64,000 bases of DNA, taken from contig NZ_CAJE01000012.1 of the NCBI RefSeq assembly GCF_000308215.1, forward strand, positions 1 through 64,000, in the 5' to 3' direction. Below the pieces are notes generated by a model, which had not been told where the DNA came from, did no database searches, and saw only the letters and a list, made by a program, of their open reading frames with translations. Shown one piece after another: positions 1-64,000 of this stretch (positions are counted from its first letter, which is position 1; every line of letters starts with the position of its first letter). The stretch comes from Methanomassiliicoccus luminyensis B10 (lineage in GTDB: Archaea > Thermoplasmatota > Thermoplasmata > Methanomassiliicoccales > Methanomassiliicoccaceae). The position numbers were made by a program, and so were the translations under genes.

Positions 1-909
1 ATGATCGCGCTTGACGTCAAGAAAAAGAATGTTCTCACCACTCCGTTCTCATTCGTTGCAACCGGCACATCCATCGTGCATGCGGGCGGGATTCCGGACT
101 TCGTGGACGTGTCGGCCATTGATTACAACATCGATCCCCGGGGGCTCGGAGCAAATCTGGACAATGGAACGAAGGCAGTGCTGCCGGTCCATCTTTTCGG
201 GCGGCCTGCCAAGATCGATGAGATCCGCGACAGGGTAGGCAACGATGCAAGGATTATCGAGGATGCCGCTCAAGCCCACGGCGCCGAGCTCCACGGCCGG
301 AAGGTCGGCTCTCTCGGCGATGCCGGATGCTTCTCCTTCTACCCGACCAAGAACATGACGGTGGGCGGGGACGGCGGCATGGTCACGACCAACGACAAAC
401 GTGTCGCTGACGATATTCGAAAGTTCCGTGATTGCGGACGAGTATCTCGGTACGAGCATGACGTGTTCGGCTTCACTTCCAGATTGAACACGGCCAACGC
501 CGCTTTCGGCAGAGTGCAGCTGAAGCATCTGGACGAGTGGAACGAAAGGCGCAGGGAGATAGCCCGACGTTATCTCTCAAAGTTGAATGATGTCGAGCAG
601 ATAACCCTGGCCCCCATGGACGGCAAGGATTCAAGATCGGTATACCATCTGTTCACCATACTTTGCCAGGACCGCAATGACCTGGCCAAGCATCTGGATG
701 CTGAGGGGATAGATAACGCGATACACTACCCGATACCGATCCACATGCAGCCGATATACCGTGAGACATACGGTCCCAAGCAGGGCAAGTATCCGATAGC
801 CGAGGACCTGGCGAATCGGATGCTATCGATCCCCATGTTCCCCGGGCTGACCGATGAGCAGGTGGACACGGTGAGCTCTTGCATCATCGATCACTATGGG
901 GGCAACTAA
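1..909 (+). CDS. DegT/DnrJ/EryC1-family PLP-dependent sugar aminotransferase (5' end cut by window)
   Basis: Transfers an amino group to a keto-sugar nucleotide, making an amino sugar for surface glycans. The reading frame is open at base 1 and the first visible residues (ALDVKKKNVLTTPFSF) match the family at about residue 70, so roughly 70 residues are missing. Seen: EDAAQAHG near residue 87 (Asp that contacts the PLP ring nitrogen) and SFYPTKNMTVGGDGG, with Lys117 as the PLP Schiff-base lysine, followed by the usual C-terminal half. It heads a glycan gene cluster read in the same direction. The exact sugar cannot be told. The family call is secure. Confidence 0.9.
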   Translation: MIALDVKKKNVLTTPFSFVATGTSIVHAGGIPDFVDVSAIDYNIDPRGLGANLDNGTKAVLPVHLFGRPAKIDEIRDRVGNDARIIEDAAQAHGAELHGRKVGSLGDAGCFSFYPTKNMTVGGDGGMVTTNDKRVADDIRKFRDCGRVSRYEHDVFGFTSRLNTANAAFGRVQLKHLDEWNERRREIARRYLSKLNDVEQITLAPMDGKDSRSVYHLFTILCQDRNDLAKHLDAEGIDNAIHYPIPIHMQPIYRETYGPKQGKYPIAEDLANRMLSIPMFPGLTDEQVDTVSSCIIDHYGGN

Positions 910-1241
910 AAGGCCTGGACCAAACATTATAGCTCGCCAATTGCCATGATTGAAATCAAGAGAGCAATTGGCGAGAAACAACATTTGGCCGAGGCAGTAT
1001 TACAGGGATATCGAATGGTCGGGCCATAATTGAGAGAGGTTCAAGCCGATTCGCCCCGAAAGGAGGACTGTTCGGGAAAGATGGGGCCGGCGGTCAACGA
1101 CGGAGCTGGGAACTGTGCTGAGCCGCTCATCTCACTGGCCAGGCATCATTGGATTAATGCACGCATTTATTTTATATAGTCAATAGGCATTAGTCGGATT
1201 CAGCTTGGATTATAGGATTATCTCCTGGCGATGGGGAAGGG
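910..1241. other. Non-coding gap with a perfect 12-bp inverted repeat
   Basis: No credible gene. A perfect 12-bp inverted repeat (933-944 and 964-975, arm CTCGCCAATTGC, 19-base loop) lies 24 bases after the aminotransferase stop and could form the 3' end of that transcript. A TATA-like TTTATATAG lies at 1171-1179, suited to the gene starting at 1242. Confidence 0.5.
1171..1179 (+). promoter_or_regulatory. Putative archaeal TATA box for the GT2 gene
   Basis: TTTATATAG in an AT-rich patch of an otherwise GC-rich region. Transcription would begin near 1203, leaving a leader of about 40 bases before the ATG at 1242. Confidence 0.4.
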
Positions 1242-2222
1242 ATGTCGATACCAGCGATGGACATGATCGCCGGCGATTCCGGCCTGACCGATGGAAGTAG
1301 CCGTTTCGAAGATCGGTTTTTTACTGGCACAGACTTGAGGTCCGTTCCAGAGATCGTGGCGGTCATACCTGCATACAATGAAGAGGTCGCCATAGGCAGC
1401 GTCGTCCTCGGAGCTCTGCAGTATGCCGACCATGTCATCGTGGTCGACGACGGCTCTAAGGATGGCACGGCCAAGCTGGCGGAGCTCGCCGGCGCCCAGG
1501 TAATCCGAATACAGAGGAACGGAGGCAAAGCTAAGGCCTTGCTTACCGGCTTGAAGGCGGCTAAGAGAATAGGATGCCATGCGGCGGTCGCCCTGGACGG
1601 CGACGGGCAACACCGTTCCGAGGACATCTCCGGTGTGGTCGTTCCCATATTGAACGGTGACGCCGACATGGTGATAGGCTCCCGCTTCATGGGCAAGGAG
1701 AAGAACATCCCCCGCTACCGCATCTTCGGCCAGAAGGTCATCAATTCCCTTTCGAACGCGGGCTCCAAGGTCAGCGTGACCGACTCGCAGTCCGGCCTCC
1801 GGGCCTTGGGCCCTCGAGCATTGGATAACCTTGACTTCATGTCCGACGGCTACAACGTGGAGTCGGACATGATAATCCATTTCGCTGACAAAGGCCTCAC
1901 CATAAAGGAAGTGCCGATCGAGGTGAACTATGACGTGCCCAACGGGCACAAGAAGGGCGCCCTGTCCATGGGGATGAGTCTGCTCTCCAACATGGTCTCG
2001 GTCATCGGCTACAAGCGGCCATTGTTGATGTTCGGGATTCCCGGCGTCGTTCTGGCGATGGCTGGTCTAGCGCTCGGCCTGCTGACCATGGCGGACGTTC
2101 TCCTTACTGGCTATTTAATGCAAACGCTCCTCTCTGTCGGGTTGATCCTAGTCGGCGCGTTCTGTGGCGTGTCGGCATTGACTCTGAACTCGCTCACGCT
2201 GCTCATGAAGAGCAAGCTGTGA
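1242..2222 (+). CDS. GT2 glycosyltransferase, dolichyl/polyprenyl-phosphate sugar synthase type, with C-terminal membrane anchor
   Basis: Probably moves a sugar from a nucleotide donor to a polyprenyl phosphate at the inner face of the membrane (DPM1-like family). Seen: IPAYNEE near residue 42, VVDDGSKDGT near 68 (nucleotide binding), ALDGDGQH near 117 (metal-binding DxD type), then a DSQSGLRAL motif near 180. Two hydrophobic segments at about 258-282 and 290-315 form a C-terminal anchor, a common layout in archaea. The ATG at 1242 follows GGGGAAGG; the first 35 residues are not conserved-looking, so a later start is possible. It stands alone between two promoters within the glycan cluster. 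Confidence 0.88.
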   Translation: MSIPAMDMIAGDSGLTDGSSRFEDRFFTGTDLRSVPEIVAVIPAYNEEVAIGSVVLGALQYADHVIVVDDGSKDGTAKLAELAGAQVIRIQRNGGKAKALLTGLKAAKRIGCHAAVALDGDGQHRSEDISGVVVPILNGDADMVIGSRFMGKEKNIPRYRIFGQKVINSLSNAGSKVSVTDSQSGLRALGPRALDNLDFMSDGYNVESDMIIHFADKGLTIKEVPIEVNYDVPNGHKKGALSMGMSLLSNMVSVIGYKRPLLMFGIPGVVLAMAGLALGLLTMADVLLTGYLMQTLLSVGLILVGAFCGVSALTLNSLTLLMKSKL

Positions 2223-2481
2223 GCAGGATGCTTCACGCGCCATTGCACCCCATCAGAACGGCGGGAAGAATGTGATTATCAGTGATACCAGTAGCTAACG
2301 TGGCTCCTCTGCGGGGTCAGAAAGAATAAATATTCAAACTTCCTGCACTCGATAAAATATTACTCAGTCGTGAGGTGTGGGGTAGACGACGGCCATAGTT
2401 GTAGATTGTCGTGAGGATTTGAATCGGACGAACATCTCATTTCAATGTGCTAAATATCAAAAATTCCGGATGGGTTAATCT

Positions 2482-3426
2482 ATGGTTGATTCTTCGAAGA
2501 TCTTGGTAACTGGGGGATCCGGTTTCATCGGAACGAACCTTGTGAATGAATTGAGATGCCGCGGGCATGAGGTCTTCGCGGTCGACCTTCTCAACAATGA
2601 GAGGGACCAATATGCGAGGGCGGATGTACGCTCCATTCGGCAGATCGAAAGGGTGTTAGAGAAGAACAAGTTCGACCTCGTTTACCATCTCGCCGCCGAA
2701 TACGGCCGCTGGAACGGCGAGGACCACTATGAGAACCTGTGGGAGACCAACGTCATCGGTACCAAGAACATGTTGAGGCTCCAGGAGAGGCTCAAGTTCC
2801 GCATGGTCTTCTTTTCGTCCGCTGAGGTCTATGGGGACTACAAGGGACGGATGACCGAGGACGTCATGGAAAAGAACCCCATCTCCGACACTTACCAGAT
2901 GAACGATTATGCCATAACCAAGTGGGCAGGTGAGCTGATGTGCATGAATTCGGCCAAGATGTTCGGCACGGAGACCGTCAGGGTGCGCCCCGTCAACTGC
3001 TACGGTCCCGGGGAGCACTACACCCCCTACCGGGGCTTCATCCCCAAGTTCATCTACCATTCCCTGAACGATAAGCCGTACACGGTATTCCGAGGCCACA
3101 AGCGCATCATCGACTTCGTGGAGGATTCCTGCCGCACCTGGGCCAACATAGCGGACAACTTCATTCCCGGCGAGGTGTACAACGTCGCCGGACGCCCTGA
3201 ATGGGAGAAGGAGATCAAGGAGTACTCTGACATAGTGCTCAAGGCGGTCGGGCGGAGCGACGACATCGTCACGTATCGGGAAGGCGAACCGTTCACCACC
3301 GAGATCAAGACGATCGATTGCTCGAAGGCCATCCGGGACCTGAAGCACGACCCCAAGGTCGCTCCGGAGGAAGGCATCAAAAGAACGGTGGAATGGATGA
3401 AGTGGTACTATCGGGTGGGGAACTGA
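2482..3426 (+). CDS. NAD-dependent nucleotide-sugar epimerase/dehydratase (extended SDR)
   Basis: Acts on an NDP-sugar by NAD-dependent oxidation at C4. Seen: Rossmann glycine motif GGSGFIG at 11-17, Ser112 in FFSSAEVYG, and the catalytic pair Tyr143/Lys147 in NDYAITK, all placed as in extended short-chain dehydrogenases. Length 314 aa is normal. It is followed without a gap by a second epimerase gene and then a glycosyltransferase, so the three form an operon preparing and using one activated sugar. A TATA-like CTAAATATC lies about 30 bases before the start. Substrate unknown; UDP-hexose or UDP-uronate is likely. Confidence 0.88.
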   Translation: MVDSSKILVTGGSGFIGTNLVNELRCRGHEVFAVDLLNNERDQYARADVRSIRQIERVLEKNKFDLVYHLAAEYGRWNGEDHYENLWETNVIGTKNMLRLQERLKFRMVFFSSAEVYGDYKGRMTEDVMEKNPISDTYQMNDYAITKWAGELMCMNSAKMFGTETVRVRPVNCYGPGEHYTPYRGFIPKFIYHSLNDKPYTVFRGHKRIIDFVEDSCRTWANIADNFIPGEVYNVAGRPEWEKEIKEYSDIVLKAVGRSDDIVTYREGEPFTTEIKTIDCSKAIRDLKHDPKVAPEEGIKRTVEWMKWYYRVGN

Positions 3427-4422
3427 ATGATCGATCTCTCAAAATTCGATGGCAAGACCATCCTGGTCACCGGCGGGGCCGGCTGCGTGGGAAGCAATCT
3501 GGTCAGGAAGCTCTCTGATCTCAGGGCCAAGAAAGTGATCATACTCGACGACATGTCCTCGGCATACCACTGGAACATCCCTCTGGGAAAGAACATCCAG
3601 TTCGTGCAGGGCAGTATTCTCGACGACGAGATGCTGCGCAGGGTGTTCAAGGAGCGCCCGGAATACGTGTACCATCTCGCCGCCCACTTTGCCAATCAGA
3701 ACTCGGTCGACAACCCCGAAAAGGACCTCATGGTCAACGGCATGGGCATCCTCAAGGTCCTGGAACATGCTCACATGGTCGGGGTCGAGCGTTTCGTCTA
3801 TTCTTCCTCTGGCTGTGGGGTCTACGGTCTTGACTCCAAGATGCCGTTCAAGGAGCACGACATCTCCATCCATCTGCATACCCCCTACCAGGTAACCAAG
3901 CTGCTCGGCGAGCTGTACACCAATTATTTCTACGACCTTTACCAACTCCCCATCGTCAATGCCAGGTTCTTCAACGTATTCGGTCCGGGGGAGGTCCCGG
4001 GCAAATATCGCAACGTTATCCCCAACTTCATGTACTGGGCCATGAACGGCCAGGCCCTCCCCATCACCGGGGACGGATCGGAGACCCGGGACTGGACCTA
4101 TGTGGGGGACATCGTCAACGGCCTTCTCGCGATGGGACTGGCCGACAAGGCCATCGGAGAGGCGATAAACCTCGGCTCGGAGAAGGAGCACAGGGTCGCC
4201 GACATGGCCCGCATGGTGAACGAGCTGGCCGGCAACAAGGCCGGGATCAAGTTCGTGGAGAGGCGCAATTGGGACGTCAAGACCAGGCTGCTCTCCTGCA
4301 CCGACAAGGCCCGCCGCATACTCGATTATGATCCCCAGACCTCCTTCGAGGACGGCCTCAAGAGCGTGCACGGCTGGTTCAAAACCAATTGGGACGATAT
4401 CCAGAAGAGCGCGGAGTTCTGA
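3427..4422 (+). CDS. NAD-dependent nucleotide-sugar epimerase/dehydratase (extended SDR)
   Basis: Second epimerase of the pair. Its ATG directly follows the stop of the previous gene. Seen: GGAGCVGSN near 16-24, SSSGCGVYG near 126-134 (Ser-rich catalytic strand), and catalytic Tyr154/Lys158 in TPYQVTK. The C-terminal half has the sugar-binding RDWTYVGDIVNG stretch typical of UDP-glucose 4-epimerase relatives. Two adjacent, non-identical SDR genes suggest consecutive steps on the same nucleotide sugar. Length 331 aa is usual for the family. Substrate is inferred only at class level. Confidence 0.88.
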   Translation: MIDLSKFDGKTILVTGGAGCVGSNLVRKLSDLRAKKVIILDDMSSAYHWNIPLGKNIQFVQGSILDDEMLRRVFKERPEYVYHLAAHFANQNSVDNPEKDLMVNGMGILKVLEHAHMVGVERFVYSSSGCGVYGLDSKMPFKEHDISIHLHTPYQVTKLLGELYTNYFYDLYQLPIVNARFFNVFGPGEVPGKYRNVIPNFMYWAMNGQALPITGDGSETRDWTYVGDIVNGLLAMGLADKAIGEAINLGSEKEHRVADMARMVNELAGNKAGIKFVERRNWDVKTRLLSCTDKARRILDYDPQTSFEDGLKSVHGWFKTNWDDIQKSAEF

Positions 4423-4430
4423 GGGTCGCC

Positions 4431-5612
4431 ATGCGCCTATTGGTAGTCCAGGAGTCGGACTGGATCGAAAGAGGCCCCCATCAGAGCCACCACCTAATGG
4501 AACGGCTGGTCCAGAGGGGCCACGAGGTCCGAGTGATCGACTATCCGATCGGGTGGGAGGAGCATCGCGACGAAGGGCTCATAGCTCATCGAAAGGTATT
4601 TCTGGACCAGCATAAGGTCGTTGACGGGGGAGTGACCGTAGTGAGGCCGGGGTTCGTTCGCATATCCGGACTCAATTACATGAGCTTGTACTTCACCCAC
4701 CGCAGGGAGATCAAGCGCCAGATCAAGGAGTTCAAACCGGACGTGATGATCGGGTTCGGACTGGTCAACGCCCGGTCGGCGATCAAGCTGGGAAAGAGGT
4801 ACGGCATCCCTTTCATCTACTACATCATCGACGAGCTCCACCGCCTCGTCCCCGAGGAGTTCTTGCAGCCCATCGCCCGGGAGATCGAAAAGAAGAACAA
4901 TGCCAGCTCGGCGAAAGTGCTCACCATCAATGAGGGGCTGAAGGAATACTCGATAGCGATGGGCGCGGACCCCGCTAAGACAGAGGTCCTCAGGGCTGGG
5001 GTGGACCTCGAACGTTTCAGCAAGGCCGACGGGGAGAAGGTCCGGAAGAGGTATGGCTTCTCCAAGGACGATACGGTGCTCTTCTTCATGGGCTGGCTCT
5101 ATGATTTCTCAGGCCTCGATGAGGTGGCCCGAGAACTAGCGAAGGCGAACAATGATCGGATCAAGATGCTGGTCCTCGGCAAGGGGGAGCTATGGGACAA
5201 GCTTAACCAGATCAGGGATGATGAGGGTCTTGGGGACAGGCTCATCCTCGAGGGCTGGAAGCCATACGATGAAGTACCCAATTACGTTGCTGCGGCAGAT
5301 ATATGCCTTCTCCCGGCCAAGCGCAGCAAGATCATGGAGAACATCGTCCCCATCAAGATGTACGAATATATGGCTGCCGGCAAAGCCGTACTGGCCACCG
5401 GCCTTTCCGGCATCATGAAGGAGTTCGGCCAGGATAATGGAGTCCTTTACCTGAACGAGTCCAAGGACGCGGTCGCCGTGTGCGCCGACCTGGTCGGCAA
5501 TGGGCAGGTGCACGTGGAAGGGAAAAAGGCCCAGGCATTCGTCAGCAACAACGACTGGTCCGACATAACCTCGCGTTTCGAGGAGATACTCGAGGAGGTA
5601 GCCCGTTCCTGA
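4431..5612 (+). CDS. GT4-family glycosyltransferase
   Basis: GT-B fold enzyme that adds a sugar to a membrane-linked glycan. Seen: N-terminal MRLLVVQESDWIERG with the acceptor-side glycine-rich loop, LFFMGWLYDFSGLDEV near 205 opening the donor domain, LEGWKPYDEVPNYVAAADICLLP near 275-295, and KMYEYMAAGKAVLAT near 315 (donor nucleotide E-x7-E-like region). I chose the ATG at 4431, eight bases after the previous stop and after a GAGG site, because conserved sequence starts there; the frame is open further upstream. It forms an operon with the two preceding epimerases. Confidence 0.87.
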   Translation: MRLLVVQESDWIERGPHQSHHLMERLVQRGHEVRVIDYPIGWEEHRDEGLIAHRKVFLDQHKVVDGGVTVVRPGFVRISGLNYMSLYFTHRREIKRQIKEFKPDVMIGFGLVNARSAIKLGKRYGIPFIYYIIDELHRLVPEEFLQPIAREIEKKNNASSAKVLTINEGLKEYSIAMGADPAKTEVLRAGVDLERFSKADGEKVRKRYGFSKDDTVLFFMGWLYDFSGLDEVARELAKANNDRIKMLVLGKGELWDKLNQIRDDEGLGDRLILEGWKPYDEVPNYVAAADICLLPAKRSKIMENIVPIKMYEYMAAGKAVLATGLSGIMKEFGQDNGVLYLNESKDAVAVCADLVGNGQVHVEGKKAQAFVSNNDWSDITSRFEEILEEVARS

Positions 5613-5658
5613 CCGCGCCACGATTATCCGTGTTCTTCGACTGGGCACGCCTGGATGG

Positions 5659-5666
5659 TTTTATAT
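5659..5666 (+). promoter_or_regulatory. Putative TATA box for the GT4 gene at 5712
   Basis: TTTATATG, 46 bases before the ATG at 5712. A start near 5690 would give a short leader carrying the purine-rich AGGTAGGGGCAGGTAG before the start codon. Confidence 0.45.
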
Positions 5667-5711
5667 GCTGGCCGAACATGCTCATCGGCACAGTTAGGTA
5701 GGGGCAGGTAG

Positions 5712-6890
5712 ATGCGGATTCTCCAGGTGATGCCATTCTTCACTCCGACCCGTGGGGGGTCGGTCACGGTACCGTACGATCTGATCAAGGCCCTGGGGGA
5801 ACGGGGCCACCAGATCACACTGGTGACCACCGATTTCGAGTTCGATGAGGAGTACGCACGATCCCTGGAGGGTGTGGAGGTCCTCGCATTTCCCTGCGTG
5901 GCGAACTTGAGTCTTTTCCTATACAGTCCGGCCATGGCGAAATGGCTGAAGGAAAATTTGGCTTCTTTCGACATAGTACATCTTCACGAGTTCCGCACAT
6001 ACCAGAACACCGCTGTCCTTAGGTACTCCAAGAAATGGAACGTTCCCTTCGTGGTCCAGGCTCATGGGTCCGCCGCCATCATCGCGGGAAAGGGGATTCT
6101 GAAGCGGGCTTACGATCTTGTGTGGGGCAAGAGGATCATCAAAAGGGCAGGAGCATGCCTGGCCGTTTCCGAACTGGAGGTGCCTGACTATTTGGGGCTC
6201 GGCGCGGACCGGGCAAACATCAAGGTGATTCCGAACGGCCTTCGGCCGGAAAATTTCCGCCTGTCCGCCCAGCGCGGGAGCTTTCGAAAGGATCTCGGGC
6301 TCGGTCATGATGACGTGCTGATACTTTTCTTTGGCAGGCTGAATCGGATTAAAGGTGTCGACGTTCTGATCAAAGCTTTCGCCCGCTTGTGGCAGGTCAG
6401 GAAGAACGCGTACTTGGTCATTGCCGGGCCCGATGATGGGCAGGAACAGGAGCTAACGGATCTCGCCAGATCATCGGGGTGTGGGGGTTCCATACGATTC
6501 GTCGGTCCGATCCCCTCATCCAAGCGGGCATCCGCCTACGCCGACGCCGATGTCGTCGCATATCCCTCACGTTACGAGATCTTCGGCATGGTGCCGTTCG
6601 AGGCGATCATGTGCGGAACTCCCGTCGTCGTCTCCAGTGACTGCGGCTGCGGGCAGATGATTATAAAGGCATCGTGCGGATTGGCCGTCCCCCTGGAGGA
6701 CGATGAGGCGCTGGCATCCGCGATCGGGGATATCCTCGATGATTCTCAAATGGCCAAAGAAATGGTGACAAGGGGTCAGAAATATATCGTCGAGAACCTA
6801 CGCGGGGATCTGGTAGCCAAAATGGTGGATGGGGCATATCGCGAGGCCCTAGATAAACGCCGATATAATCTGAAATTGGGAAAGGGATGA
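5712..6890 (+). CDS. GT4-family glycosyltransferase
   Basis: GT-B glycosyltransferase of the glycan island. Seen: MRILQVMPFFTPTRGGS with the family's N-terminal glycine-rich turn, VHLHEFRTYQ near 92, VIPNGLRPENF near 175, the donor-domain opening ILFFGRLNRIKGVDVLIKA near 203 and the PSRYEIFGMVPFEAIMCGTPVV-type donor motif near 280-300 with its conserved glutamates. Length 392 aa is typical. The start is supported by AGGTAGGGGCAGG just upstream. Its stop overlaps the next glycosyltransferase start (ATGA), so the two are translationally coupled. Sugar and acceptor cannot be inferred. Confidence 0.88.
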   Translation: MRILQVMPFFTPTRGGSVTVPYDLIKALGERGHQITLVTTDFEFDEEYARSLEGVEVLAFPCVANLSLFLYSPAMAKWLKENLASFDIVHLHEFRTYQNTAVLRYSKKWNVPFVVQAHGSAAIIAGKGILKRAYDLVWGKRIIKRAGACLAVSELEVPDYLGLGADRANIKVIPNGLRPENFRLSAQRGSFRKDLGLGHDDVLILFFGRLNRIKGVDVLIKAFARLWQVRKNAYLVIAGPDDGQEQELTDLARSSGCGGSIRFVGPIPSSKRASAYADADVVAYPSRYEIFGMVPFEAIMCGTPVVVSSDCGCGQMIIKASCGLAVPLEDDEALASAIGDILDDSQMAKEMVTRGQKYIVENLRGDLVAKMVDGAYREALDKRRYNLKLGKG

Positions 6891-8185
6891 GCGTAATGAA
6901 TGGGTGCGAACATATCCCGAGCGATTTCACTCAGGACAAGCTAGTGAAACCTATCGAAGGCCCTATGAAGATCGCGTTCGTAACCATTGAATACCCTCCC
7001 AACCTGATAGGTGGAGCAGGCCTTTATGCCAAAGGGTTGGCGGACGGCTTGGCCGAGGCCAATGAGGTATTTGTATTCACCCCATCCATCGGATTGGAGC
7101 AAATCGTTGAGCAAGGTCAAAAACCAACCATCGTCCCTATCCGATTGCCGTTTCCCAAATTATTTCCTGCATTGCAATTCTGGCTGCTGTTGCCAAAGTA
7201 TATAAAAAAGTACGAGTCCGAAAAAAAATTCGATATAATTCACATCAACGGTGTTGCATATTGGTTCCTGAAAAGGAAACTATCAAACGCTCCAATAGTA
7301 CTGACCATGCATCATTTGGTGAACGATGCAGTCCGAGGCAACAATCTGTCGAGTCTAGGACGCATCAAGAGATTTGGAAGTGAGAACGGACCGCTGATCC
7401 CCTTAATCGAGTCAAGATGCATAAGTTGTGCAGATCTTATTCTGGCAAATAGCGAATATACCCGAAAAAGAGTGATTGAGGAATACAAAATCGAAGAAAG
7501 GAAGGTACATGTCGTATATCAGGCAATAAACGTCGATGATTCACAAGTCAATGAATTGAAAATGGGGAACATTAGAGATAAATATGACTTGCATGGGAAA
7601 AAAGTGGTCTTGTTTGCAGGCAGGGTGGACGATCCTCGGAAAGGTCTCGACATACTTCTCTCAGCTATTGGCGATATAAAGGAAAGAACGGACTACGCTA
7701 TTGTCATAGCTGGGAGTGGCAGTCAGGAACACGCGATGGAGATTGCACGATCTCTTGGTATTGAAGACCGGATAAGGTTCACTGGATTCGTCGATGATTC
7801 GACACTCTATAACCTATTCGCACTTTGTGACGTATATGTGTGCCCGAGCCGGCTGGAAGGCTTTGGTCGAACCATACTTGAAGCCTTGCACTTCAACAAA
7901 CAAGTGGTTGCTTCTGATGTAGGTGCGATTTCCGAGATAGCAGATGAGTGTGTGTGTCTGGTGCCGCCCGAAGATTACGTTGAGTTGGGGAAGGCGATTC
8001 TATCGGCGATTGATGGGCAAAATAGCAGAGGGGAAACGACCCCATCGCATGTCAGGGACAGGTTCTCTTGGAAGGACGCCACCGACCAGACGAACGCGAT
8101 TTACTCATGGATACATACGACTTGGTCCTCGCGAGAGGATGGCCATCCTCAGACACCTTCCGCCACCCGTAGGAACAAGATATAA
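6887..8185 (+). CDS. GT4-family glycosyltransferase (AT-rich gene)
   Basis: GT-B glycosyltransferase. The conserved part begins at MKIAFVTIEYPPNLIGG (codon at 6965); the 26 extra residues from the ATG at 6887 rest on the ATGA overlap with the upstream gene, so 6965 is a real alternative start. Seen: VVLFAGRVDDPRKGLDILL in the donor domain, RFTGFVDDSTLYNLFALCDVYVCPS, and RLEGFGRTILEAL with the catalytic-loop glutamates. The body of the gene is much richer in A and T than its neighbours (runs of A, many AAA, ATA and AAT codons), which suggests a different origin from the GC-rich genes around it. Confidence 0.87.
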   Translation: MSVMNGCEHIPSDFTQDKLVKPIEGPMKIAFVTIEYPPNLIGGAGLYAKGLADGLAEANEVFVFTPSIGLEQIVEQGQKPTIVPIRLPFPKLFPALQFWLLLPKYIKKYESEKKFDIIHINGVAYWFLKRKLSNAPIVLTMHHLVNDAVRGNNLSSLGRIKRFGSENGPLIPLIESRCISCADLILANSEYTRKRVIEEYKIEERKVHVVYQAINVDDSQVNELKMGNIRDKYDLHGKKVVLFAGRVDDPRKGLDILLSAIGDIKERTDYAIVIAGSGSQEHAMEIARSLGIEDRIRFTGFVDDSTLYNLFALCDVYVCPSRLEGFGRTILEALHFNKQVVASDVGAISEIADECVCLVPPEDYVELGKAILSAIDGQNSRGETTPSHVRDRFSWKDATDQTNAIYSWIHTTWSSREDGHPQTPSATRRNKI

Positions 8186-8205
8186 TCTGGGGATGGCTGA
8201 AATTT

Positions 8206-9717
8206 TCAGCTCCTCGGTTCTCGACCTTTGAGCTCGCCCTTTACATATGACCACATATCGAGGGGATTCATGACGCTCATCATGAATCTCATGTCCTCTT
8301 TCCCCAATTCCCTGAATATGAACAGCAAGGACGTGAAGACGGCATAGCTGACCATTAGCAAGAGCAGCGCGTCATACCAGTGGGTGATGCTCCAGACTCC
8401 CGAGATGGCCTCCAGCGTCAGACCGGTGAGCAAAGCCCCCACCAAGTGCAGAAGTAATCGGGGGTTCGACCGTGTCCCTGTTAGGTTGAACGCCAATCGG
8501 CGGGCGATAAAGAAAATTGCCGCACATCCGAATATTCTAGCTATAGCGGCTCCGGTATCCCCGAGGGCCAGGAGGTCAATCCCACCTATGTGCGTAGGAA
8601 CAAGAACCAAGAAAAAGGCGAAACCGGTGACCACTTGGATAATCGTCAGTTTCGCCACTGCGGTAGGACGATTAAACGCGCCTATCTGAGCGATATAAGC
8701 GACGTTGATGATCTCTAGGAACATAGCAATGGCCAGGAATCTCAATGATCCCCCGCCGCCTCTGAACTCCGTTCCGAATAACAAGGCCATGATGTCTTCG
8801 GAGAAGACTACTAAGATTGCTATCAATGGAATTGAAATCATTGATGTGTACCGTTCGGAGGCCCAGGTCAGGGTCTGTATTTGTTCGTTACCATTCTCCG
8901 TGTGGAGCTTTGAGAATGTAGGGAAAACCAGCGAGGAGATGGCAATCCCAATCACACTAATCATCAATACAATGGACCAACTCGCCGAATAATAGCCCAC
9001 CTCGATGTTGGTCCAGAATACCCCCAATAGGAGTTTGTCCAGGTTGGAGGACACTGTGGCCATAACCGTTACTAAGGCATAGGGGATTGCGAAGGCCACG
9101 TAATGGTGCACCAACCTCGGCCTCTTCCAAATGATCTTTTCTCTGGACAGAAGGTAAAGGCTAGATACCATTAACCCGAATCCGCCGATAACATATGCCA
9201 CCACGAAGCTCACGGCGCTCATCCCGCCCAGGGCGAAGATGACTATGAGGGGCAGGCGTAGAAGCGGATCTATCATGTTTGACGTTTGGGTCCTCGCGGT
9301 CTCCTGTCTTGCATCGAATGTAGCAATGGCGATACTGGCCACATCATAGAATACATAGTACAGGATGAACAGAATGACCATGAGCAAGCCATCCCCCTCC
9401 AATTGCCTGTACGAGGAAGTAAATAAGAGGAATATGGTCATAAATAGGACCATCAAACCCGTGAGGGACAGCTTGCATAGAGTAAAAGTGCTGATGCACT
9501 CGCCGATGTCCTTTCCTTCAGACACACGTTTGATGTGCGCAGTATTAAAACCAAGGTCGGCGACCGTATTGAAAATCACCACCAGGGCCATGGCCCAGGA
9601 GAATGAGCCAAAAGTTTCAGCCCCCAGATAACGTGTCATTATCGACAAGCCAGCGAAGGAAAGGATGGCATTGAGAGTCAGGACCACCATTATTAAAAAT
9701 GATTTGCGACCTAACAC
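8206..9717 (-). CDS. Wzx-like polysaccharide flippase (MOP/MATE superfamily)
   Basis: Multi-membrane protein of 503 aa with about 12-14 hydrophobic segments spread over its whole length. It starts with GRKSFLIMVVLTLNAILSFAGLSIMTRYLGAETFG, the family's N-terminal signature of a helix followed by a YLG(A/P)xxFG turn. Expected to flip lipid-linked glycan units across the cytoplasmic membrane. The start is a GTG at 9717 behind TGAGGAG, with a TATA-like AATACATATAG on the minus strand near 9741-9753. It runs against the glycosyltransferases before it. It fits the cluster as the export step of one glycan, while the ABC pair at 24-26 kb would export another. Confidence 0.88.
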   Translation of the reverse strand: MLGRKSFLIMVVLTLNAILSFAGLSIMTRYLGAETFGSFSWAMALVVIFNTVADLGFNTAHIKRVSEGKDIGECISTFTLCKLSLTGLMVLFMTIFLLFTSSYRQLEGDGLLMVILFILYYVFYDVASIAIATFDARQETARTQTSNMIDPLLRLPLIVIFALGGMSAVSFVVAYVIGGFGLMVSSLYLLSREKIIWKRPRLVHHYVAFAIPYALVTVMATVSSNLDKLLLGVFWTNIEVGYYSASWSIVLMISVIGIAISSLVFPTFSKLHTENGNEQIQTLTWASERYTSMISIPLIAILVVFSEDIMALLFGTEFRGGGGSLRFLAIAMFLEIINVAYIAQIGAFNRPTAVAKLTIIQVVTGFAFFLVLVPTHIGGIDLLALGDTGAAIARIFGCAAIFFIARRLAFNLTGTRSNPRLLLHLVGALLTGLTLEAISGVWSITHWYDALLLLMVSYAVFTSLLFIFRELGKEDMRFMMSVMNPLDMWSYVKGELKGREPRS

Positions 9718-10082
9718 GGACTCCTCAGGGGAGATTAACTATATGTATTATCCCCCATCTCCTTCCCCAAATAATCATTCCATGTGTATCATCAACAGAC
9801 ATCGTGAAGGGCCTGGGAAAATGGTTTTGGATACCTTCATGATGTGGTCGGGGAACACATCGCATAGCCGCGGTGGAGGAGGGCCTGGTGTGCCAAAGGA
9901 GGAAGGTGTGACTGGAGTGGGGGCAACACACGCCGAGCGCACTGTCCGGGGAACGGATGGCTACGAGTTCAGTGAATGATATGATCCTGCTAACAACCTG
10001 CCAAGTAATGGTATGTCAAACAAAGATAATGAATGTGGAAGGACGCGAAGAGATATATATTGCCAGGTAATTCAACTCGGAA
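9718..10082. other. Divergent promoter region between flippase and methyltransferase genes
   Basis: 365 bases without a gene. The left end holds the minus-strand TATA-like element (9741-9753) and the right end a plus-strand TATA box at 10053-10060. The middle has no coding pattern I believe, although short open frames exist. Confidence 0.5.
10053..10060 (+). promoter_or_regulatory. TATA box for a leaderless transcript
   Basis: ATATATAT centred about 27 bases before the ATG at 10083. That spacing places the transcription start on or next to the start codon, a leaderless mRNA as is common in archaea. No ribosome binding site is visible. Confidence 0.55.
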
Positions 10083-10838
10083 ATGAGAGAGTTTGTCAGC
10101 CCAGCAAACGTGTCCATAGAAAATTTCAGGTACAATGGTTACCGGTCTTATGCCGAATATAACTATCTAAAGCCCGGCTTTGCTTCTAAAATCAAGCTTT
10201 GGCATTTTAACATGGCATTGGAGCTCACAGCCCATATCCCGCAAAACGCCACTGTCATTGATTTTGGCTGTTGTGATGGTGCATTTATACCTACTCTGTC
10301 AAAATACTTCCGCCATGTCATAGCCGTAGATACGGATGAAACTATGGTATCTATTGCCAAAAAGGTCGTCGAGGAGATGCACCTTGATAATGTTGAGGTC
10401 CTCTGCAACACCGGGATGACCCTGGCACAGTCTGTTGCCAACATCGGTGGGAAGCACGATGTCGTCTACCTCCTAGAAGTAATCGAACATTGTGGTGAGA
10501 TAGATAGACCCTACCCGTCCAGACTAGAGATGCTACAGGAATTGTCGAAGCTCTCGGACAACATCGTCCTGTCGGTACCGGTCATGGTAGGCATCCCGTT
10601 CCTATTGCAACGGATAGGATTTGAAATATTAAATGTCGACTCCGAGGAGCTATCCTTGAAAGACCTCCTGACCGTTGGCCTCTTCTACAATACTGACGAG
10701 GTTGAGAAGCGCTGGGACCATGGACACGTTGGTTTTGATCATAGGAAGCTTGAGAATGTGATGGATGGCCCCTTTGAAATTGTAAAAAAGAGATCTGGGT
10801 TCTTCCAGAATGTTTACCACATCAAAGCAATTCCGTGA
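10083..10838 (+). CDS. Class I SAM-dependent methyltransferase
   Basis: Seen: motif I VIDFGCCDGAFIPTL near residue 58 (SAM-binding glycine loop), acidic end of strand 2 VIAVDTDETM near 80, and VVYLLEVIEHCGE near 125, which is the motif IV region of UbiG/COQ5-like small-molecule methyltransferases. Length 251 aa. Placed beside a flippase and glycosyltransferases, it most likely methylates a sugar or lipid-linked intermediate, but the substrate is not shown. Base composition is AT-rich compared with the window average, like the glycosyltransferase at 6.9-8.2 kb. Confidence 0.82.
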   Translation: MREFVSPANVSIENFRYNGYRSYAEYNYLKPGFASKIKLWHFNMALELTAHIPQNATVIDFGCCDGAFIPTLSKYFRHVIAVDTDETMVSIAKKVVEEMHLDNVEVLCNTGMTLAQSVANIGGKHDVVYLLEVIEHCGEIDRPYPSRLEMLQELSKLSDNIVLSVPVMVGIPFLLQRIGFEILNVDSEELSLKDLLTVGLFYNTDEVEKRWDHGHVGFDHRKLENVMDGPFEIVKKRSGFFQNVYHIKAIP

Positions 10839-11281
10839 CGCCTCTTTATGTCAGAGGATCAAGGCACATTGACTTGGATGCGAAACAGATCTGAAGGTAA
10901 GGCGTATCCTCCGGAACGCTCGCGGTGCAGCAGCATGAGAGGCTGCAGTGCTGTCAACTTGCCGTCCTAAATGGCACACCGTATCCATGCCTCTGGTGGG
11001 CTCAGCCCATTCGACCGAAAAGAGGACCACGGACAACGTGGTGAGGTCAAGGATGCGGTGGGGCAAGGAGAACGAGGCGGCGCTCATGGACCTTGCGTAC
11101 AACGCCAGGCGAGCGGCGACGCTCGCTGGGAGTAGATGATTTTCATATGGCACCGTGCGACATCCTTATATTTGCTGCCGATGTTCCTCACCGGGACAGG
11201 ATTTGCCTAAATGACGGGGATAATGCCGTTAAGCAGATTGCCTGTCGGTTTCCTGCCTGGAAGCAAGGTGTTGATCTTGCC
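10839..11281. other. Non-coding gap, possibly with a decayed coding fragment
   Basis: Before the membrane protein gene the composition is GC-rich and a 63-aa plus-strand frame (10948-11139, ending MDLAYNARRAATLAGSR) looks half coding-like, but it has no start signal and no family I recognise. It may be a gene remnant. A TATA-like CCTTATATTT at 11164-11173 would start transcription near 11197. Confidence 0.35.
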
Positions 11282-12949
11282 GTGAATGAAAAATCGAAGG
11301 TCGCCGCGATTCTTGTATATACACTCCTTACCGCCTTGATTCTGCATACAAAGTTCCCTGGCGCAGTGGACAATGCGCTTGTTAGTGATTTGGTCACGGT
11401 GTTCCTGTTTTCGGCAGTAATAGCCCTAATCGTTCATCGCTCGCTCAAGATCAACAAGCTCTCCGAGCTGGCAATATTCCTACCAGCTGCATTGGTCATG
11501 GTCTTTCTGATAAGAGCTATCCCGAACATCATCCTGGGCTACCCCCCGCTCGAAGACCCCTACTACCATTATGTCTGCGCGACCAATGTCCTGCAATACG
11601 GCACAATCCAGCCTCACATGTCCTGGTGGTACTATCAGGCGGACATGCAGCTCACTTGGCCGATGATGCACATCCTGACCGCTCAGCTTGTGGAGATGAC
11701 AGGATTGGACGCCATGTTCTTCTTCCGCTTTTTCTCTCCTATAGTGGGGACGGCGTTCTTCCTTGGGTTATTTACATTGGCATATATGTTCACAAGGCAC
11801 TTTGGGATGGCACTCCTGGCCGGCCTGATTGGTTCGATGGGTTCGACGGTGATATTCTATCAATCCGAATATCATCCCCAAGGCCTTGCCTTGGTATTCT
11901 TTGTATTTATCCTCTACGGTTTTCTCAAGACCCGAGAAAGGTACGATGTTCCGTTCATCATCATGTCCTCGCTCTTCATCCTCTCGTTCATACTCACCCA
12001 TCATTTTTCAACCCTCTTCCTTGCCCTGGTATTCTTGGTATTCATAGCGCTCGGGCTGGTAGCCAACAAGATCCCATTGCTGAAGGACATGTTCGGGTTC
12101 CTGTCGAAAGACGTCCGGTTCCTGCTCCCGATATCGATTATCGTGCTGATCTTTTCGATTTACACGAATCCTGACATGGTGGAACTGCTGCTCAACTGGA
12201 CGATTAACCTTAAACCCGTCTCTGGTCTCAGCACCGCGCCGCAGGTGACCACTCCGCTCCTAACAGTCATACTGAACTTTTCTAAATGGATTCCCATTCT
12301 GATAGTCCTACTTACCGTGCCGTTCATCCTCAACGGCAAAGACAAGAACCTCAAGCGGCTGCTGGTCATAGTGACGCTGATCTTCGTCATTGGCGCTCTG
12401 GGGCTGTTCCTCATATTCCTGCCCCTGGATCGTTTGTTGGCCTTTTCCATGCCCATCGTCGCAGTGATATGCTCGATCACCGTGCTCAGGCTGGTCCGCC
12501 CGAAGATATATCCGAGGAAAGTGGCGCTTACGCTCTGCACCATCGCCATCATCTTCGCGATAGTGGCAGGGATGCTCGCGTCTCAGATGCCAGCTTATTT
12601 CTTCAAATCATCAGGGACCGACCCCTACTATTGGTATGGGAACGACCTCCCCGACGCCGTGGACACTGGGATGGCTGGCCAATGGTCGATTGAGAATATA
12701 GAACGAAATAGGACCTACGGTGTTTCTTTCTCAACCTGGTCTATCCCGTTCTACTATGGCAAGAACCCCAATATGAACATCGGAGGGATCGATGATAGGG
12801 ACCATTATGACTATGTGGTGGTGAACAAGAACAATTATTATGACGCCAAGAAATCTCTGAACTCGATTGAGGCTGAGGCGAACAAAATCTATTCGGGCCC
12901 CAATATAGTCTACTACTCATATCCTTCTGCGAGCAGCCAGATATTATAA
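11282..12949 (+). CDS. Large multi-membrane protein, GT-C-type glycosyltransferase-like
   Basis: About a dozen hydrophobic segments followed by a soluble C-terminal tail of roughly 90 residues. Between the early segments lies GYPPLEDPYYHY, an acidic loop motif followed by Tyr and His that resembles the first external loop of GT-C enzymes (Stt3/ArnT/PMT group), where an acidic residue is catalytic. This suggests transfer of a sugar from a polyprenyl-phosphate donor outside the membrane. The frame is open back to 11093 (ATG there and at 11147), but the TATA box at 11164-11173 and the onset of hydrophobic sequence favour the GTG at 11282. Specific activity is unknown. Confidence 0.7.
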   Translation: MNEKSKVAAILVYTLLTALILHTKFPGAVDNALVSDLVTVFLFSAVIALIVHRSLKINKLSELAIFLPAALVMVFLIRAIPNIILGYPPLEDPYYHYVCATNVLQYGTIQPHMSWWYYQADMQLTWPMMHILTAQLVEMTGLDAMFFFRFFSPIVGTAFFLGLFTLAYMFTRHFGMALLAGLIGSMGSTVIFYQSEYHPQGLALVFFVFILYGFLKTRERYDVPFIIMSSLFILSFILTHHFSTLFLALVFLVFIALGLVANKIPLLKDMFGFLSKDVRFLLPISIIVLIFSIYTNPDMVELLLNWTINLKPVSGLSTAPQVTTPLLTVILNFSKWIPILIVLLTVPFILNGKDKNLKRLLVIVTLIFVIGALGLFLIFLPLDRLLAFSMPIVAVICSITVLRLVRPKIYPRKVALTLCTIAIIFAIVAGMLASQMPAYFFKSSGTDPYYWYGNDLPDAVDTGMAGQWSIENIERNRTYGVSFSTWSIPFYYGKNPNMNIGGIDDRDHYDYVVVNKNNYYDAKKSLNSIEAEANKIYSGPNIVYYSYPSASSQIL

Positions 12950-12967
12950 GGTTCCTTCACGGAGCCT
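12949..12967. terminator. Hairpin between convergent genes
   Basis: AGGTTCC-TTCAC-GGAGCCT, a 7-bp stem with one G-U pair. It starts at the stop codon of the membrane protein gene and ends 18 bases short of the convergent beta-helix gene, so it could serve both transcripts. Confidence 0.35.
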
Positions 12968-12984
12968 CCTTTGATTGTGGTGTC

Positions 12985-14364
12985 TTACCTATAGGCCACC
13001 CAATACAGGCTGACCGGCGTTTCGGACGGTTTCGGCAGGCAGACGGCTATCCTGCCCCTGTCCGTCTCTGTCTCATCGACCCAGGCATTGACCGCCCCGC
13101 CTCCGGTTCCGCTGGTCAATATAACCGCGGACGGCTTGGAGCCCAGGGAATGATTGATGTAGGCAATGGTCTGGTTGGCCGGAATGATGAGATGGCCGTG
13201 GTCCTCATTGCCGAACAGCTCCGAAGATAGGCCGGTGACGCCGGGCCTGAGGGGCAGGCACGACGGGTCGAGGTCACGGGCTTCGACCCCCAGCAGATAG
13301 CCCGATTCGGCAATGTAGTAAATCGGCGACCCATATATCCGAGGGTTCTCGATGTTTATCGGACCGGTCATCCAATCTGCGGCTATGGAATGGTTGACCT
13401 TGAATCCTATGAATATGCAGTTCGAGATGGTCCAATATCCGCAGTGCGGCCCCTCTATGGAGATGTCCCTCCGGTGGGAGCTGCCTATGACATTGTTCTC
13501 TTCAAAATACGACTCCAGGAAGTAGACCTGCTGGGCCCACCATCCCTCAGAGGCATCAGACTGGCCCCTGATGCCAGAGTAAAGACAATTCTCGATTATG
13601 CAGCTCCGGAAGGTGACCGTGGTGACCATCCTTAAGATTGCGCCAACTCCGCACCAATCGAACTGGCACGAATCGAAGGTGATGGCAAAGGCATATCCAG
13701 GGTCTCCCAGGAGCACGCCGCCGGTGGCAGCGCTGATTGCCCCGTTCTTCATGAACTTGCACCCATTGAAGTTCAGGGCGGTAGCGTTGCTGAGAACGAC
13801 CCCCCATTCCTTCCAGTCGTAGACCATCACATCGTAGAAGTTCGCGCGGTTCAGGAAATCGACCTTGATGCCAATGTTGCCCTTGTTGTCACCGTCCAGC
13901 ATGATGGACCGCATTCCGAAGCCCCACTCTCCCATTGAATAGACATTGAACATGGTAATGTTATTCACCGCGCGAAGGATGGTACCAGTATCTATGTTGG
14001 AGTAGCCTTCTCCTTGAATGACACAGCGGCTCGTTATATTGACCTGCGCGGTCATGAGGTATATCCCTGGCTTGACGTGGATCAGTCCTCCGGTGCTTTT
14101 TACCTGGTCCACCACTCTCTGGAATACAAAGGATGAATTGTCGCTCCTGAAATCTATCGCTCCGCTGGTCCCGTTCCTGGCCACCGTGGAGCTGCCTTCC
14201 TTGAATATGATGTACGATGAGGACAGTTCGGAGGGATCTGCACCACTGTCCTGTGAAGCCCCGTATACTACGGATATTAACGCAGATGCTATTATGATCG
14301 CGCTGAGCGCCACGCTCAGGACGATAGTGGTTCTGGAAACCCCTTTAATCCCCATCTCCCCCAC
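12985..14364 (-). CDS. Secreted right-handed parallel beta-helix protein (pectate-lyase-like fold)
   Basis: A hydrophobic N-terminal segment at about residues 10-35 (TIVLSVALSAIIIASALIS) acts as signal peptide or anchor. Then a pectate-lyase-superfamily entry follows (FQRVVDQVKSTGGLIHVKPGIY near 85-105) and repeated strands such as FDSCQFDWCG, FRSCIIENCLYSG and ISNCIFIGF, each with the Asn/Cys ladder of beta-helix coils. Such proteins bind, cleave or modify polysaccharides at the cell surface. No catalytic triad can be assigned by eye. It is convergent with the preceding GT-C-like gene and lies inside the glycan island, so a role in surface glycan processing or adhesion is likely. Confidence 0.75.
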   Translation of the reverse strand: MGEMGIKGVSRTTIVLSVALSAIIIASALISVVYGASQDSGADPSELSSSYIIFKEGSSTVARNGTSGAIDFRSDNSSFVFQRVVDQVKSTGGLIHVKPGIYLMTAQVNITSRCVIQGEGYSNIDTGTILRAVNNITMFNVYSMGEWGFGMRSIMLDGDNKGNIGIKVDFLNRANFYDVMVYDWKEWGVVLSNATALNFNGCKFMKNGAISAATGGVLLGDPGYAFAITFDSCQFDWCGVGAILRMVTTVTFRSCIIENCLYSGIRGQSDASEGWWAQQVYFLESYFEENNVIGSSHRRDISIEGPHCGYWTISNCIFIGFKVNHSIAADWMTGPINIENPRIYGSPIYYIAESGYLLGVEARDLDPSCLPLRPGVTGLSSELFGNEDHGHLIIPANQTIAYINHSLGSKPSAVILTSGTGGGAVNAWVDETETDRGRIAVCLPKPSETPVSLYWVAYR

Positions 14365-14669
14365 CCAAGCAAAGAACTCAAATGAGTTTCTAGGAGGTAG
14401 TACATGAAGGTTGGCAAGATGACAGCGGGCTTACAGCCCATGTAGCTCAGAGGCAGTTGATTATCGAGAATGCATGAACTGCCCGCAGAGGGTCATCAAT
14501 CGGAGATTATACTTCGAATACAGAACTGAAATCAAGAATTGCACCAGCGGCGAATGATGACACTCGACATTACTGTATAAATATATTATCCGATGATATG
14601 TCGCCTCTCCACTGCAGATGGAGTATAAAAAGGCTCAGATGGAATTGATACATACCGTAAAATATCGGA
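14365..14669. other. Promoter region between the beta-helix and the second membrane protein genes
   Basis: No gene. Two AT-rich elements stand out: TATAAATATATTATC at 14574-14590 and GTATAAAA at 14623-14630. A stretch at 14439-14500 begins like a tRNA (GCCCATGTAGCTCAGAGGCAG) but lacks a matching D-stem and T-arm. It contains the 7-bp inverted repeat GGCAGTT...AACTGCC. Confidence 0.45.
14623..14632 (+). promoter_or_regulatory. TATA box for the 756-aa membrane protein gene
   Basis: GTATAAAAAG followed about 38 bases later by the ATG at 14670. A start near 14657 would leave a leader of about a dozen bases. Confidence 0.5.
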
Positions 14670-16940
14670 ATGACATCCATAGGGCCAAACCAACCGGACC
14701 GACGAAGGTGTCGTGAGTTGACATCATACTCTCGGCCGCCCAAGGCTTTGGAGGGAAAGCGTACGCCCGACCATAAAAACTTAAGCCGTTTTAAGGTCAA
14801 CGCCAAACTCCTGTTAATGGTGGCTGTGGCCATACTTGCCCTCATCGGTTCGATGTTTCTATCGAGCCTAATCCCTGGGCTATTTTGGGTTCGTACGGTG
14901 ACAGCTACACTATTTATCCTATTTGTGCCAGGCTTCCTGGCCTTGAAGGTACTGGGCATCCGATTGAAGAGCTTCGCTGAATCGACCCTAATGGCGCTTG
15001 GGCTTAGCATATCCATAGTGATGCTTCTTGGTGTAGGCGCCAACATCCTCCTCCCCTATGTGGGCATACGCGACCCATTGAGCCTAGTCCCAATGACGAC
15101 CATTTTCGTCGTCATGACCACTTTCTTGGCAGTGGCCGCCTCGCTCAAGAACGGTGACGTGTCATTCCGTCTTCCCCTGTCCCTCCTCCGCTTCCGTCCC
15201 TATCATCTTTTCCTTGCGTTGATCCCCCTCGTAACGCTCTTGGGAGTGGTGGTCCAGAACTCCTTCTCTTCAAACATCGTCCTGGCGGTCTCGATACTGA
15301 TGATATGCTCTATCGTAGTGCTTGTTGCCATGGGCAAGGTACCGAGGGAAGCGTATCCGATGACCATTTTTCTTATGGGCATATCCCTGCTCCTCCATAC
15401 CTCCCTCATTTCTGATTTCCTGTGGGGGTGGGATATACATCTGGAGTATTACGCCGCCACATCCGTCATCGACGCCTCGTACTGGAACCCCGTTCCGACG
15501 GACGAGATGCCCCAGGGGCTCCGAAACATATTCTCTATGCTCAGCATCGTGATCCTGGGACCGGTCGTCTCCATACTGGGCGGTGCGGGCATGGACGTGG
15601 TGCTCCGAGTCGTCTATCCATTCATCTTTTCCTTCGTGCCGGTGGGCCTGTACATCCTGTTCAAGAAGCAAACTAATGAGGAGATGGCCCTCCTTTCATC
15701 GTTCTTCGTGATATCAATGTTCACGTTCTTCACCGAGCTGCCGCAGATCGCTCGCCAGGAGATCGCTGAACTCTTTGTCGTCCTGCTGCTGTTGCTGCTC
15801 GTTGATAACGAGATAGCAATATCTCAGAAGAAAGCGCTGTTCGTCATCTTTGCGTTCTCCCTTGTCGTTTCCCACTACGGCACCTACTACTTCATCATCA
15901 CGATTCTGCTGATCGGATATGTGCTGGGGAAATTGTTCGATTGGTGGAGAGCTGTCAGAAAGCACGAAGCGGCCCCCGTTCCCCGGCTGGATGAAGGATC
16001 CACCAGTAATGCCTTCAACCTGACCTTGGTGCCCCTCCTGCTGATTATCTCCTTGTCGGTATTGTGGTATGCTCTTGCATCTGGTTCATCCCCGCTCCTT
16101 ACGATCATTGATGTCCTTGACAGAATGGGGGATTATATCCTGGGCGGCATCTTCGCAGGGAGCATCATCGAGACCATCGGCATGATCAGTGCAGGCTCCG
16201 GTACTCTGTTGGATATGATATGGAATGTGGTGCAGGTTGCACTCATAGTCGCTATCATCGTAGGGATTTACCTCCTCCTGAAGAAAAGAAATGCGGCCAG
16301 CCATGCCATCGCCTCGATCAACTTGGCTGCTCTAGGGGTCCTTGCGGTGTGCCTGGCCGTGCCACCTCTCGCCGCCGCTCTCAACGTTTCTCGAATATTC
16401 CACCTGGCGCTGCTGTTCCTGGCGCCGTCCCTGGTCCTTGGAGTGGTAGCTGCTCTGGGGATGCTGTCCCGAATCTCCAGGTCCATGGGCTCTTTGAGCC
16501 GCCATTCGTTGAAGATAGTCTCCGCGATAGTAATATTGTCTCTGGCATACAACAGTGGTCTGATGCATGTGGCCATCGGTGCGGAGTCCACCTCCTTTGC
16601 CCTCGATGAGGACCACGACTTTCCGCGTTTCACCACCGCTGAGGTGATGGGGGTAAAATGGACCGTATCGAATGGACCCCAATGGGTCATGGCCGACGAG
16701 TATAGGAGATTGCTGTTCTTTAGCTTCGAGACCACCGCTCCGATGATTCCCCCGCCCTCCAGGGATCTCACATATGTCAATTCATTGTTCTATTTCGGAA
16801 AATATAATCTGGACAACCGTGAGATTCTCATCAAGTACGACCATGTCTCTTGGGAAGATAGCGGAATGCTCGCGATGGAACATGAATCGTCCAAGATATA
16901 TTCCAACCCCTTCTCTGAAGCATGGTACTTCAAGGGATGA
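14670..16940 (+). CDS. Large archaeal multi-membrane protein (GT-C-like; possibly DUF2206 type)
   Basis: 756 aa with an N-terminal soluble stretch of about 45 residues, then around 14-16 hydrophobic segments, and a C-terminal soluble tail of about 130 residues. The loop WGWDIHLEYYAATSVI near residue 250 has the acidic-plus-His/Tyr character of GT-C first loops and parallels GYPPLEDPYYHY in the other large membrane protein of this cluster. The family call (predicted archaeal membrane proteins near glycan genes) comes from memory of such layouts, not a search. The ATG at 14670 agrees with the TATA box; the next good start would be inside the first hydrophobic segment. Confidence 0.65.
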   Translation: MTSIGPNQPDRRRCRELTSYSRPPKALEGKRTPDHKNLSRFKVNAKLLLMVAVAILALIGSMFLSSLIPGLFWVRTVTATLFILFVPGFLALKVLGIRLKSFAESTLMALGLSISIVMLLGVGANILLPYVGIRDPLSLVPMTTIFVVMTTFLAVAASLKNGDVSFRLPLSLLRFRPYHLFLALIPLVTLLGVVVQNSFSSNIVLAVSILMICSIVVLVAMGKVPREAYPMTIFLMGISLLLHTSLISDFLWGWDIHLEYYAATSVIDASYWNPVPTDEMPQGLRNIFSMLSIVILGPVVSILGGAGMDVVLRVVYPFIFSFVPVGLYILFKKQTNEEMALLSSFFVISMFTFFTELPQIARQEIAELFVVLLLLLLVDNEIAISQKKALFVIFAFSLVVSHYGTYYFIITILLIGYVLGKLFDWWRAVRKHEAAPVPRLDEGSTSNAFNLTLVPLLLIISLSVLWYALASGSSPLLTIIDVLDRMGDYILGGIFAGSIIETIGMISAGSGTLLDMIWNVVQVALIVAIIVGIYLLLKKRNAASHAIASINLAALGVLAVCLAVPPLAAALNVSRIFHLALLFLAPSLVLGVVAALGMLSRISRSMGSLSRHSLKIVSAIVILSLAYNSGLMHVAIGAESTSFALDEDHDFPRFTTAEVMGVKWTVSNGPQWVMADEYRRLLFFSFETTAPMIPPPSRDLTYVNSLFYFGKYNLDNREILIKYDHVSWEDSGMLAMEHESSKIYSNPFSEAWYFKG

Positions 16941-17099
16941 CCCGGGATGGGGGAACGATTGTTCATGCGTCCGGCGATCGGGTACATGTGCCGCATTAGA
17001 TGATGATCGGTCCTCTTCATCGTGAATGATCGTCAGGAGGTCCGACGTCCGAGGCAAAGTTATCTGTTCTAGTAGCACGTGCCCCAATCCGGCTAAACG

Positions 17100-19574
17100 A
17101 TGGTCGAGGAAGGAATGAACGGTCAGGGCGCGATGTCGAGCGTGCCGGGCGTCCCGGGGCTGGAGCCCGGGCCGATATGGACCCTCGTAGATGAGGGGCT
17201 GCGGCGCACCAATCTGTACGTGTTCATCTTCGACCGAAGCAAGCGCTTCCTGTACGTGAGCCCGTCCGCGGCCAGGGAGCTGGGCCGGCCCCCCGGGTCC
17301 TTTCAGGGGAGGACCGGGCGCGAGATCAACTTGGAAGGGGACGTCGCCGCGGCCTTCGAGGCCCTGGTCGATCTCGTTATCGCATCAGAGGCCACTCTCC
17401 ACGGCGAGAGGACGGTCCAGCGCAACGGGTCCCCCCGCATCTACGAGTACGACGCCTTCCGGCTGTTCGGGGGCGGCGAGGACGCCTCCGCCATCATGGT
17501 GTTCCTTACCGACCGCACCAGGGAGAAGCGCCAGCAGGCCTTCATCGAGGGACTCAACCGCATCAACCAGGAGATAAGCAGGCTCCAGGACCCCGAATCC
17601 ATAATGTCCAGGGTGGCGGACATCGCCGGGGACAGCATGGGCGGCGATCCCATGGGCATTGTCCTGCGCGAGGGGGGAGCATGGACGGTCCGGTACATTT
17701 ACGCCCTCCCGGCAGAGGACGTAGGCTACCGCTTTCGATGGATCGGCGGCCTCCTGGACCGCTCCCTGCACACCGGCGAGCCGCTGGTGATGGACGATGT
17801 GAGGGATTTCCCCGAAATGAACAACGAGGACGTGGAACGCCGGGAGATCCGCTCCCTGGTCTCCTTCCCCTTCAGGGTATTCGGCAAGCTGGAAGGCGCC
17901 CTCTTGTTCTTCCGCCCCAAGGCGGTCCGTCCGTACGAGGCCCTGGAGATCGATTTCGGCCGCAGGCTCGCCGCGTCCGTGGCAGTGGCCCTCGGCAACT
18001 CCATGATGTACCTCGAGGTCAAGAGGTCGGAGGAGGAGAAAGCCGTCCTCCTGGAGCAGATCGGCAGCGAGAAGGAGCTGCTGCATGCGATGATGGAAGG
18101 CGCCGGGACCCCCATGGCCCTCATCGACGCCGCGAGCGACCCCCGATTGGTGGCATGCAACGCCGCCTACCGCGCCGCTGTCTCGACCCCTGCCGGCGTC
18201 GCCTCCCCAGAAGGACGGCTCATGCGCGACCTGCTGCCCGCCGATGAGTTCGAGGCCGGCCTCAAGATGCACCAGGAGGTCATGCGCGCCCGCCGGCCAT
18301 GTACCGTGGAGCACCAGCGGACGGGACCCCAGGGCGCCAAAGAACATTTCCTGGTGTCCATGGTGCCGCTCTGCGGCAAGATGGGCCCGCGAGCATTGCT
18401 GACGGCCACCAACATCACCCAGACCGTAAAGGACAAGGTCCGAATAGAAGATCTGGCCATAAAGGCGGACGAGGAGCGAAAGCGCCTCCGGGCCATCATC
18501 AACAACCTGCCGGTGGGGGTCATCATCGTCGACGCCGACGGGAAAGTGATCGAATCGAACGAGGTCCGCGACCGCATCTGGGGCGGGCCGACCAACATCA
18601 GGAGGATACCGAACGACCTAAAGAACCTCCGGGGGCGGTGGGCGGACACCGGCATCAAGCTCGCCGAGGAGGATTGGCCCCTCTATCGCTCTTTCAAGTA
18701 CAACGAGAAGGTGCTCGGCGCCGCGGTGGACGTCCTTCGACAGGACGGTTCCCGGGGGACGGTGCTGAACTCATCGTCCCCCATACGCAACGAGGCAGGC
18801 CAGCGCATAGGGGCGATGGGGGTCTCCCTGGACATCACCGCGCAGAGGCGGATGGAGCACGAGGCGGTCGAGGCCAAGGAGAGGGCCGAACTGTACCTCG
18901 ACCTGCTGACGCACGATATCAGCAACCTCAATATCGTCACGTCGAGCACCATCCAGCTGGCCATGGCCAAGGAGGATGCCCAGAAACTCAGGGACGGCCT
19001 CGAACGGGCGCTCGAGTCCCTCGGCGAGAGCAATATGCTCATCGACAACGTGAGAAAGCTGCAGATGATCGAGTCAAGAGAACTTTCCAGGACCCTGGTC
19101 GACCTCGGCTGGGTGCTGGAGGACATCGTGGAGGACCAGAAGGGGCCGGCCGGCAGCGTGCGCATCAACTACCGGCCGCAGCTTCGCCGGTTCGTGCTGG
19201 CCACCGATCTCATCAAGGACGTGTTCACGAACATCATCGGCAATGCCGTCAGGCACTCCGGCGGCTCCGTCACCATAGACATCGCTTTGAGCAAAGCGTT
19301 CGAGGGCGGGCAGGAGATGTACAAGGTCGTGGTGGAGGACGACGGTCCCGGCATACCCGACGCCGACAAGAGCAAGGTGTTCCTGCGCAAGTTCCGCGGC
19401 TCCAGGACCGGAGGCACCGGCCTCGGGCTCTACCTGGTCAAGCGGCTGGTGGAGGACTGCGGCGGCAGAGTATGGGTGGAGGACCGTGTGTCCGGCGACC
19501 ACGCCAAGGGATCGAGGTTCGTGGTCATGCTGCCGGCGGTGAGCGGCCCGTGCCTCAGCGGTCCGCAAGTGTGA
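17100..19574 (+). CDS. Cytosolic multi-PAS/GAF sensor histidine kinase
   Basis: 824 aa without membrane segments, so it senses an internal signal. Domains in order: PAS (about 25-140), GAF (about 155-305), PAS (about 325-445), PAS (about 460-585), a HisKA-type dimerisation region with LLTHDISNLN (His near 602), and a HATPase domain with N-box NIIGNAVRHS near 710, G1 box DDGPGIPD near 745 and G2 box GTGLGLYL near 775. The HDI(S/N)N variant is typical of archaeal kinases. No receiver domain or response regulator is nearby. The gene is very GC-rich and read alone, converging on the GT2 gene that ends at 19578. Signal and partner are unknown. Confidence 0.9.
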   Translation: MVEEGMNGQGAMSSVPGVPGLEPGPIWTLVDEGLRRTNLYVFIFDRSKRFLYVSPSAARELGRPPGSFQGRTGREINLEGDVAAAFEALVDLVIASEATLHGERTVQRNGSPRIYEYDAFRLFGGGEDASAIMVFLTDRTREKRQQAFIEGLNRINQEISRLQDPESIMSRVADIAGDSMGGDPMGIVLREGGAWTVRYIYALPAEDVGYRFRWIGGLLDRSLHTGEPLVMDDVRDFPEMNNEDVERREIRSLVSFPFRVFGKLEGALLFFRPKAVRPYEALEIDFGRRLAASVAVALGNSMMYLEVKRSEEEKAVLLEQIGSEKELLHAMMEGAGTPMALIDAASDPRLVACNAAYRAAVSTPAGVASPEGRLMRDLLPADEFEAGLKMHQEVMRARRPCTVEHQRTGPQGAKEHFLVSMVPLCGKMGPRALLTATNITQTVKDKVRIEDLAIKADEERKRLRAIINNLPVGVIIVDADGKVIESNEVRDRIWGGPTNIRRIPNDLKNLRGRWADTGIKLAEEDWPLYRSFKYNEKVLGAAVDVLRQDGSRGTVLNSSSPIRNEAGQRIGAMGVSLDITAQRRMEHEAVEAKERAELYLDLLTHDISNLNIVTSSTIQLAMAKEDAQKLRDGLERALESLGESNMLIDNVRKLQMIESRELSRTLVDLGWVLEDIVEDQKGPAGSVRINYRPQLRRFVLATDLIKDVFTNIIGNAVRHSGGSVTIDIALSKAFEGGQEMYKVVVEDDGPGIPDADKSKVFLRKFRGSRTGGTGLGLYLVKRLVEDCGGRVWVEDRVSGDHAKGSRFVVMLPAVSGPCLSGPQV

Positions 19575-19577
19575 AGC

Positions 19578-22503
<2,926 letters not shown>

Positions 22504-22651
22504 ACCGCACGGCTATACTATTGTTGCCATTTAATTGTTGTTTAGACGCCATGCGTACCGCCCGGTTCTGGCCAGCCCATATTCTTGAGCATCCTTAGAA
22601 ACTAGGTGAGCTTGCCAATTGGGATGTTCCAACTATTGCCGACGTTACGGT

Positions 22652-23884
22652 TCAGGTATTCCCTTTCTTTAGGCGGGAGGCCCCGGCAAGAACGGCCTCG
22701 ATCCGCCTTTCCATCGTATGGTCTTTCAACGTTCGCTCGTATCCGGCCTGGGCGATCGCGGCCCTTTCCTCTTCTCTGTCTAGGTAATATTTTATCTTAT
22801 CCGCCGCATCATTGGCGTCATCATAGGTGACGATCTCTTTTCCGGGGACATAGTATTCGCCGATGTGATCAGTGTTTTTCGTGACCAAGAGGCTTCCGCA
22901 TCCAGGAGCCTCAAAGTCACGTCCCTTTATCTGGAGCTTTCCGCCTCGGGAGGCGAAGGAGATGTTGAGGGAGATCTTGCTTTGGTTGTATAAGCGAATG
23001 AGATCAGACTGGTTCACGCGAACCCCATTCTCCCAACCCTCGCCGAAAGTGGTCAGTGAGGTACCCCTCTTTTTCATAGTGTCGATGAAGTCCACCCGAT
23101 CCTTATTGCTTCGCCCGACAAACGAGGCGGCGATCGTCCGTTCCATGTTGAAATTACGGTAGAGGTGATGATTGCATCCCCATTGAGTAAGGACTTGGTT
23201 GTCGAGCCCTTCTTTCTGGCGTTTCTCGTAGCTCTCCTTATCTGTGGTGGCGATTACGTCGAACAACTCCCAGACGCTCCTGGTGTCCTCGTATCTCCAG
23301 TGATCGTCTGCCAACCATATGATCGTCCTGCACGGCAGCTCTCTCGATATCTCCTTCCACACCTCGTGCTCTATCCAGTCATTGAAATGGAAATAGAATA
23401 GGTAATCCGGCTGGTAGTAGAAAGCCACCTCCCGGAGCATTTGGGACATCTTCTCGAAGCCGTACCGGTGTGAGATGCGGTCATAATCAAAATAGATGGT
23501 AGTGAGGTCCATGCTGGAAAGGGCCTGGTAGAAATTGTAATGCTCGAAGCTCAACCCCTTGTCTCGGACACCGTAGTCGTAACGAATGCCGACATAGAGG
23601 ACTTTGGGCCTGTCCCGGTTGAACCGCACCTCCACCTCGTCATTGGCGATGGCCTCTACGGCCCTGTCGTCGAACTTGCGTTCTATCCCATGGAGAATCC
23701 TTTCGGTGCTGCGAAATGCAAAGTAACGTACTGAATTGAAGATGCTTCCCAAGTAGACCCTCTCCGACCATCGACTGGACACTATCGTATGGCTTTTTGG
23801 ACTGTCCAATATCAGATTGGCATGCCCATCCCTCGGATAACCGATGTTCGGATAAATCATTTTGTCTGAGAGCCAGGACTCCAT
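22652..23884 (-). CDS. CgeB-like glycosyltransferase (GT-B fold)
   Basis: 410 aa. An N-terminal region of about 90 residues of unclear function precedes the GT-B pattern: KVLYVGIRYDYGV near 92, FYFHFNDWIEHEVWKEI near 160, CRTIIWLADDHWRYED near 185, then the donor domain with SFVGRSNKDRVDFIDTMKKRG near 262, NISFASRGGKLQIKGRDFEAPGCGSLLVT-like sequence near 318-345 (family signature R-x-FE-x-x-x-CG-x-x-LL) and a typical C-terminus. This resembles CgeB and related spore-coat or maturation glycosyltransferases. The first methionine follows no clear ribosome binding site. Monocistronic on the minus strand. Confidence 0.8.
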   Translation of the reverse strand: MESWLSDKMIYPNIGYPRDGHANLILDSPKSHTIVSSRWSERVYLGSIFNSVRYFAFRSTERILHGIERKFDDRAVEAIANDEVEVRFNRDRPKVLYVGIRYDYGVRDKGLSFEHYNFYQALSSMDLTTIYFDYDRISHRYGFEKMSQMLREVAFYYQPDYLFYFHFNDWIEHEVWKEISRELPCRTIIWLADDHWRYEDTRSVWELFDVIATTDKESYEKRQKEGLDNQVLTQWGCNHHLYRNFNMERTIAASFVGRSNKDRVDFIDTMKKRGTSLTTFGEGWENGVRVNQSDLIRLYNQSKISLNISFASRGGKLQIKGRDFEAPGCGSLLVTKNTDHIGEYYVPGKEIVTYDDANDAADKIKYYLDREEERAAIAQAGYERTLKDHTMERRIEAVLAGASRLKKGNT

Positions 23885-24260
23885 ACGTGGGCTTCTTTAC
23901 CTCTCATGGGCTAGGCAACTGATGGCCGAATCCGGCCAAGTCGGAGTCGTCCCTGGCCAGTATTGGGATCCCACCTAGCGGTCTATCATATGCACCGACC
24001 GGGCGAATGCCATGGTCCTGAGGATATGCAGGCGAGAAATGCCCGCTCCAGCAGAGAGCGAACACGAGATTGAAGCTGATCACATGTCCCGACAGTCGTC
24101 ATACTCGGTTCAATCGTCGAGGTGCCATCAGAGGTCCCCCCCCCCTCTTCGGACCAGATGATGATTTACGCTTGAATAGCATCCTCCCCCGACTCTGACC
24201 AACAGGTCTGGGAGGTCATCGGTCTAGGAAGAGCCCACTAATGTGATGTATCGTCCCAGA
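23885..24260. other. Gap of 376 bases with no feature recognised
   Basis: Composition is mixed and I see no coding frame, strong hairpin or TATA box. The only oddity is a run of ten C residues at 24136-24145. Confidence 0.4.
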
Positions 24261-25511
24261 TCACCGCATCTTCTGCAGCTCCCACTTCCTGTCGAGCAGA
24301 ACCTCCGCGCGGTACGGGTCCGCCGGCCCCCCGGAATTGAAATCCAGGGGGGCGGACACGTTGACCACGCGGTCGACATGGCGGCCCTGCAGCAGGTCGA
24401 TGGACCCCTGCTTGTGCGCCGTGAGGGCGATGGTATAGTTGCCGGAGGACAGCAGCTTCCCCGGGAACGTCAGGCGGGCCTCGTAGTCGCCGGGAGGAAG
24501 GCGCTCCGTGCTGCGGTCCCAATCGGAGAACAGGGAGCGGACCAGCTCATCCCCCAGGCTGGTGTTCACCACTATGCCCATGCGCAGGTTCTCCGCGCTC
24601 ACCGGCAGGGTAAAGCGCACCACCACCTCGAACGGCAAGCCGCCGTCAATGAGGCCAGTGTTCAGGCCGCGCTGGATCACCTCCAGGGAATCTACGATGA
24701 TCTCCTCCCCTCTGAGCGGCAGGGCGCCCATCTCGCCCTCCAGGGTCTGGGAGTAGGCGTTGATCACCTCGTCCACCAGCCCCTTGGCGACGACCCTCCC
24801 TGACCTGAGGAACACCCCCGTCTCGCACAGCGACCGCACTGCATGCATGTTGTGCGAGACGAAGATGACGGTGCGGCCCTCCCCGGCCACCTCCTTCATC
24901 TTCCCCAGGCACTTGGCCTGGAACTGCTGGTCGCCCACCGCCAGCACCTCGTCGGCAATGAGGATGTCCGGCTCCAGGTGCGCCGCCACAGAGAACGCCA
25001 GGCGGAGGTACATGCCCGAGGAGTAGCGCTTGATGGGAGTATCCAGGAACTTCTCCACCTCTGCGAACTTCACGATGGCGTCGAACTTGGACTGGATCTC
25101 CTTCTTCCCCATCCCCAGGATGGCCCCGTTGAGGAACACGTTCTCTCGACCGGTGAGATCTGGATGGAACCCGGTGCCGACCTCCAGCAAGGAGCCTACG
25201 GACCCCCGGAGCACGATCTCGCCGGCGGTGGGATAAGTGATCTGCGAGAGTATCTTGAGCAGAGTGCTCTTCCCCGCCCCGTTTCGGCCGATGATGCCGA
25301 CCGTTTCCCCCCTCTCCACATCAAGGTTCACGTCCTTCAGCGCCCAGAACACCTCGCTCCCGTAGATGTGCCCCTGGATCGAGGCAAGGGGGTGGCGGAC
25401 GAAGGTCGAAAGGCTCTCCCCTATCCTCATCCCCACCGGCCGGTAAGCGCCGGCGCCGGAGATGATGTGATAGCTCTTGGACAGCCCCCTTATCTCGATG
25501 GCCTTCTCCAT
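24261..25511 (-). CDS. Wzt-type ABC transporter ATPase for polysaccharide/teichoic-acid-like glycan export
   Basis: Powers export of a lipid-linked glycan with the permease encoded just upstream. Seen: Walker A GRNGAGKST near 75, the Q-loop replaced region LEVGTGFHPDLTGREN typical of the Wzt/TagH group, signature YSSGMYLRLAFSVA near 160, Walker B ILIADEVLAVGD near 185 and the switch His in FVSHNMHAV near 217. About 150 extra C-terminal residues (from about 260) form the beta-sandwich Wzt_C-like domain that binds the finished glycan. 416 aa. Its ATG overlaps the permease stop by one base (TGATG). Confidence 0.92.
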   Translation of the reverse strand: MEKAIEIRGLSKSYHIISGAGAYRPVGMRIGESLSTFVRHPLASIQGHIYGSEVFWALKDVNLDVERGETVGIIGRNGAGKSTLLKILSQITYPTAGEIVLRGSVGSLLEVGTGFHPDLTGRENVFLNGAILGMGKKEIQSKFDAIVKFAEVEKFLDTPIKRYSSGMYLRLAFSVAAHLEPDILIADEVLAVGDQQFQAKCLGKMKEVAGEGRTVIFVSHNMHAVRSLCETGVFLRSGRVVAKGLVDEVINAYSQTLEGEMGALPLRGEEIIVDSLEVIQRGLNTGLIDGGLPFEVVVRFTLPVSAENLRMGIVVNTSLGDELVRSLFSDWDRSTERLPPGDYEARLTFPGKLLSSGNYTIALTAHKQGSIDLLQGRHVDRVVNVSAPLDFNSGGPADPYRAEVLLDRKWELQKMR

Positions 25512-26341
25512 CAGATCACATCCGCGAGCTGCCGTTCATAGTGCTTGAAGTACAGCAGGCCGGTGAGGAAGATGGCCAGCGTGGCGAAGATGGAGTAGAG
25601 GAGCGGCAGGAAGTCCATTTCCGGCCGTCCGAATATGAAGAACCTCTGGGCCGTGAATATGCCGGTGAGCGGGTTGAGGTTCAGCGCGAGCCGGATGAGG
25701 TCGGTGGTCGCCCAGCTGATGGGGTACAGCACCGGGGAGGCGTACATGGCTATGGACACCCCGAACGGCACTACGTACTGCACATCGCGGTACTTAGCAG
25801 CGGCCGCGGACAGCCAGAAGCTCACTCCCGCTGACAACAGGAACGTGAGGGCCAGAGGGACGAAGGTGAACACCGCCCAAACGCTGATGCTCTCACCCAT
25901 GATGAGGATGACCGCTACCACCATGATCGCGGCGATGGCATAGTCCAGCAGACCGGCGATCACCAGGCTCAGCGGTATAAGCACACGGGGGAAGTACACC
26001 TTGGAGATCATGGGTGCGTTGGCGATGAGGCTCAGCGACGCGGAGGTGACGGTGCCGGACAAGAACGTCCACAGAATGAGGCCGGCGAACAGGAAGGAAT
26101 ATGGCTCGATGCCCCCGGTGGACAGGTTGGCCAGCCGGTAGAATATGAACCCGAACACGAAGGTCAGGAGGAGCGGCTGCACGATGGCCCAGCCGATCCC
26201 CAGGACGCTCTGCTTGTACTTGGTCTTGATTTGCTTCCAGACCAGGAAGTATAGGAGCTCGCGGTACTCCCATATCTCTCCCAGGCCCAGTTCCCAGCGG
26301 GAACCCTTGGGGCGTATGACCTTGACCTTCTTTTCCGCCAT
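25511..26341 (-). CDS. Wzm-type ABC-2 permease for glycan export
   Basis: Membrane partner of the Wzt ATPase. Six hydrophobic segments after an N-terminal amphipathic part with EIWEYRELLYFLVWKQIKTKYKQSVLGIGWAIVQP-like sequence, the classic ABC-2 exporter entry. Also LLSAGVSFWLSAAAAKYRDVQYVVPF near 190 and NPLTGIFTAQRFFIFG near 235. I favour the ATG at 26341 (MAEKKVKVIRPKG) over an in-frame ATG at 26389, because homologous-looking sequence begins there; upstream residues are low-complexity. 276 aa from this start. Confidence 0.9.
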   Translation of the reverse strand: MAEKKVKVIRPKGSRWELGLGEIWEYRELLYFLVWKQIKTKYKQSVLGIGWAIVQPLLLTFVFGFIFYRLANLSTGGIEPYSFLFAGLILWTFLSGTVTSASLSLIANAPMISKVYFPRVLIPLSLVIAGLLDYAIAAIMVVAVILIMGESISVWAVFTFVPLALTFLLSAGVSFWLSAAAAKYRDVQYVVPFGVSIAMYASPVLYPISWATTDLIRLALNLNPLTGIFTAQRFFIFGRPEMDFLPLLYSIFATLAIFLTGLLYFKHYERQLADVI

Positions 26342-26398
26342 TTGACATTCTTGTCCTGGGCCCGGCCCTTTGAACCCACCAATAGTCATCTCATGATA

Positions 26399-27567
26399 TT
26401 AATTCTTGATTTGCTCAGCCAAGGCGGCAGAGAGGTACGCGGACATTTCCTTGGCAAAGTTCTCGCGCGAGTACCGGTTCAACGCCGTGGTCTGGCATTC
26501 CCAAATCTGCCGACGGAGCTCGCCGATAGGCATCTTCGCCACCTCCCTGGCCTTCTGGGCGATCTCCTCGGCCGTGCAGTCCTCCAGCCAGGCGCCGCAG
26601 TCCGGGGGCAGGTCGATGCCGTTGTTCCTGCTGATCACAGGATACAGACCGGCCCGCATCGCGGTGGCGGAGGACGTGGAGATGCCCTCGCTGCAGAGGG
26701 GGAGATGAAGCAGCAGCACCGCTCCATCACTTCCCTGAACACCCTGCCGTCGGTCCTAAGCCAGCCGTAATAGGTAATGTTCGGCGCGTGAAGGAGGTCA
26801 TTCCCGTACGCCCTCATGAAATCCTCCTCCTCGTGAGCGTTGCCCACCACGTTCAGGCGCAGGTCGGGGAGCTTCCGGAACGCTTCCAGCGTTAGGTCCA
26901 ATCCCTTGTGCACCGCTCCGGCGCCGTTGAACCACAGGAACTCGCGGCTAGGGGGGACCAGTGCCTTGGGGGGCTTGATGAAGGCTGTCGAGGACGATGG
27001 TGTGACCAATGTGATCCTGTCGCGAAATCTCTCCGGGAACGTGGACAGCGTGACCTCATTCCCGATCAGGGAGATGCGATCCGCGATCTCAAGAGAACTG
27101 TCGAAGAGGTCCGGCTCTAGCATCTTGCGCTTTGGAGCGTAAGGCACGCCGGTCCGGCGCTCCATCTCCTCGACCCTCCTAGCTTCGGCGGCATTGTTGA
27201 AGCGGGGATAGCTTTCAGTTACATGCAACAGGCGCTGGGTGTCAGGAAGGGCGCTATGGAATCGGGCCATGTTGGTGCTGATGTCGAAATGCACATTGTA
27301 GCTGCGTGAGGGGAGGAACTTCTTGTTATCCCAGTTGATGGCGTCGACATCGTAGCCAAAGGATGAAAATATGTGGGCGATGTTCCTGCACTCCCACCTA
27401 TTGGTGTGCCCGCTCCTCAGTAGCCGGGAGTCCTCCTTGCTGACCACTGCGGCGTTGAGGTACCCCATCAGCGCCCTTCCCCTGGCGGGAGGGACGGCAG
27501 GCAGGCTCGTCATCTCCTTCTTCGTCAGGTCCCGGTATATCGTCCGGAAGGTCTGGGCAAGTCTCAC
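26399..27567 (-). pseudogene. GT4-family glycosyltransferase split by a frameshift
   Basis: Two overlapping frames make one protein. The first runs from 27567 through LWFNGAGAVHKGLDLTLEAF (donor-domain start) to CFISPSA. The second continues with SEGISTSSATAMRAGLYPVIS and ends at 26399. Joined, they restore the donor-binding PSxSEG motif. On the minus strand the switch occurs within CCCTCTGCAGCGAGGGC, around 26685-26700, where one base seems to be missing. About 388 aa when joined, full length for GT4. Whether the frameshift is real, a sequencing error or tolerated is not decidable here. It directly precedes the ABC exporter genes in the same direction. Confidence 0.8.
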
Positions 27568-27672
27568 GCTAGGTTCACGACCTTGGTGCTCATCGGACCT
27601 AAGGGTCGAGGCTTTGCGCGGCTAAAACAATTTCCGTACTGTAAAGTTCGGCTCCATGTCACTATGGATATC

Positions 27673-27682
27673 CTAATATATG
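27673..27682 (+). promoter_or_regulatory. Putative TATA box for the GT4 gene at 27716
   Basis: CTAATATATG, about 38 bases before the ATG at 27716, in the 148-base divergent gap upstream of the frameshifted glycosyltransferase gene. Confidence 0.45.
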
Positions 27683-27715
27683 GTGCGATGAAGCATCTCA
27701 TGTGAAGGCATCGAG

Positions 27716-28849
27716 ATGGTGGCCAAGGTCTTCTACGATCACCAGATATTCTCTTTGCCATCGTATGGCGGCATCTCCCGCTATTATGGGGAATTGTTTC
27801 GGCGCTACGCCGGCGACCCCGATCTTGACATCGATCTCGCCCTGGCGTTCAGCGGGAACCAGTACCTTGAGGGGACGAGGTTCTCGAGCAGGTACTGGGC
27901 CTCGGACACGCTGCGCAGCAGAACGGTGGCGAAAGCTCGCGACCTCACTGGGATCGACCTCAAGTACTGGACCAACCAGCGCGTTTCCGCCCGGGCCCTG
28001 AGGCGGCAGGACTTCGACATATTTCATCCCACATATTACGACCCATACTTCATCGAGCCTCTGGGAAGGAAACCCTGCTACCTGATAGTTCACGATATGA
28101 TACATGACCTTCTTACCCAATACTACCCGGCGAACGCCAAGGTGATAGGCTGGAAGAAGGCCGTCGTGGATAGGGCCGATCACATCGTCACTGTCTCCGC
28201 GAACACCAAGAACGACCTGTGCCGGCTCTATGGGGTGGACGGATCGAGGGTCCGGGTGATCCGCCAGGGCATCTCGCTCGACCCTCCCCCGGGGCCGGTG
28301 GAGCGGCCCGATGGGGTCCCGGAGCGCTACATCCTGTTCGTCGGCCACCGGTGGACGTACAAGAACTTCGACCGCTTCCTTGAAGCGGTCTCCCCGCTGC
28401 TTGCAAAGGACCGGGAGCTGCACCTGCTCTGCGTGGGGGGCGACCCCTTCTCGGAGGCCGAGGACCTGAGGATCTCCCGGCTCGGTCTGGCCGGGCAGGT
28501 GCGCCAGATGAGGGTGGACGACAGCTTTCTCATCGCCCTGTACAAGAACGCCCTGGCTTTTGTGTTCCCGTCCCTCTACGAAGGCTTCGGGTTACCGGTC
28601 CTGGAAGCGTTCGCCTGCGGCTGTCCGGCAGTGCTCAGCAACACCTCCTCGCTGCCGGAGCTGGGCGGCGACGCTGCCGAATACTTCGATCCGGGGGACG
28701 AGGCGTCCATGGCGGAAGGGATATCGAGGGTAGTGCAAGACGAGGGTCTGAGGGCCCGGATGACCGCCCAGGGTCTGGAGCGCGCCAAGCTGTTCTCCTG
28801 GGACAGGACCGCCCGGGAGACCAAGGCGGCATACCTCAGCATGCTCTGA
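27716..28849 (+). CDS. GT4-family glycosyltransferase (mannosyltransferase-like)
   Basis: GT-B enzyme. Seen: FYDHQIFSLPSYGGISRYYGELFRR at the N-terminus (the GGISRY motif is common in archaeal and bacterial GT4 mannosyltransferases), HDMIHDLL near 123, TVSANTKNDL near 160, YILFVGHRWTYKNFDRFLEA near 202, and YEGFGLPVLEAFACGCPAV near 285 with both donor-site glutamates. 377 aa. It is read alone, divergent from the ABC exporter group. Substrate unknown. Confidence 0.88.
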   Translation: MVAKVFYDHQIFSLPSYGGISRYYGELFRRYAGDPDLDIDLALAFSGNQYLEGTRFSSRYWASDTLRSRTVAKARDLTGIDLKYWTNQRVSARALRRQDFDIFHPTYYDPYFIEPLGRKPCYLIVHDMIHDLLTQYYPANAKVIGWKKAVVDRADHIVTVSANTKNDLCRLYGVDGSRVRVIRQGISLDPPPGPVERPDGVPERYILFVGHRWTYKNFDRFLEAVSPLLAKDRELHLLCVGGDPFSEAEDLRISRLGLAGQVRQMRVDDSFLIALYKNALAFVFPSLYEGFGLPVLEAFACGCPAVLSNTSSLPELGGDAAEYFDPGDEASMAEGISRVVQDEGLRARMTAQGLERAKLFSWDRTARETKAAYLSML

Positions 28850-28893
28850 CCGACCTCATCACTATGAAATAAACAACCTGCCAATTAGGGTTC

Positions 28894-29310
28894 ATGCCTC
28901 TAGGCGACCCCATGGGCGGGGAGGCCCCCGAACAGGAGCGAGGAAAACTGCTCAGGATCGCGCAGCTCCGGGTGCCGGTCAGCGACATCGAGCAGGCCAT
29001 AGAGCTGTACTCCGAGGTCCTGGGCCTCAGGCTGGCCTCGGACATGAGGGCCATGGGGCAGGCCGAGATCGCTCTGGACGAGGGCGCCACTCTGCTGCTG
29101 TACGTCCCGGGGAAGGATGACGAGGACCAGCCCGGCATCCGCACCGGGGCGGTGCTCGCCACTGATTCCATCTATGACTTCCACAAGGTGCTGGTCGACG
29201 AGGGCATCGAGTTCACCATGAAACCGCAGAGGGACAAGTTCGGCCGTCTCATCGCCCGCTTCGTTGATGACGACGGGAACGAGTTCGAGGTGGTGGACGC
29301 TCCGAAGTAG
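28894..29310 (+). CDS. VOC-superfamily (glyoxalase/bleomycin-resistance fold) protein
   Basis: 138 aa with paired beta-alpha-beta-beta-beta modules: LRVPVSDIEQAIELYSEVLGLRLAS near 30-54 and DSIYDFHKVLVDEGIEFTMKP near 90-112, ending FVDDDGNEFEVVDAPK with the typical terminal glutamate ligand. The first metal-ligand position, often His, is occupied here by Gln or Leu-Arg, so metal binding and catalysis are doubtful. Function unknown. Ends in TAG. No operon partner; it is convergent with the GT2 gene that ends at 29311. Confidence 0.75.
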   Translation: MPLGDPMGGEAPEQERGKLLRIAQLRVPVSDIEQAIELYSEVLGLRLASDMRAMGQAEIALDEGATLLLYVPGKDDEDQPGIRTGAVLATDSIYDFHKVLVDEGIEFTMKPQRDKFGRLIARFVDDDGNEFEVVDAPK

Positions 29311-30117
29311 TCACGCCTGCCCGCGGGCCAGCGAGCTGTTGGTGCGGTAGAAGGCCAGAGGCTCCTCGATCAGCGCGATGGGGAACAGGCACCCCACCCG
29401 CAGCTGGAAGTCGCGGTCGTCGTGGCTGCACACCCTCCGGTCGAACGGCCAGAACCCGTCGACGGCCTTCCAGGCCGACCGGGTGAACGAACAGCTGCTC
29501 ATGGTCATATTGACATCGTTCAGCTCCTTCACCCTCCGCACCTGCTCCGGCCGCAGGACCGTTGCTTCGTGCAGGTATCCGAGGCGAACGGGCAGGTGCG
29601 CGCTCAGGCGCAGAGTGCTTGGGTCGGCGAAGGGAATGCTCCCACCGCCTACCAATCTTGCATCGGGGAACCGATCGAAGGTACGCGCTACAGCGTCGTA
29701 CGCGTACGGGAGCAGGCAGTCGTCGGCATTGAGCACCATGAAGGCGTCATGGTCAGAAGCGGCGATGGCCCGGTTGATGCTCTCCCCCTGCCCCGCGGCC
29801 TCCCCGTTCTTCAGCAGCTTGAAGGTGAACTCGTCCTTCAGCCGCTCGATGATCTCGCCGGTGTCGTCGGTCGACTCATCGTACGATATGGTGATCGGCG
29901 CATCGCGGGGGCAGGAAGACAGCGCGTCGCGGAGGAACCGCCCGTGGTTGTAGCAGGGGATGATGATCTCCAGCGTGAGGTCCCTCTCCCTGGACGGTAC
30001 GGGGCGGGAGCCGTACTTGGCCACGAACCTGGCCAGGTTCGGTTCGAACCTCAGGTTCTTCCGGTAGCTCTCACTTCGCCTCAGAACAACGTCGGTCAGC
30101 CACATGTTATCCTCCAA
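29311..30117 (-). CDS. GT2-family glycosyltransferase
   Basis: GT-A enzyme of 268 aa. Seen: LEIIIPCYNHGRFLRDAL near 49, ISYDESTDDTGEIIE near 77, GQGESINRAIAASDHDAFMVLNADDCLLP near 108-135 with the ADD metal motif, and SSCSFTRSAWKAVDGF near 205. A second in-frame ATG at 30105 (MWLTDVV) is an equally good start. Last gene of the glycan island on this side. The substrate cannot be judged. Confidence 0.86.
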   Translation of the reverse strand: MEDNMWLTDVVLRRSESYRKNLRFEPNLARFVAKYGSRPVPSRERDLTLEIIIPCYNHGRFLRDALSSCPRDAPITISYDESTDDTGEIIERLKDEFTFKLLKNGEAAGQGESINRAIAASDHDAFMVLNADDCLLPYAYDAVARTFDRFPDARLVGGGSIPFADPSTLRLSAHLPVRLGYLHEATVLRPEQVRRVKELNDVNMTMSSCSFTRSAWKAVDGFWPFDRRVCSHDDRDFQLRVGCLFPIALIEEPLAFYRTNSSLARGQA

Positions 30118-30336
30118 ACCTTATCGGGATGGCGCTGTGGTGCGGAGATAAGGATGGGGTTTGAAAGAAGTTTCGACCGTGGCCGACGAAGAGAACTGAG
30201 GAACTCAGCATGCTCTCGACCCGCCGGTCAGATCTTCTCCCCAGCACCAGCGCGGCAACGACGGAGGCCCCGACCGTTATCGCGACCGTCCCGCGCCCCG
30301 GGCAGGGATCATAAAAAAGAGGAGGGGGGAAGGGAT

Positions 30337-30783
30337 TTACTTCGCGGCCGCGGCTGTGACCGCGTCCACGGAAGCGAGGATCTCGTTCTGGACATTGCTG
30401 CAGACCTCGCGGTTCACGCCCATGGTCTGGCCGTTCTTCCAGATGATGTTGAGATCGATGGAGCCGTTGGAGAGGTCCACGGAGAAGTTCTTCAGGGACG
30501 AGGTGTACATGGACGCCTTTCCCCGGGTGGAAGTGCGGACCTTCCCGGTCTCGGCAAGCAAGCCGATCCCGGCCATCTTCTCGACAAGCTTGTAGCAGGT
30601 GGCCAAGGGGATGGAGGTTATGGTGGAGATCTCCCTTACCGTCAGCTCCCTGCGGGCCGTGGCGGCCACGATAATAAGCACGGAGTTGTCTACCAGTGAC
30701 TCAGCGAGCTCTTCTCTGTGGGTGTTAGCCGTCCTTATGGCCTCGAGAATGCAAACCTCTTCCTGATCGCCGGATGTACGCAT
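30337..30783 (-). CDS. Small winged-helix transcription regulator
   Basis: 148 aa. A helix-turn-helix with wing is visible at about 45-80 (VREISTITSIPLATCYKLVEKMAGIGLL, then a basic beta-hairpin ETGKVRTSTRGKASMYTSS), in the style of ArsR/TrmB-like archaeal regulators. The C-terminal 50 residues are predicted alpha/beta without Cys or His clusters, so metal sensing is not supported. It is alone and faces a 430-base AT-rich gap that probably holds its own promoter and possibly autoregulatory sites. Target genes are unknown. Confidence 0.75.
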   Translation of the reverse strand: MRTSGDQEEVCILEAIRTANTHREELAESLVDNSVLIIVAATARRELTVREISTITSIPLATCYKLVEKMAGIGLLAETGKVRTSTRGKASMYTSSLKNFSVDLSNGSIDLNIIWKNGQTMGVNREVCSNVQNEILASVDAVTAAAAK

Positions 30784-31213
30784 AATAATCCTCTTAGTAA
30801 CCCTTCCCGAACAATAGACTCCTTATTAAACTTTTGAAAGCCGCATGATTCGGTCCAGTCTGCCAATTTACGCACATATTGGACCTCTAATCTATCGTTT
30901 TATGCATTATTGGTTCGATATCAGAATGATTGTGGACAGATTAATACAATTAGCATGAATTATCAAAATTTCGAATTGACTGCTGATAATAATCGAAAGA
31001 TACATCATTGATGAGCCAATCCCCCTTGGTTTCAGGGGCACGTGGATGGCGCCTGGGAACCCCTTATTCTCTGAACAATAGTTTACGCCCGTTCGCCGCG
31101 AGCTCGGCATGACGAGGGCCCTCAAAACGGGAGGCGCGCTATCTGTGAAAATATGAAGAACAGTGACCGGAGGGTCCGAAGCCCTCCGGGCCTGAGAAAT
31201 TAAGGAAAATGGT
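30784..31213. other. AT-rich non-coding gap upstream of the regulator gene
   Basis: No gene seen. The part nearest the regulator is markedly AT-rich (minus-strand promoter likely around 30810-30830, TTTAATAAGG). GGTCCA at 30852-30857 and TGGACC at 30880-30885 form a loose 6-bp inverted repeat. The far end holds a strong hairpin at 31167-31189, treated separately. Confidence 0.4.
31167..31189 (-). terminator. Hairpin after sufB
   Basis: Perfect 8-bp stem CCGGAGGG / CCCTCCGG with a 7-base loop, 25 bases beyond the sufB stop. On the minus strand it is followed by T-rich sequence. It is likely the 3' end signal of the sufC-sufB transcript. Confidence 0.5.
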
Positions 31214-32437
31214 TTATCCCGACGCCAGGTCGCTCTGGGCGATGGTCTTGTCTATCTCCGCCTTGAGCTCCTCCGGTATGCCCCTGATGCCGACCTCCAG
31301 GAACCCCCGGACGATCATGCCGACCGCCTCGTCCTCGGTGAGGCCGCGGGACATAATGTAGTCGACCTGGTCCCGGGCGATCTTGCCCAGCGAGGCCTCG
31401 TGGGTCATCTCCACGTCGGGGACCCTGGCATCCAGCTCGGGAATGGCCACGTTCACGCCGTTCTTGCCGAGGATGAGCCCGCGGCATTCCAGGTGGGCCT
31501 TGATGTCAGGCGCCTCTCCTACCAGCGTGCCGCGGTTGTATACCGTGCCGCCGGTGGTGATGGACCGGGCTATGATCTCCGCCCTGGAACCCTGGCCGGC
31601 AAGCACCGCCTTGGAGCCCAGGTCCAGCACGGAGCCGGGGTGAGCGACGGCGATGGTATTGAACCGCGCCACCGAACCCTTGCCCACCAGATTTGCCGTC
31701 GGGTACATCTGGATGCTCTTCACCGGCTTGAGGACGACATAGTTGTTGACGTAGCTGCCGCCCTCTTCCACGATCACGCCGGTGCGCGGCCTCACTCCGA
31801 CCTGATCGGCCCAGTTGTGGATCATGGTGAAGGTCAGCGACCCGCCCTTCTTGACGTAGAACTCCGAGATGCCCAGGTGGATGGCGGCCTCCACGCCCTT
31901 CCGGGTGGTGCAGCCCGAGACCACTTCGAGCGACGCGCCTTCCTCCACCACGATGATATTGTGGACCGTCTGCGCGGTCTGGTTGTGCCCGACCATCAGG
32001 CACGTCTGCACCGGCAGCTTGACCTTCTTCCCGGGCAGAGCGTGAATGAAGTATCCGGGAGAGTCGCCGAGGTACGTCGCCGCGGTGTACTTGTCAGCGT
32101 CGACCTGCACCGCCTTCCAGGAATAGTCCCTTAGCCAGGAGTGCTTCTTCAGCGCCTCCCGGGTGTCCAGGAGCTCGAACCCGTCGCCCTCGATGTCGCG
32201 GGCGACCATGGAGCTGTCCAGGACCACCAGGCTTCCCTCGCGGCCCTCCCCGGTGGGGATGACCCCGGCGCCGAGGAGCGTTTCCTTCATGTCGTCAGGA
32301 AGCTCGCTGAGGCGGGAGACCGGTATGTCTCTAGCGCCGTCCTTGAACTTATCGAGGTCGATGTCCTCGCCGTACTTGGCCTGCTTGTTCAGGGCCTTCC
32401 GCGCGCGTTCCTTCAGCCCGTCCTCACCAGTCGGCAT
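31214..32437 (-). CDS. sufB: SufB-type Fe-S cluster assembly scaffold
   Basis: Scaffold of the SUF iron-sulfur assembly machine, working in the cytosol with the SufC ATPase. Seen: conserved beta-helix core with SFYVKKGGSLTFTMIHNWA-like, VILNRGTLVGEAPDIKAHLECRGLILG-like and DARVPDVEMTHEASLGKI-like stretches; the final MSRGLTEDEAVGMIVRGFLE is diagnostic of the SufBD family C-terminus. 407 aa, shorter than bacterial SufB and close to archaeal SufB/D. The ATG at 32437 lies inside the end of sufC (25-base overlap), so the genes are coupled. No SufD, SufS or SufE nearby: the minimal archaeal SufCB system. Confidence 0.92.
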   Translation of the reverse strand: MPTGEDGLKERARKALNKQAKYGEDIDLDKFKDGARDIPVSRLSELPDDMKETLLGAGVIPTGEGREGSLVVLDSSMVARDIEGDGFELLDTREALKKHSWLRDYSWKAVQVDADKYTAATYLGDSPGYFIHALPGKKVKLPVQTCLMVGHNQTAQTVHNIIVVEEGASLEVVSGCTTRKGVEAAIHLGISEFYVKKGGSLTFTMIHNWADQVGVRPRTGVIVEEGGSYVNNYVVLKPVKSIQMYPTANLVGKGSVARFNTIAVAHPGSVLDLGSKAVLAGQGSRAEIIARSITTGGTVYNRGTLVGEAPDIKAHLECRGLILGKNGVNVAIPELDARVPDVEMTHEASLGKIARDQVDYIMSRGLTEDEAVGMIVRGFLEVGIRGIPEELKAEIDKTIAQSDLASG

Positions 32438-33162
32438 TTCACACACTCCTCGTATCCCTTGGCGCGTATCTCTCTCAGCAGTTCCCGGGGGTTCCCTTGG
32501 CAGGTGATGACCCCGTCGCACAGCACATATCCATGGTCAGCTTCGATGTAATCAAGTATCTGTCCGGTGTGAGTGATCACCAGGGCGCTCTTACCGTGCG
32601 CCTCCCGCTCCCCGGCGCACTTCATCCCGGTGGTGAGAAGGTGGCGGACCATGTTCCCGACCTTCTCTATGCTCTCCAGGTCAACCCCGGACTCCGGCTC
32701 GTCCAGCATGTACATGCAGGGGTTCTGGGCCGCCAGCTGCAAAAGCTCCGACCTCTTGATCTCCCCGCCGGAGAAGCCCACGTTCACGTCCCTTCCCAGG
32801 AAGCGCTCCATCCCCAGCGTGGACGCCAGTTCCCTGGGGTCCACCTTGCCGTGGCCGGTGACCTTGAGCATCGTCTTGAGCGTAACGCCCACCAGGTTCG
32901 GGGGCCGTTGGGACATCAGGCCGATGCCCAGCTTGGCCCGCTGGTCCACCGGCATGTGGGTGATGTCATGTCCGTCGAATCGTATCTCGCCTCCCACGAT
33001 CCTGTACGCGCCCACCCCCATGATGGAGGACAGCAGGCTCGATTTTCCCGAGCCGTTCGGTCCGAACAGGACGCTGGTGGAGCCGGAAGCCACCGTCAAG
33101 TTGACGTCCTTGAGGACCGTCCTGCCCCCTACCTCTACCGTCAGGTCCTTGATCTCTAACAT
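32413..33162 (-). CDS. sufC: SufC ATPase of the Fe-S cluster assembly system
   Basis: ABC-type ATPase that drives conformational change in SufB. Seen: Walker A FGPNGSGKSSL near 34, Q-loop SQRPPNLVGV near 85, signature FSGGEIKRSELLQLAA near 130, Walker B MYMLDEPESGVDLES near 152 and the H-loop ALVITHTGQILDYI near 197; SGVD after Walker B is the SufC-specific variant. 249 aa. The AT-rich AATTATTAATG around 33190-33200 upstream on the minus strand is a likely TATA element. First gene of the operon. Confidence 0.94.
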   Translation of the reverse strand: MLEIKDLTVEVGGRTVLKDVNLTVASGSTSVLFGPNGSGKSSLLSSIMGVGAYRIVGGEIRFDGHDITHMPVDQRAKLGIGLMSQRPPNLVGVTLKTMLKVTGHGKVDPRELASTLGMERFLGRDVNVGFSGGEIKRSELLQLAAQNPCMYMLDEPESGVDLESIEKVGNMVRHLLTTGMKCAGEREAHGKSALVITHTGQILDYIEADHGYVLCDGVITCQGNPRELLREIRAKGYEECVKCRLVRTG

Positions 33163-33243
33163 GCTCTCACGTCAGGGTAGGCAGGGATTTCATTAATAAT
33201 TATCTCAAAAGGGGAGCTAAAACTGCTTAATAATTCACAATAG

Positions 33244-33438
33244 TTAAGAATGCTGGAACAGGTCAATCATCTGGAATATGGCTTGAAGATCTCAGAGATC
33301 GTCCTCCGCATGGGTGACTATCATTGTCCCGGGTAGCTCCTGTATCAGATCCCTGCCGGTGACCTCGCCGTACCGGTATTCGACCCCCATGTGAACGGCG
33401 AACGGGGGCGAGGTGCACCCGGCCCTGAACTGGTCCAA
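33244..33438 (-). pseudogene. Possible gene remnant or small hypothetical protein
   Basis: A minus-strand frame opened by a TTG at 33438 and closed by TAA at 33244-33246 gives 64 aa ending DDLRDLQAIFQMIDLFQHS. Codon choice (G or C in third positions) and the balanced residue mix look truly coding, unlike the overlapping frames. There is no clear ribosome binding site and the frame is closed by TGA just upstream. I do not recognise a family. It may be the 3' end of a gene truncated when the AT-rich AbiE-like module arrived beside it. Confidence 0.35.
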
Positions 33439-33511
33439 GGGACAGAGGGGTCTGTCGAGTGATCAAACTCCCTCCTCATTATTACTGCTCCATCCAGTGA
33501 CCTCGCAAACA

Positions 33512-33520
33512 AATTATATA
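33512..33520 (+). promoter_or_regulatory. TATA box of the AbiE-like operon
   Basis: AATTATATA; transcription would begin near 33543, inside the inverted repeat at 33539-33558, with a leader of about 35 bases before the ATG at 33578. Confidence 0.5.
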
Positions 33521-33538
33521 CTTTTACTGTATACGCTA

Positions 33539-33558
33539 TTTTCACCAAGCGGTGAAAA
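33539..33558. promoter_or_regulatory. Putative autoregulatory operator of the AbiE-like operon
   Basis: Perfect 8-bp inverted repeat TTTTCACC-AAGC-GGTGAAAA placed over the predicted transcription start. AbiEi antitoxins are known to bind inverted repeats in their own promoter; the placement here would block initiation. A second looser repeat TATAC...GTATA lies at 33517-33533. Confidence 0.45.
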
Positions 33559-33577
33559 AGATATAATAGTGAAAATC

Positions 33578-34618
33578 ATGGATGAAACAGACTACAAGAA
33601 AGCTATCGAATCATTGCTGTCCAGGGTCGGAGACTTGGAATGGAGCAAATATGAAAAAGACGATGTTGGCACTGGCAGGGTAGACGCAACAGCCAACTTG
33701 AAAATCGGAAATAGGAAGAAGAAGTTATTGATCGAGCTCAAATCATCGGGCGAGCCGAAGGTCATTGCGGAATATGTCGGTCGCTTGAGCAACAGGCCAA
33801 TCGGGGACTGCTATCCCATTATCATCGCTCCTTTCTTCAGCGATCGCGGGAGGGAGATGTGCGAGAGGTCCAACATAGGCTGCGTGGACCTCTCAGGAAA
33901 TGCCTATCTGGAATTCGATGGCATTTACATTAACAAGTGGGGCAGTGACAATAAGTATAAGGTTAAGCGGAAGCAGCAAAAGCTACTATCGCCAAAGAGC
34001 TGCTGGGTGATCAGGTGCATGCTTGAGAATCCCGGCAAGGAATGGACAATGCAGGAACTATCTAATTATTCCTCGGTGAGCCTAGCTCAGATCTACAAGG
34101 TCTTTGACGGTCTGGAAGCTGAGAACTATATCGAGAAGAGGAGGGGCGGGACCAGGCTTGCCGATCCCTCGGGCCTGTTAGACTTGGTGTCAGAGAAATA
34201 TAGGTACGATCGCCAGGAGATCACTGGCTACTACACATTTCTGAAAGGCTATGACCAGATATTTTCGAGGTTGAGACAGCTTCCCGATGTCGATTACGCG
34301 GTCACTCTGGGGGCTGCGGCCCGGTTGGTGTTGCCAATAGTGAGGTCAACGGACACGCATGTTTATGCCGGGGACCCAAAGGTTCTCAGGGACGCTCTGG
34401 ACCTGGAGCCCGTGGAGTTTGGCGGTAACTTGTACTTGATTACTCCAAAGGACAATGGGGTGCTGAAGCACATCCAGGTGATCGACGGTGTCAAGGTGGT
34501 ATCCAACCTCCAGCTGTACCTAGACCTATACAACTATCCTCAGCGTGGAAGGGAGCAGGCTGATGCTATCCGGAGCGATCTGCTGGGGGTGAACGATGTC
34601 TCCAAGGCTATCCACTGA
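33578..34618 (+). CDS. AbiEi-like antitoxin/regulator with an N-terminal nuclease-like domain
   Basis: 346 aa. N-terminal third (about 1-130) has a PD-(D/E)XK-like pattern: RVDATANL, a basic hairpin, then LLIELKSSGEP (E-x-K) and YPIIIAPFFSDRGREMC followed by GCVDLSGNAYLEFDGIYI. A winged helix follows at about 135-195 (WTMQELSNYSSVSLAQIYKVFDGLEAENYI), then an AbiEi-like C-terminal half with LGAAARLVLPIVRSTDTHVYA. The ATG at 33578 fits the TATA box; a GTG at 33569 is an alternative. It overlaps the toxin gene by 23 bases. By homology it neutralises or represses the nucleotidyltransferase toxin. More AT-rich than flanking genes, suggesting transfer. Confidence 0.78.
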   Translation: MDETDYKKAIESLLSRVGDLEWSKYEKDDVGTGRVDATANLKIGNRKKKLLIELKSSGEPKVIAEYVGRLSNRPIGDCYPIIIAPFFSDRGREMCERSNIGCVDLSGNAYLEFDGIYINKWGSDNKYKVKRKQQKLLSPKSCWVIRCMLENPGKEWTMQELSNYSSVSLAQIYKVFDGLEAENYIEKRRGGTRLADPSGLLDLVSEKYRYDRQEITGYYTFLKGYDQIFSRLRQLPDVDYAVTLGAAARLVLPIVRSTDTHVYAGDPKVLRDALDLEPVEFGGNLYLITPKDNGVLKHIQVIDGVKVVSNLQLYLDLYNYPQRGREQADAIRSDLLGVNDVSKAIH

Positions 34619-35472
34619 CTACGATGGCGGAGTGGCCAATGCCTCTCTTTCTGCCCTATTAGAATTATCCATCGCGTTGGGTTCTTACAGGGATTCGTTG
34701 GTGCTTGTCGGAGGCTGGGGCCCCGTTCTTCTTGATCGAGGAGTTTGGGCGTGGAGATTTCTCCCACGTCGGGTCGATCGACATTGACATCGCCGTCAAT
34801 CCAGAACTGGTCGGGGATGATGAGCATTCAACAATAGTGGATCTCATCGAGGAGCGTGGTTATTCTCTGCGGCGTGGGGTTGATGGACAACCTATCGTCT
34901 TCAGCTTCGAACGGGAAATATCATCGAGAGTGGATGGACGAAGCTACAGAATATCAATCGACTTCCTTACCAGCACGACCGTGAATTCTGGGAATCACAG
35001 GCATAGGAGGGTCCAGCCATCGCTCCCGGCGAGAATCGCGAACGGATGTGATATCGAGTTCCAACACAACTTCAAAAAAGAGGTCCGAGGAACGCTTCCC
35101 GATGGCGGTGAGGCAAGGGCCCAGATACAAATGTTGGACATCGCTGGTTGCATTGGGATGAAAGGGGTCGTCCTCGGTGAAAGGTACAAGGAGAAGGATG
35201 CTTATGATATCTTTAGTGTGATGTCCCAGTGCCTTGATGGTCCTGCCGCCGTGGCTCGGAAAGTAAGACCATTCCTGGCAGAGCAGAGCATGGGGCTGGG
35301 CATGACAAACATAAAAGATAAGTTCAGATCGGTAGAAGCTGAAGGCCCTACATGGGTGGGGACTTTCCTGGCCAACGCTGATGCTGAGCAGAAAAAGAGG
35401 TACCAGGCGGAGAGCTACGCTTCGGCCAAGCGGTTCCTGCGAGAGCTGGACCCCAGCAGTGCCGGTCAATGA
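34596..35472 (+). pseudogene. AbiEii-like nucleotidyltransferase toxin, frameshifted
   Basis: A first frame from the ATG at 34596 encodes an N-terminal helix and SLVLVGGW, the family's LVGGWA entry. The rest (APFFLIEEFGRGDFSH, then GSIDIDIAVNPE with the DxD metal motif and a KEKDAYDIF motif near the C-terminus) lies in the next frame and ends at 35472. The switch falls in TGGGGCCCC at 34716-34724: removing one G of 34717-34720 restores LVGGWAPFFL. Joined length is about 291 aa, normal for the family. AbiEii enzymes add nucleotides to RNA (tRNA in the known cases) and arrest growth. Either inactive, phase-variable, or a sequencing error in a G/C run. Confidence 0.8.
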
Positions 35473-35491
35473 GGCCGCTCATGTCCTGACC

Positions 35492-36622
35492 TCAGCTCTT
35501 CCGCCCTTCCGCCGACCGTGATCGCATGCTCTTTTCGGAAGTCTTCTTCTTCGTCCTTACTCCGGTCGCATAGTGCCCCAGCGGCAGCTTGTTGATCACC
35601 CACAGAGCCAGGAAGCTCAGCGCCACGGTGATGGGGTAGAGGGCCAGATAGAACGCGGCGTCCCCGTACCCCAGTCCTGCCGTCAGCAGCCCCTTCACCA
35701 CTACGGCGATGATCAGCACGTGGATGAGGTATATCCCGTAAGAGTACACCCCTATCGCCTGCAGCCCCCTCGACACCCAGCCGGGGCGGGCCATTAGCCA
35801 GTACGATGCCCTCGCCAGCAGCGCGAACATGACGATGCTGAACGGCAGGACCAGCATGGCCCACCAGAACCCTGTCTTCAGGAACATCAGGCCGACGGCC
35901 ATGATGGCGGCCGCGGGGACCAGCGCTATGCCGCTCAGCGTCCTGTACCATCGGGACGTGAGAGAGGGGCTGCGGCAGGCAAATATCCCCAGCACGAAGA
36001 AGATCAGGTAGCCTGGGAAGAGGCGCTCGGCCACGATGGCCCCCAGGTCCGGCACCACGGAGCCGCCCACAAGGTCGATCGCGTACTGGGTGGCCGGGAA
36101 CAGCACGCTCCACCACAGTACGTAGAGGACAAGAGAGTACCCCGCCAGCCTCCATCCCTGCCCCCTCGCCTCCAGGCGGGCGTACCACCGGGTCAGGAGC
36201 GGGAACAGCAGGTACAGCTGGATGATGATGGCGATGAACCAGAACGCCCCCGCCGCGTCGAACAGGGCGAAGGACAGCGTTGCCCGTTGGACCGACGTAT
36301 CCACGAACAGGACGCTATAGATTCCATAGATCGCCGTGAACACCACGTACGGCGGTACGATGAAGGCCAGGCGGCGCACGTAGAACTTCGGTGCGCTGTC
36401 GACCTTGAAGTACCTCAGCGTGAGAACGAACCCGGAAATGAAGAAGAACAGGGGAACGCCGAAGTCGGCGAAGTGGGTGAGGAACTCGTTAATCGGGGCG
36501 ATCGCGCTGGGATGCCCGATCATCACGTAGAAGGCCCCGACGTGGATCCAGACGATCGCCAGGATGGCGAATCCCCGGAGGTAGTCGAACTCGCCCCTCC
36601 ATCCGCTCTTCCCTGCCGACAT
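35492..36622 (-). CDS. Acyltransferase-3 family membrane protein (OafA/NodX-like)
   Basis: 376 aa with about ten hydrophobic segments. The N-terminus EFDYLRGFAILAIVWIHVGAF carries the family's (D/R)xLRGxAxxxVxxxH motif with the catalytic His near 26; FFFISGFVLTLRY near 55-67 is also typical. These enzymes O-acylate sugars or other exported molecules from acyl-CoA at the membrane. It is convergent with the toxin gene (19-base gap) and has no partner, but could decorate the surface glycans encoded to the left. Confidence 0.87.
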   Translation of the reverse strand: MSAGKSGWRGEFDYLRGFAILAIVWIHVGAFYVMIGHPSAIAPINEFLTHFADFGVPLFFFISGFVLTLRYFKVDSAPKFYVRRLAFIVPPYVVFTAIYGIYSVLFVDTSVQRATLSFALFDAAGAFWFIAIIIQLYLLFPLLTRWYARLEARGQGWRLAGYSLVLYVLWWSVLFPATQYAIDLVGGSVVPDLGAIVAERLFPGYLIFFVLGIFACRSPSLTSRWYRTLSGIALVPAAAIMAVGLMFLKTGFWWAMLVLPFSIVMFALLARASYWLMARPGWVSRGLQAIGVYSYGIYLIHVLIIAVVVKGLLTAGLGYGDAAFYLALYPITVALSFLALWVINKLPLGHYATGVRTKKKTSEKSMRSRSAEGRKS

Positions 36623-36792
36623 GTTCCGGCGCTAACGTGGGAGAGGAGACATTATAACCTTAATGGCGCCGGAGCGGCCCACGCAACCCGCCCCCGGCGG
36701 GAAGGGACGCTTTCGTGACGGGCCCTCCGCGCCCCGAATTATCTCCATACTCGCGCGGTACCGGATGTCACGTCGAAAAGTTTTTACATGAA

Positions 36793-36827
36793 TTTAGGTA
36801 TCCCTAAACTATTTAGGGCATCCTAAA
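36793..36827. promoter_or_regulatory. Tandem DtxR/IdeR-like palindromes before the flavodoxin gene
   Basis: Two copies of TTTAGG-N4-CCTAAA, at 36793-36808 and 36812-36827, set 19 bases apart. The inner halves form a third palindrome CCCTAAA-CTA-TTTAGGG. TTAGG/CCTAA inverted repeats are the hallmark of DtxR/IdeR/MntR-family metalloregulator sites. The array lies 41-75 bases before the flavodoxin ATG, just after a weak TATA-like TTTTTACA (36780-36787), where a repressor would cover the transcription start. Iron-limited induction is the natural reading. Confidence 0.7.
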
Positions 36828-36867
36828 TACCAGTCCTGCGATCGCAGGCTGGACCGGAGAGAACGAT

Positions 36868-37317
36868 ATGAGCAAGGTCGCAATAGTATATTGGAGCGGC
36901 ACCGGGAACACCGAGGCCATGGCCTCCCTTGTGGCAGAGGGAGCGAAGAGCGCGGGCGCCGAGGTCGAGGTCTATCAGGCCAAGGACTTCGCCCCGGGAA
37001 CGGCGGAGAGGTACACCAAGATCGCCTTCGGGTGCCCGGCCATGGGCGACGAGATGCTGGAAGAGGATGAGTTCGAGCCCATGTTCGCTTCGGTGGAGCC
37101 GACGCTGAAGGGGAAGAGCGTCGCCCTGTTCGGCTCCTATGACTGGGGGGACGGCGAGTGGATGCGCAGATGGGAGGAACGGTGCGCATCCACGGGGGCC
37201 AACATCGTCGCCGTGACGATGGCCCACGAAGCCCCTGACAAGGACGCGGAAGCCGCCTGCAAGGCGATGGGGGCCGAGCTGGCGAGGGCAGGGACGTCCC
37301 AGGTCCCCGGTGGTTGA
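36868..37317 (+). CDS. Flavodoxin
   Basis: Small FMN electron carrier that can replace ferredoxin when iron is scarce. Seen: VAIVYWSGTGNTEAMA at residues 4-19 (FMN phosphate loop, (T/S)GTGNTE), FGCPAMGDEMLEEDEF near 52-67 (first aromatic-loop region) and VALFGSYDWGDGEW near 88-101 (second FMN loop, DWGxGEW). 149 aa, a short-chain flavodoxin. The ATG follows GGAGAGAACGAT. First gene of an operon with a DUF3793 gene and placed directly behind the tandem metalloregulator-like operator. Confidence 0.93.
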   Translation: MSKVAIVYWSGTGNTEAMASLVAEGAKSAGAEVEVYQAKDFAPGTAERYTKIAFGCPAMGDEMLEEDEFEPMFASVEPTLKGKSVALFGSYDWGDGEWMRRWEERCASTGANIVAVTMAHEAPDKDAEAACKAMGAELARAGTSQVPGG

Positions 37318-37319
37318 GC

Positions 37320-37901
37320 ATGTCGAGGGACGACCTAGGCGAGAGGTTCGAGAGGCAACTGGTGAGACATTGCTCGCCGACGCTGGCCGGGCTCAAGTCC
37401 GGAAACATTTTCAACCTTTTCATCGACCTCGGGCAAAGGCGGTCGCTGGATCAGAGCATCAGCGCCTGGAACGCGCGGCTGAACGGAAAGGGCATCTACT
37501 TGACAGTTCTAAAATCGGACGGGGCCAGGGCGCTGGTCTACGTGTACCGCAGGGGAATGCTGGCCGAGGACCTGGGGTCGGAGGCCGCCGCGCGGTTCCT
37601 TTCACCGTACGGGTACCGGAGCCCGGACCCCGACGCCTCCATCGAGCGCCTGAAGGAGCGAATCGACAGCGCCTCCCCCTTCCCCCATGAGATCGGGCTG
37701 TTCCTGGGCTACCCTCTCCACGACGTGGTCGGCTTCATCGAGAACGGCGGCCAGGCCCCTATCCTCTCGGGATGCTGGAAGGTGTACTCGAACGCCGATC
37801 AGGCCAGGGAGCGGTTCGAGATGTTCCGGAAATGCAGCGGGGAGTACCTGAACGTGTTCAACTCCGGGACCTCCGCCGATCAGCTGGCGGTGGGTCCGTA
37901 G
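37320..37901 (+). CDS. DUF3793-family protein
   Basis: 193 aa. Family features from memory: CSPTLAGLKSGNIFNLF near 20, GKGIYLTVLKSDGARALVYVYR near 55-76, FPHEIGLFLGYPLHDVVGFIENGG near 120-145 and a YW/CWKVYSNADQA stretch near 150, all present. DUF3793 genes often sit beside flavodoxin genes in anaerobes; function is unknown, with an iron- or heme-related role suspected from context. An alternative TTG start lies at 37314. It begins three bases after the flavodoxin stop, so it shares its operator and probably its metal response. Ends in TAG. Confidence 0.82.
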   Translation: MSRDDLGERFERQLVRHCSPTLAGLKSGNIFNLFIDLGQRRSLDQSISAWNARLNGKGIYLTVLKSDGARALVYVYRRGMLAEDLGSEAAARFLSPYGYRSPDPDASIERLKERIDSASPFPHEIGLFLGYPLHDVVGFIENGGQAPILSGCWKVYSNADQARERFEMFRKCSGEYLNVFNSGTSADQLAVGP

Positions 37902-37965
37902 GGAGGGTTCTCTCCCCCTTTACCGACAGTAATTATTTTACCCACCTGTGATATCGAAGCATTCC

Positions 37966-38652
37966 ATGTTGGTGTTCTGCCACCTCTTCATCGGAGCGGT
38001 CTTGGGCTTGTTCCTGTACCAGGCCACCGGGAAGCGTTGGATGGTCCCGGTGGCGGCGGCCGGTGCCATGGTGCCGGACCTTATCGACAAGCCGCTGGGG
38101 CACCTTATCCTCCAGAGCACTCTGGACTCCGGCCGCATCTTCGGCCATTCCCTGCTGTTCCTGTCGCTGCTGGTCATTGCCGGCCTGATCATATGGAAGT
38201 GGCGCTCCTCACTGGCAGGCCTGGTCCTATCGGCCGGCATAGTCTCGCATCTCATCCTCGACTCCATGTGGGAGAACCCCACGACGGTGTTCTGGCCACT
38301 CCTGGGGCCGTTCCAGGCGGGCCACTATCCCGACTACTTCGGCAGCTCCTTTATCGTCGAGATCACCTCCCCCACGGAGTGGGTGTTCGGTATCGCCCTG
38401 GTGTGGGTGTTCCTAACGCTCTACAAGGATGATATCTTCAGGCCGCTGGACCCGCTCAGGAAGAACCTGGACCCGCTGTCCAAGCCGCTGCTGGGGGCCA
38501 TGATCGTCCTCGGCATCGGGTACCTCATCATCGGCATCCTGGACATGATCAACGAGCCCGGTGCCGGCACCGCCACCCTCATGCTCGGCGTAGCCTCCCT
38601 GTCCGGAGGGGCGGCAATGCTCTCCCGGTACCGGGACGACCCCCTCGTCTGA
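37966..38652 (+). CDS. YdjM-like membrane-bound metal-dependent hydrolase family protein
   Basis: 228 aa with about six hydrophobic segments. Seen: CHLFIGAVLGLFLYQ at the N-terminus, AAGAMVPDLIDKPLGH near 28-43, GHSLLFLSLL near 62, and SAGIVSHLILDSMWENP near 93-110. The scattered His and Asp residues (H, PDxxDK, GH, SHxxLD) are those of the DUF457/YdjM membrane hydrolase group, whose true substrate is not known. The ATG at 37966 is 26-30 bases after AATTATTTTA (37931-37940), a leaderless start; a GTG further upstream is possible. Monocistronic. Confidence 0.78.
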   Translation: MLVFCHLFIGAVLGLFLYQATGKRWMVPVAAAGAMVPDLIDKPLGHLILQSTLDSGRIFGHSLLFLSLLVIAGLIIWKWRSSLAGLVLSAGIVSHLILDSMWENPTTVFWPLLGPFQAGHYPDYFGSSFIVEITSPTEWVFGIALVWVFLTLYKDDIFRPLDPLRKNLDPLSKPLLGAMIVLGIGYLIIGILDMINEPGAGTATLMLGVASLSGGAAMLSRYRDDPLV

Positions 38653-38698
38653 CCCTCTTATTTATACCCTGAGCTACGAAAAGTTCTCGGGGAGCCGT

Positions 38699-39220
38699 GT
38701 GGGAATCGAGGAGCCCGTCATAGTGCTGGGAGGCCTGGGGCCGTCAAGGCTGGGCCTTCTCATGGGCCAGGTCAGGCGCGACCTGATACGGGTAGGGGAC
38801 CTCATCAACGACATCGACTGGATGATAGCGTCCTCCCCGCCGTTCCTCCGCCCGCTGGCGGAGCAGGGCTTCGAAGCGCGCATGGGCATAGGCCTGAGGG
38901 ACTGGGAAAATACCACCGACGCCCTCCTGGAGTCGCTCCGGGACATGGAGAGGGCCAGGCTGGACCGCGATACTGACCTGTTCATGCGCCATGCCGGGAC
39001 CTTCCTGCCCGACAGCCTCGGCGCGGTCGCCTCCCTGAGGACAGTACTGAACGGCATAAGCGCGCTGCCCAGCGAGGCGCCGTCGGAGATAGGGGCCGAG
39101 CTGGAAGGGCTGGTGCTCCGCCAGGCCGAGATGGTCGGCGACCTCCTGATATCGCTGGAGATGCTGAACCGCCAGCTCGGCCGGGGGAGCGATCTCATTT
39201 CCTCGAAACAGACCTTCTGA
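38699..39220 (+). CDS. Hypothetical alpha-helical protein
   Basis: 173 aa starting with a GTG. I do not recognise a family. A short N-terminal strand-turn (VIVLGGLGPSRLG) precedes an almost entirely helical body with regular leucine spacing (for example MGDLL-like and LEMLNRQL heptads near the C-terminus), suggesting a small helical bundle or coiled coil. No Cys cluster, signal or membrane segment. A TATA-like TTATTTATA lies at 38658-38666. Its last 26 bases overlap the end of a convergent membrane protein gene, an unusual tail-to-tail overlap. Confidence 0.65.
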   Translation: MGIEEPVIVLGGLGPSRLGLLMGQVRRDLIRVGDLINDIDWMIASSPPFLRPLAEQGFEARMGIGLRDWENTTDALLESLRDMERARLDRDTDLFMRHAGTFLPDSLGAVASLRTVLNGISALPSEAPSEIGAELEGLVLRQAEMVGDLLISLEMLNRQLGRGSDLISSKQTF

Positions 39221-39518
39221 TCGAGATCGCCACGCCCGCCGCGAGCGCAGAGAGCACCGCGATCGGGAATACCACCGCGGCGAACTCGGGGGCGGCCAGG
39301 GCCACCGCGAAGATGGCCAGGCCGCCGGCGCCGGCGGCCAGCAGGGGCCAGTAGACCTTCAACAGGTCATTGCCGGAGCCGTTGAGGGGCTTGGCCCCCG
39401 ACCCGCCAGCGGCCTTTTTCGACAAAGAGCGGACCATGAGCAGGGCCCCGGCCATGAACGCGAAGGCGATGGCCAGGGGCTCGAGGAGATAATAATAAGC
39501 AGGGCGGCGAGGTGACAA
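39195..39518 (-). CDS. Small three-helix membrane protein
   Basis: 107 aa with hydrophobic segments at about 10-30, 55-72 and 76-98 and a basic C-terminus (SIRRSVSRK). No family recognised. The start is a TTG at 39518 with a clear GGTGAT site three bases before it (39522-39527), which overlaps the stop of the MFS transporter gene, so it is translated after that gene and may be an accessory subunit or just a co-transcribed protein. Confidence 0.65.
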   Translation of the reverse strand: MSPRRPAYYYLLEPLAIAFAFMAGALLMVRSLSKKAAGGSGAKPLNGSGNDLLKVYWPLLAAGAGGLAIFAVALAAPEFAAVVFPIAVLSALAAGVAISIRRSVSRK

Positions 39519-39522
39519 GGTA

Positions 39523-40959
39523 TCACCGCCTCAGGAAAAGAAAGTTCAACGGCAGGATGCCGCGGCCCCGGCGTCTCCGCCGGGCCCGGACCGCCGTGGA
39601 CAGCCCTGCGGAAGCGGCATGGGCCTGCTCCCGGAGGTGGGACAGGGAGCACCCGTCCCTGACCTCATGGCACAGCTCCATGACCACGACCTTCTCGCGA
39701 ACCTCCCCCTCCTCCCTGACCTTGGTCAGGCGGTGGAGGGAGAACAGGCCGAGCACGAAGGCGACCAGGAAGAAGTACTCCCACTGGGGGGAGTACATCG
39801 CCACTATGCCGCCTATCAGCGGGGCGATCCCGGCGGCCAGGGAGCTGAACAGGGTCGACGACGCCAGGTATGCGGTCGCCTCGCCCTTCGGGGCCAGCTT
39901 CAGGCCGATGTTCTGCGAGGCCAGGTTGACCCCCGCCTGGGCCATGCCCATCAGCACGTGGATCGCGATGACCATGGGCACGATGACCGGGGTTCCCTGG
40001 AACAGGACCGAGGCGGCCCACAGCAGGATGGACCCGATCATGAGGGGCCCGCTGACCCTCATCACGGACTTGTTGGAGAAGCGGTCGGACAACCGTCCCC
40101 AGATCCGGAAGAAGGCCAGCATGGAGGCCTGGCTGATCACGGTGAACACCACCACGGTGGAGGTGTCCAGGCCGAGGGTGGTGAGCATATACACCGTCAG
40201 GAACGGCAGCGCCAGGTTCACCGCGAAGCTCCAGGAGGACAGGAACATGATGAGGTTCTTGAAGTTCCCGTCCCTGAACGGCTTCTTTAACAGCTCCTGC
40301 AGCTTGGGCATGTCGTGCCTCTCCATCTGGGGCTCGGGTATGCCCTTTATCACGAGCACGCCCATGAGCCCGGCCAGGAAGCCAGCCACGAACAGGATCG
40401 AGTAACCGGCGATCTCCAGCTCCGGGAAGGCCGTCTTCCACCACGAGATGAAGAACCCCGCGGCCAGGGCCAGGGGGATCCCCACTGCGGTGGAGAGCAG
40501 CATTCTCTTGGAGAAGAACCTGCCAAGGTTCTGCTTAGGTACCAGGTCATGGATCCAGGAGTTCCAGCTGCATCCTCCTATGGAGGCCAGCAGCGACTGC
40601 ATCACCAGGCCCACCAGGACCAATGGCAGCGCGACGCTGAAGGGGAAGATGAACGGGACGAAAGCGATGAGCAGCAGGAAGGACCTGCTGAGCGCGGCCG
40701 CCATGACCGTTATGGACCGGCGGACCCTGAGCTTCTCCACCAGGTAGATGGTGGGGATCTGAATGACGTTGGAGAGCGGGGGAATGGTGGCCAAAAGGCC
40801 GATCACCAGGTCCGAGGCTCCCAAGGCCAGGGCGAACGCTACTAGGAACACGCTTCCCGTCAAGGTGGACATGACCTGGGTGGCCAGACCATCCATTATG
40901 ATGTGCCGGAGCCCCTTCTGGACCTCGGTCTCACTGAGTGTTTTAGTAGTGCATCCCAT
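39523..40959 (-). CDS. Major facilitator superfamily transporter
   Basis: 478 aa with 12 hydrophobic segments. The loop between segments 2 and 3 has the family's basic motif (LVEKLRVRRSIT near 73), repeated in the second half as RIWGRLSDRFSNKSVMR near 282. LVPKQNLGRFFSKRM near 140 resembles permeases of the YjjL/UMF groups. A basic 50-residue C-terminal tail rich in Arg extends beyond the last helix. Substrate unknown. A minus-strand TATA-like AAGTTTATAA lies at 41011-41020. Forms an operon with the small membrane protein that follows. Confidence 0.85.
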   Translation of the reverse strand: MGCTTKTLSETEVQKGLRHIIMDGLATQVMSTLTGSVFLVAFALALGASDLVIGLLATIPPLSNVIQIPTIYLVEKLRVRRSITVMAAALSRSFLLLIAFVPFIFPFSVALPLVLVGLVMQSLLASIGGCSWNSWIHDLVPKQNLGRFFSKRMLLSTAVGIPLALAAGFFISWWKTAFPELEIAGYSILFVAGFLAGLMGVLVIKGIPEPQMERHDMPKLQELLKKPFRDGNFKNLIMFLSSWSFAVNLALPFLTVYMLTTLGLDTSTVVVFTVISQASMLAFFRIWGRLSDRFSNKSVMRVSGPLMIGSILLWAASVLFQGTPVIVPMVIAIHVLMGMAQAGVNLASQNIGLKLAPKGEATAYLASSTLFSSLAAGIAPLIGGIVAMYSPQWEYFFLVAFVLGLFSLHRLTKVREEGEVREKVVVMELCHEVRDGCSLSHLREQAHAASAGLSTAVRARRRRRGRGILPLNFLFLRR

Positions 40960-41137
40960 CTCGAATCACGCAGAGCCTTTTGGGCTCTATTCTCTCCGAC
41001 GACAGGGAGGTTATAAACTTATGACGACCTGATTATCAGTCATGATATCGCAGGCTTTCAGAAGCATCCGAAAGGGTCAAAATAAATATACTGGGTATGC
41101 CTGGCCGCCCGGCCGGTCCGGCCTGCGTTTTCCATCT

Positions 41138-41147
41138 TTATATAATG
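41138..41147 (+). promoter_or_regulatory. Putative TATA box for the HdrA-like gene
   Basis: TTTATATAAT, the strongest TATA-like element in this gap, predicting a start near 41172 and a long structured leader. Confidence 0.45.
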
Positions 41148-41485
41148 ATAATATCGGCCCGATGAAAAGGTAACGGGAATGGCGTACCTACTTATCCAGC
41201 ATAGGGCATCGAAAGGTTAAGTATGGGATAACCGATTACATCAATTCCTGCGCGGCCTCATGGGGGCGGCGCGGACTGACAGAACACTGACCAAAGGCGC
41301 CTGCATTCGAGGGTCCAGGAGCGTCCGGCCGTCCCCGGTGTCGTCCACCGGGGATCATCCATGGTAATGGGATTCCAGCATTCCGTCGGGAGTGCTGAGG
41401 ACATAATGAGGAGAGTGGGGTCGGACGCGGCGGTCTTTCAGAGGAGGGTGCGGGCGCCGTTAGATACCATCAGAGGACATTTACC

Positions 41486-41551
41486 GGAGTGGCAAGGGGT
41501 CGGGGGCGTACGTGGCGGGCTGAGGGAGGACGGAACGCCCCCCGCCACTCC
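41486..41551 (+). promoter_or_regulatory. Mutually exclusive stems in the leader of the HdrA-like gene
   Basis: GTGGCGGG (41512-41519) pairs perfectly with CCCGCCAC (41541-41548). The same 3' strand, as GCCACTCC (41544-41551), pairs perfectly with GGAGTGGC (41486-41493). Only one can form at a time. The region ends eight bases before the GGTGAT ribosome binding site, so switching could control access to the start. Seen by eye; no folding was run. Confidence 0.4.
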
Positions 41552-41567
41552 ATGAGAGGGTGATATT

Positions 41568-42569
41568 CTGGCATCTAAGGTATTGATCATCGGCGGCGGG
41601 ATCGCGGGCATCAGCGCCGCTCTGGCCCTGGCCGACCTGGGCCACGCCGTGGAGATAGTGGAAAAAGAAGCGTCCCTGGGAGGCCAGGCGGGTCATCTCG
41701 CCATAACGTTCCCCGGCGGCGCCCCCGGGAGCGGCGTGGTCTCCTCTCTGGTGGAGAAGCTGTCCGGGAACGGCGGCATCAAGGTGGACCGGGGTGCCAG
41801 GCTCTCCTCCCTGTCCCGCCTGGACGGCCGCTTCGAGGCCGAGCTTGACATCGGCGGCACCGTCAGTGCGGACGCGGTGGTCCTGGCCACCGGCCTGGAG
41901 CCGATCTCGCCCTCTGCATATCCAGAGCTGGGGTACGGCGTCCATAAGGGGGTGGTCACCTCCTGGGAGCTGGAGTCCATGATGGATGACGGTCCCGTCA
42001 GCAAGGCGGACGGGTCCCCGGCGAAACGGGTCGTGTTCGTGCAGTGCGTTGGGTCGAGGGCGGAGAGGAAAGGGGTACCGTACTGCACGGGGGCCTGCTG
42101 CCCCAACGCCATCAAGGAAGCGCTCGCCCTGAAGGAGCGCGACCCGGCTGCCGAGGCGTACGTCCTGTACATCGATATCAGGACCTCGGGGAAGGGACAG
42201 GAGGCCATGTACCGCCGGGCCCGGAAGGCGGGGGTCCGGTTCATAAGGGGCCAGCCGTCCATGGTCGTGGAGAAGGACGGCGGCCTGGTGGTGTGCGGAG
42301 AGAACACCCTGCTGCGCGAGCTGTACGAGATACCGGCGGACCTGGTGGTCCTGGCCGTCGGTTCGAGGCAGTCCCCGGAGAACCTGCTCCTCCTGGACAT
42401 GCTGGGGGTACGGCAGGGCGCGTCGGGCTTCCCGGAGCACTTCCAAACCTCGGACGGCGTGTTCCTGGCAGGCTCGGCGGAAGGCCCCATGGACATCCCC
42501 ACGACCGTGGCCAGCGCCCGCTCCGGCGCCCTGGCGGTCCACAGCTATCTTACCGCTCGCTCAGCCTGA
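41568..42569 (+). CDS. HdrA-like FAD-dependent oxidoreductase lacking Fe-S domains
   Basis: Single-domain relative of heterodisulfide reductase subunit A, the electron-bifurcating flavoprotein of methanogens. Seen: KVLIIGGGIAGISAALALADLGH (FAD Rossmann loop), ASLGGQAGHLAITFPG near 39-54, VVFVQCVGSRAERKGVPYC followed by CCPNAIKEAL near 150-185 (HdrA-specific Cys-rich stretch), YIDIRTSGKGQEAMYRRA near 200, and the second FAD motif VFLAGSAEGPMDIPTTVAS near the end. The N-terminal and C-terminal 4Fe-4S domains of full HdrA are absent. The first strand requires a start before the TTG at 41583; the CTG at 41568 follows GGTGAT with three-base spacing. It precedes the convergent F430 operon. Confidence 0.83.
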   Translation: MASKVLIIGGGIAGISAALALADLGHAVEIVEKEASLGGQAGHLAITFPGGAPGSGVVSSLVEKLSGNGGIKVDRGARLSSLSRLDGRFEAELDIGGTVSADAVVLATGLEPISPSAYPELGYGVHKGVVTSWELESMMDDGPVSKADGSPAKRVVFVQCVGSRAERKGVPYCTGACCPNAIKEALALKERDPAAEAYVLYIDIRTSGKGQEAMYRRARKAGVRFIRGQPSMVVEKDGGLVVCGENTLLRELYEIPADLVVLAVGSRQSPENLLLLDMLGVRQGASGFPEHFQTSDGVFLAGSAEGPMDIPTTVASARSGALAVHSYLTARSA

Positions 42570-42720
42570 TCACCAGGTCGGTGCCGATCCCCATGATCGC
42601 CACCACGGCGACCCCGGCCACGGCCATCCGTTCCACCAGGGTCGCGCCGCTGAACAGACCGCCCGCCGAGTTCGAGCAGACCGCGACGGCCATGACCGAG
42701 GCTAGGAGCAGCAGGCCCAT
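42550..42720 (-). CDS. Possible small two-helix membrane protein
   Basis: A 56-codon minus-strand frame from the ATG at 42720 to TAA at 42550-42552 gives two hydrophobic stretches (GLLLLASVMAVAVCS and MAVAGVAVVAIMGIGTDLVI) and ends in RLSER. It overlaps the 3' end of the HdrA-like gene by 20 bases, tail to tail. A GGTGAT lies at 42748-42753, too far from the ATG for normal use. Coding is plausible but unproven. Confidence 0.35.
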   Translation of the reverse strand: MGLLLLASVMAVAVCSNSAGGLFSGATLVERMAVAGVAVVAIMGIGTDLVIRLSER

Positions 42721-42819
42721 GCCCAGGAGAAATGATCGGGACGCGGTATCACCATGCTCTTTTGGGAGCGCCGGGGATTTCTAACTATCCACTTATCGTA
42801 TAACGTGCCGGCCCCGGGT

Positions 42820-44163
42820 TCACTCGATCAGGTTGACGAACCCCTCGCCCCACCCCGGGGACGAAAGCGCATGCTGGTGCATGTACGTCCCTACCGTCCT
42901 GCGGACCATGGCCCCGTCGACCCCATTGCCGAACCCGATCCCCCTGCTCACATCGTAGGCGTACGGCCCGGGGGGAGCGGGGCTCAGTTGCGAGTAGTGG
43001 AACTCGTGCGCGCGTATCTCGCGGCCCGGCATGATGAGGTTCTGGGGCGTTCCCTTGGCCCGCACGTAGGTGGGACCCTGCCGTCCCGCGGCCATCATGG
43101 CCACGGGGTCGAACACCCCGACCATCTCCACCGCCTCGGAGCCATCGTCGATGGCCCGGCACAGGGTCATGAGGCCGCCGCACTCGCCGTAGACGACCCG
43201 CCCTTCCAGGGACATCTGCTTCACTCCTTCCAGGAAGTCATGGTTGGTCGACAGCTCGTAGAGGTACAGCTCAGGATAGCCGCCGCCGAGATAAATGGCG
43301 TCTGCGTCAGGCAGCTTCTCCCCGTCGGCGGGGCGGAAGTGCACGATCTCGGCCCCCGCAGCCTTGAGAGCCTCGAGGTTCTCGGGATAATAGAAGCAAT
43401 ACGCTTTGTCCTTGGGCACGGCGATCCTGACCCCCTGAGGGGACCGCCGTGGGAACGGGGAGGAGTCATCAAAGTGGCGCTCCGGCGCCGATTCAGCTAT
43501 GGCCAGCAGCCTGTCGAGATCGATGCCGGCCACCATGTCCTCTATCTTTCGCAGCACCGGGCCAGCCTCGTGCGGTTCCAGGGTGTGCAGGCCCAGGTGC
43601 CTCTCCGGGAGCTTTTCCTTCTGCCCCCTGATGACCCCGATGACCTCTGTCCCAGTAAGGGACTCGACAGCCTCCACGGCCTTCTGCTCGTGCCGGTCGT
43701 TGCTGATGTGGTTCAGGATGACCCCCTTGATGTTCACCGTGGGGTCGAGCATCTTGAACCCCAGCACGTGGGCGGCAGCGCTCTTGGCCAGGCTCCTGGC
43801 GTTGACGATGAGGATGACGGGAGCGTCGATGTATTTGGCGATCTCGGCGGTGCTGCCGACGTCCGCGGTGGAGGTGAGGCCGTCATACAGGCCTCGCACG
43901 CCCTCGACAATGGAGATGTCAGCATCCTTGCTTGCCCATCCGAACACGTTCTGCAGCGTCCCCTTCTCTAGCAGGAACGAGTCGAGGTTCCTCGACGGCC
44001 GCCCGGTGGCGGCGGTATGGAACATCGGGTCGATGAAGTCCGGGCCCACCTTGAAACCCTGGACCCTCCTCTCCTTGCTCAGCCGGGCCATCAGCCCGGC
44101 GGCGATGACGGTCTTCCCGACCCCGCTGCCGGCCCCAGCCAGCACCACGCGGGGGATGGACAT
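42820..44163 (-). CDS. cfbB: Ni-sirohydrochlorin a,c-diamide synthase (F430 biosynthesis)
   Basis: Amidates the a and c acetate side chains of Ni-sirohydrochlorin using glutamine and ATP, the second F430 step. Seen: VVLAGAGSGVGKTVIAAGLM (P-loop, residues 6-25), FKVGPDFIDPMFH near 39, the bridging region IYLGGGYPELY near 290, and a class I glutaminase with nucleophile Cys in VVYGECGGLMTL near 330 and His in REIRAHEFHYSQL near 398. 447 aa. Homologous to CbiA/CobB, but its place as last gene of a complete cfb operon favours CfbB; it could also serve cobalamin, since no separate cbiA is in the window. Starts by TGATG overlap with cfbC. Confidence 0.92.
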   Translation of the reverse strand: MSIPRVVLAGAGSGVGKTVIAAGLMARLSKERRVQGFKVGPDFIDPMFHTAATGRPSRNLDSFLLEKGTLQNVFGWASKDADISIVEGVRGLYDGLTSTADVGSTAEIAKYIDAPVILIVNARSLAKSAAAHVLGFKMLDPTVNIKGVILNHISNDRHEQKAVEAVESLTGTEVIGVIRGQKEKLPERHLGLHTLEPHEAGPVLRKIEDMVAGIDLDRLLAIAESAPERHFDDSSPFPRRSPQGVRIAVPKDKAYCFYYPENLEALKAAGAEIVHFRPADGEKLPDADAIYLGGGYPELYLYELSTNHDFLEGVKQMSLEGRVVYGECGGLMTLCRAIDDGSEAVEMVGVFDPVAMMAAGRQGPTYVRAKGTPQNLIMPGREIRAHEFHYSQLSPAPPGPYAYDVSRGIGFGNGVDGAMVRRTVGTYMHQHALSSPGWGEGFVNLIE

Positions 44164-44942
44164 CAGCTCATCTCCCGGAGCAGCGCGCGGATGTTCTCCG
44201 GGTCCATGGGGCTGGGCACCGCCAGCTGCCGGTTCGACATGATGGCCCCGCCGAGGCGCCGGTAGGCGCCAGCCTGAGAGTCGTCGGGAGCATGCTCTAT
44301 GACCGTCATGCCCTGGTTCTCGCACTCGCGCACCACCGCGCTGCGGGGAACGAAGCCGATGAGCTGCGAGCCGATGCGGGTGGCGAACTCTTTGACGATG
44401 GCCTCCTCGTTCGCCACTTCCCGGGAGTTGCAGATGATGCCGCCCAGGGGGACGTCGAGGTTCGCCAGCCCTTTGGCGATGTTGTTGGCCGCGTACAGCG
44501 CGAGATACTCTCCGCTGGTGACGATGTACACCTCGTTGGCGAACTTCTCCCGGAGCGGGGCGGCGAACCCGCCGCACACAACGTCCCCCGGAACGTCGTA
44601 TATGAGGACGTCATCGCTCTCCCGGAAGTACGACCTGGAGAGCTCGCCCACCGCCACGATGATGCCGCGCCCGGCGCACCCTACGCCGGCCAAAGGACCT
44701 CCGGTCTCCACGCACTTTATCCCGTGGAAGCCTTCGAACACCGCCTCGGTCCTGCCTTCTTTCCTCTGCTCCAGGAATGTCGGTATCTTCCTTCCCCCCA
44801 GCAGGGTCATGCTCCCGTCGGACTTGGGGTCACAGCCTATGTACCAGACCTTGAGGCCCGATTCGGCGAGGGCGGCGCATACGTTCGCCGACACTGTGGA
44901 CTTGCCGATGCCTCCCTTGCCGTAGACGGCGATCTGCCTCAT
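44163..44942 (-). CDS. cfbC: NifH-like reductase component of Ni-sirohydrochlorin a,c-diamide reductive cyclase
   Basis: Fe protein that passes ATP-driven electrons to CfbD for the six-electron reduction and ring closure that builds the F430 macrocycle. Seen: IAVYGKGGIGKSTVSAN (P-loop, residues 4-20), IGCDPKSDGSMTL near 37, and the two cluster-ligand cysteines in AGVGCAGRGI near 90 and DVPGDVVCGGFAAP near 124, as in NifH/BchL. 259 aa. The ATG at 44942 overlaps the cfbD stop (ATGA); a GTG two codons upstream is possible. Acts as a homodimer bridged by one 4Fe-4S cluster. Confidence 0.95.
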   Translation of the reverse strand: MRQIAVYGKGGIGKSTVSANVCAALAESGLKVWYIGCDPKSDGSMTLLGGRKIPTFLEQRKEGRTEAVFEGFHGIKCVETGGPLAGVGCAGRGIIVAVGELSRSYFRESDDVLIYDVPGDVVCGGFAAPLREKFANEVYIVTSGEYLALYAANNIAKGLANLDVPLGGIICNSREVANEEAIVKEFATRIGSQLIGFVPRSAVVRECENQGMTVIEHAPDDSQAGAYRRLGGAIMSNRQLAVPSPMDPENIRALLREMS

Positions 44943-46045
44943 GTCCACCCCTTGTCCGTTATCTCGCGTATGGTGTTCCCGAGCTCGTTGTACAGCACCT
45001 TGCTCGTTCCCATGACATCGGCGTGGGTGGTGATCTCCCCCACCGACATGTGGTATCCCTGATCGATGTAGTTGCGCAGCTCCCGTGGCTGATCGGTAAC
45101 AAGAACATCGTCCTTGCGCAACCCGGGGACGGCATGGGGAAGCCCGGCGATGACCCGCAGGTCCGCCGCCGAAGCGTCAAGCGCCGCGGCGGCCTTGTCC
45201 CCGGTGACCGGATATTCATCCAGCCCGCCGGTGATGACATCGACAGCCACGCCCGCCTCATCGAGGTCGCGCAGGATGTCGCTAGAGTAGCGCCGTATGC
45301 GCGGCAGCCCCACCTCGGGATCGAGGTTCCCGATGTAAGTGGCGGTGCCGCCGACCTTGCTCCTGGCGTACTCCACTGCTCTCATGACATCGGCGAACCC
45401 GTACGCCGTCTCCTTCTTGGCGTTCAGCGCGACGGCCACCTTTCCGCCCTCGCGCAGGGTGTTCACTATGCGCAGGCCTGCGGACAGCTTGGTGGACCCG
45501 GGATGGGGCTCCAGGTACTCCCTGCTGGTGAGGCCTCTCTCCTTCTCCAGAAGGGTGGCCTTGGTCAGCATGCTCTTCTGCCGGTCCCGCTCCTCGTACG
45601 AGATGACGCGCTTCTCCGCCGCCACCTCCAGCGTCCTGATGGCGCCGGCAGTGTTCGGTCCGGAGCACCCGTGCACATCGACCGGGAGCACCGTGGCCCT
45701 CACCCCGGCCTTCTTGACCGCGGCGTCGAGGTCCTCCCCGATGATCATGGACGCGCAGGTGCCGACCACCCCGATCAGTTTGGGCCGGTAGCGTTCGTCC
45801 ACGCTCTTCAGTATCCGAGCGAGCTTATCGTTCGCGCCGAAGATGAGGTCGTCCTCGTTCATCCCCGTGGTCATGACCCTGACCCCCGCTTCCTCCAGGC
45901 GGCGGGCGGCCATGAAGCCGCACCCGGCGGGGCCGTGCATCAGAACGATATCGGCCTCCAAGTCCCTCATGGTGTACATGGCGGCGATGATGGGGTTCGG
46001 CCGGGGATGGAGAACATCGATCAGAGGTAGCCCTCCTTGATGCAT
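44939..46045 (-). CDS. cfbD: NifD-like catalytic component of Ni-sirohydrochlorin a,c-diamide reductive cyclase
   Basis: Nitrogenase-like component 1 that binds the tetrapyrrole and receives electrons from CfbC. Seen: VLHPRPNPIIAAMYTMRDLEADIVLMHGPAGCGF near 10-43 (P-cluster-type Cys), GVVGTCASMIIGEDL near 92 (second Cys), LPVDVHGCSGPNTAGA near 120 (third Cys), and a C-terminal YHMSVGEITTHADVMGT. 368 aa, much shorter than NifD, as expected for the homomeric CfbD. I chose the ATG at 46045, behind AAGGTG and overlapping the end of cfbE; a CTG at 46024 after GGAGGG is a less usual alternative. Confidence 0.93.
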   Translation of the reverse strand: MHQGGLPLIDVLHPRPNPIIAAMYTMRDLEADIVLMHGPAGCGFMAARRLEEAGVRVMTTGMNEDDLIFGANDKLARILKSVDERYRPKLIGVVGTCASMIIGEDLDAAVKKAGVRATVLPVDVHGCSGPNTAGAIRTLEVAAEKRVISYEERDRQKSMLTKATLLEKERGLTSREYLEPHPGSTKLSAGLRIVNTLREGGKVAVALNAKKETAYGFADVMRAVEYARSKVGGTATYIGNLDPEVGLPRIRRYSSDILRDLDEAGVAVDVITGGLDEYPVTGDKAAAALDASAADLRVIAGLPHAVPGLRKDDVLVTDQPRELRNYIDQGYHMSVGEITTHADVMGTSKVLYNELGNTIREITDKGWT

Positions 46046-47310
46046 TGCATCAGCACCTTGTGCCTGCCCCGGACGTCCACGAAGCTGTCGATGCGCCGGA
46101 AGCCGGACGGCTCGAACCCCGGCATGTTGATGACGTACTGCCCCTTCACCGCGGGGTGCTTGGACAGGGCCTCGCGCACGTCGTCGAGGACCAGCTTCTC
46201 GCACACCTTCTGGTTCACCGGGTCCACCGCCACGCCGATGTCCTCTTGGCCATAGTATCTCTCCAGCACGCTCACGTTCCACTCGATGGAGCCTGCGCTG
46301 ACGCCTGGGTTTCTTTCGCTGATCAGGTACCAGCCCTTCTCCTTGCTCACCTCGCCCCGCCCGGGAACGCCGCCGAAGCTGCTGAGGCTTCCGATGGCTG
46401 CGTCCATGTCCATGCCCAGGGCCACCGCCGCGGCGATGGCGCTGTTGAACGCGGTCTTGTAGCTGGGAACGAGGAAAGTGCCGGGCAGCTTGGTCTTGAA
46501 CGCGTCGCCGTAGATCTCCACGTTCAGCGGGACCGCCTTCCCCAGCTTCAGCTGCTTGGGCAGGGTGGCGCTGACGTCGCCCCCCGGTCCGAAGGTTATA
46601 ACATCGGTCCCCTGGGGGACGTGCTTCTCCCACAGGCCCGCTTCGGCCTGGGGGTACACCGCGGCGCTCTTGGCGCTTTCTATCATCTGGACCTTGCCGT
46701 CGAACGCCTTCCGGGTCCCCGCCGCGATGGGGTAGTCATCGAGCCCAGTGACCACCGACACGTCCGCGAGCCCGGTCCCTCCGATGCTGACCTCGAAGAC
46801 CCCGATGTCGACCTGGAGGTCCATCTTTGCTACCGACAGCACCGATGGCGGCGCGATGCTGACCTTGTCCTTCAGGATGGCCCCGGTGCACTCCTCCACG
46901 ATGGAAAGGCCCTTGCTGGTGAGCAGGGCGACCTTCTGGCCTTCCTGGGCCAGCATGTGGGCGAGGACGTGGCACGCCGAGGTCTTTCCGCGGGTGCCGG
47001 TGAACTCCACGGTGGGGTATGGGAACTTGGCGAGCTCGCCGGTGGCCTGGTGGGCGGTGATGCGGCGGGCCATCTTAGCCTCCCCGATGAAATGGTCGGG
47101 ACAATGGATGGGGACGATGCCCAGATCAAAGGTTTCGGCAGGAGCGGCCTCGGCCACCCTTATGCCGGCCGCGATGAGCTCGCTCTTGAGCTCGGGCTTG
47201 CCGGTGTGGTAGATGTCCACTATGGTGACCTGGTCGCCTCTCTCCGCGTACTCGTACGCCAGCACCTCACCTCCATGAGTGAGGTCCAGCACCAGGACCT
47301 TCTGGCTCAT
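46021..47310 (-). CDS. cfbE: Mur-ligase-like enzyme closing the F430 gamma-lactam/carbocycle (coenzyme F430 synthetase)
   Basis: Last step of F430 synthesis: ATP-dependent activation of the propionate and formation of the six-membered carbocyclic ring of 15,17(3)-seco-F430-17(3)-acid. Seen: a short N-terminal domain (VLVLDLTHGGEVLAYEY), then the Mur ligase P-loop VEFTGTRGKTSACHVLAHM near 100-118, SIGGTGLADVSVVTGLDDYPIAAGTR near 165-190, and a glutamate ligase C-terminal domain with SSFGGVPGRGEVS near 315. 429 aa. Starts in an ATGA overlap with cfbA and continues into cfbD. Family and operon context together make the call firm. Confidence 0.93.
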   Translation of the reverse strand: MSQKVLVLDLTHGGEVLAYEYAERGDQVTIVDIYHTGKPELKSELIAAGIRVAEAAPAETFDLGIVPIHCPDHFIGEAKMARRITAHQATGELAKFPYPTVEFTGTRGKTSACHVLAHMLAQEGQKVALLTSKGLSIVEECTGAILKDKVSIAPPSVLSVAKMDLQVDIGVFEVSIGGTGLADVSVVTGLDDYPIAAGTRKAFDGKVQMIESAKSAAVYPQAEAGLWEKHVPQGTDVITFGPGGDVSATLPKQLKLGKAVPLNVEIYGDAFKTKLPGTFLVPSYKTAFNSAIAAAVALGMDMDAAIGSLSSFGGVPGRGEVSKEKGWYLISERNPGVSAGSIEWNVSVLERYYGQEDIGVAVDPVNQKVCEKLVLDDVREALSKHPAVKGQYVINMPGFEPSGFRRIDSFVDVRGRHKVLMQCIKEGYL

Positions 47311-47702
47311 GCTTTCTGCATCCTGGTCCTGACGCGATCGGCCAGAATCGCGGCGATTCGGTCGTCGTCGCCGATGGGGTCGCAGTATCTGAGGGTGACG
47401 GTCTTTCCGTCCACTGTCATCTTGGTCTCGGTGTCCCCGGCCTTCAGGCCTATCTCGCCGGGAATGTCCTCGGTGAGATGTGCACCGGACGCGAGGAAGC
47501 AGGGCTGAATGTATATATCGTCGACACCCTGGCCAACCAATGTCTTGATCCCTTCCTTGATGGTCGGGGTGTTGAGCTGCATGAACGCGGCGGCGACCGG
47601 GCCGAGGTTCATTTTGCCCATCTTCTCGGCGGTGCTGACCACCAGGTCCTTGTTGTACTGCAGCTTGCTTCCGTGCCCTATTAATAGAACTCCGTTCGTC
47701 AT
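47307..47702 (-). CDS. cfbA: Sirohydrochlorin nickel/cobalt chelatase, small CbiX type
   Basis: Inserts nickel into sirohydrochlorin, the first committed F430 step; small archaeal CbiX enzymes also insert cobalt for cobalamin, which fits the absence of another chelatase here. Seen: GVLLIGHGSKLQYNKDLV near 4-21 with the first catalytic His, and IYIQPCFLASGAHLTEDIP near 64-82 with the second. 131 aa, one chelatase domain, so it must work as a homodimer. First gene of the cfb operon; a minus-strand TATA-like AGTTTATTAA lies at 47765-47774 with AAAGGGG before the start. Confidence 0.94.
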   Translation of the reverse strand: MTNGVLLIGHGSKLQYNKDLVVSTAEKMGKMNLGPVAAAFMQLNTPTIKEGIKTLVGQGVDDIYIQPCFLASGAHLTEDIPGEIGLKAGDTETKMTVDGKTVTLRYCDPIGDDDRIAAILADRVRTRMQKA

Positions 47703-47982
47703 TTTCTAAATCCCCTTTTGTCACGTGGCCGCCGGAGCGGTCGATGGCCATAATGCGATATTCGTTAATAAACTTGTGATGAAAGGTGTTACGCAAATTT
47801 ACATACTGCATACCCGCAAAATCCCGGCTCTGGAATTTAAATGGGGAACGACGGGAAATAAAGAGGAGCCTATTGTGGAATCATGGCCTTTTGCAAGGGC
47901 CGCCGTTCCCGATTAAAGGAATAGTCGTGTTACTAATTTAATGTTTCGTAATACTGATGCGTGATGAAGCGGAAGGCGCAAC

Positions 47983-48074
47983 CCGTTCTTTTATCCCGCC
48001 CACGGGGCCGTTCGCCTGGGCAATGGCCCCGATCTAGTTGAAATGGCCCGACGCATCCCGAGGGATAAAAACGG
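47983..48074. ncRNA. Candidate structured RNA 1
   Basis: Outer stem TTTATCCC (47990-47997) with GGGATAAA (48062-48069), extended by CCGTT with AACGG across a small bulge. Inner perfect stem CGGGGCC (48003-48009) with GGCCCCG (48025-48031). AATTTAATG at 47935-47943 could start a plus-strand transcript near 47967. No known RNA family recognised; the strand is uncertain. Confidence 0.3.
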
Positions 48075-48234
48075 ACAACGATGATATGGGGCTCCCGGAC
48101 CCTGATCCCACCTGATACAAGATCGCTGCAGGTCAGCTCAGCTACTTGTCTCATAATCTACACTGGTTGCTACACCTAATGCAATGGATTAAATACCGAA
48201 CTCGCGCACTTTGGTCCAGAATAGAAAAGAACTA

Positions 48235-48329
48235 TCGCGACAGGTGATCTGGATTTTTGAGGATCTAGGGAGGAGTTGAGCAATTCCCTTGCCGAACCGC
48301 AAATCTCAGAGCTGTGCCGCCTGTCGCGA
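48235..48329. ncRNA. Candidate structured RNA 2
   Basis: Perfect 10-bp outer stem TCGCGACAGG (48235-48244) with CCTGTCGCGA (48320-48329). Inside are shorter possible stems (AGGGA/TCCCT, TTGAG/CTCAG). A TATA-like ATTAAATAC at 48188-48196 predicts a plus-strand start near 48222, just before the stem. Not a recognisable cobalamin riboswitch, SRP RNA or RNase P RNA. Confidence 0.3.
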
Positions 48330-48805
48330 GGTCAGTGTGAGCTAAAGTTGAGCCGATGCTCAGTTGGCTTAAAGGATGAATCTATACCTATTTATCATTG
48401 GCCGTTGCCGGTCTCGTTTTGTCGAACGCTACAGTTAATTGTTAATTTGTGCTGATGCGTCAACCCACATGAGATGAACGACAGGTTCAACGGTCGAGGT
48501 CATGGTTCTGACCGGCCGCGCCCTGTTCTTTATTACCTCTCTAATGAAAACGGACACTGCATCAGCTATCAACGTCGCTTCGAAGCCCCTTGAGCCGCGA
48601 CAGGTCCCCTAAAAGGCCCCCCCCTCCCGGCCGCTCCGATCCGGAAAGAAAGAGATCTTATTTTATCGACTATATAGTATTGATAACGATTATTTATTGC
48701 ATTTTTTAAGCATAGCCAGATGCATAAATTTATTCTTGGCCGAGCATGATGGAAAATTAGCTTGTTCAGATAACTAAAAATAGTATCCTGTGATTATGGT
48801 TTAAA

Positions 48806-48822
48806 TTGGATATATCATCCAA
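48806..48822. promoter_or_regulatory. 17-bp palindrome TTGGAT-N5-ATCCAA before the heme-precursor operon
   Basis: TTGGATATATCATCCAA, directly preceded by a TATA-like GTTTAAAT (48799-48806). The same 17-bp pattern recurs at 57252-57268 before cbiT, also just after a TTAAAT element. The position between TATA box and predicted start suits a repressor. A second TATA-like element (ATATATTTA, 48849-48857) lies closer to the gene. Confidence 0.6.
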
Positions 48823-48888
48823 CTCTGGAAGGAAATTGGAGCGGGCGAATATATTTAGGCTCGTGCAAGGCTTCGGTTCGGGGGTTCC

Positions 48889-49518
48889 ATGATACCGGTG
48901 TTCATCGATCTCAAGGGAAGGAGGACGGTCGTGTTCGGAGGAGGGCCGGTAGGGTTCCGCAAGGCCAGCTACCTCGCCCAGGAATCTGATGTCACCGTCG
49001 TAAGTAGAGAGTTCGTACCGGAATTCCAAAGCTCCCGCATCGCCCGGGTGACAGCGGACATCAGAGAGGTCATGGACGAGTGGATCGAGCGCTCGGACTT
49101 CGTGGTGGCCGCGACCGATGACAAGGACATCAACGACGCCATATCCCGCAAGGGCAAGGCCCTCGGCAAGTACTGCAACCGGGCCGATGGGATGAGCGAC
49201 TTCATTATCCCCTCGACGATAACGAAAAGGAACTACACGGTGGCAGTATCGACGCTGGGGAAGAGTCCAGGGATGTCGAAGTATCTCCGGCTGCACCTGG
49301 ATGAAATGCTCGAGCCTCGGTTCGAGCAGATGGTGGACCTGCAGGAGGCTCTGAGGACGGAGCTGAAGGCGAAGGTCCCCGACCAAAGAGAAAGGGAGCG
49401 CCTGCTGTGGAAGGTCCTGGACGATCAGGCTGTCTGGGACGCGCTGGGCGATGATATCGGACCGGCGAAGAAGATCGCGATGACCAGGATGGTGAGGAAG
49501 GACGGACAGCATCATTAG
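48889..49518 (+). CDS. Precorrin-2 dehydrogenase (siroheme synthase N-terminal/Met8-like)
   Basis: Oxidises precorrin-2 to sirohydrochlorin with NAD+, supplying the shared substrate for nickel and cobalt insertion. Seen: MIPVFIDLKGRRTVVFGGGPVGFRKASYL (Rossmann loop at about 17-22), SDFVVAATDDKDINDAI near 65-81, CNRADGMSDFIIPSTITKRNYTVAVSTLGKSPGMSKYLR, the family signature, near 95-130, and a C-terminal helical dimer domain. 209 aa, so dehydrogenase only; the methyltransferase is encoded separately further down the operon. Ends in TAG, which overlaps the likely hemA start. First gene of a seven-gene operon. Confidence 0.92.
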   Translation: MIPVFIDLKGRRTVVFGGGPVGFRKASYLAQESDVTVVSREFVPEFQSSRIARVTADIREVMDEWIERSDFVVAATDDKDINDAISRKGKALGKYCNRADGMSDFIIPSTITKRNYTVAVSTLGKSPGMSKYLRLHLDEMLEPRFEQMVDLQEALRTELKAKVPDQRERERLLWKVLDDQAVWDALGDDIGPAKKIAMTRMVRKDGQHH

Positions 49519-50803
49519 CGCATGCGTCACCCACAAGCAGGTGATGATGTCTCAGATCGAGAAGCTGGGCGAGTTTGATCCAAAGGACATGCTTCTGGCA
49601 ATGGGCAGGATCGAAGGCGTGCGCGAATGCGTGGTGCTGAAGACCTGCAACCGGGTGGAGATCTACATCTCCTCGAGCTCGCCAGAGGCCACCCGCAGAG
49701 GCTTGGAGAACTTCATCAACGGCCAGGTCCCCTTCGGCACCTCCACCGATCTCGTCCAGTACCTCACCGGTCCCACCTCGGTCCGCCACCTCCTCAGGGT
49801 GTCCTGCGGGCTGGAGTCCATGATCCTGGGAGAGGACCAGATCCAGGGACAGGTCCGAGAGGCGTTCGAGCTGGCGCAGAGCGAGGGTTTCGTCGGTCCA
49901 ACTTTGTCAGTGGTGTTCCGCAAGGCCATCTCGGTGGGCAAGAAGGTCCGGACCGAGACCAGGGTCAACAAGGGCTGCGTGTCCGTTGGCTCCGCCGCCG
50001 TCGAGCTGGCCGAATCAAAGGTCGGATCGTTAAGGGGCAAGAACATCCTGGTGGTCGGCGCGGGCGATATGGCCACCCTGATCGCCAAGCACCTGGCGGG
50101 AAAGGGGCCCCAGGCAGTTTTCGTTTCCAACCGTACCTACTCCCGAGCTGTAGACCTCGCCTTCGCCCTAAACGGCAAGGCCGTCAGATTTGACAGCATC
50201 ATCGATTTCCTGGGCCAGGCGGACGTGGTGCTGGTGGCCACCGCCGCCACTCATATCCTGCTCACCAAGGACCGGTTCGAGCAGGCCATGGCCGGCCGGG
50301 AGGACAGAAGGCTGGTGGTCATCGACGTCAGCTTCCCCCGGAACGTGGAGCCGCAGGTGGCCGAGGTGCCGGGGGTCGAACTGTACGACATCGATGGCCT
50401 GAGGGGCGTTGCCGAAGTAAGCATAATGCAGCGCAAGGCGGAGATCAAGAACGCTGAGCTTATAATCGCCGACGAGCTTGAGTCGCTCGACGCCCGCATC
50501 AAGGAGATGCGCGCGGACGAGCTGCTGAGCAGGCTCTACTTCAAGTTCAACTCGCTAAAGGACAGGGAGATGCGGAAGGCCGCCAATCGGCTGGCCGCGG
50601 GGACGGAACCCCCGGCCTCGGTGCTGGCGGACTTCGCCAATTCCCTTACCAAGAAGTTCCTCGCCGATCCCACGGAGGTGCTGAAGGAGGCGTCCCGGAC
50701 GGGGGACGTTGAGATGCTGGAGATCGTGGGAGAACTGTTCAAAGTGGAGGATGACAATATTGTTTCCAGAAAATCGGCCTCGAAGATTGCGGATGAGCAG
50801 TAA
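49511..50803 (+). CDS. hemA: Glutamyl-tRNA reductase
   Basis: Reduces glutamyl-tRNA to glutamate-1-semialdehyde with NADPH. Seen: [10 protein letters not shown] near 45 with the catalytic Cys, [20 protein letters not shown] near 103, [18 protein letters not shown] near 180 (NADPH fold) and [15 protein letters not shown] near 205. Other archaeal enzymes begin with a strand ending in (V/I)THK; here SACVTHKQV lies before the first ATG or GTG (49541), and the frame is closed by TGA at 49488-49490 region. So translation most likely begins at ATC 49511 or ATT 49514, overlapping the previous stop. About 430 aa. Confidence 0.93.
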
Positions 50804-51731
50804 CCTCCGGGACATGGTCCGGGAAACGGACCTCTCGGTCAAGGACCTCATCTATCCCATGTTCGTCAACGAGAACCTGCGCGCCCCCAAGCCCATAGGC
50901 TCGATGCCCGGGGTGAAAGCGTACCCGGTCGGCAAGGCCGCTGCCGAGGCCAAAAGCGCCGAGGCCCTTGGCATACCGGCGGTGCTGCTGTTCGGCATCC
51001 CCAAGAGGAAGGACGAGAGGGGCAGCGAGGCCTGGAACGAGAAGGGCGTGGTGCAGCGCGCCATCAGGGAGATCAAGAAGGAGACGGACCTCACGGTCAT
51101 CGCCGACCTGTGCCTGTGCGAGTACACCGACCATGGGCACTGCGGCGTACTGCACGGGGAGGTGGTCGATAACGACTCCACCATCGAGCTCTACGGCCTC
51201 ACGGCCATCGCGCAGGCGGAGGCGGGGGCGGACATCATCGCCCCGTCGGGCATGATGGACGGTCAGGTCGGCCTGATCCGCGAAGCTCTGGACGACGCGG
51301 GGTTCGAGAGCGTGCCCATAATGTCCTATTCCGCCAAGTACGCCTCGGCGTTCTACGGGCCGTTCCGCGACGCCGCCGAGAGCACCCCCCGGTTCGGGGA
51401 CCGCCGGACCCATCAGATGGACCCCGGGAACCTGCGCGAGGCCATGAGGGAGATGGCCGCTGACATCGACGAGGGAGCGGACATCCTCATGGTGAAGCCT
51501 GCGCTGCCATACCTCGACGTGATACGCGAGGCCCGCCTTGCCTTTGATCTGCCCATCGCGGCGTACAACGTCAGCGGGGAGTATGCGATGGTGAAGGCGG
51601 CCGCCGCCAACGGGTGGCTGGACCACGACCGCGCCATGATGGAATCGCTGCTGTCCATCCGCCGGGCCGGGGCGGACATGATAATCACCTACTTCGCCAA
51701 GGAAGCCGCGGCCAAGCTGGGGGAGATGTAA
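50760..51731 (+). CDS. hemB: Delta-aminolevulinic acid dehydratase (porphobilinogen synthase)
   Basis: Condenses two 5-aminolevulinate molecules to porphobilinogen. Seen: [22 protein letters not shown] at the N-terminus, [17 protein letters not shown] near 117-133 (zinc-type Cys cluster), [20 protein letters not shown] near 190 and [14 protein letters not shown] near 242, holding the two active-site lysines. The FPExRPRRLR motif shows that the start lies before MSSN; the TTG at 50760 is nine bases after GGAGG, while ATG 50751 is too close to it. 323 aa, overlapping the end of hemA by 44 bases. Confidence 0.94.
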
Positions 51732-53008
51732 TGGGCTCGAAGCGCTCAGAGGAATTATACGAGAGAGCGAAGCAGCTCCTGCCCGGCGGAGTGTCATCGC
51801 CGGTCAGGGCGTTCCAGCCGTACCCGCGGTACATCGCGAAGGGAAAGGGCTCCCGCCTCTACGACGTGGACGGGAACGAGTACATCGACTACTGCATGGC
51901 CTTCGGGCCGCTCATACTCGGTCATGCGCATCCTGAGGTGGTCAAGGCCGTCCGGGAGCAAGCGGAGAACGGCACGCTCTACGGCGCTCCCATTGAAGCG
52001 GAGGTAAAGTTCGCCGAGACCATATCGAGGCTCTACCCCTCGGTAGAGATGATGCGCTTCGTCAGCTCCGGCACCGAGGCCACCATGCACGGCATCCGCC
52101 TGGCAAGGGGGTACACCGGCAGGAAGAAGATAATCAAAGTGGAGGGGGCGTTCCACGGGGCCCACGACGCCGTGCTGGTGAAGGCCGGCTCCGGGGCCAC
52201 CACCCACAGCGCCCCCAACTCCCTGGGTATTCCCGAAGAGGTAACGCACAACACCGTCCTGGTGCCGTACAACGACCCCGCTGCCGTCGAGAAGGCCATA
52301 AGGGACAACAAAGGCGAGATCGCGGCGATGATACTCGAGCCGGTCATCGGCAACGCTGGACCGATACTTCCCCGGGAGGGGTACCTTCAGGAGCTGAGGG
52401 AGATCACCCGCAGGAACGACGTACTGCTCATCTTCGACGAGGTCATTACGGGCTTCAGACTGAGCATCGGCGGGGCCCAGCGGTACTTCAAGGTCGTCCC
52501 GGACATGACCATCATGGGCAAGATAGCCGGCGGAGGACTGCCGATAGGCATCTTCGGGGCGTCCAAGGAGATGATGTCCATGATCTCCCCGGTGGGCAAG
52601 GTGTACCAGGCCGGGACGTTCTCCGGCAACCCCCTGTCGCTCGCCGCCGGGCAGATGACCATCAAGGAGCTCGAAAGGCTCGGCCACGAGGACCTGTCCC
52701 GCAAGGGTGAGCTGATGCGCGCCGGGCTGAGGCAGGTGTTCGATGATGCCAAGGTCCCCGCGCAGGTCCAGGGCCTCAGTTCGATGTTCCAGGTGTTCCT
52801 ATCAGACAAACCGGTGCTCGACTACCAGGGCGCGTTGCAGGCCGACGGCAAGAAGTTCATGGAGCTGTTCAACAGCCTGCTCGAGCAGGGAGTGTACCTG
52901 CCGCCGTCGCAGTACGAGACCAACTTCCTGTCCACCGCCCACACCGAGAAGGACGTGGAGCGGACCGTGGATGCGTTCGCCCAAGCCGTGGCAGAGGTGT
53001 TCGAGTGA
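51731..53008 (+). CDS. hemL: Glutamate-1-semialdehyde 2,1-aminomutase
   Basis: PLP enzyme turning glutamate-1-semialdehyde into 5-aminolevulinate. Seen: AKQLLPGGVSSPVRAFQPYPRYI near 12-34, FVSSGTEATMHGIRLARGYTGRKKIIK near 112 (PLP phosphate site), FDEVITGFRLSIGGAQ near 235 and TIMGKIAGGGLPIGIFGA near 258 with the Schiff-base Lys. 425 aa, normal. Start by TAATG overlap with hemB. The order hemA-hemB-hemL-hemC is usual for methanogen tetrapyrrole operons. Confidence 0.95.
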   Translation: MGSKRSEELYERAKQLLPGGVSSPVRAFQPYPRYIAKGKGSRLYDVDGNEYIDYCMAFGPLILGHAHPEVVKAVREQAENGTLYGAPIEAEVKFAETISRLYPSVEMMRFVSSGTEATMHGIRLARGYTGRKKIIKVEGAFHGAHDAVLVKAGSGATTHSAPNSLGIPEEVTHNTVLVPYNDPAAVEKAIRDNKGEIAAMILEPVIGNAGPILPREGYLQELREITRRNDVLLIFDEVITGFRLSIGGAQRYFKVVPDMTIMGKIAGGGLPIGIFGASKEMMSMISPVGKVYQAGTFSGNPLSLAAGQMTIKELERLGHEDLSRKGELMRAGLRQVFDDAKVPAQVQGLSSMFQVFLSDKPVLDYQGALQADGKKFMELFNSLLEQGVYLPPSQYETNFLSTAHTEKDVERTVDAFAQAVAEVFE

Positions 53009-53895
53009 TCATAGGGACTCGCGGCAGCGCCCTCGCCATGGCCCAGACCAGAAAGGTCGTGGCCAATCTCACCAGGTTCGCCCCCGACCTCGAGGTCGAG
53101 ATCATGGAGGTCCGCACCACCGGGGACAACGTTACAGACCGCCCGCTCAACGCGCTGGGCGGTTTCGGGGCGTTCGTGAAGGAGCTTGACCTGAAGATAG
53201 TCGCCGGGGAGATCGACGTCGCCGTCAACAGCCTCAAGGACATGCCGGTGGACCTGACCCCCGGAACAGAGCTCGCCGCGGTCCTGCCCAGGGGGCCGGT
53301 GGAGGACGTCCTTCTTTCCAAGGTGCCGCTGGACCGGCTCCCTCAAGGGGCCAAGGTAGGCTCGTCCAGCGTCCGAAGGAGGGCGCAGCTGCTGAACCTC
53401 CGCCCCGACCTGAACGTGGTGGACCTCCGGGGGAACGTAGGGACCAGGATACGGAAGTGGAAGGAGGGGGAGTATGATGCCATCGTCCTCGCTCACGCCG
53501 GCATGATGCGCCTCGGACTGCCGATAGAAGGTTTCCCCCTGGACCCGCGCGAGTTCATCCCCGCGGTGGGACAAGGCGCTATCGCCGTAGTGTGCGCCGA
53601 GGGGAGCAAGTATCTAGATGCTCTCAAGAAGCTGGAGGACCCCCGCACCAGGGCGGAGGTCGACGCGGAGCGCTACATTTTGAGGAAGCTGGGCGGCGGG
53701 TGCTCGGTGCCGCTGGGGATACTGGCGGTGAAGGAGGACGAGTGCATGCGCATCCGCGCCATCGCGGTATCGGACAACCCCATGGACGCGCTGAGGATCG
53801 ACCAGTCCGTTCCCCTGAGCGACCTGGAGCCGGGATTGGACGAGATAGTGGACGCGCTCCGCCGCGGGTGGGGGGGCGATTTCCTTGTCCGCTGA
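53005..53895 (+). CDS. hemC: Hydroxymethylbilane synthase (porphobilinogen deaminase)
   Basis: Polymerises four porphobilinogens to hydroxymethylbilane. Seen: IIGTRGSALAMAQTRKV at 2-18, VNSLKDMPVDLTPG near 73-86 (catalytic Asp/Lys loop), VGSSSVRRRAQLL near 118 and LRKLGGGCSVPLGILA near 226 with the Cys that carries the dipyrromethane cofactor. 296 aa. GTG start overlapping the hemL stop (GTGA). Confidence 0.95.
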   Translation: MIIGTRGSALAMAQTRKVVANLTRFAPDLEVEIMEVRTTGDNVTDRPLNALGGFGAFVKELDLKIVAGEIDVAVNSLKDMPVDLTPGTELAAVLPRGPVEDVLLSKVPLDRLPQGAKVGSSSVRRRAQLLNLRPDLNVVDLRGNVGTRIRKWKEGEYDAIVLAHAGMMRLGLPIEGFPLDPREFIPAVGQGAIAVVCAEGSKYLDALKKLEDPRTRAEVDAERYILRKLGGGCSVPLGILAVKEDECMRIRAIAVSDNPMDALRIDQSVPLSDLEPGLDEIVDALRRGWGGDFLVR

Positions 53896-54634
53896 CGGTG
53901 AGGTGTACCTCGTGGGCGCGGGGCCCGGCGATCCCCGGCTCATAACCGTCAAAGGCCTTGAGCTCCTGCGCCAGGCCGACGTCATCGTGTACGACTACCT
54001 CGCCGGCGAGGAGCTCCTCAAGGAAGTGAAGAAGGGCGCCGAGCTGATCGACGTGGGCAAGAAGGGCGGATGCCACAAGGTGAAGCAGGACGGCATCAAC
54101 GACATCATCGTGGCCAAGGCCAAGGAGGGCAAGAAAGTGGTCCGCCTCAAGGGAGGGGACCCCTTCATGTTCGGCCGCGGGGGCGAGGAGGCAGAGGAGC
54201 TGCGCAAGCATGGGGTGGCGGTGCACGTCGTCCCCGGGGTCACCTCGGCCATCGCCGCGCCGGCCCTGGCCGGCGTTCCCGTGACCCATCGCGATCACGC
54301 CTCGTTCGTTACCTTCGTGACCGGGCACGAGAGCGACTCCAAGGAAGAGGATATCATCGACTGGAAAGGCCTCGCTCAGCTGGGCGGCACCATCGTCATA
54401 TTGATGGGCATGGGCCACCTGGAGAAGAACATGGGGAGCCTCATCGACGGCGGCCTGGACCCTTCGACCCCTGTCGCCGTGGTGCACAGAGGCTCCACTC
54501 CGGCCCAGAGGTCGGCGGTAGGGACCGCTTCCGACATCGCCGCAAGGTGCAGGGAACAGAACATATCCTCGCCCGCCGTCGTGGTGGTCGGATCGGTGGC
54601 GAGACTGAAGGACGTATTGGGTGACCTTAGATGA
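53885..54634 (+). CDS. cobA: Uroporphyrinogen-III C-methyltransferase (SUMT)
   Basis: Adds two methyl groups from SAM to uroporphyrinogen III, giving precorrin-2, the branch to siroheme, cobalamin and F430. Seen: VYLVGAGPGDPRLITVKGLELL near 7-28, RLKGGDPFMFGRGGEEAEEL near 84-103, and VHVVPGVTSAIAAPALAGVPVTHR near 114-137, all diagnostic of SUMT. 249 aa from the TTG at 53885; a GTG at 53903 behind GGTGAG is an alternative start. Overlaps hemC by 11 bases and hemD by 4. Confidence 0.95.
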   Translation: MSADGEVYLVGAGPGDPRLITVKGLELLRQADVIVYDYLAGEELLKEVKKGAELIDVGKKGGCHKVKQDGINDIIVAKAKEGKKVVRLKGGDPFMFGRGGEEAEELRKHGVAVHVVPGVTSAIAAPALAGVPVTHRDHASFVTFVTGHESDSKEEDIIDWKGLAQLGGTIVILMGMGHLEKNMGSLIDGGLDPSTPVAVVHRGSTPAQRSAVGTASDIAARCREQNISSPAVVVVGSVARLKDVLGDLR

Positions 54635-55407
54635 CACTGCTTGCAGTAATGAGGCCGCGGGAGAAGATGGCCGAGTCCGAGCAGGCCGCGAAGGCCATGG
54701 GCTTCGACACCATCTGCGCTTCCCCGCTGGAGATACAGACGAACGACGTGCCTGCCTTTGACCAATTCCTAGAGGAGCTGGGAGGGGGCAAGGCGGACCT
54801 CGTCATACTGACGAGCTCGACCGGCGTTGCCTCGGTGATGGAGCTGGCGTCGAAGAGGATGCCGTCGGAGCGCTTCGCCAAGCTCATGAATGGAACTCGC
54901 GTCATAGCGATCGGGCCGCTGACCGCCAAGGCCATGGATGAGTATCACCTGGACGTCGCCGGCATGCCCGAGGTGTACTCGTCCGAGGGCCTGGTGGACA
55001 TGCTCGGCTCCTCGTCCGGCAGAAGGGTCTTCATCCTCCGCTCCGACCACGGCGAGGGCCTGCTGCTGTCAGGACTGAGGGAGGCGGGCAACAACGTGAC
55101 CGAGGTGGTGGTCTACAACCTCGTGGCGGTGGACAGCGACAGGCTCGACCGCCTGGTCAGCGAGACCGTCGCCGGCAAGGTGGACGTCTTCGCGTTCACC
55201 TCCGCGCTGTCGGCGCAGACGTTCATCGAGGCGGCGGAGAAGAGGGCGCCGCGTGATGAGGTGGTGAAGCTCCTCAACTCCCGCCTGGTGGCGGCGATGG
55301 GAGCGCCCACCAGGGACAAGCTCGCCGCCATGGGCATCGACGTTCATGTGGTGCCTTCGTCGGCCACGTTCCAGGGCATGCTCGAGGCCATCAGGGCCGC
55401 ACAGTGA
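54631..55407 (+). CDS. hemD: Uroporphyrinogen-III synthase
   Basis: Cyclises hydroxymethylbilane with D-ring inversion. The family is poorly conserved, but the two-lobe pattern is visible: DLVILTSSTGVASVMEL near 50, VIAIGPLTAKAMDEY near 90, RVFILRSDHGEGLLLSGLREAGNNVTEVVVYNLV near 130, VFAFTSALSAQTFIEA near 185 and AMGAPTRDKLAAMGIDV near 222. 258 aa. Start by ATGA overlap with cobA/sumT. Last gene of the operon; the order with SUMT before HemD supports the call. Confidence 0.9.
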   Translation: MTLLAVMRPREKMAESEQAAKAMGFDTICASPLEIQTNDVPAFDQFLEELGGGKADLVILTSSTGVASVMELASKRMPSERFAKLMNGTRVIAIGPLTAKAMDEYHLDVAGMPEVYSSEGLVDMLGSSSGRRVFILRSDHGEGLLLSGLREAGNNVTEVVVYNLVAVDSDRLDRLVSETVAGKVDVFAFTSALSAQTFIEAAEKRAPRDEVVKLLNSRLVAAMGAPTRDKLAAMGIDVHVVPSSATFQGMLEAIRAAQ

Positions 55408-55425
55408 TGCCCTGGTTTTTATTTC

Positions 55426-55434
55426 ATTATAATT
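55426..55434 (+). promoter_or_regulatory. TATA box for the nuclease-like orphan gene
   Basis: ATTATAATT about 30 bases before the ATG at 55462, predicting a leaderless transcript. Confidence 0.45.
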
Positions 55435-55461
55435 CCATCAGCGTTATAAGAAAGTGCTCGA

Positions 55462-55977
55462 ATGAATAACCCCGAACGTCAAACCCATGATGTCGTGATA
55501 GACTGCTTTAAATCAGCTTGTGAAGCCGCGCTTGTCGCACCATACTCGACGGAGAAAGAGATCCAGTGGTACACCACTTACAGGTTGGCCCAGACAACGG
55601 GCATGTCGATTGTGCGTGAGGAGCGGACAAGATGCGCCTATTACACCGATGAAGCAACGCGCCTTTTGGTCAGGGCAGATGAACCAGTGCCGGGAAGGAA
55701 AAGGAGCCGAGGCTACATCGATATTGTTTGTCATGGAACGCAGCGATGGGCCATCGAGATAAAGTGCCCCCTTGGCCAGGGCCAGGCAGAATACTACAAT
55801 GTGAGCATACGGCGCGATCTGCAAAAATTGCATGATATGGACTATGTCGACAGGAAGTATTTTCTATGCCTGATCGGCGTGCCATTCGAAAGGCAGTTCA
55901 GATCGGAATTGAACAAGTGCCGTGAGGAAGGACTTCTGGATGGGATAACCGATCATGTAGAGGTCCTCAGCACATAA
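55462..55977 (+). CDS. Small PD-(D/E)XK nuclease-like protein
   Basis: 171 aa, no close family recognised. SRGYIDIVCHG followed by RWAIEIKCPLGQGQ near 88-110 gives the D...E-x-K arrangement of PD-(D/E)XK enzymes, and the flanking predicted strands and helix fit that fold. Other residues (R, Y and C rich helices) give no clue to specificity. Less GC-rich than the heme and cbi operons on either side. It may be a solitary defence or DNA-repair nuclease, or a non-catalytic relative; no methylase or partner is adjacent. Confidence 0.6.
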   Translation: MNNPERQTHDVVIDCFKSACEAALVAPYSTEKEIQWYTTYRLAQTTGMSIVREERTRCAYYTDEATRLLVRADEPVPGRKRSRGYIDIVCHGTQRWAIEIKCPLGQGQAEYYNVSIRRDLQKLHDMDYVDRKYFLCLIGVPFERQFRSELNKCREEGLLDGITDHVEVLST

Positions 55978-56056
55978 TCCCCGGCAGGCGGTCATGTGCT
56001 CACGCCGCGGTTCCCTGCTGGTACCGCGGATGACGCCGTCGTCATGGGCAGCGTGC

Positions 56057-57127
56057 TCACGCCTTCCCCTCCTCCATGACGTGATCGAACACCTCCGAAT
56101 AGGACTCCGCCGTGGCATCCCAGGAAAAAGTCTCAGCGATCTTCAGGGACCTCTCCCCCATCTCTTTGGCCCTGGAGCGGTCGATGTCCCTGAGCCGGGC
56201 CGCAAGCTCGCCGGTGTCGTTCGAGATGTATCCGTTCTCCCCGTTCCGGACGAGCATGTAGTTGTTGCCTTTATCGGTGGTGACGACGGCCTTTCCCCGG
56301 CTCAGCGCCTCCATGATGCTCCCGGAGGTGGTGATATCCTCGAACGGCATGAAGAAAACGTCCGATGCGGCGAAGTATTCCGATACCTCCTCATCGCTCA
56401 GGTGCTCCAGGCGGACGGTGAAGCGGCCGGGGTGCTTCCGGGAGCACGAACCGATAAGCTCCTTGATCTCCTCGTTCCGGCATCCCCCGGCGAGGACCCC
56501 GTGGTACTTGTCCGGCATCTGGGCCATAACTTCCAGGTAGTCGCGGACGCCCTTGTTCCACCGGCTGGGACCCAGCATGAGCACGATGACCTTGTCCTCC
56601 GGGAACCCCAGCTTCCGTCTCGCGGCGGCGGGATCGGCAGGATGCACCAGGTCGAAGTAGTTCGCCAGCGGCACCACCGAGATGTCCAGGCCGGTGCCGT
56701 ACCTTTTCTGGAGCTCTTCCTTGGTCCGGGCGCTGTGCACGATGCCCGCCTCGGCCCAGTCAATCATGTATCTCATGGCCGCCTCGTCGGCCTCCCTGCT
56801 CCCGAACTGCACCGAGTGAGGCGAGAGATTGTGGACGGTCCAGATGACATGGACGCCCAGGATCCCGCACAAGCCGCGCACCAGGCGCATCTGATAGCGG
56901 TGATTGAACGGCATCCAGTTGATGTTGAGGGTGCGGTACCCCATCAGGCGGTACGCGATGAGCTGGGCGACGGAGAACGGGGTCTGTTTGCCGAACCAGG
57001 ACACCATGCGCACTTTGGCGCCCTCTTGCTCAAGATACTTCTTCAGCAGGACCAGGTGCGGCCCGGAAGCGTTGGGGCAGAGCATGATCTTCCGGTCCTT
57101 CGGCGGCATGTCCGCTACCCCTTCCAT
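56057..57127 (-). CDS. GT4-family glycosyltransferase within the tetrapyrrole island
   Basis: GT-B enzyme of 356 aa. Seen: CPNASGPHLVLLKKYLEQEGAKVRMVSW at the N-terminus, VIWTVHNLSPHS near 98, VIVLMLGPSRWNKGVRDYLEVMA near 185, and FFMPFEDITTSGSIMEALSRGKAVV near 268 with the donor-site residues. It belongs by type to the surface-glycan genes 30 kb away, yet lies between the heme-precursor and cobalamin operons and is divergent from cbiT across a 146-base gap. A second ATG at 57109 (MPPKDRK) is possible. No tetrapyrrole link can be read from its sequence. Confidence 0.87.
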   Translation of the reverse strand: MEGVADMPPKDRKIMLCPNASGPHLVLLKKYLEQEGAKVRMVSWFGKQTPFSVAQLIAYRLMGYRTLNINWMPFNHRYQMRLVRGLCGILGVHVIWTVHNLSPHSVQFGSREADEAAMRYMIDWAEAGIVHSARTKEELQKRYGTGLDISVVPLANYFDLVHPADPAAARRKLGFPEDKVIVLMLGPSRWNKGVRDYLEVMAQMPDKYHGVLAGGCRNEEIKELIGSCSRKHPGRFTVRLEHLSDEEVSEYFAASDVFFMPFEDITTSGSIMEALSRGKAVVTTDKGNNYMLVRNGENGYISNDTGELAARLRDIDRSRAKEMGERSLKIAETFSWDATAESYSEVFDHVMEEGKA

Positions 57128-57202
57128 TCCTGCGCCTCCCAGCTGATGTCCAGGACGTGATGGCCGTCAGTTTATTTTTCATTTGCCCTACTTTAATCAG
57201 AA

Positions 57203-57217
57203 TGATTATCATTATTT
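57203..57217. promoter_or_regulatory. Fur-box-like sequence in the GT/cbiT divergent gap
   Basis: TGATTATCATTATTT, containing the palindrome AATGAT-T-ATCATT (57201-57213), similar to ferric-uptake-regulator boxes. The related TGATAACGATTATTT is at 48681-48695 before the heme-precursor operon. Confidence 0.35.
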
Positions 57218-57240
57218 CTATCTGGATGCTGTCTCCATCA

Positions 57241-57248
57241 TTAAATAC
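57241..57248 (+). promoter_or_regulatory. TATA box of the cbi operon
   Basis: TTAAATAC, 26-33 bases before the ATG at 57274, predicting a leaderless cbiT mRNA with the palindrome at 57252-57268 between TATA box and start. Confidence 0.55.
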
Positions 57249-57251
57249 TAG

Positions 57252-57268
57252 TTGGATGATTCATCCAA
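57252..57268. promoter_or_regulatory. 17-bp palindrome TTGGATGATTCATCCAA before cbiT
   Basis: Perfect 8-1-8 palindrome ending five bases before the cbiT start codon. It shares TTGGAT-N5-ATCCAA with the site at 48806-48822. Bound protein here would block transcription initiation. I saw no third copy in the window. Confidence 0.65.
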
Positions 57269-57273
57269 TCACT

Positions 57274-57807
57274 ATGCAAGAGGGGTTGAAAGGTGGGCCG
57301 ACGCAGGACGAAGTGCTCGCGATATCCTTGCAGAAGCTGGGATTGAGGAGCGGCGACCGCTTCGCCGACGTGGGCTGCGGGACCGGAAAGGTCTCCATAG
57401 CCGCATCCAAGGAAGTAGATAGCGTTCTGGCCATCGATCTGAGGCCGGAGGCGTTCGCGTACGCCCAGCAAGAGATATCCAAGAGCGGCCGGGAGAACAT
57501 CAAGCTCGTAGAGGGCAACGCGGTGGACGTGCTGAGGTCCGAGGACCGCGTGGACGCCGCGTTCGTGGGCGGTTCCAAGCATCTCGACGAGGTGCTCTCC
57601 ATCCTCGTGGAGAAGGGGGCCCGCTCCATAGTCGTGAACGCGGTGCTGGTGTCCACCCTTCACCAGGCGGTGAAGAAGATGAAGGAGCTGGGGATATTCC
57701 AGGAGGCCGTGATGGTCCAGGTGTCCCGCTCCCGCGAGCTGGTGGGCGATATCATGTTCAAGCCGCTCGACCCCGTATTCGTGATCGTAGGAGGAAGGAC
57801 ATGCTGA
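57274..57807 (+). CDS. cbiT: Cobalt-precorrin-6B C15-methyltransferase (decarboxylating)
   Basis: Methylates C15 and decarboxylates the C12 acetate side chain in anaerobic cobalamin synthesis. Seen: GGPTQDEVLAISLQKLGLRSGDRFADVGCGTGKVSIAAS at 7-44 with the class I SAM loop DVGCGTG, the GG(P)TK/Q-type entry typical of CbiT, and AFVGGSKHLDEVL near 94. The frame is open back to 57157, but that part encodes an unlike hydrophobic stretch and would read through the promoter; the ATG at 57274 matches family starts and the TATA box. 177 aa. First gene of cbiTLFGHDE. Confidence 0.93.
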   Translation: MQEGLKGGPTQDEVLAISLQKLGLRSGDRFADVGCGTGKVSIAASKEVDSVLAIDLRPEAFAYAQQEISKSGRENIKLVEGNAVDVLRSEDRVDAAFVGGSKHLDEVLSILVEKGARSIVVNAVLVSTLHQAVKKMKELGIFQEAVMVQVSRSRELVGDIMFKPLDPVFVIVGGRTC

Positions 57808-58406
57808 TCGGTATTGGTCTGGGCCCGGGCGACAAGGAATTGTTGACCCTTCGGGCGGTTAGGCTGTTGAAGGAAGCGGACAAGGTCTTCGTTCCCGGGA
57901 AGATGGCCAAGGACCTCGTGGCGCCATACACCGAAGCCGAGGTCCTGGAGTTCCCGATGTCCAATGACGAGGATGTGATCCGCGCCGCGCTGGAGCGCAA
58001 TGCGGAGCGCATAGCTCCCGCCGCCAGGAACGGCACGGCGGTCCTGGGCATGATCGGCGACCCCAGCTTCTACTCCACGTTCTCCCGGCAGGTCGAGATC
58101 ATGAGGGCGAGCCATCCGGACATCGAAACGGAAGTGGAGCCCGGCATCAGCTCCATCACCGCCTTCGCTTCGAGAGCGAAGCTCGCCATAAACGGAGGGT
58201 TCGTCGTTACGGACGGTGAACACCCTGATGCCATGATCATGCTCAAGGTGAAGAAGCCGGGAGAGCTGATGCGCAGCCTTCAGAGGGAAGGATATCGTGA
58301 GTTCGTCCTCGCCGAGAGGGTGTTCCAGGATGAGGAGCGCATCTACAGCGGCGAGCAGATCCCGGAACAGAGCGACTATTTCAGCATAATGTACGCGAGG
58401 AAGTAA
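57801..58406 (+). CDS. cbiL: Cobalt-precorrin-2 C20-methyltransferase
   Basis: Methylates C20 of cobalt-factor II, the first methylation after cobalt insertion. Tetrapyrrole methylase fold: LIGIGLGPGDKELLTLRAVRLLKEADKVFVPGK at 2-34 (the VPGK/S ending is CbiL/CobI-like), MIGDPSFYSTFSRQ near 80 and EVEPGISSITAFASRAKL near 103. 201 aa, at the short end for the family. Overlaps cbiT by 7 bases and ends one base before cbiF. Confidence 0.92.
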   Translation: MLIGIGLGPGDKELLTLRAVRLLKEADKVFVPGKMAKDLVAPYTEAEVLEFPMSNDEDVIRAALERNAERIAPAARNGTAVLGMIGDPSFYSTFSRQVEIMRASHPDIETEVEPGISSITAFASRAKLAINGGFVVTDGEHPDAMIMLKVKKPGELMRSLQREGYREFVLAERVFQDEERIYSGEQIPEQSDYFSIMYARK

Positions 58407-58407
58407 A

Positions 58408-59121
58408 ATGTACAAAGTATTCTTCGTAGGCGCGGGACCCGGGGACCCCGGTCTCATAACCGTCAAGGGAATGGATCTTCTGAAGAACGCCGAGGTGCTG
58501 GTATACACCGGCTCCCTGGTGAACCCTGAGCTGGTGGAGAGGTCCCCGGCAGCGGTGAAGCTCAACAGCTGGGGCATGAATCTGGAGGAGACGGGCGACG
58601 CCATCGAGTCGGCGGTGAAGCAGGGGAAGAGGGTCGTCCGGCTGCACTCCGGCGACCCCTCGATATTCGGCTCCATCGTGGAGCAGATCGACGACCTCTC
58701 CAAGAGGGGCATCGAGGTGGAGATCGTTCCAGGGGTCTCGTCGATGTTCGCCGCCGCGGCAGCGCTGCAGACCCAGCTCACCCTTAAGGGCGTCGCGGAC
58801 ACGCTGGTGATCACCAGGCCCGCCGGGGAGACCCTGGAGGTCGACGAGCTTCCCGAGCTGGCTAAGCCCGGCCGCTCCCTGGTGGTGTTCCTCGGCACCG
58901 GTCATCTCGAAAAGGTGATGAGCAGGGTCAGCTACCCCCAGGACACCCCCGCCGCGGTGGTCTATCATGCGTCGTGGCCGGACCAGAAGGTGCTCAAGGG
59001 CACTGTCGCGGACATCGCCGCCAAGGCCAAGGCGGCCGGGATCGACAAGACCGCGCTGATCCTGGTCGGCGGCATTGTGGAACCGTTCTCGCGGTACCAC
59101 AGGTCGGTGCTGTATTCATGA
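58408..59121 (+). CDS. cbiF: Cobalt-precorrin-4 C11-methyltransferase
   Basis: Methylates C11 before ring-contraction product processing. Seen: KVFFVGAGPGDPGLITVKGMDLLKNAEVLVYTGSLVNPELV at 3-43, where VLVYTGSLV(N/S)P is CbiF/CobM-specific, VVRLHSGDPSIFGSIVEQ near 78, and EIVPGVSSMFAAAAALQTQLTLKGV near 108. 237 aa. Start just after the cbiL stop; its stop overlaps the cbiG start. Confidence 0.94.
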   Translation: MYKVFFVGAGPGDPGLITVKGMDLLKNAEVLVYTGSLVNPELVERSPAAVKLNSWGMNLEETGDAIESAVKQGKRVVRLHSGDPSIFGSIVEQIDDLSKRGIEVEIVPGVSSMFAAAAALQTQLTLKGVADTLVITRPAGETLEVDELPELAKPGRSLVVFLGTGHLEKVMSRVSYPQDTPAAVVYHASWPDQKVLKGTVADIAAKAKAAGIDKTALILVGGIVEPFSRYHRSVLYS

Positions 59122-59984
59122 AAGACACGGCCATTATCGCCCTTGATCAGGAGAAGGCAGCAAAGCTGGCCTCATTACTGGACGCCGATCTGCTGCCGTA
59201 CCGCGAGGGCGTGTTTACGGAGGTGTTCGAGAGCTACCGGCGCATCGTGGCCATCATGGCCATGGGCATCGTCATTCGCGGCATCGCCCCGCTGGTCAAA
59301 AGCAAGTGGGAGGATCCGGCAGTGGTGTTGGTGACGCCGGACCTTCGGTTCGCCGTGCCCATGCTGGGCGGCCACCACGGCGCCAACGAACTGGCGAAGG
59401 AGCTGGGCGAGAAAGGCCTCGTGCCGGTCCTCTCCACCGCCACCGAGGCGGCCGGGCTGGAATCGGTCGAAGGCATTATGAACGAACGAAAGATGGATGT
59501 CCTGAACCGCGACTCCACCAAGGAAGTGAACGCCGCGATACTGAAGGGAACGGTCCCTCTGTATCTCACCAACGGCCCGGGCATGGTGCTCGCCGGCCCC
59601 GGCGTCTCGGTCCTGCTTAGGAAAGGCGAGTACACCATCGGTGTAGGCTGCCGGAAGGGAGCGGGCAGGGACGAGATAATCTCCGCGGTGCGGCAGGCGC
59701 TGAAGGAATCAGGCCTGCAGGCCAGCTCGGTGCTGGCCTACGCCACCACGGACAAGAAGGTCCAGGAGATCGGGCTGATCGAAGGGATAACGTCGCTCGG
59801 AGGGAACTTGGTGTTCCTGCCCGATGAGGAAATCAACGCCCAGGACGCCCCGACCCCGTCGAGGGCGAGCATCTTGGGGCTCAAGGGCGTGGCCGAGCCG
59901 GCCGCGCTCGCCATTTCCAGGAAGAAAGAGCTGATAATGAAAAGGAGAGTAATCGGCAATGTCACCGTCGCCATCGCAAGGTAA
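59118..59984 (+). CDS. cbiG: Cobalt-precorrin-5A hydrolase
   Basis: Opens the delta-lactone of cobalt-precorrin-5A, releasing acetaldehyde. Seen: VAIMAMGIVIRGIAPLVKSKWEDPAVVLVTPDLRFAVPMLGGHHGANELAKEL in the N-terminal domain (about 44-98), the linker domain, and the C-terminal CbiG/CobE domain with IGVGCRKGAGRDEI near 177 and AYATTDKKVQEIGLIE near 211. 288 aa; slightly short. The ATG at 59118 overlaps the cbiF stop (ATGA). The 3' end overlaps cbiH by 26 bases. Confidence 0.94.
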   Translation: MKDTAIIALDQEKAAKLASLLDADLLPYREGVFTEVFESYRRIVAIMAMGIVIRGIAPLVKSKWEDPAVVLVTPDLRFAVPMLGGHHGANELAKELGEKGLVPVLSTATEAAGLESVEGIMNERKMDVLNRDSTKEVNAAILKGTVPLYLTNGPGMVLAGPGVSVLLRKGEYTIGVGCRKGAGRDEIISAVRQALKESGLQASSVLAYATTDKKVQEIGLIEGITSLGGNLVFLPDEEINAQDAPTPSRASILGLKGVAEPAALAISRKKELIMKRRVIGNVTVAIAR

Positions 59985-60744
59985 GGGAAAGCTGTACATA
60001 GTTGGCACCGGTCCGGGGCGCTCGGACCAGATGACCATGAGAGCAAGGGACGCGATCGCCTCTTCCACCCACGTGGTGGGGAACCAGATATACTTGGATA
60101 ATGTCTCTGACCTGCTCGCCGGGAAGGAGATCTTCAACTCTTCAATGGGGCGGGAGGTGCAGAGGGCCAAGAAGGCGGTCGAGCTCGCCCAGGACCACAT
60201 GGTCTCCATCGTCAGCGGCGGGGACGCCGGCGTGTACGGGATGGCCAGCATCGTCCTGGAGATCGTGGAGAAGTCGTTCCCCGAGACCGCGGTGGAGATC
60301 GTACCGGGGGTCACGGCGGCCAGTGCCGCGGCGTCTTTGCTGGGTTCACCCCTCTCCAGCGACTTCATGGTCATCAGCCTCTCCGATCTTCTCACCCCCT
60401 GGGTGGAGATCGAGAGGAGATTGGAAGCGGCCTTCGGGGTCGGGGTGCCGGTGGTATTGTACAATCCCAAGAGCCTCCGCCGGCCGGACAACCTGCATAC
60501 TGCGCTGTCCATTGCGAAGAAGCATCTGCCGGGCACGACCCCCATCGGCGTGGTGAAGGACGCCTACCGCCCCGACGAAACGGTCACCGTGACCAAGCTC
60601 GAGGCGCTTGCGGAGAACGACGATTTCGTGGACATGCACTCCACCGTGGTGGTGGGAGGGCTCGACTCGAGAATATGGGCGGAGGGAGAGAGTGTCAGAG
60701 GGATCATCACTCCGAGAGGGTACAATCGCAAATATGCATACTGA
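59959..60744 (+). CDS. cbiH: Cobalt-factor III / cobalt-precorrin-3 C17-methyltransferase
   Basis: Methylates C17 and contracts the ring. Seen: KLYIVGTGPGRSDQMTMRARDAIASSTHVVGNQIYLDNV at about 11-50, where VVGxxxY is the CbiH/CobJ signature, VSIVSGGDAGVYGMASIVLE near 88-106 (SGGDxGVYG), EIVPGVTAASAAASLLGSPLSSDF near 117, and VVLYNPKSLRRPDNL near 172. 261 aa. An N-terminal extension of about ten Ser/Gly/Lys residues precedes the fold. A 75-base gap follows before cbiD, the only real break in the operon. Confidence 0.94.
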   Translation: MSPSPSQGKGKLYIVGTGPGRSDQMTMRARDAIASSTHVVGNQIYLDNVSDLLAGKEIFNSSMGREVQRAKKAVELAQDHMVSIVSGGDAGVYGMASIVLEIVEKSFPETAVEIVPGVTAASAAASLLGSPLSSDFMVISLSDLLTPWVEIERRLEAAFGVGVPVVLYNPKSLRRPDNLHTALSIAKKHLPGTTPIGVVKDAYRPDETVTVTKLEALAENDDFVDMHSTVVVGGLDSRIWAEGESVRGIITPRGYNRKYAY

Positions 60745-60819
60745 TCCGAGCGCGCACGCCAAGGGAGCGTACGGGGACCTCACGCAGCGAGATCATTGCC
60801 GCGTGGAGCGGGACGGACC

Positions 60820-61827
60820 ATGAAGGACCCGGTCTCTGAGTTCGAGTACCCCCCCAGCTGGGTGGAGGCGTGCCCCTATCCTGATCTCCTCGCCCTGGTG
60901 GAGAGCGGTCTGGCGGTGCTGACATCGTCCGGCCAGACACTTCGCCGCGGCTTCACCACCGGCACTACCGCCTCGGCCGCCTGCAAGGCCGCGGTCCTCT
61001 CTCTCAAAGGCGAGAAGATCGAGTCCGTCCGGATCGATCTCCCCTGCGGGCTGAGGGTCGATGTGCCGGCGGCGGGGAAGCAGGGCCGGGGGTGCTGCGC
61101 CAAGTACTCCGGCGACTACCCCTCCGATGTCACCGCCGGCGCCATGTTCGTCGCCGAGGCGGCGGAGAAGGGGAGCGGGGCGAGCATCATCTATGGCAAA
61201 GGGATAGGGGTGCTGTCCCGCGACATGGGGCGCTACAAGAAGGGCGAGCCGGCGGTGAGCCCGAGCGCGCGCGGCAGCATCGACAATGCGGTGCGGCAGG
61301 CCCTGGAAGAGATGCACCTGAGCGGGGCGGAGGTGCGCCTGGAGATCGTGGGCGGCGACAGGATAGCCCTGAGGACCCTCAACTCCAAGGTGGGAGTTAT
61401 GGAGGGCATATCGGTGCTCGGCACCACCGGGCTGGTGGAGCCGTGGGACGACCACCTGGAGGAATCGAACCTGGACCGGATCGCCTCCTCCGGCAAAGTG
61501 GTCCTCACCACCGGGCGCAGCGGGCTGAAGTTCTCGCGCCTCCTGTTCCCGGAGCACGATACCGTCCTGGTGGGCTCGAAGATCGGCAACGCCGTCCGCG
61601 CAGCCAGGGGAGAGGTGATATTGTGCGGGCTTCCGGCCCTCATACTCAAGTTCATCGACCCCGATGTGCTCAAAGGCACCGGCAAGGCCACCGTGGAGGA
61701 GCTAGTTAACACGCCGGAGTGGAAGGGGGCCATGGAAAAGGCCTTCGCCCGCTCCAAGAAAGAATGGCCGCGTCTCAGGGTAGTACTGCTGGACCGGCAA
61801 GGGAATCTGCTGGGTGATTCAGGATGA
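60820..61827 (+). CDS. cbiD: Cobalt-precorrin-5B C1-methyltransferase
   Basis: Methylates C1 of cobalt-precorrin-5B with SAM; unrelated in fold to the other methylases. Seen: LRRGFTTGTTASAACKAAVLSL near 42 (the (R/Y)G(F/Y)TTG(T/S)(C/T)A(A/T)AA signature), CCAKYSGDYPSDVTAG near 93, and SVLGTTGLVEPW near 205. 335 aa. The frame is open to 60796, but the ATG at 60820 begins the sensible N-terminus. Overlaps cbiE (ATGA). Confidence 0.94.
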   Translation: MKDPVSEFEYPPSWVEACPYPDLLALVESGLAVLTSSGQTLRRGFTTGTTASAACKAAVLSLKGEKIESVRIDLPCGLRVDVPAAGKQGRGCCAKYSGDYPSDVTAGAMFVAEAAEKGSGASIIYGKGIGVLSRDMGRYKKGEPAVSPSARGSIDNAVRQALEEMHLSGAEVRLEIVGGDRIALRTLNSKVGVMEGISVLGTTGLVEPWDDHLEESNLDRIASSGKVVLTTGRSGLKFSRLLFPEHDTVLVGSKIGNAVRAARGEVILCGLPALILKFIDPDVLKGTGKATVEELVNTPEWKGAMEKAFARSKKEWPRLRVVLLDRQGNLLGDSG

Positions 61828-62399
61828 TCGTGGTAGGAGTGGGCTGCGGCCCGGGCATGCTGACGGAGGAAGCGGTCGAAGTGATCAGGGGAGCGAGGCA
61901 CATCTATACTTCCAAGAGATCGTTCGAGCTGGTGAGGTCGCATGTCCTCCCCGCGGCGGAGGTACATTTCATCACCGACTACACGAAGCTCAGCAGCCTC
62001 CCCGACGACGCGGTGCTCCTGTCGACGGGGGACCCCATGCTGGCCGGTCTGGGGAAGCACGGCGACAGGATCGTGCCGGGCATATCGTCCCTGCAGGTGG
62101 CCGCGGCGCGTCTGCACCTCGACATGGCCAAGGTGAGCGTGGTGGACGGCCACGGGAGGAAGGACTACCAGGAGAACGTCATCGACGAGCTGCGAAGGGG
62201 GAAAGTGGTGTTCCTCCTGGCCGACCCCGCCACCGACCTGGAGGACCTGGGAAGCAAGCTCACCGTGCTGGACATCGGGGGCAGGATGGCCCTGTGCCAG
62301 GACCTGGGGTACCCGCACGAGGAGATAGTCTGCGGGACCATCAGTTCCCCGCCGTCCAAGACCTCTCCTATGTTCTGCGTCGTCATCGGCAACTGGTGA
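61824..62399 (+). CDS. cbiE: Cobalt-precorrin-7 C5-methyltransferase
   Basis: Methylates C5, one of the last ring methylations. Seen: MIVVGVGCGPGMLTEEAVEVIRGARHIYTSKR at the N-terminus, VLLSTGDPMLAGLGKHG near 68-84 (short GDP motif of CbiE) and IVPGISSLQVAAARLHLDM near 88. 191 aa; the usual CbiE is about 200 aa. CbiT, its usual partner, heads the same operon. Last gene; it is convergent with cbiO, whose stop is adjacent to its own. Confidence 0.92.
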   Translation: MIVVGVGCGPGMLTEEAVEVIRGARHIYTSKRSFELVRSHVLPAAEVHFITDYTKLSSLPDDAVLLSTGDPMLAGLGKHGDRIVPGISSLQVAAARLHLDMAKVSVVDGHGRKDYQENVIDELRRGKVVFLLADPATDLEDLGSKLTVLDIGGRMALCQDLGYPHEEIVCGTISSPPSKTSPMFCVVIGNW

Positions 62400-63227
62400 T
62401 CAGGGGAGCTTGCGGCTCAGCGTCTCGATGGCCTCGTCCACCGTCAGGGGCATCTCGAACTCGCGGCCGGTACGTTTCCTCCAGCCTTCCAATGCCCGGA
62501 CCAGGGACGGCAGCTCCAGGTTCGCTTCCGTGATCACGTCGGGGCGGGCCATGAGGCCGCGGAAGTCCCCGTCGTAGAGGACCCTTCTCTTCAGAACGAT
62601 CACCCGGTCGGTCAGCTCGAACGCCACCGACAGGTCGTGCGTGGCGATCACCATGGTCTTGTTCAGAGACAGGAGCACGTTCACGAGGGCCCGCCTCCCC
62701 TGGGGGTCGAGGTTCGCGGTGGGCTCGTCCATCAGGAATATCTCCGGGTCCATGGCCAGGATGCCGGCGATGGCGACGCGCTTCTTCTCCCCGAAGCTGA
62801 GGTGGTGGGGCACGCGGTCGGCATACTCCGTCACCCCGGCGAGGGACAGCCCTCGCTCCACTCTCCGCGTCACTTCCTCCTCATCGAGCCCCATGTTGAT
62901 GGGGCCGAACGCCACGTCGTCCCACACCCGGGGCATGAAGATCTGGTCGTCGGGGTCCTGGAATAGGAACCCCGCCCTCCTGGTCGCGTCGGGCGCGGTC
63001 TTCTTCGTCACCTTCGCTCCCATGATCTCCAACTCTCCCTCTGTCGGAAGATAGAGAGCGTCGAGGATGTGCAGCAAGGTGCTCTTCCCCGCGCCGTTCG
63101 GCCCCACCAGCGCCACTCTCTCCCCCGCTTCTATGCACAGATCGACGCCGTCGAGCGCCCTCGTCCCGTCCTCGTAGGAGTACACGACCCCGTTCAATCT
63201 CAGAGCGTTGATGACAGCACACCCCAT
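62400..63227 (-). CDS. cbiO: Cobalt ECF transporter ATPase
   Basis: Energises cobalt uptake with CbiQ and a substrate-binding CbiM. Seen: Walker A VALVGPNGAGKSTLLH near 42, Q-loop FLFQDPDDQIFMP near 95 (QDPDDQ is the ECF/CbiO signature), SFGEKKRVAIAGILAM near 150 (signature variant), Walker B IFLMDEPTANLDPQGR near 168 and the H-loop MVIATHDLSVAFELTDRV near 197. A C-terminal extension of about 45 residues follows. 275 aa. The ATG at 63227 lies 28 bases inside the end of cbiQ. Confidence 0.93.
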   Translation of the reverse strand: MGCAVINALRLNGVVYSYEDGTRALDGVDLCIEAGERVALVGPNGAGKSTLLHILDALYLPTEGELEIMGAKVTKKTAPDATRRAGFLFQDPDDQIFMPRVWDDVAFGPINMGLDEEEVTRRVERGLSLAGVTEYADRVPHHLSFGEKKRVAIAGILAMDPEIFLMDEPTANLDPQGRRALVNVLLSLNKTMVIATHDLSVAFELTDRVIVLKRRVLYDGDFRGLMARPDVITEANLELPSLVRALEGWRKRTGREFEMPLTVDEAIETLSRKLP

Positions 63228-63934
63228 TGCATCAGTGTAATGATCGCGGCCATGCCGGCGAAGCAGGCCATGTACGCCGCGTCCCTCGCCCGCACTTTCG
63301 GCTTCCGTATCGTCCTTATCTCCCCGCGGTACCCGCGGGATACCAGCCCGTCGTAGATGTCCTGCCCCCTCTTGTACGAGCGTACCAGGACCATGCCCGC
63401 GGTGTACGATATGGTCTTGAACACTTCCCTGGACAGCAGGCTTCCCCTGTTGGAGAACCCGCGGGCCTTGCGGGCCATGCTCATCCTCTCCATCTCGTCG
63501 AGCATGACGAAGATGTACCGGTAGGTGAACAGCAGCAGGGCGCAGATGATGTACGGCACCCTGAACCATCTCAGGGCCCACAGCACGTCGAAGAACGGCG
63601 TGGTGGTCACCAGCAGCAGAAGGGCCATCACGGACGCGGATATCCTCAGGAACATGGCCAGGGCGGCCCCCGGCGTTGACGTCAGCAACATCGCCACCGC
63701 CGCCAGGGCGATGAGCGGCAGCGCCAGGGCGAAGGTCCCGGCGAAATGGCGCAGGGGAACGCGGGACACCGCGAGGACGGCAAGAAGGAATATGATGGCA
63801 AGGACCAGCGCGGCGATGTCCCGGACGAACGACAGCGCCACCACCAAGGCGATCGACCCCACCAGCTTGACGCGGGGGTCGAACCCGTACAGGGTGCTGT
63901 TCCTGGAATAACGGTCCACGTCCGCGGCGCGCAT
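63200..63934 (-). CDS. cbiQ: Cobalt ECF transporter transmembrane component
   Basis: Membrane scaffold of the cobalt energy-coupling-factor transporter. Seen: DRYSRNSTLYGFDPRVKLVGSIALVVALSF at the N-terminus (CbiQ D-P-R-x-K-L motif), five to six hydrophobic segments, and the two coupling motifs ARKARGFSNRG near 158 and VSRGYRGE near 208 (A-R-G type) that contact CbiO. 244 aa. The start follows GGAGGAGGAC. It is the first gene of this transcript, so cbiM and cbiN must lie elsewhere. Confidence 0.93.
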   Translation of the reverse strand: MRAADVDRYSRNSTLYGFDPRVKLVGSIALVVALSFVRDIAALVLAIIFLLAVLAVSRVPLRHFAGTFALALPLIALAAVAMLLTSTPGAALAMFLRISASVMALLLLVTTTPFFDVLWALRWFRVPYIICALLLFTYRYIFVMLDEMERMSMARKARGFSNRGSLLSREVFKTISYTAGMVLVRSYKRGQDIYDGLVSRGYRGEIRTIRKPKVRARDAAYMACFAGMAAIITLMQWGVLSSTL

Positions 63935-63956
63935 GTCCTCCTCCGGTGAGCGGATG

Positions 63957-63966
63957 AGCGATATAA
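63957..63966 (-). promoter_or_regulatory. TATA box of the cbiQ-cbiO operon
   Basis: TTTTATATCG on the minus strand, about 27 bases before a likely start near 63935-63940, leaving a short leader with CCGGAGGAGGAC in front of the cbiQ ATG at 63934. Confidence 0.5.
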
Positions 63967-64000
63967 AACGGAATGGGTTTGGAAAAGGAAGGGGGCTTAC

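Follow-up and report, generated by a model that had tools for sequence, protein, structure and literature searches.

A predicted tandem DtxR/IdeR-type iron operator upstream of a flavodoxin–DUF3793 gene pair in Methanomassiliicoccus luminyensis

Metal regulators of the DtxR family are known from archaea, among them MDR1 of Archaeoglobus and Idr1/Idr2 of Halobacterium; DUF3793 is not known to belong to their regulons. For the actinobacterial member IdeR, crystal structures have captured one dimer on half of the classical 19-bp box, at one promoter, and a 14-bp consensus, TTAGGNNNNCCTAA, has been proposed for this single-dimer site (PMC8464063). Iron control of a flavodoxin in anaerobes is exemplified by the Fur-controlled fldX of Clostridioides difficile and Clostridium acetobutylicum, which is strongly induced by iron limitation (PMC6311696). 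Here, we analyze a putative operator within a 64,000-nucleotide stretch of M. luminyensis B10 DNA (the window). Judged by its sequence, this operator is a single-dimer DtxR/IdeR-type iron box within a genome-wide iron regulon, which is a kind already known. Less expected is what stands under it, since the comparisons below appear to tie DUF3793, an uncharacterized protein family, to iron-type control in archaea and bacteria alike.

The operator and the genes downstream

Two exact copies of the palindrome TTTAGG-N4-CCTAAA, already pointed out in an earlier note on this DNA, lie at 36793–36808 (box 1, TTTAGGTATCCCTAAA, with TATC between the arms) and at 36812–36827 (box 2, TTTAGGGCATCCTAAA, with GCAT between the arms). 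When the same pattern is searched with up to three mismatches, the window yields 11 matches against 9.9 expected, and boxes 1 and 2 are the only exact ones. The starts of the two boxes are 19 bp apart, the spacing given in the earlier note, which amounts to ~1.8 helical turns. The third palindrome described between them also exists (CCCTAAA-CTA-TTTAGGG, 36802–36818), but it is composed of the right half of box 1 and the left half of box 2, and its half-sites are wrongly oriented for a DtxR dimer. Hence, we rejected it as an operator; most plausibly, it arises from the mere adjacency of two palindromes.

Box 1 and box 2 each contain the single-dimer core TTAGG-N4-CCTAA, an exact match to the 14-bp site TTAGGNNNNCCTAA. 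By inspection, the classical 19-bp two-dimer box (TTAGGTTAGSCTAACCTAA) is absent at either position, which holds the 14-bp unit alone. The assignment to a DtxR/IdeR-like operator stands on the comparative evidence presented below, in the form of two single-dimer units rather than a classical box. Nor do the sites, being TTAGG palindromes, match the GATAAT-type 19-bp inverted repeat of a Fur box. Both boxes are situated between a candidate BRE/TATA element on the forward strand (CGAAAAG-TTTTTACAT, 36774–36789, read from the sequence by position) and the pair of genes that they would control.

The first of these genes (36868–37317, forward strand) encodes a short-chain flavodoxin of 149 amino acids (PF00258, E = 8e-21; TIGR01753, 146.3 bits against a cut-off of 123). 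The second (37320–37901, forward strand), which begins after a gap of 2 bp behind the flavodoxin stop codon, encodes a DUF3793 protein of 193 amino acids (PF12672, E = 1e-53, 182 bits against a cut-off of 25.1), matching profile positions 1–166 of 167 and present as a single copy in the host genome. These profile matches bear out both gene identities proposed in the earlier note. On the same strand, 46 bp past DUF3793, a gene for a YdjM-family membrane protein follows (37948–38652), which read-through from the flavodoxin–DUF3793 promoter could reach.

The AlphaFold2 model of DUF3793 is a confident mixed alpha/beta structure (mean pLDDT 95.6, pTM 0.91). Its residues Cys18, His123, and Cys172 are conserved almost without exception. 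A profile search of the PDB with DUF3793 returned zero sequence relatives among solved structures, and Foldseek gave nothing at E <= 0.001 (best E 0.05, over 72 columns). As neither search produced a related structure, assignment to a known fold was rejected. Our searches of the open-access literature found no relevant publication on DUF3793 or PF12672. From gene context, our leading guess is that DUF3793 may be an iron-sparing accessory working with or beside flavodoxin.

The regulon and its regulator in the host genome

Gene content points to an archaeal host, for example through FEN1- and topoisomerase VI-like genes identified by eye in L028 and L022. A pattern search of the host genome (2.62 Mb, ~60% GC) found 12 exact copies of TTTAGGN4CCTAAA against 0.02 expected under a first-order Markov model trained on 238 kb of that genome, and just 2 sites with one mismatch, where 1.1 would be expected. 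The exact sites thus stand apart as a population of their own. Alignment of all 12 with their flanks yields ATTTAGG-N4-CCTAAAT, with the middle favoring ATAT. They distribute over eight promoters, six with flavodoxin or metal-transport targets and two lacking a clear iron gene. Besides the flavodoxin–DUF3793 pair, the six comprise the promoters of a ZIP transporter, of feoA-feoB, of an ABC exporter with a Trep_Strep-family membrane protein farther downstream, of a secreted protein followed by a Peripla_BP_2 protein (divergent from dtxR), and of a second Peripla_BP_2 ABC cluster, where a ChuX/HutX haem-utilization gene lies immediately upstream of the boxes. The same site before iron transporters, which the earlier note proposed to look for, is thus present in this genome, and it recurs at feoAB and dtxR in relatives.

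At one of the two remaining promoters, an exact pair 54 bp apart (C14:68367/68421, equivalent to L025:12368/12422) lies directly after a third Peripla_BP_2 gene. Downstream of it, no gene has an evident link to iron; the candidate target is a 97-aa open reading frame resembling a small winged-helix protein (L025:12658–12951). At the other, a box at C17:45974 (L027:9975) precedes a gene (L027:10055–10483) for a small hydrophobic protein of 142 amino acids with internal repeats and zero Pfam matches.

Paired boxes occur at four host promoters, with spacings of 19, 35, 44, and 54 bp, the 19-bp spacing being found at no other pair than that of the window. Each of the three wider pairs flanks a TATA-like element, whereas the two window boxes both follow the candidate TATA box. 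This arrangement bears on the reading that the window palindromes arose by chance, or form a hairpin in the 5' leader, and play no regulatory role as DNA. A transcription start near the candidate TATA box would indeed place part of the boxes in the leader. However, chance is hard to reconcile with 12 sites for 0.02 expected and with their non-random neighbors, and the bracketing of a TATA-like element at other promoters argues that the box acts as DNA, leaving this explanation with next to no probability.

Only one DtxR-family gene in the host genome scores above the Pfam cut-off (C14:53333). Its product has the DNA-binding, dimerization, and FeoA-like domains (PF01325, PF02742, and PF04023), and its residues Met8, His77, Glu81, His96, Cys100, Glu103, and His104 align with the metal ligands of the diphtheria toxin repressor. 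The host regulator carries a ligand set of the iron type. Paired boxes are located in the region divergent from dtxR, ~255 bp from its start, and in four relatives an exact box stands directly at dtxR. A DtxR was found in every relative examined, those lacking an exact box included, so its presence fails to predict the box and was set aside as uninformative.

Among the highest-scoring solved relatives of the host regulator is MntR, itself a member of the DtxR family. The boxes could accordingly be DtxR sites at which mainly manganese or another metal is sensed, with the flavodoxin–DUF3793 pair following that metal, and a ZIP transporter in the regulon and a box before an MntP-like gene in a relative (identified by eye) would fit such a role. 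We consider it unlikely, given that the Met/Cys ligand pair is that of iron-type DtxR and that the regulon is dominated by feoA-feoB and the Peripla_BP_2 clusters, with ChuX/HutX as a neighbor. Iron is hence the metal that we presume the regulator to sense.

DUF3793 in archaeal relatives and bacteria

Across 61 genomes of the order, DUF3793 is found in six, namely, the genome of the window and five from a sister family. In these five archaea, no flavodoxin adjoins DUF3793, which nevertheless has boxes of its own. In four, an exact box lies directly upstream, in most cases joined by a near-exact second copy on the other side of a TATA-like element; in the fifth, there are two degenerate copies. 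Three of the five genomes also encode a flavodoxin of the window type (52–55% identity) unlinked to DUF3793, and each of these three genes follows a pair of boxes. The 14-bp cores are exact in two of the pairs, and the third pair is degenerate. No boxes accompany two other flavodoxin-like matches, which are more distant. The feoAB genes are preceded by an exact box in three relatives. In one relative (G015), an exact box lies before a gene that by eye resembles an MntP-type manganese exporter (L050:1501–2169). Within the family to which the window belongs, some genomes possess DtxR but not the exact box, which indicates that the site has drifted or that the regulon is smaller there.

For bacteria, a scan of species genomes yielded at least 585 DUF3793 loci, of which we analyzed the 80 best-scoring; nearly all are from Bacillota and most are clostridial. 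Clostridial carriers of a DUF3793–flavodoxin pair include Lacrimispora and Lactonifactor. A palindrome count without a preset motif in these 80 best loci brought out RGTTAG-N6-CTAACY. The wider form TTAG-N6-CTAA, to which the archaeal box also conforms, is present in the 250 bp upstream of DUF3793 in 50 of the best 80 loci (shuffles: mean 0.53, maximum 3) and missing from the other 30. Relative to the remainder of the loci, it is 33-fold enriched in this upstream region. Fur-box scores upstream of DUF3793 in the best 80 loci did not rise above those of shuffles, and Fur control was rejected on this ground.

These loci also inform on whether DUF3793 could be a passenger that takes no part in responding to iron, the operator serving flavodoxin alone for iron. 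The position of DUF3793 as second gene in the window is compatible with this, as is the same-family flavodoxin that adjoins it in 59 of the best 80 bacterial loci (of at least 585). In 56 of those 59, however, DUF3793 comes first, the usual order being DUF3793–flavodoxin, and the palindrome is kept in 13 of the 21 loci among the best 80 that lack an adjacent flavodoxin. Together with the boxes at DUF3793 in the five archaea, this makes a mere passenger very unlikely. The tie between DUF3793 and the iron response claimed in the earlier note extends to archaea without an adjacent flavodoxin and also to bacteria, where the palindrome takes a variant form. Because the site marks iron-uptake genes and DUF3793 is linked to this kind of site in other archaea and many clostridia, DUF3793 most likely takes part in the iron-starvation response.

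Neighbors of the strict palindrome were inspected in four sampled clostridial genomes, with genes named by eye except for ZIP, which was assigned by Pfam. The palindrome precedes an Fe-type ABC binding protein and permease, feoB (~590 bp away), a ZIP transporter, ABC exporters, superoxide dismutase, and DUF3793–flavodoxin. Other matches precede genes without a clear iron role, so that not all matches need be functional. In a clostridial genome (G064), the strict palindrome is also found upstream of genes resembling class I fructose-bisphosphate aldolase and enolase (L152 and L154). Close to clostridial boxes, a gene resembling a regulator (L159) was considered as a DtxR and rejected, its Pfam matches being weak ones to MarR.

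ZIP and ABC exporter genes are box-linked in both the archaeon and clostridia. The same is seen for a methyltransferase, which follows a one-mismatch box in the host genome (L028:7975–8629) and has a clostridial look-alike also behind a box (L163:6684–7378), suggesting that regulon content beyond DUF3793 may be common to both domains. At another locus (L078:3989–4681), a single reading frame runs from DUF3793 into the C-terminal part of a flavodoxin, as would result if the neighboring pair had been joined by an internal deletion.

In a maximum-likelihood tree, the window DUF3793 groups with bacterial proteins, a 99/96 branch separating it from the five other archaeal copies, and its identity reaches 48% to clostridial proteins compared with 32–39% to other archaea. 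The simplest reading of this tree, whose root is undefined and in which the window branch is long, is a separate acquisition from clostridia. If so, then DUF3793 was brought under a DtxR-type box at least twice. It is tempting to see in DUF3793 a dedicated iron-starvation family with a fold new relative to solved structures, a flavodoxin partner or iron-sparing accessory that repeatedly gained DtxR-type control in anaerobic archaea and clostridia; we offer this broader picture tentatively, as somewhat less probable than not. The family gains a concrete, testable place in the iron-starvation response, with independent support from two domains, and an iron regulon is mapped for an archaeal order for which we found none described in the literature searched.

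Proposed mechanism and comparison with known systems

The window boxes very probably constitute a tandem operator through which the host DtxR/IdeR-family iron repressor controls flavodoxin and DUF3793. Under iron-replete conditions, two DtxR dimers loaded with Fe(II) would each occupy one of the 14-bp TTAGG-N4-CCTAA sites. Bound just downstream of the candidate TATA box, they would sit over the likely start site and prevent transcription of the pair, which is presumably read as one unit. As iron falls, the repressor would leave the operator, allowing flavodoxin and DUF3793 to be made, and flavodoxin would then presumably substitute for iron-sulfur ferredoxin.

The host would resemble the archaea with MDR1 and Idr1/Idr2 in employing a DtxR-family regulator for iron genes, although their lineages are distant from that of the window. 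Like fldX (PMC6311696), the window flavodoxin would be under iron-type control in an anaerobe, here as a prediction from sequence. Whereas fldX has a Fur box, the 80 best of at least 585 bacterial DUF3793 loci are enriched in the DtxR-like palindrome instead.

The closest parallels are with the actinobacterial DtxR/IdeR systems, in which iron-uptake genes likewise dominate the regulon and the regulator is a DtxR-family protein with a FeoA/SH3-like third domain. In contrast to those systems, the host lacks the 19-bp two-dimer box, and its units repeat 19–54 bp apart rather than overlapping by 5 bp. The host sites further differ in their extended arms (ATTTAGG...CCTAAAT) and in their setting at archaeal TATA-type promoters. 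In this genome, the single-dimer DtxR/IdeR site would serve as the standard operator unit across an entire regulon.
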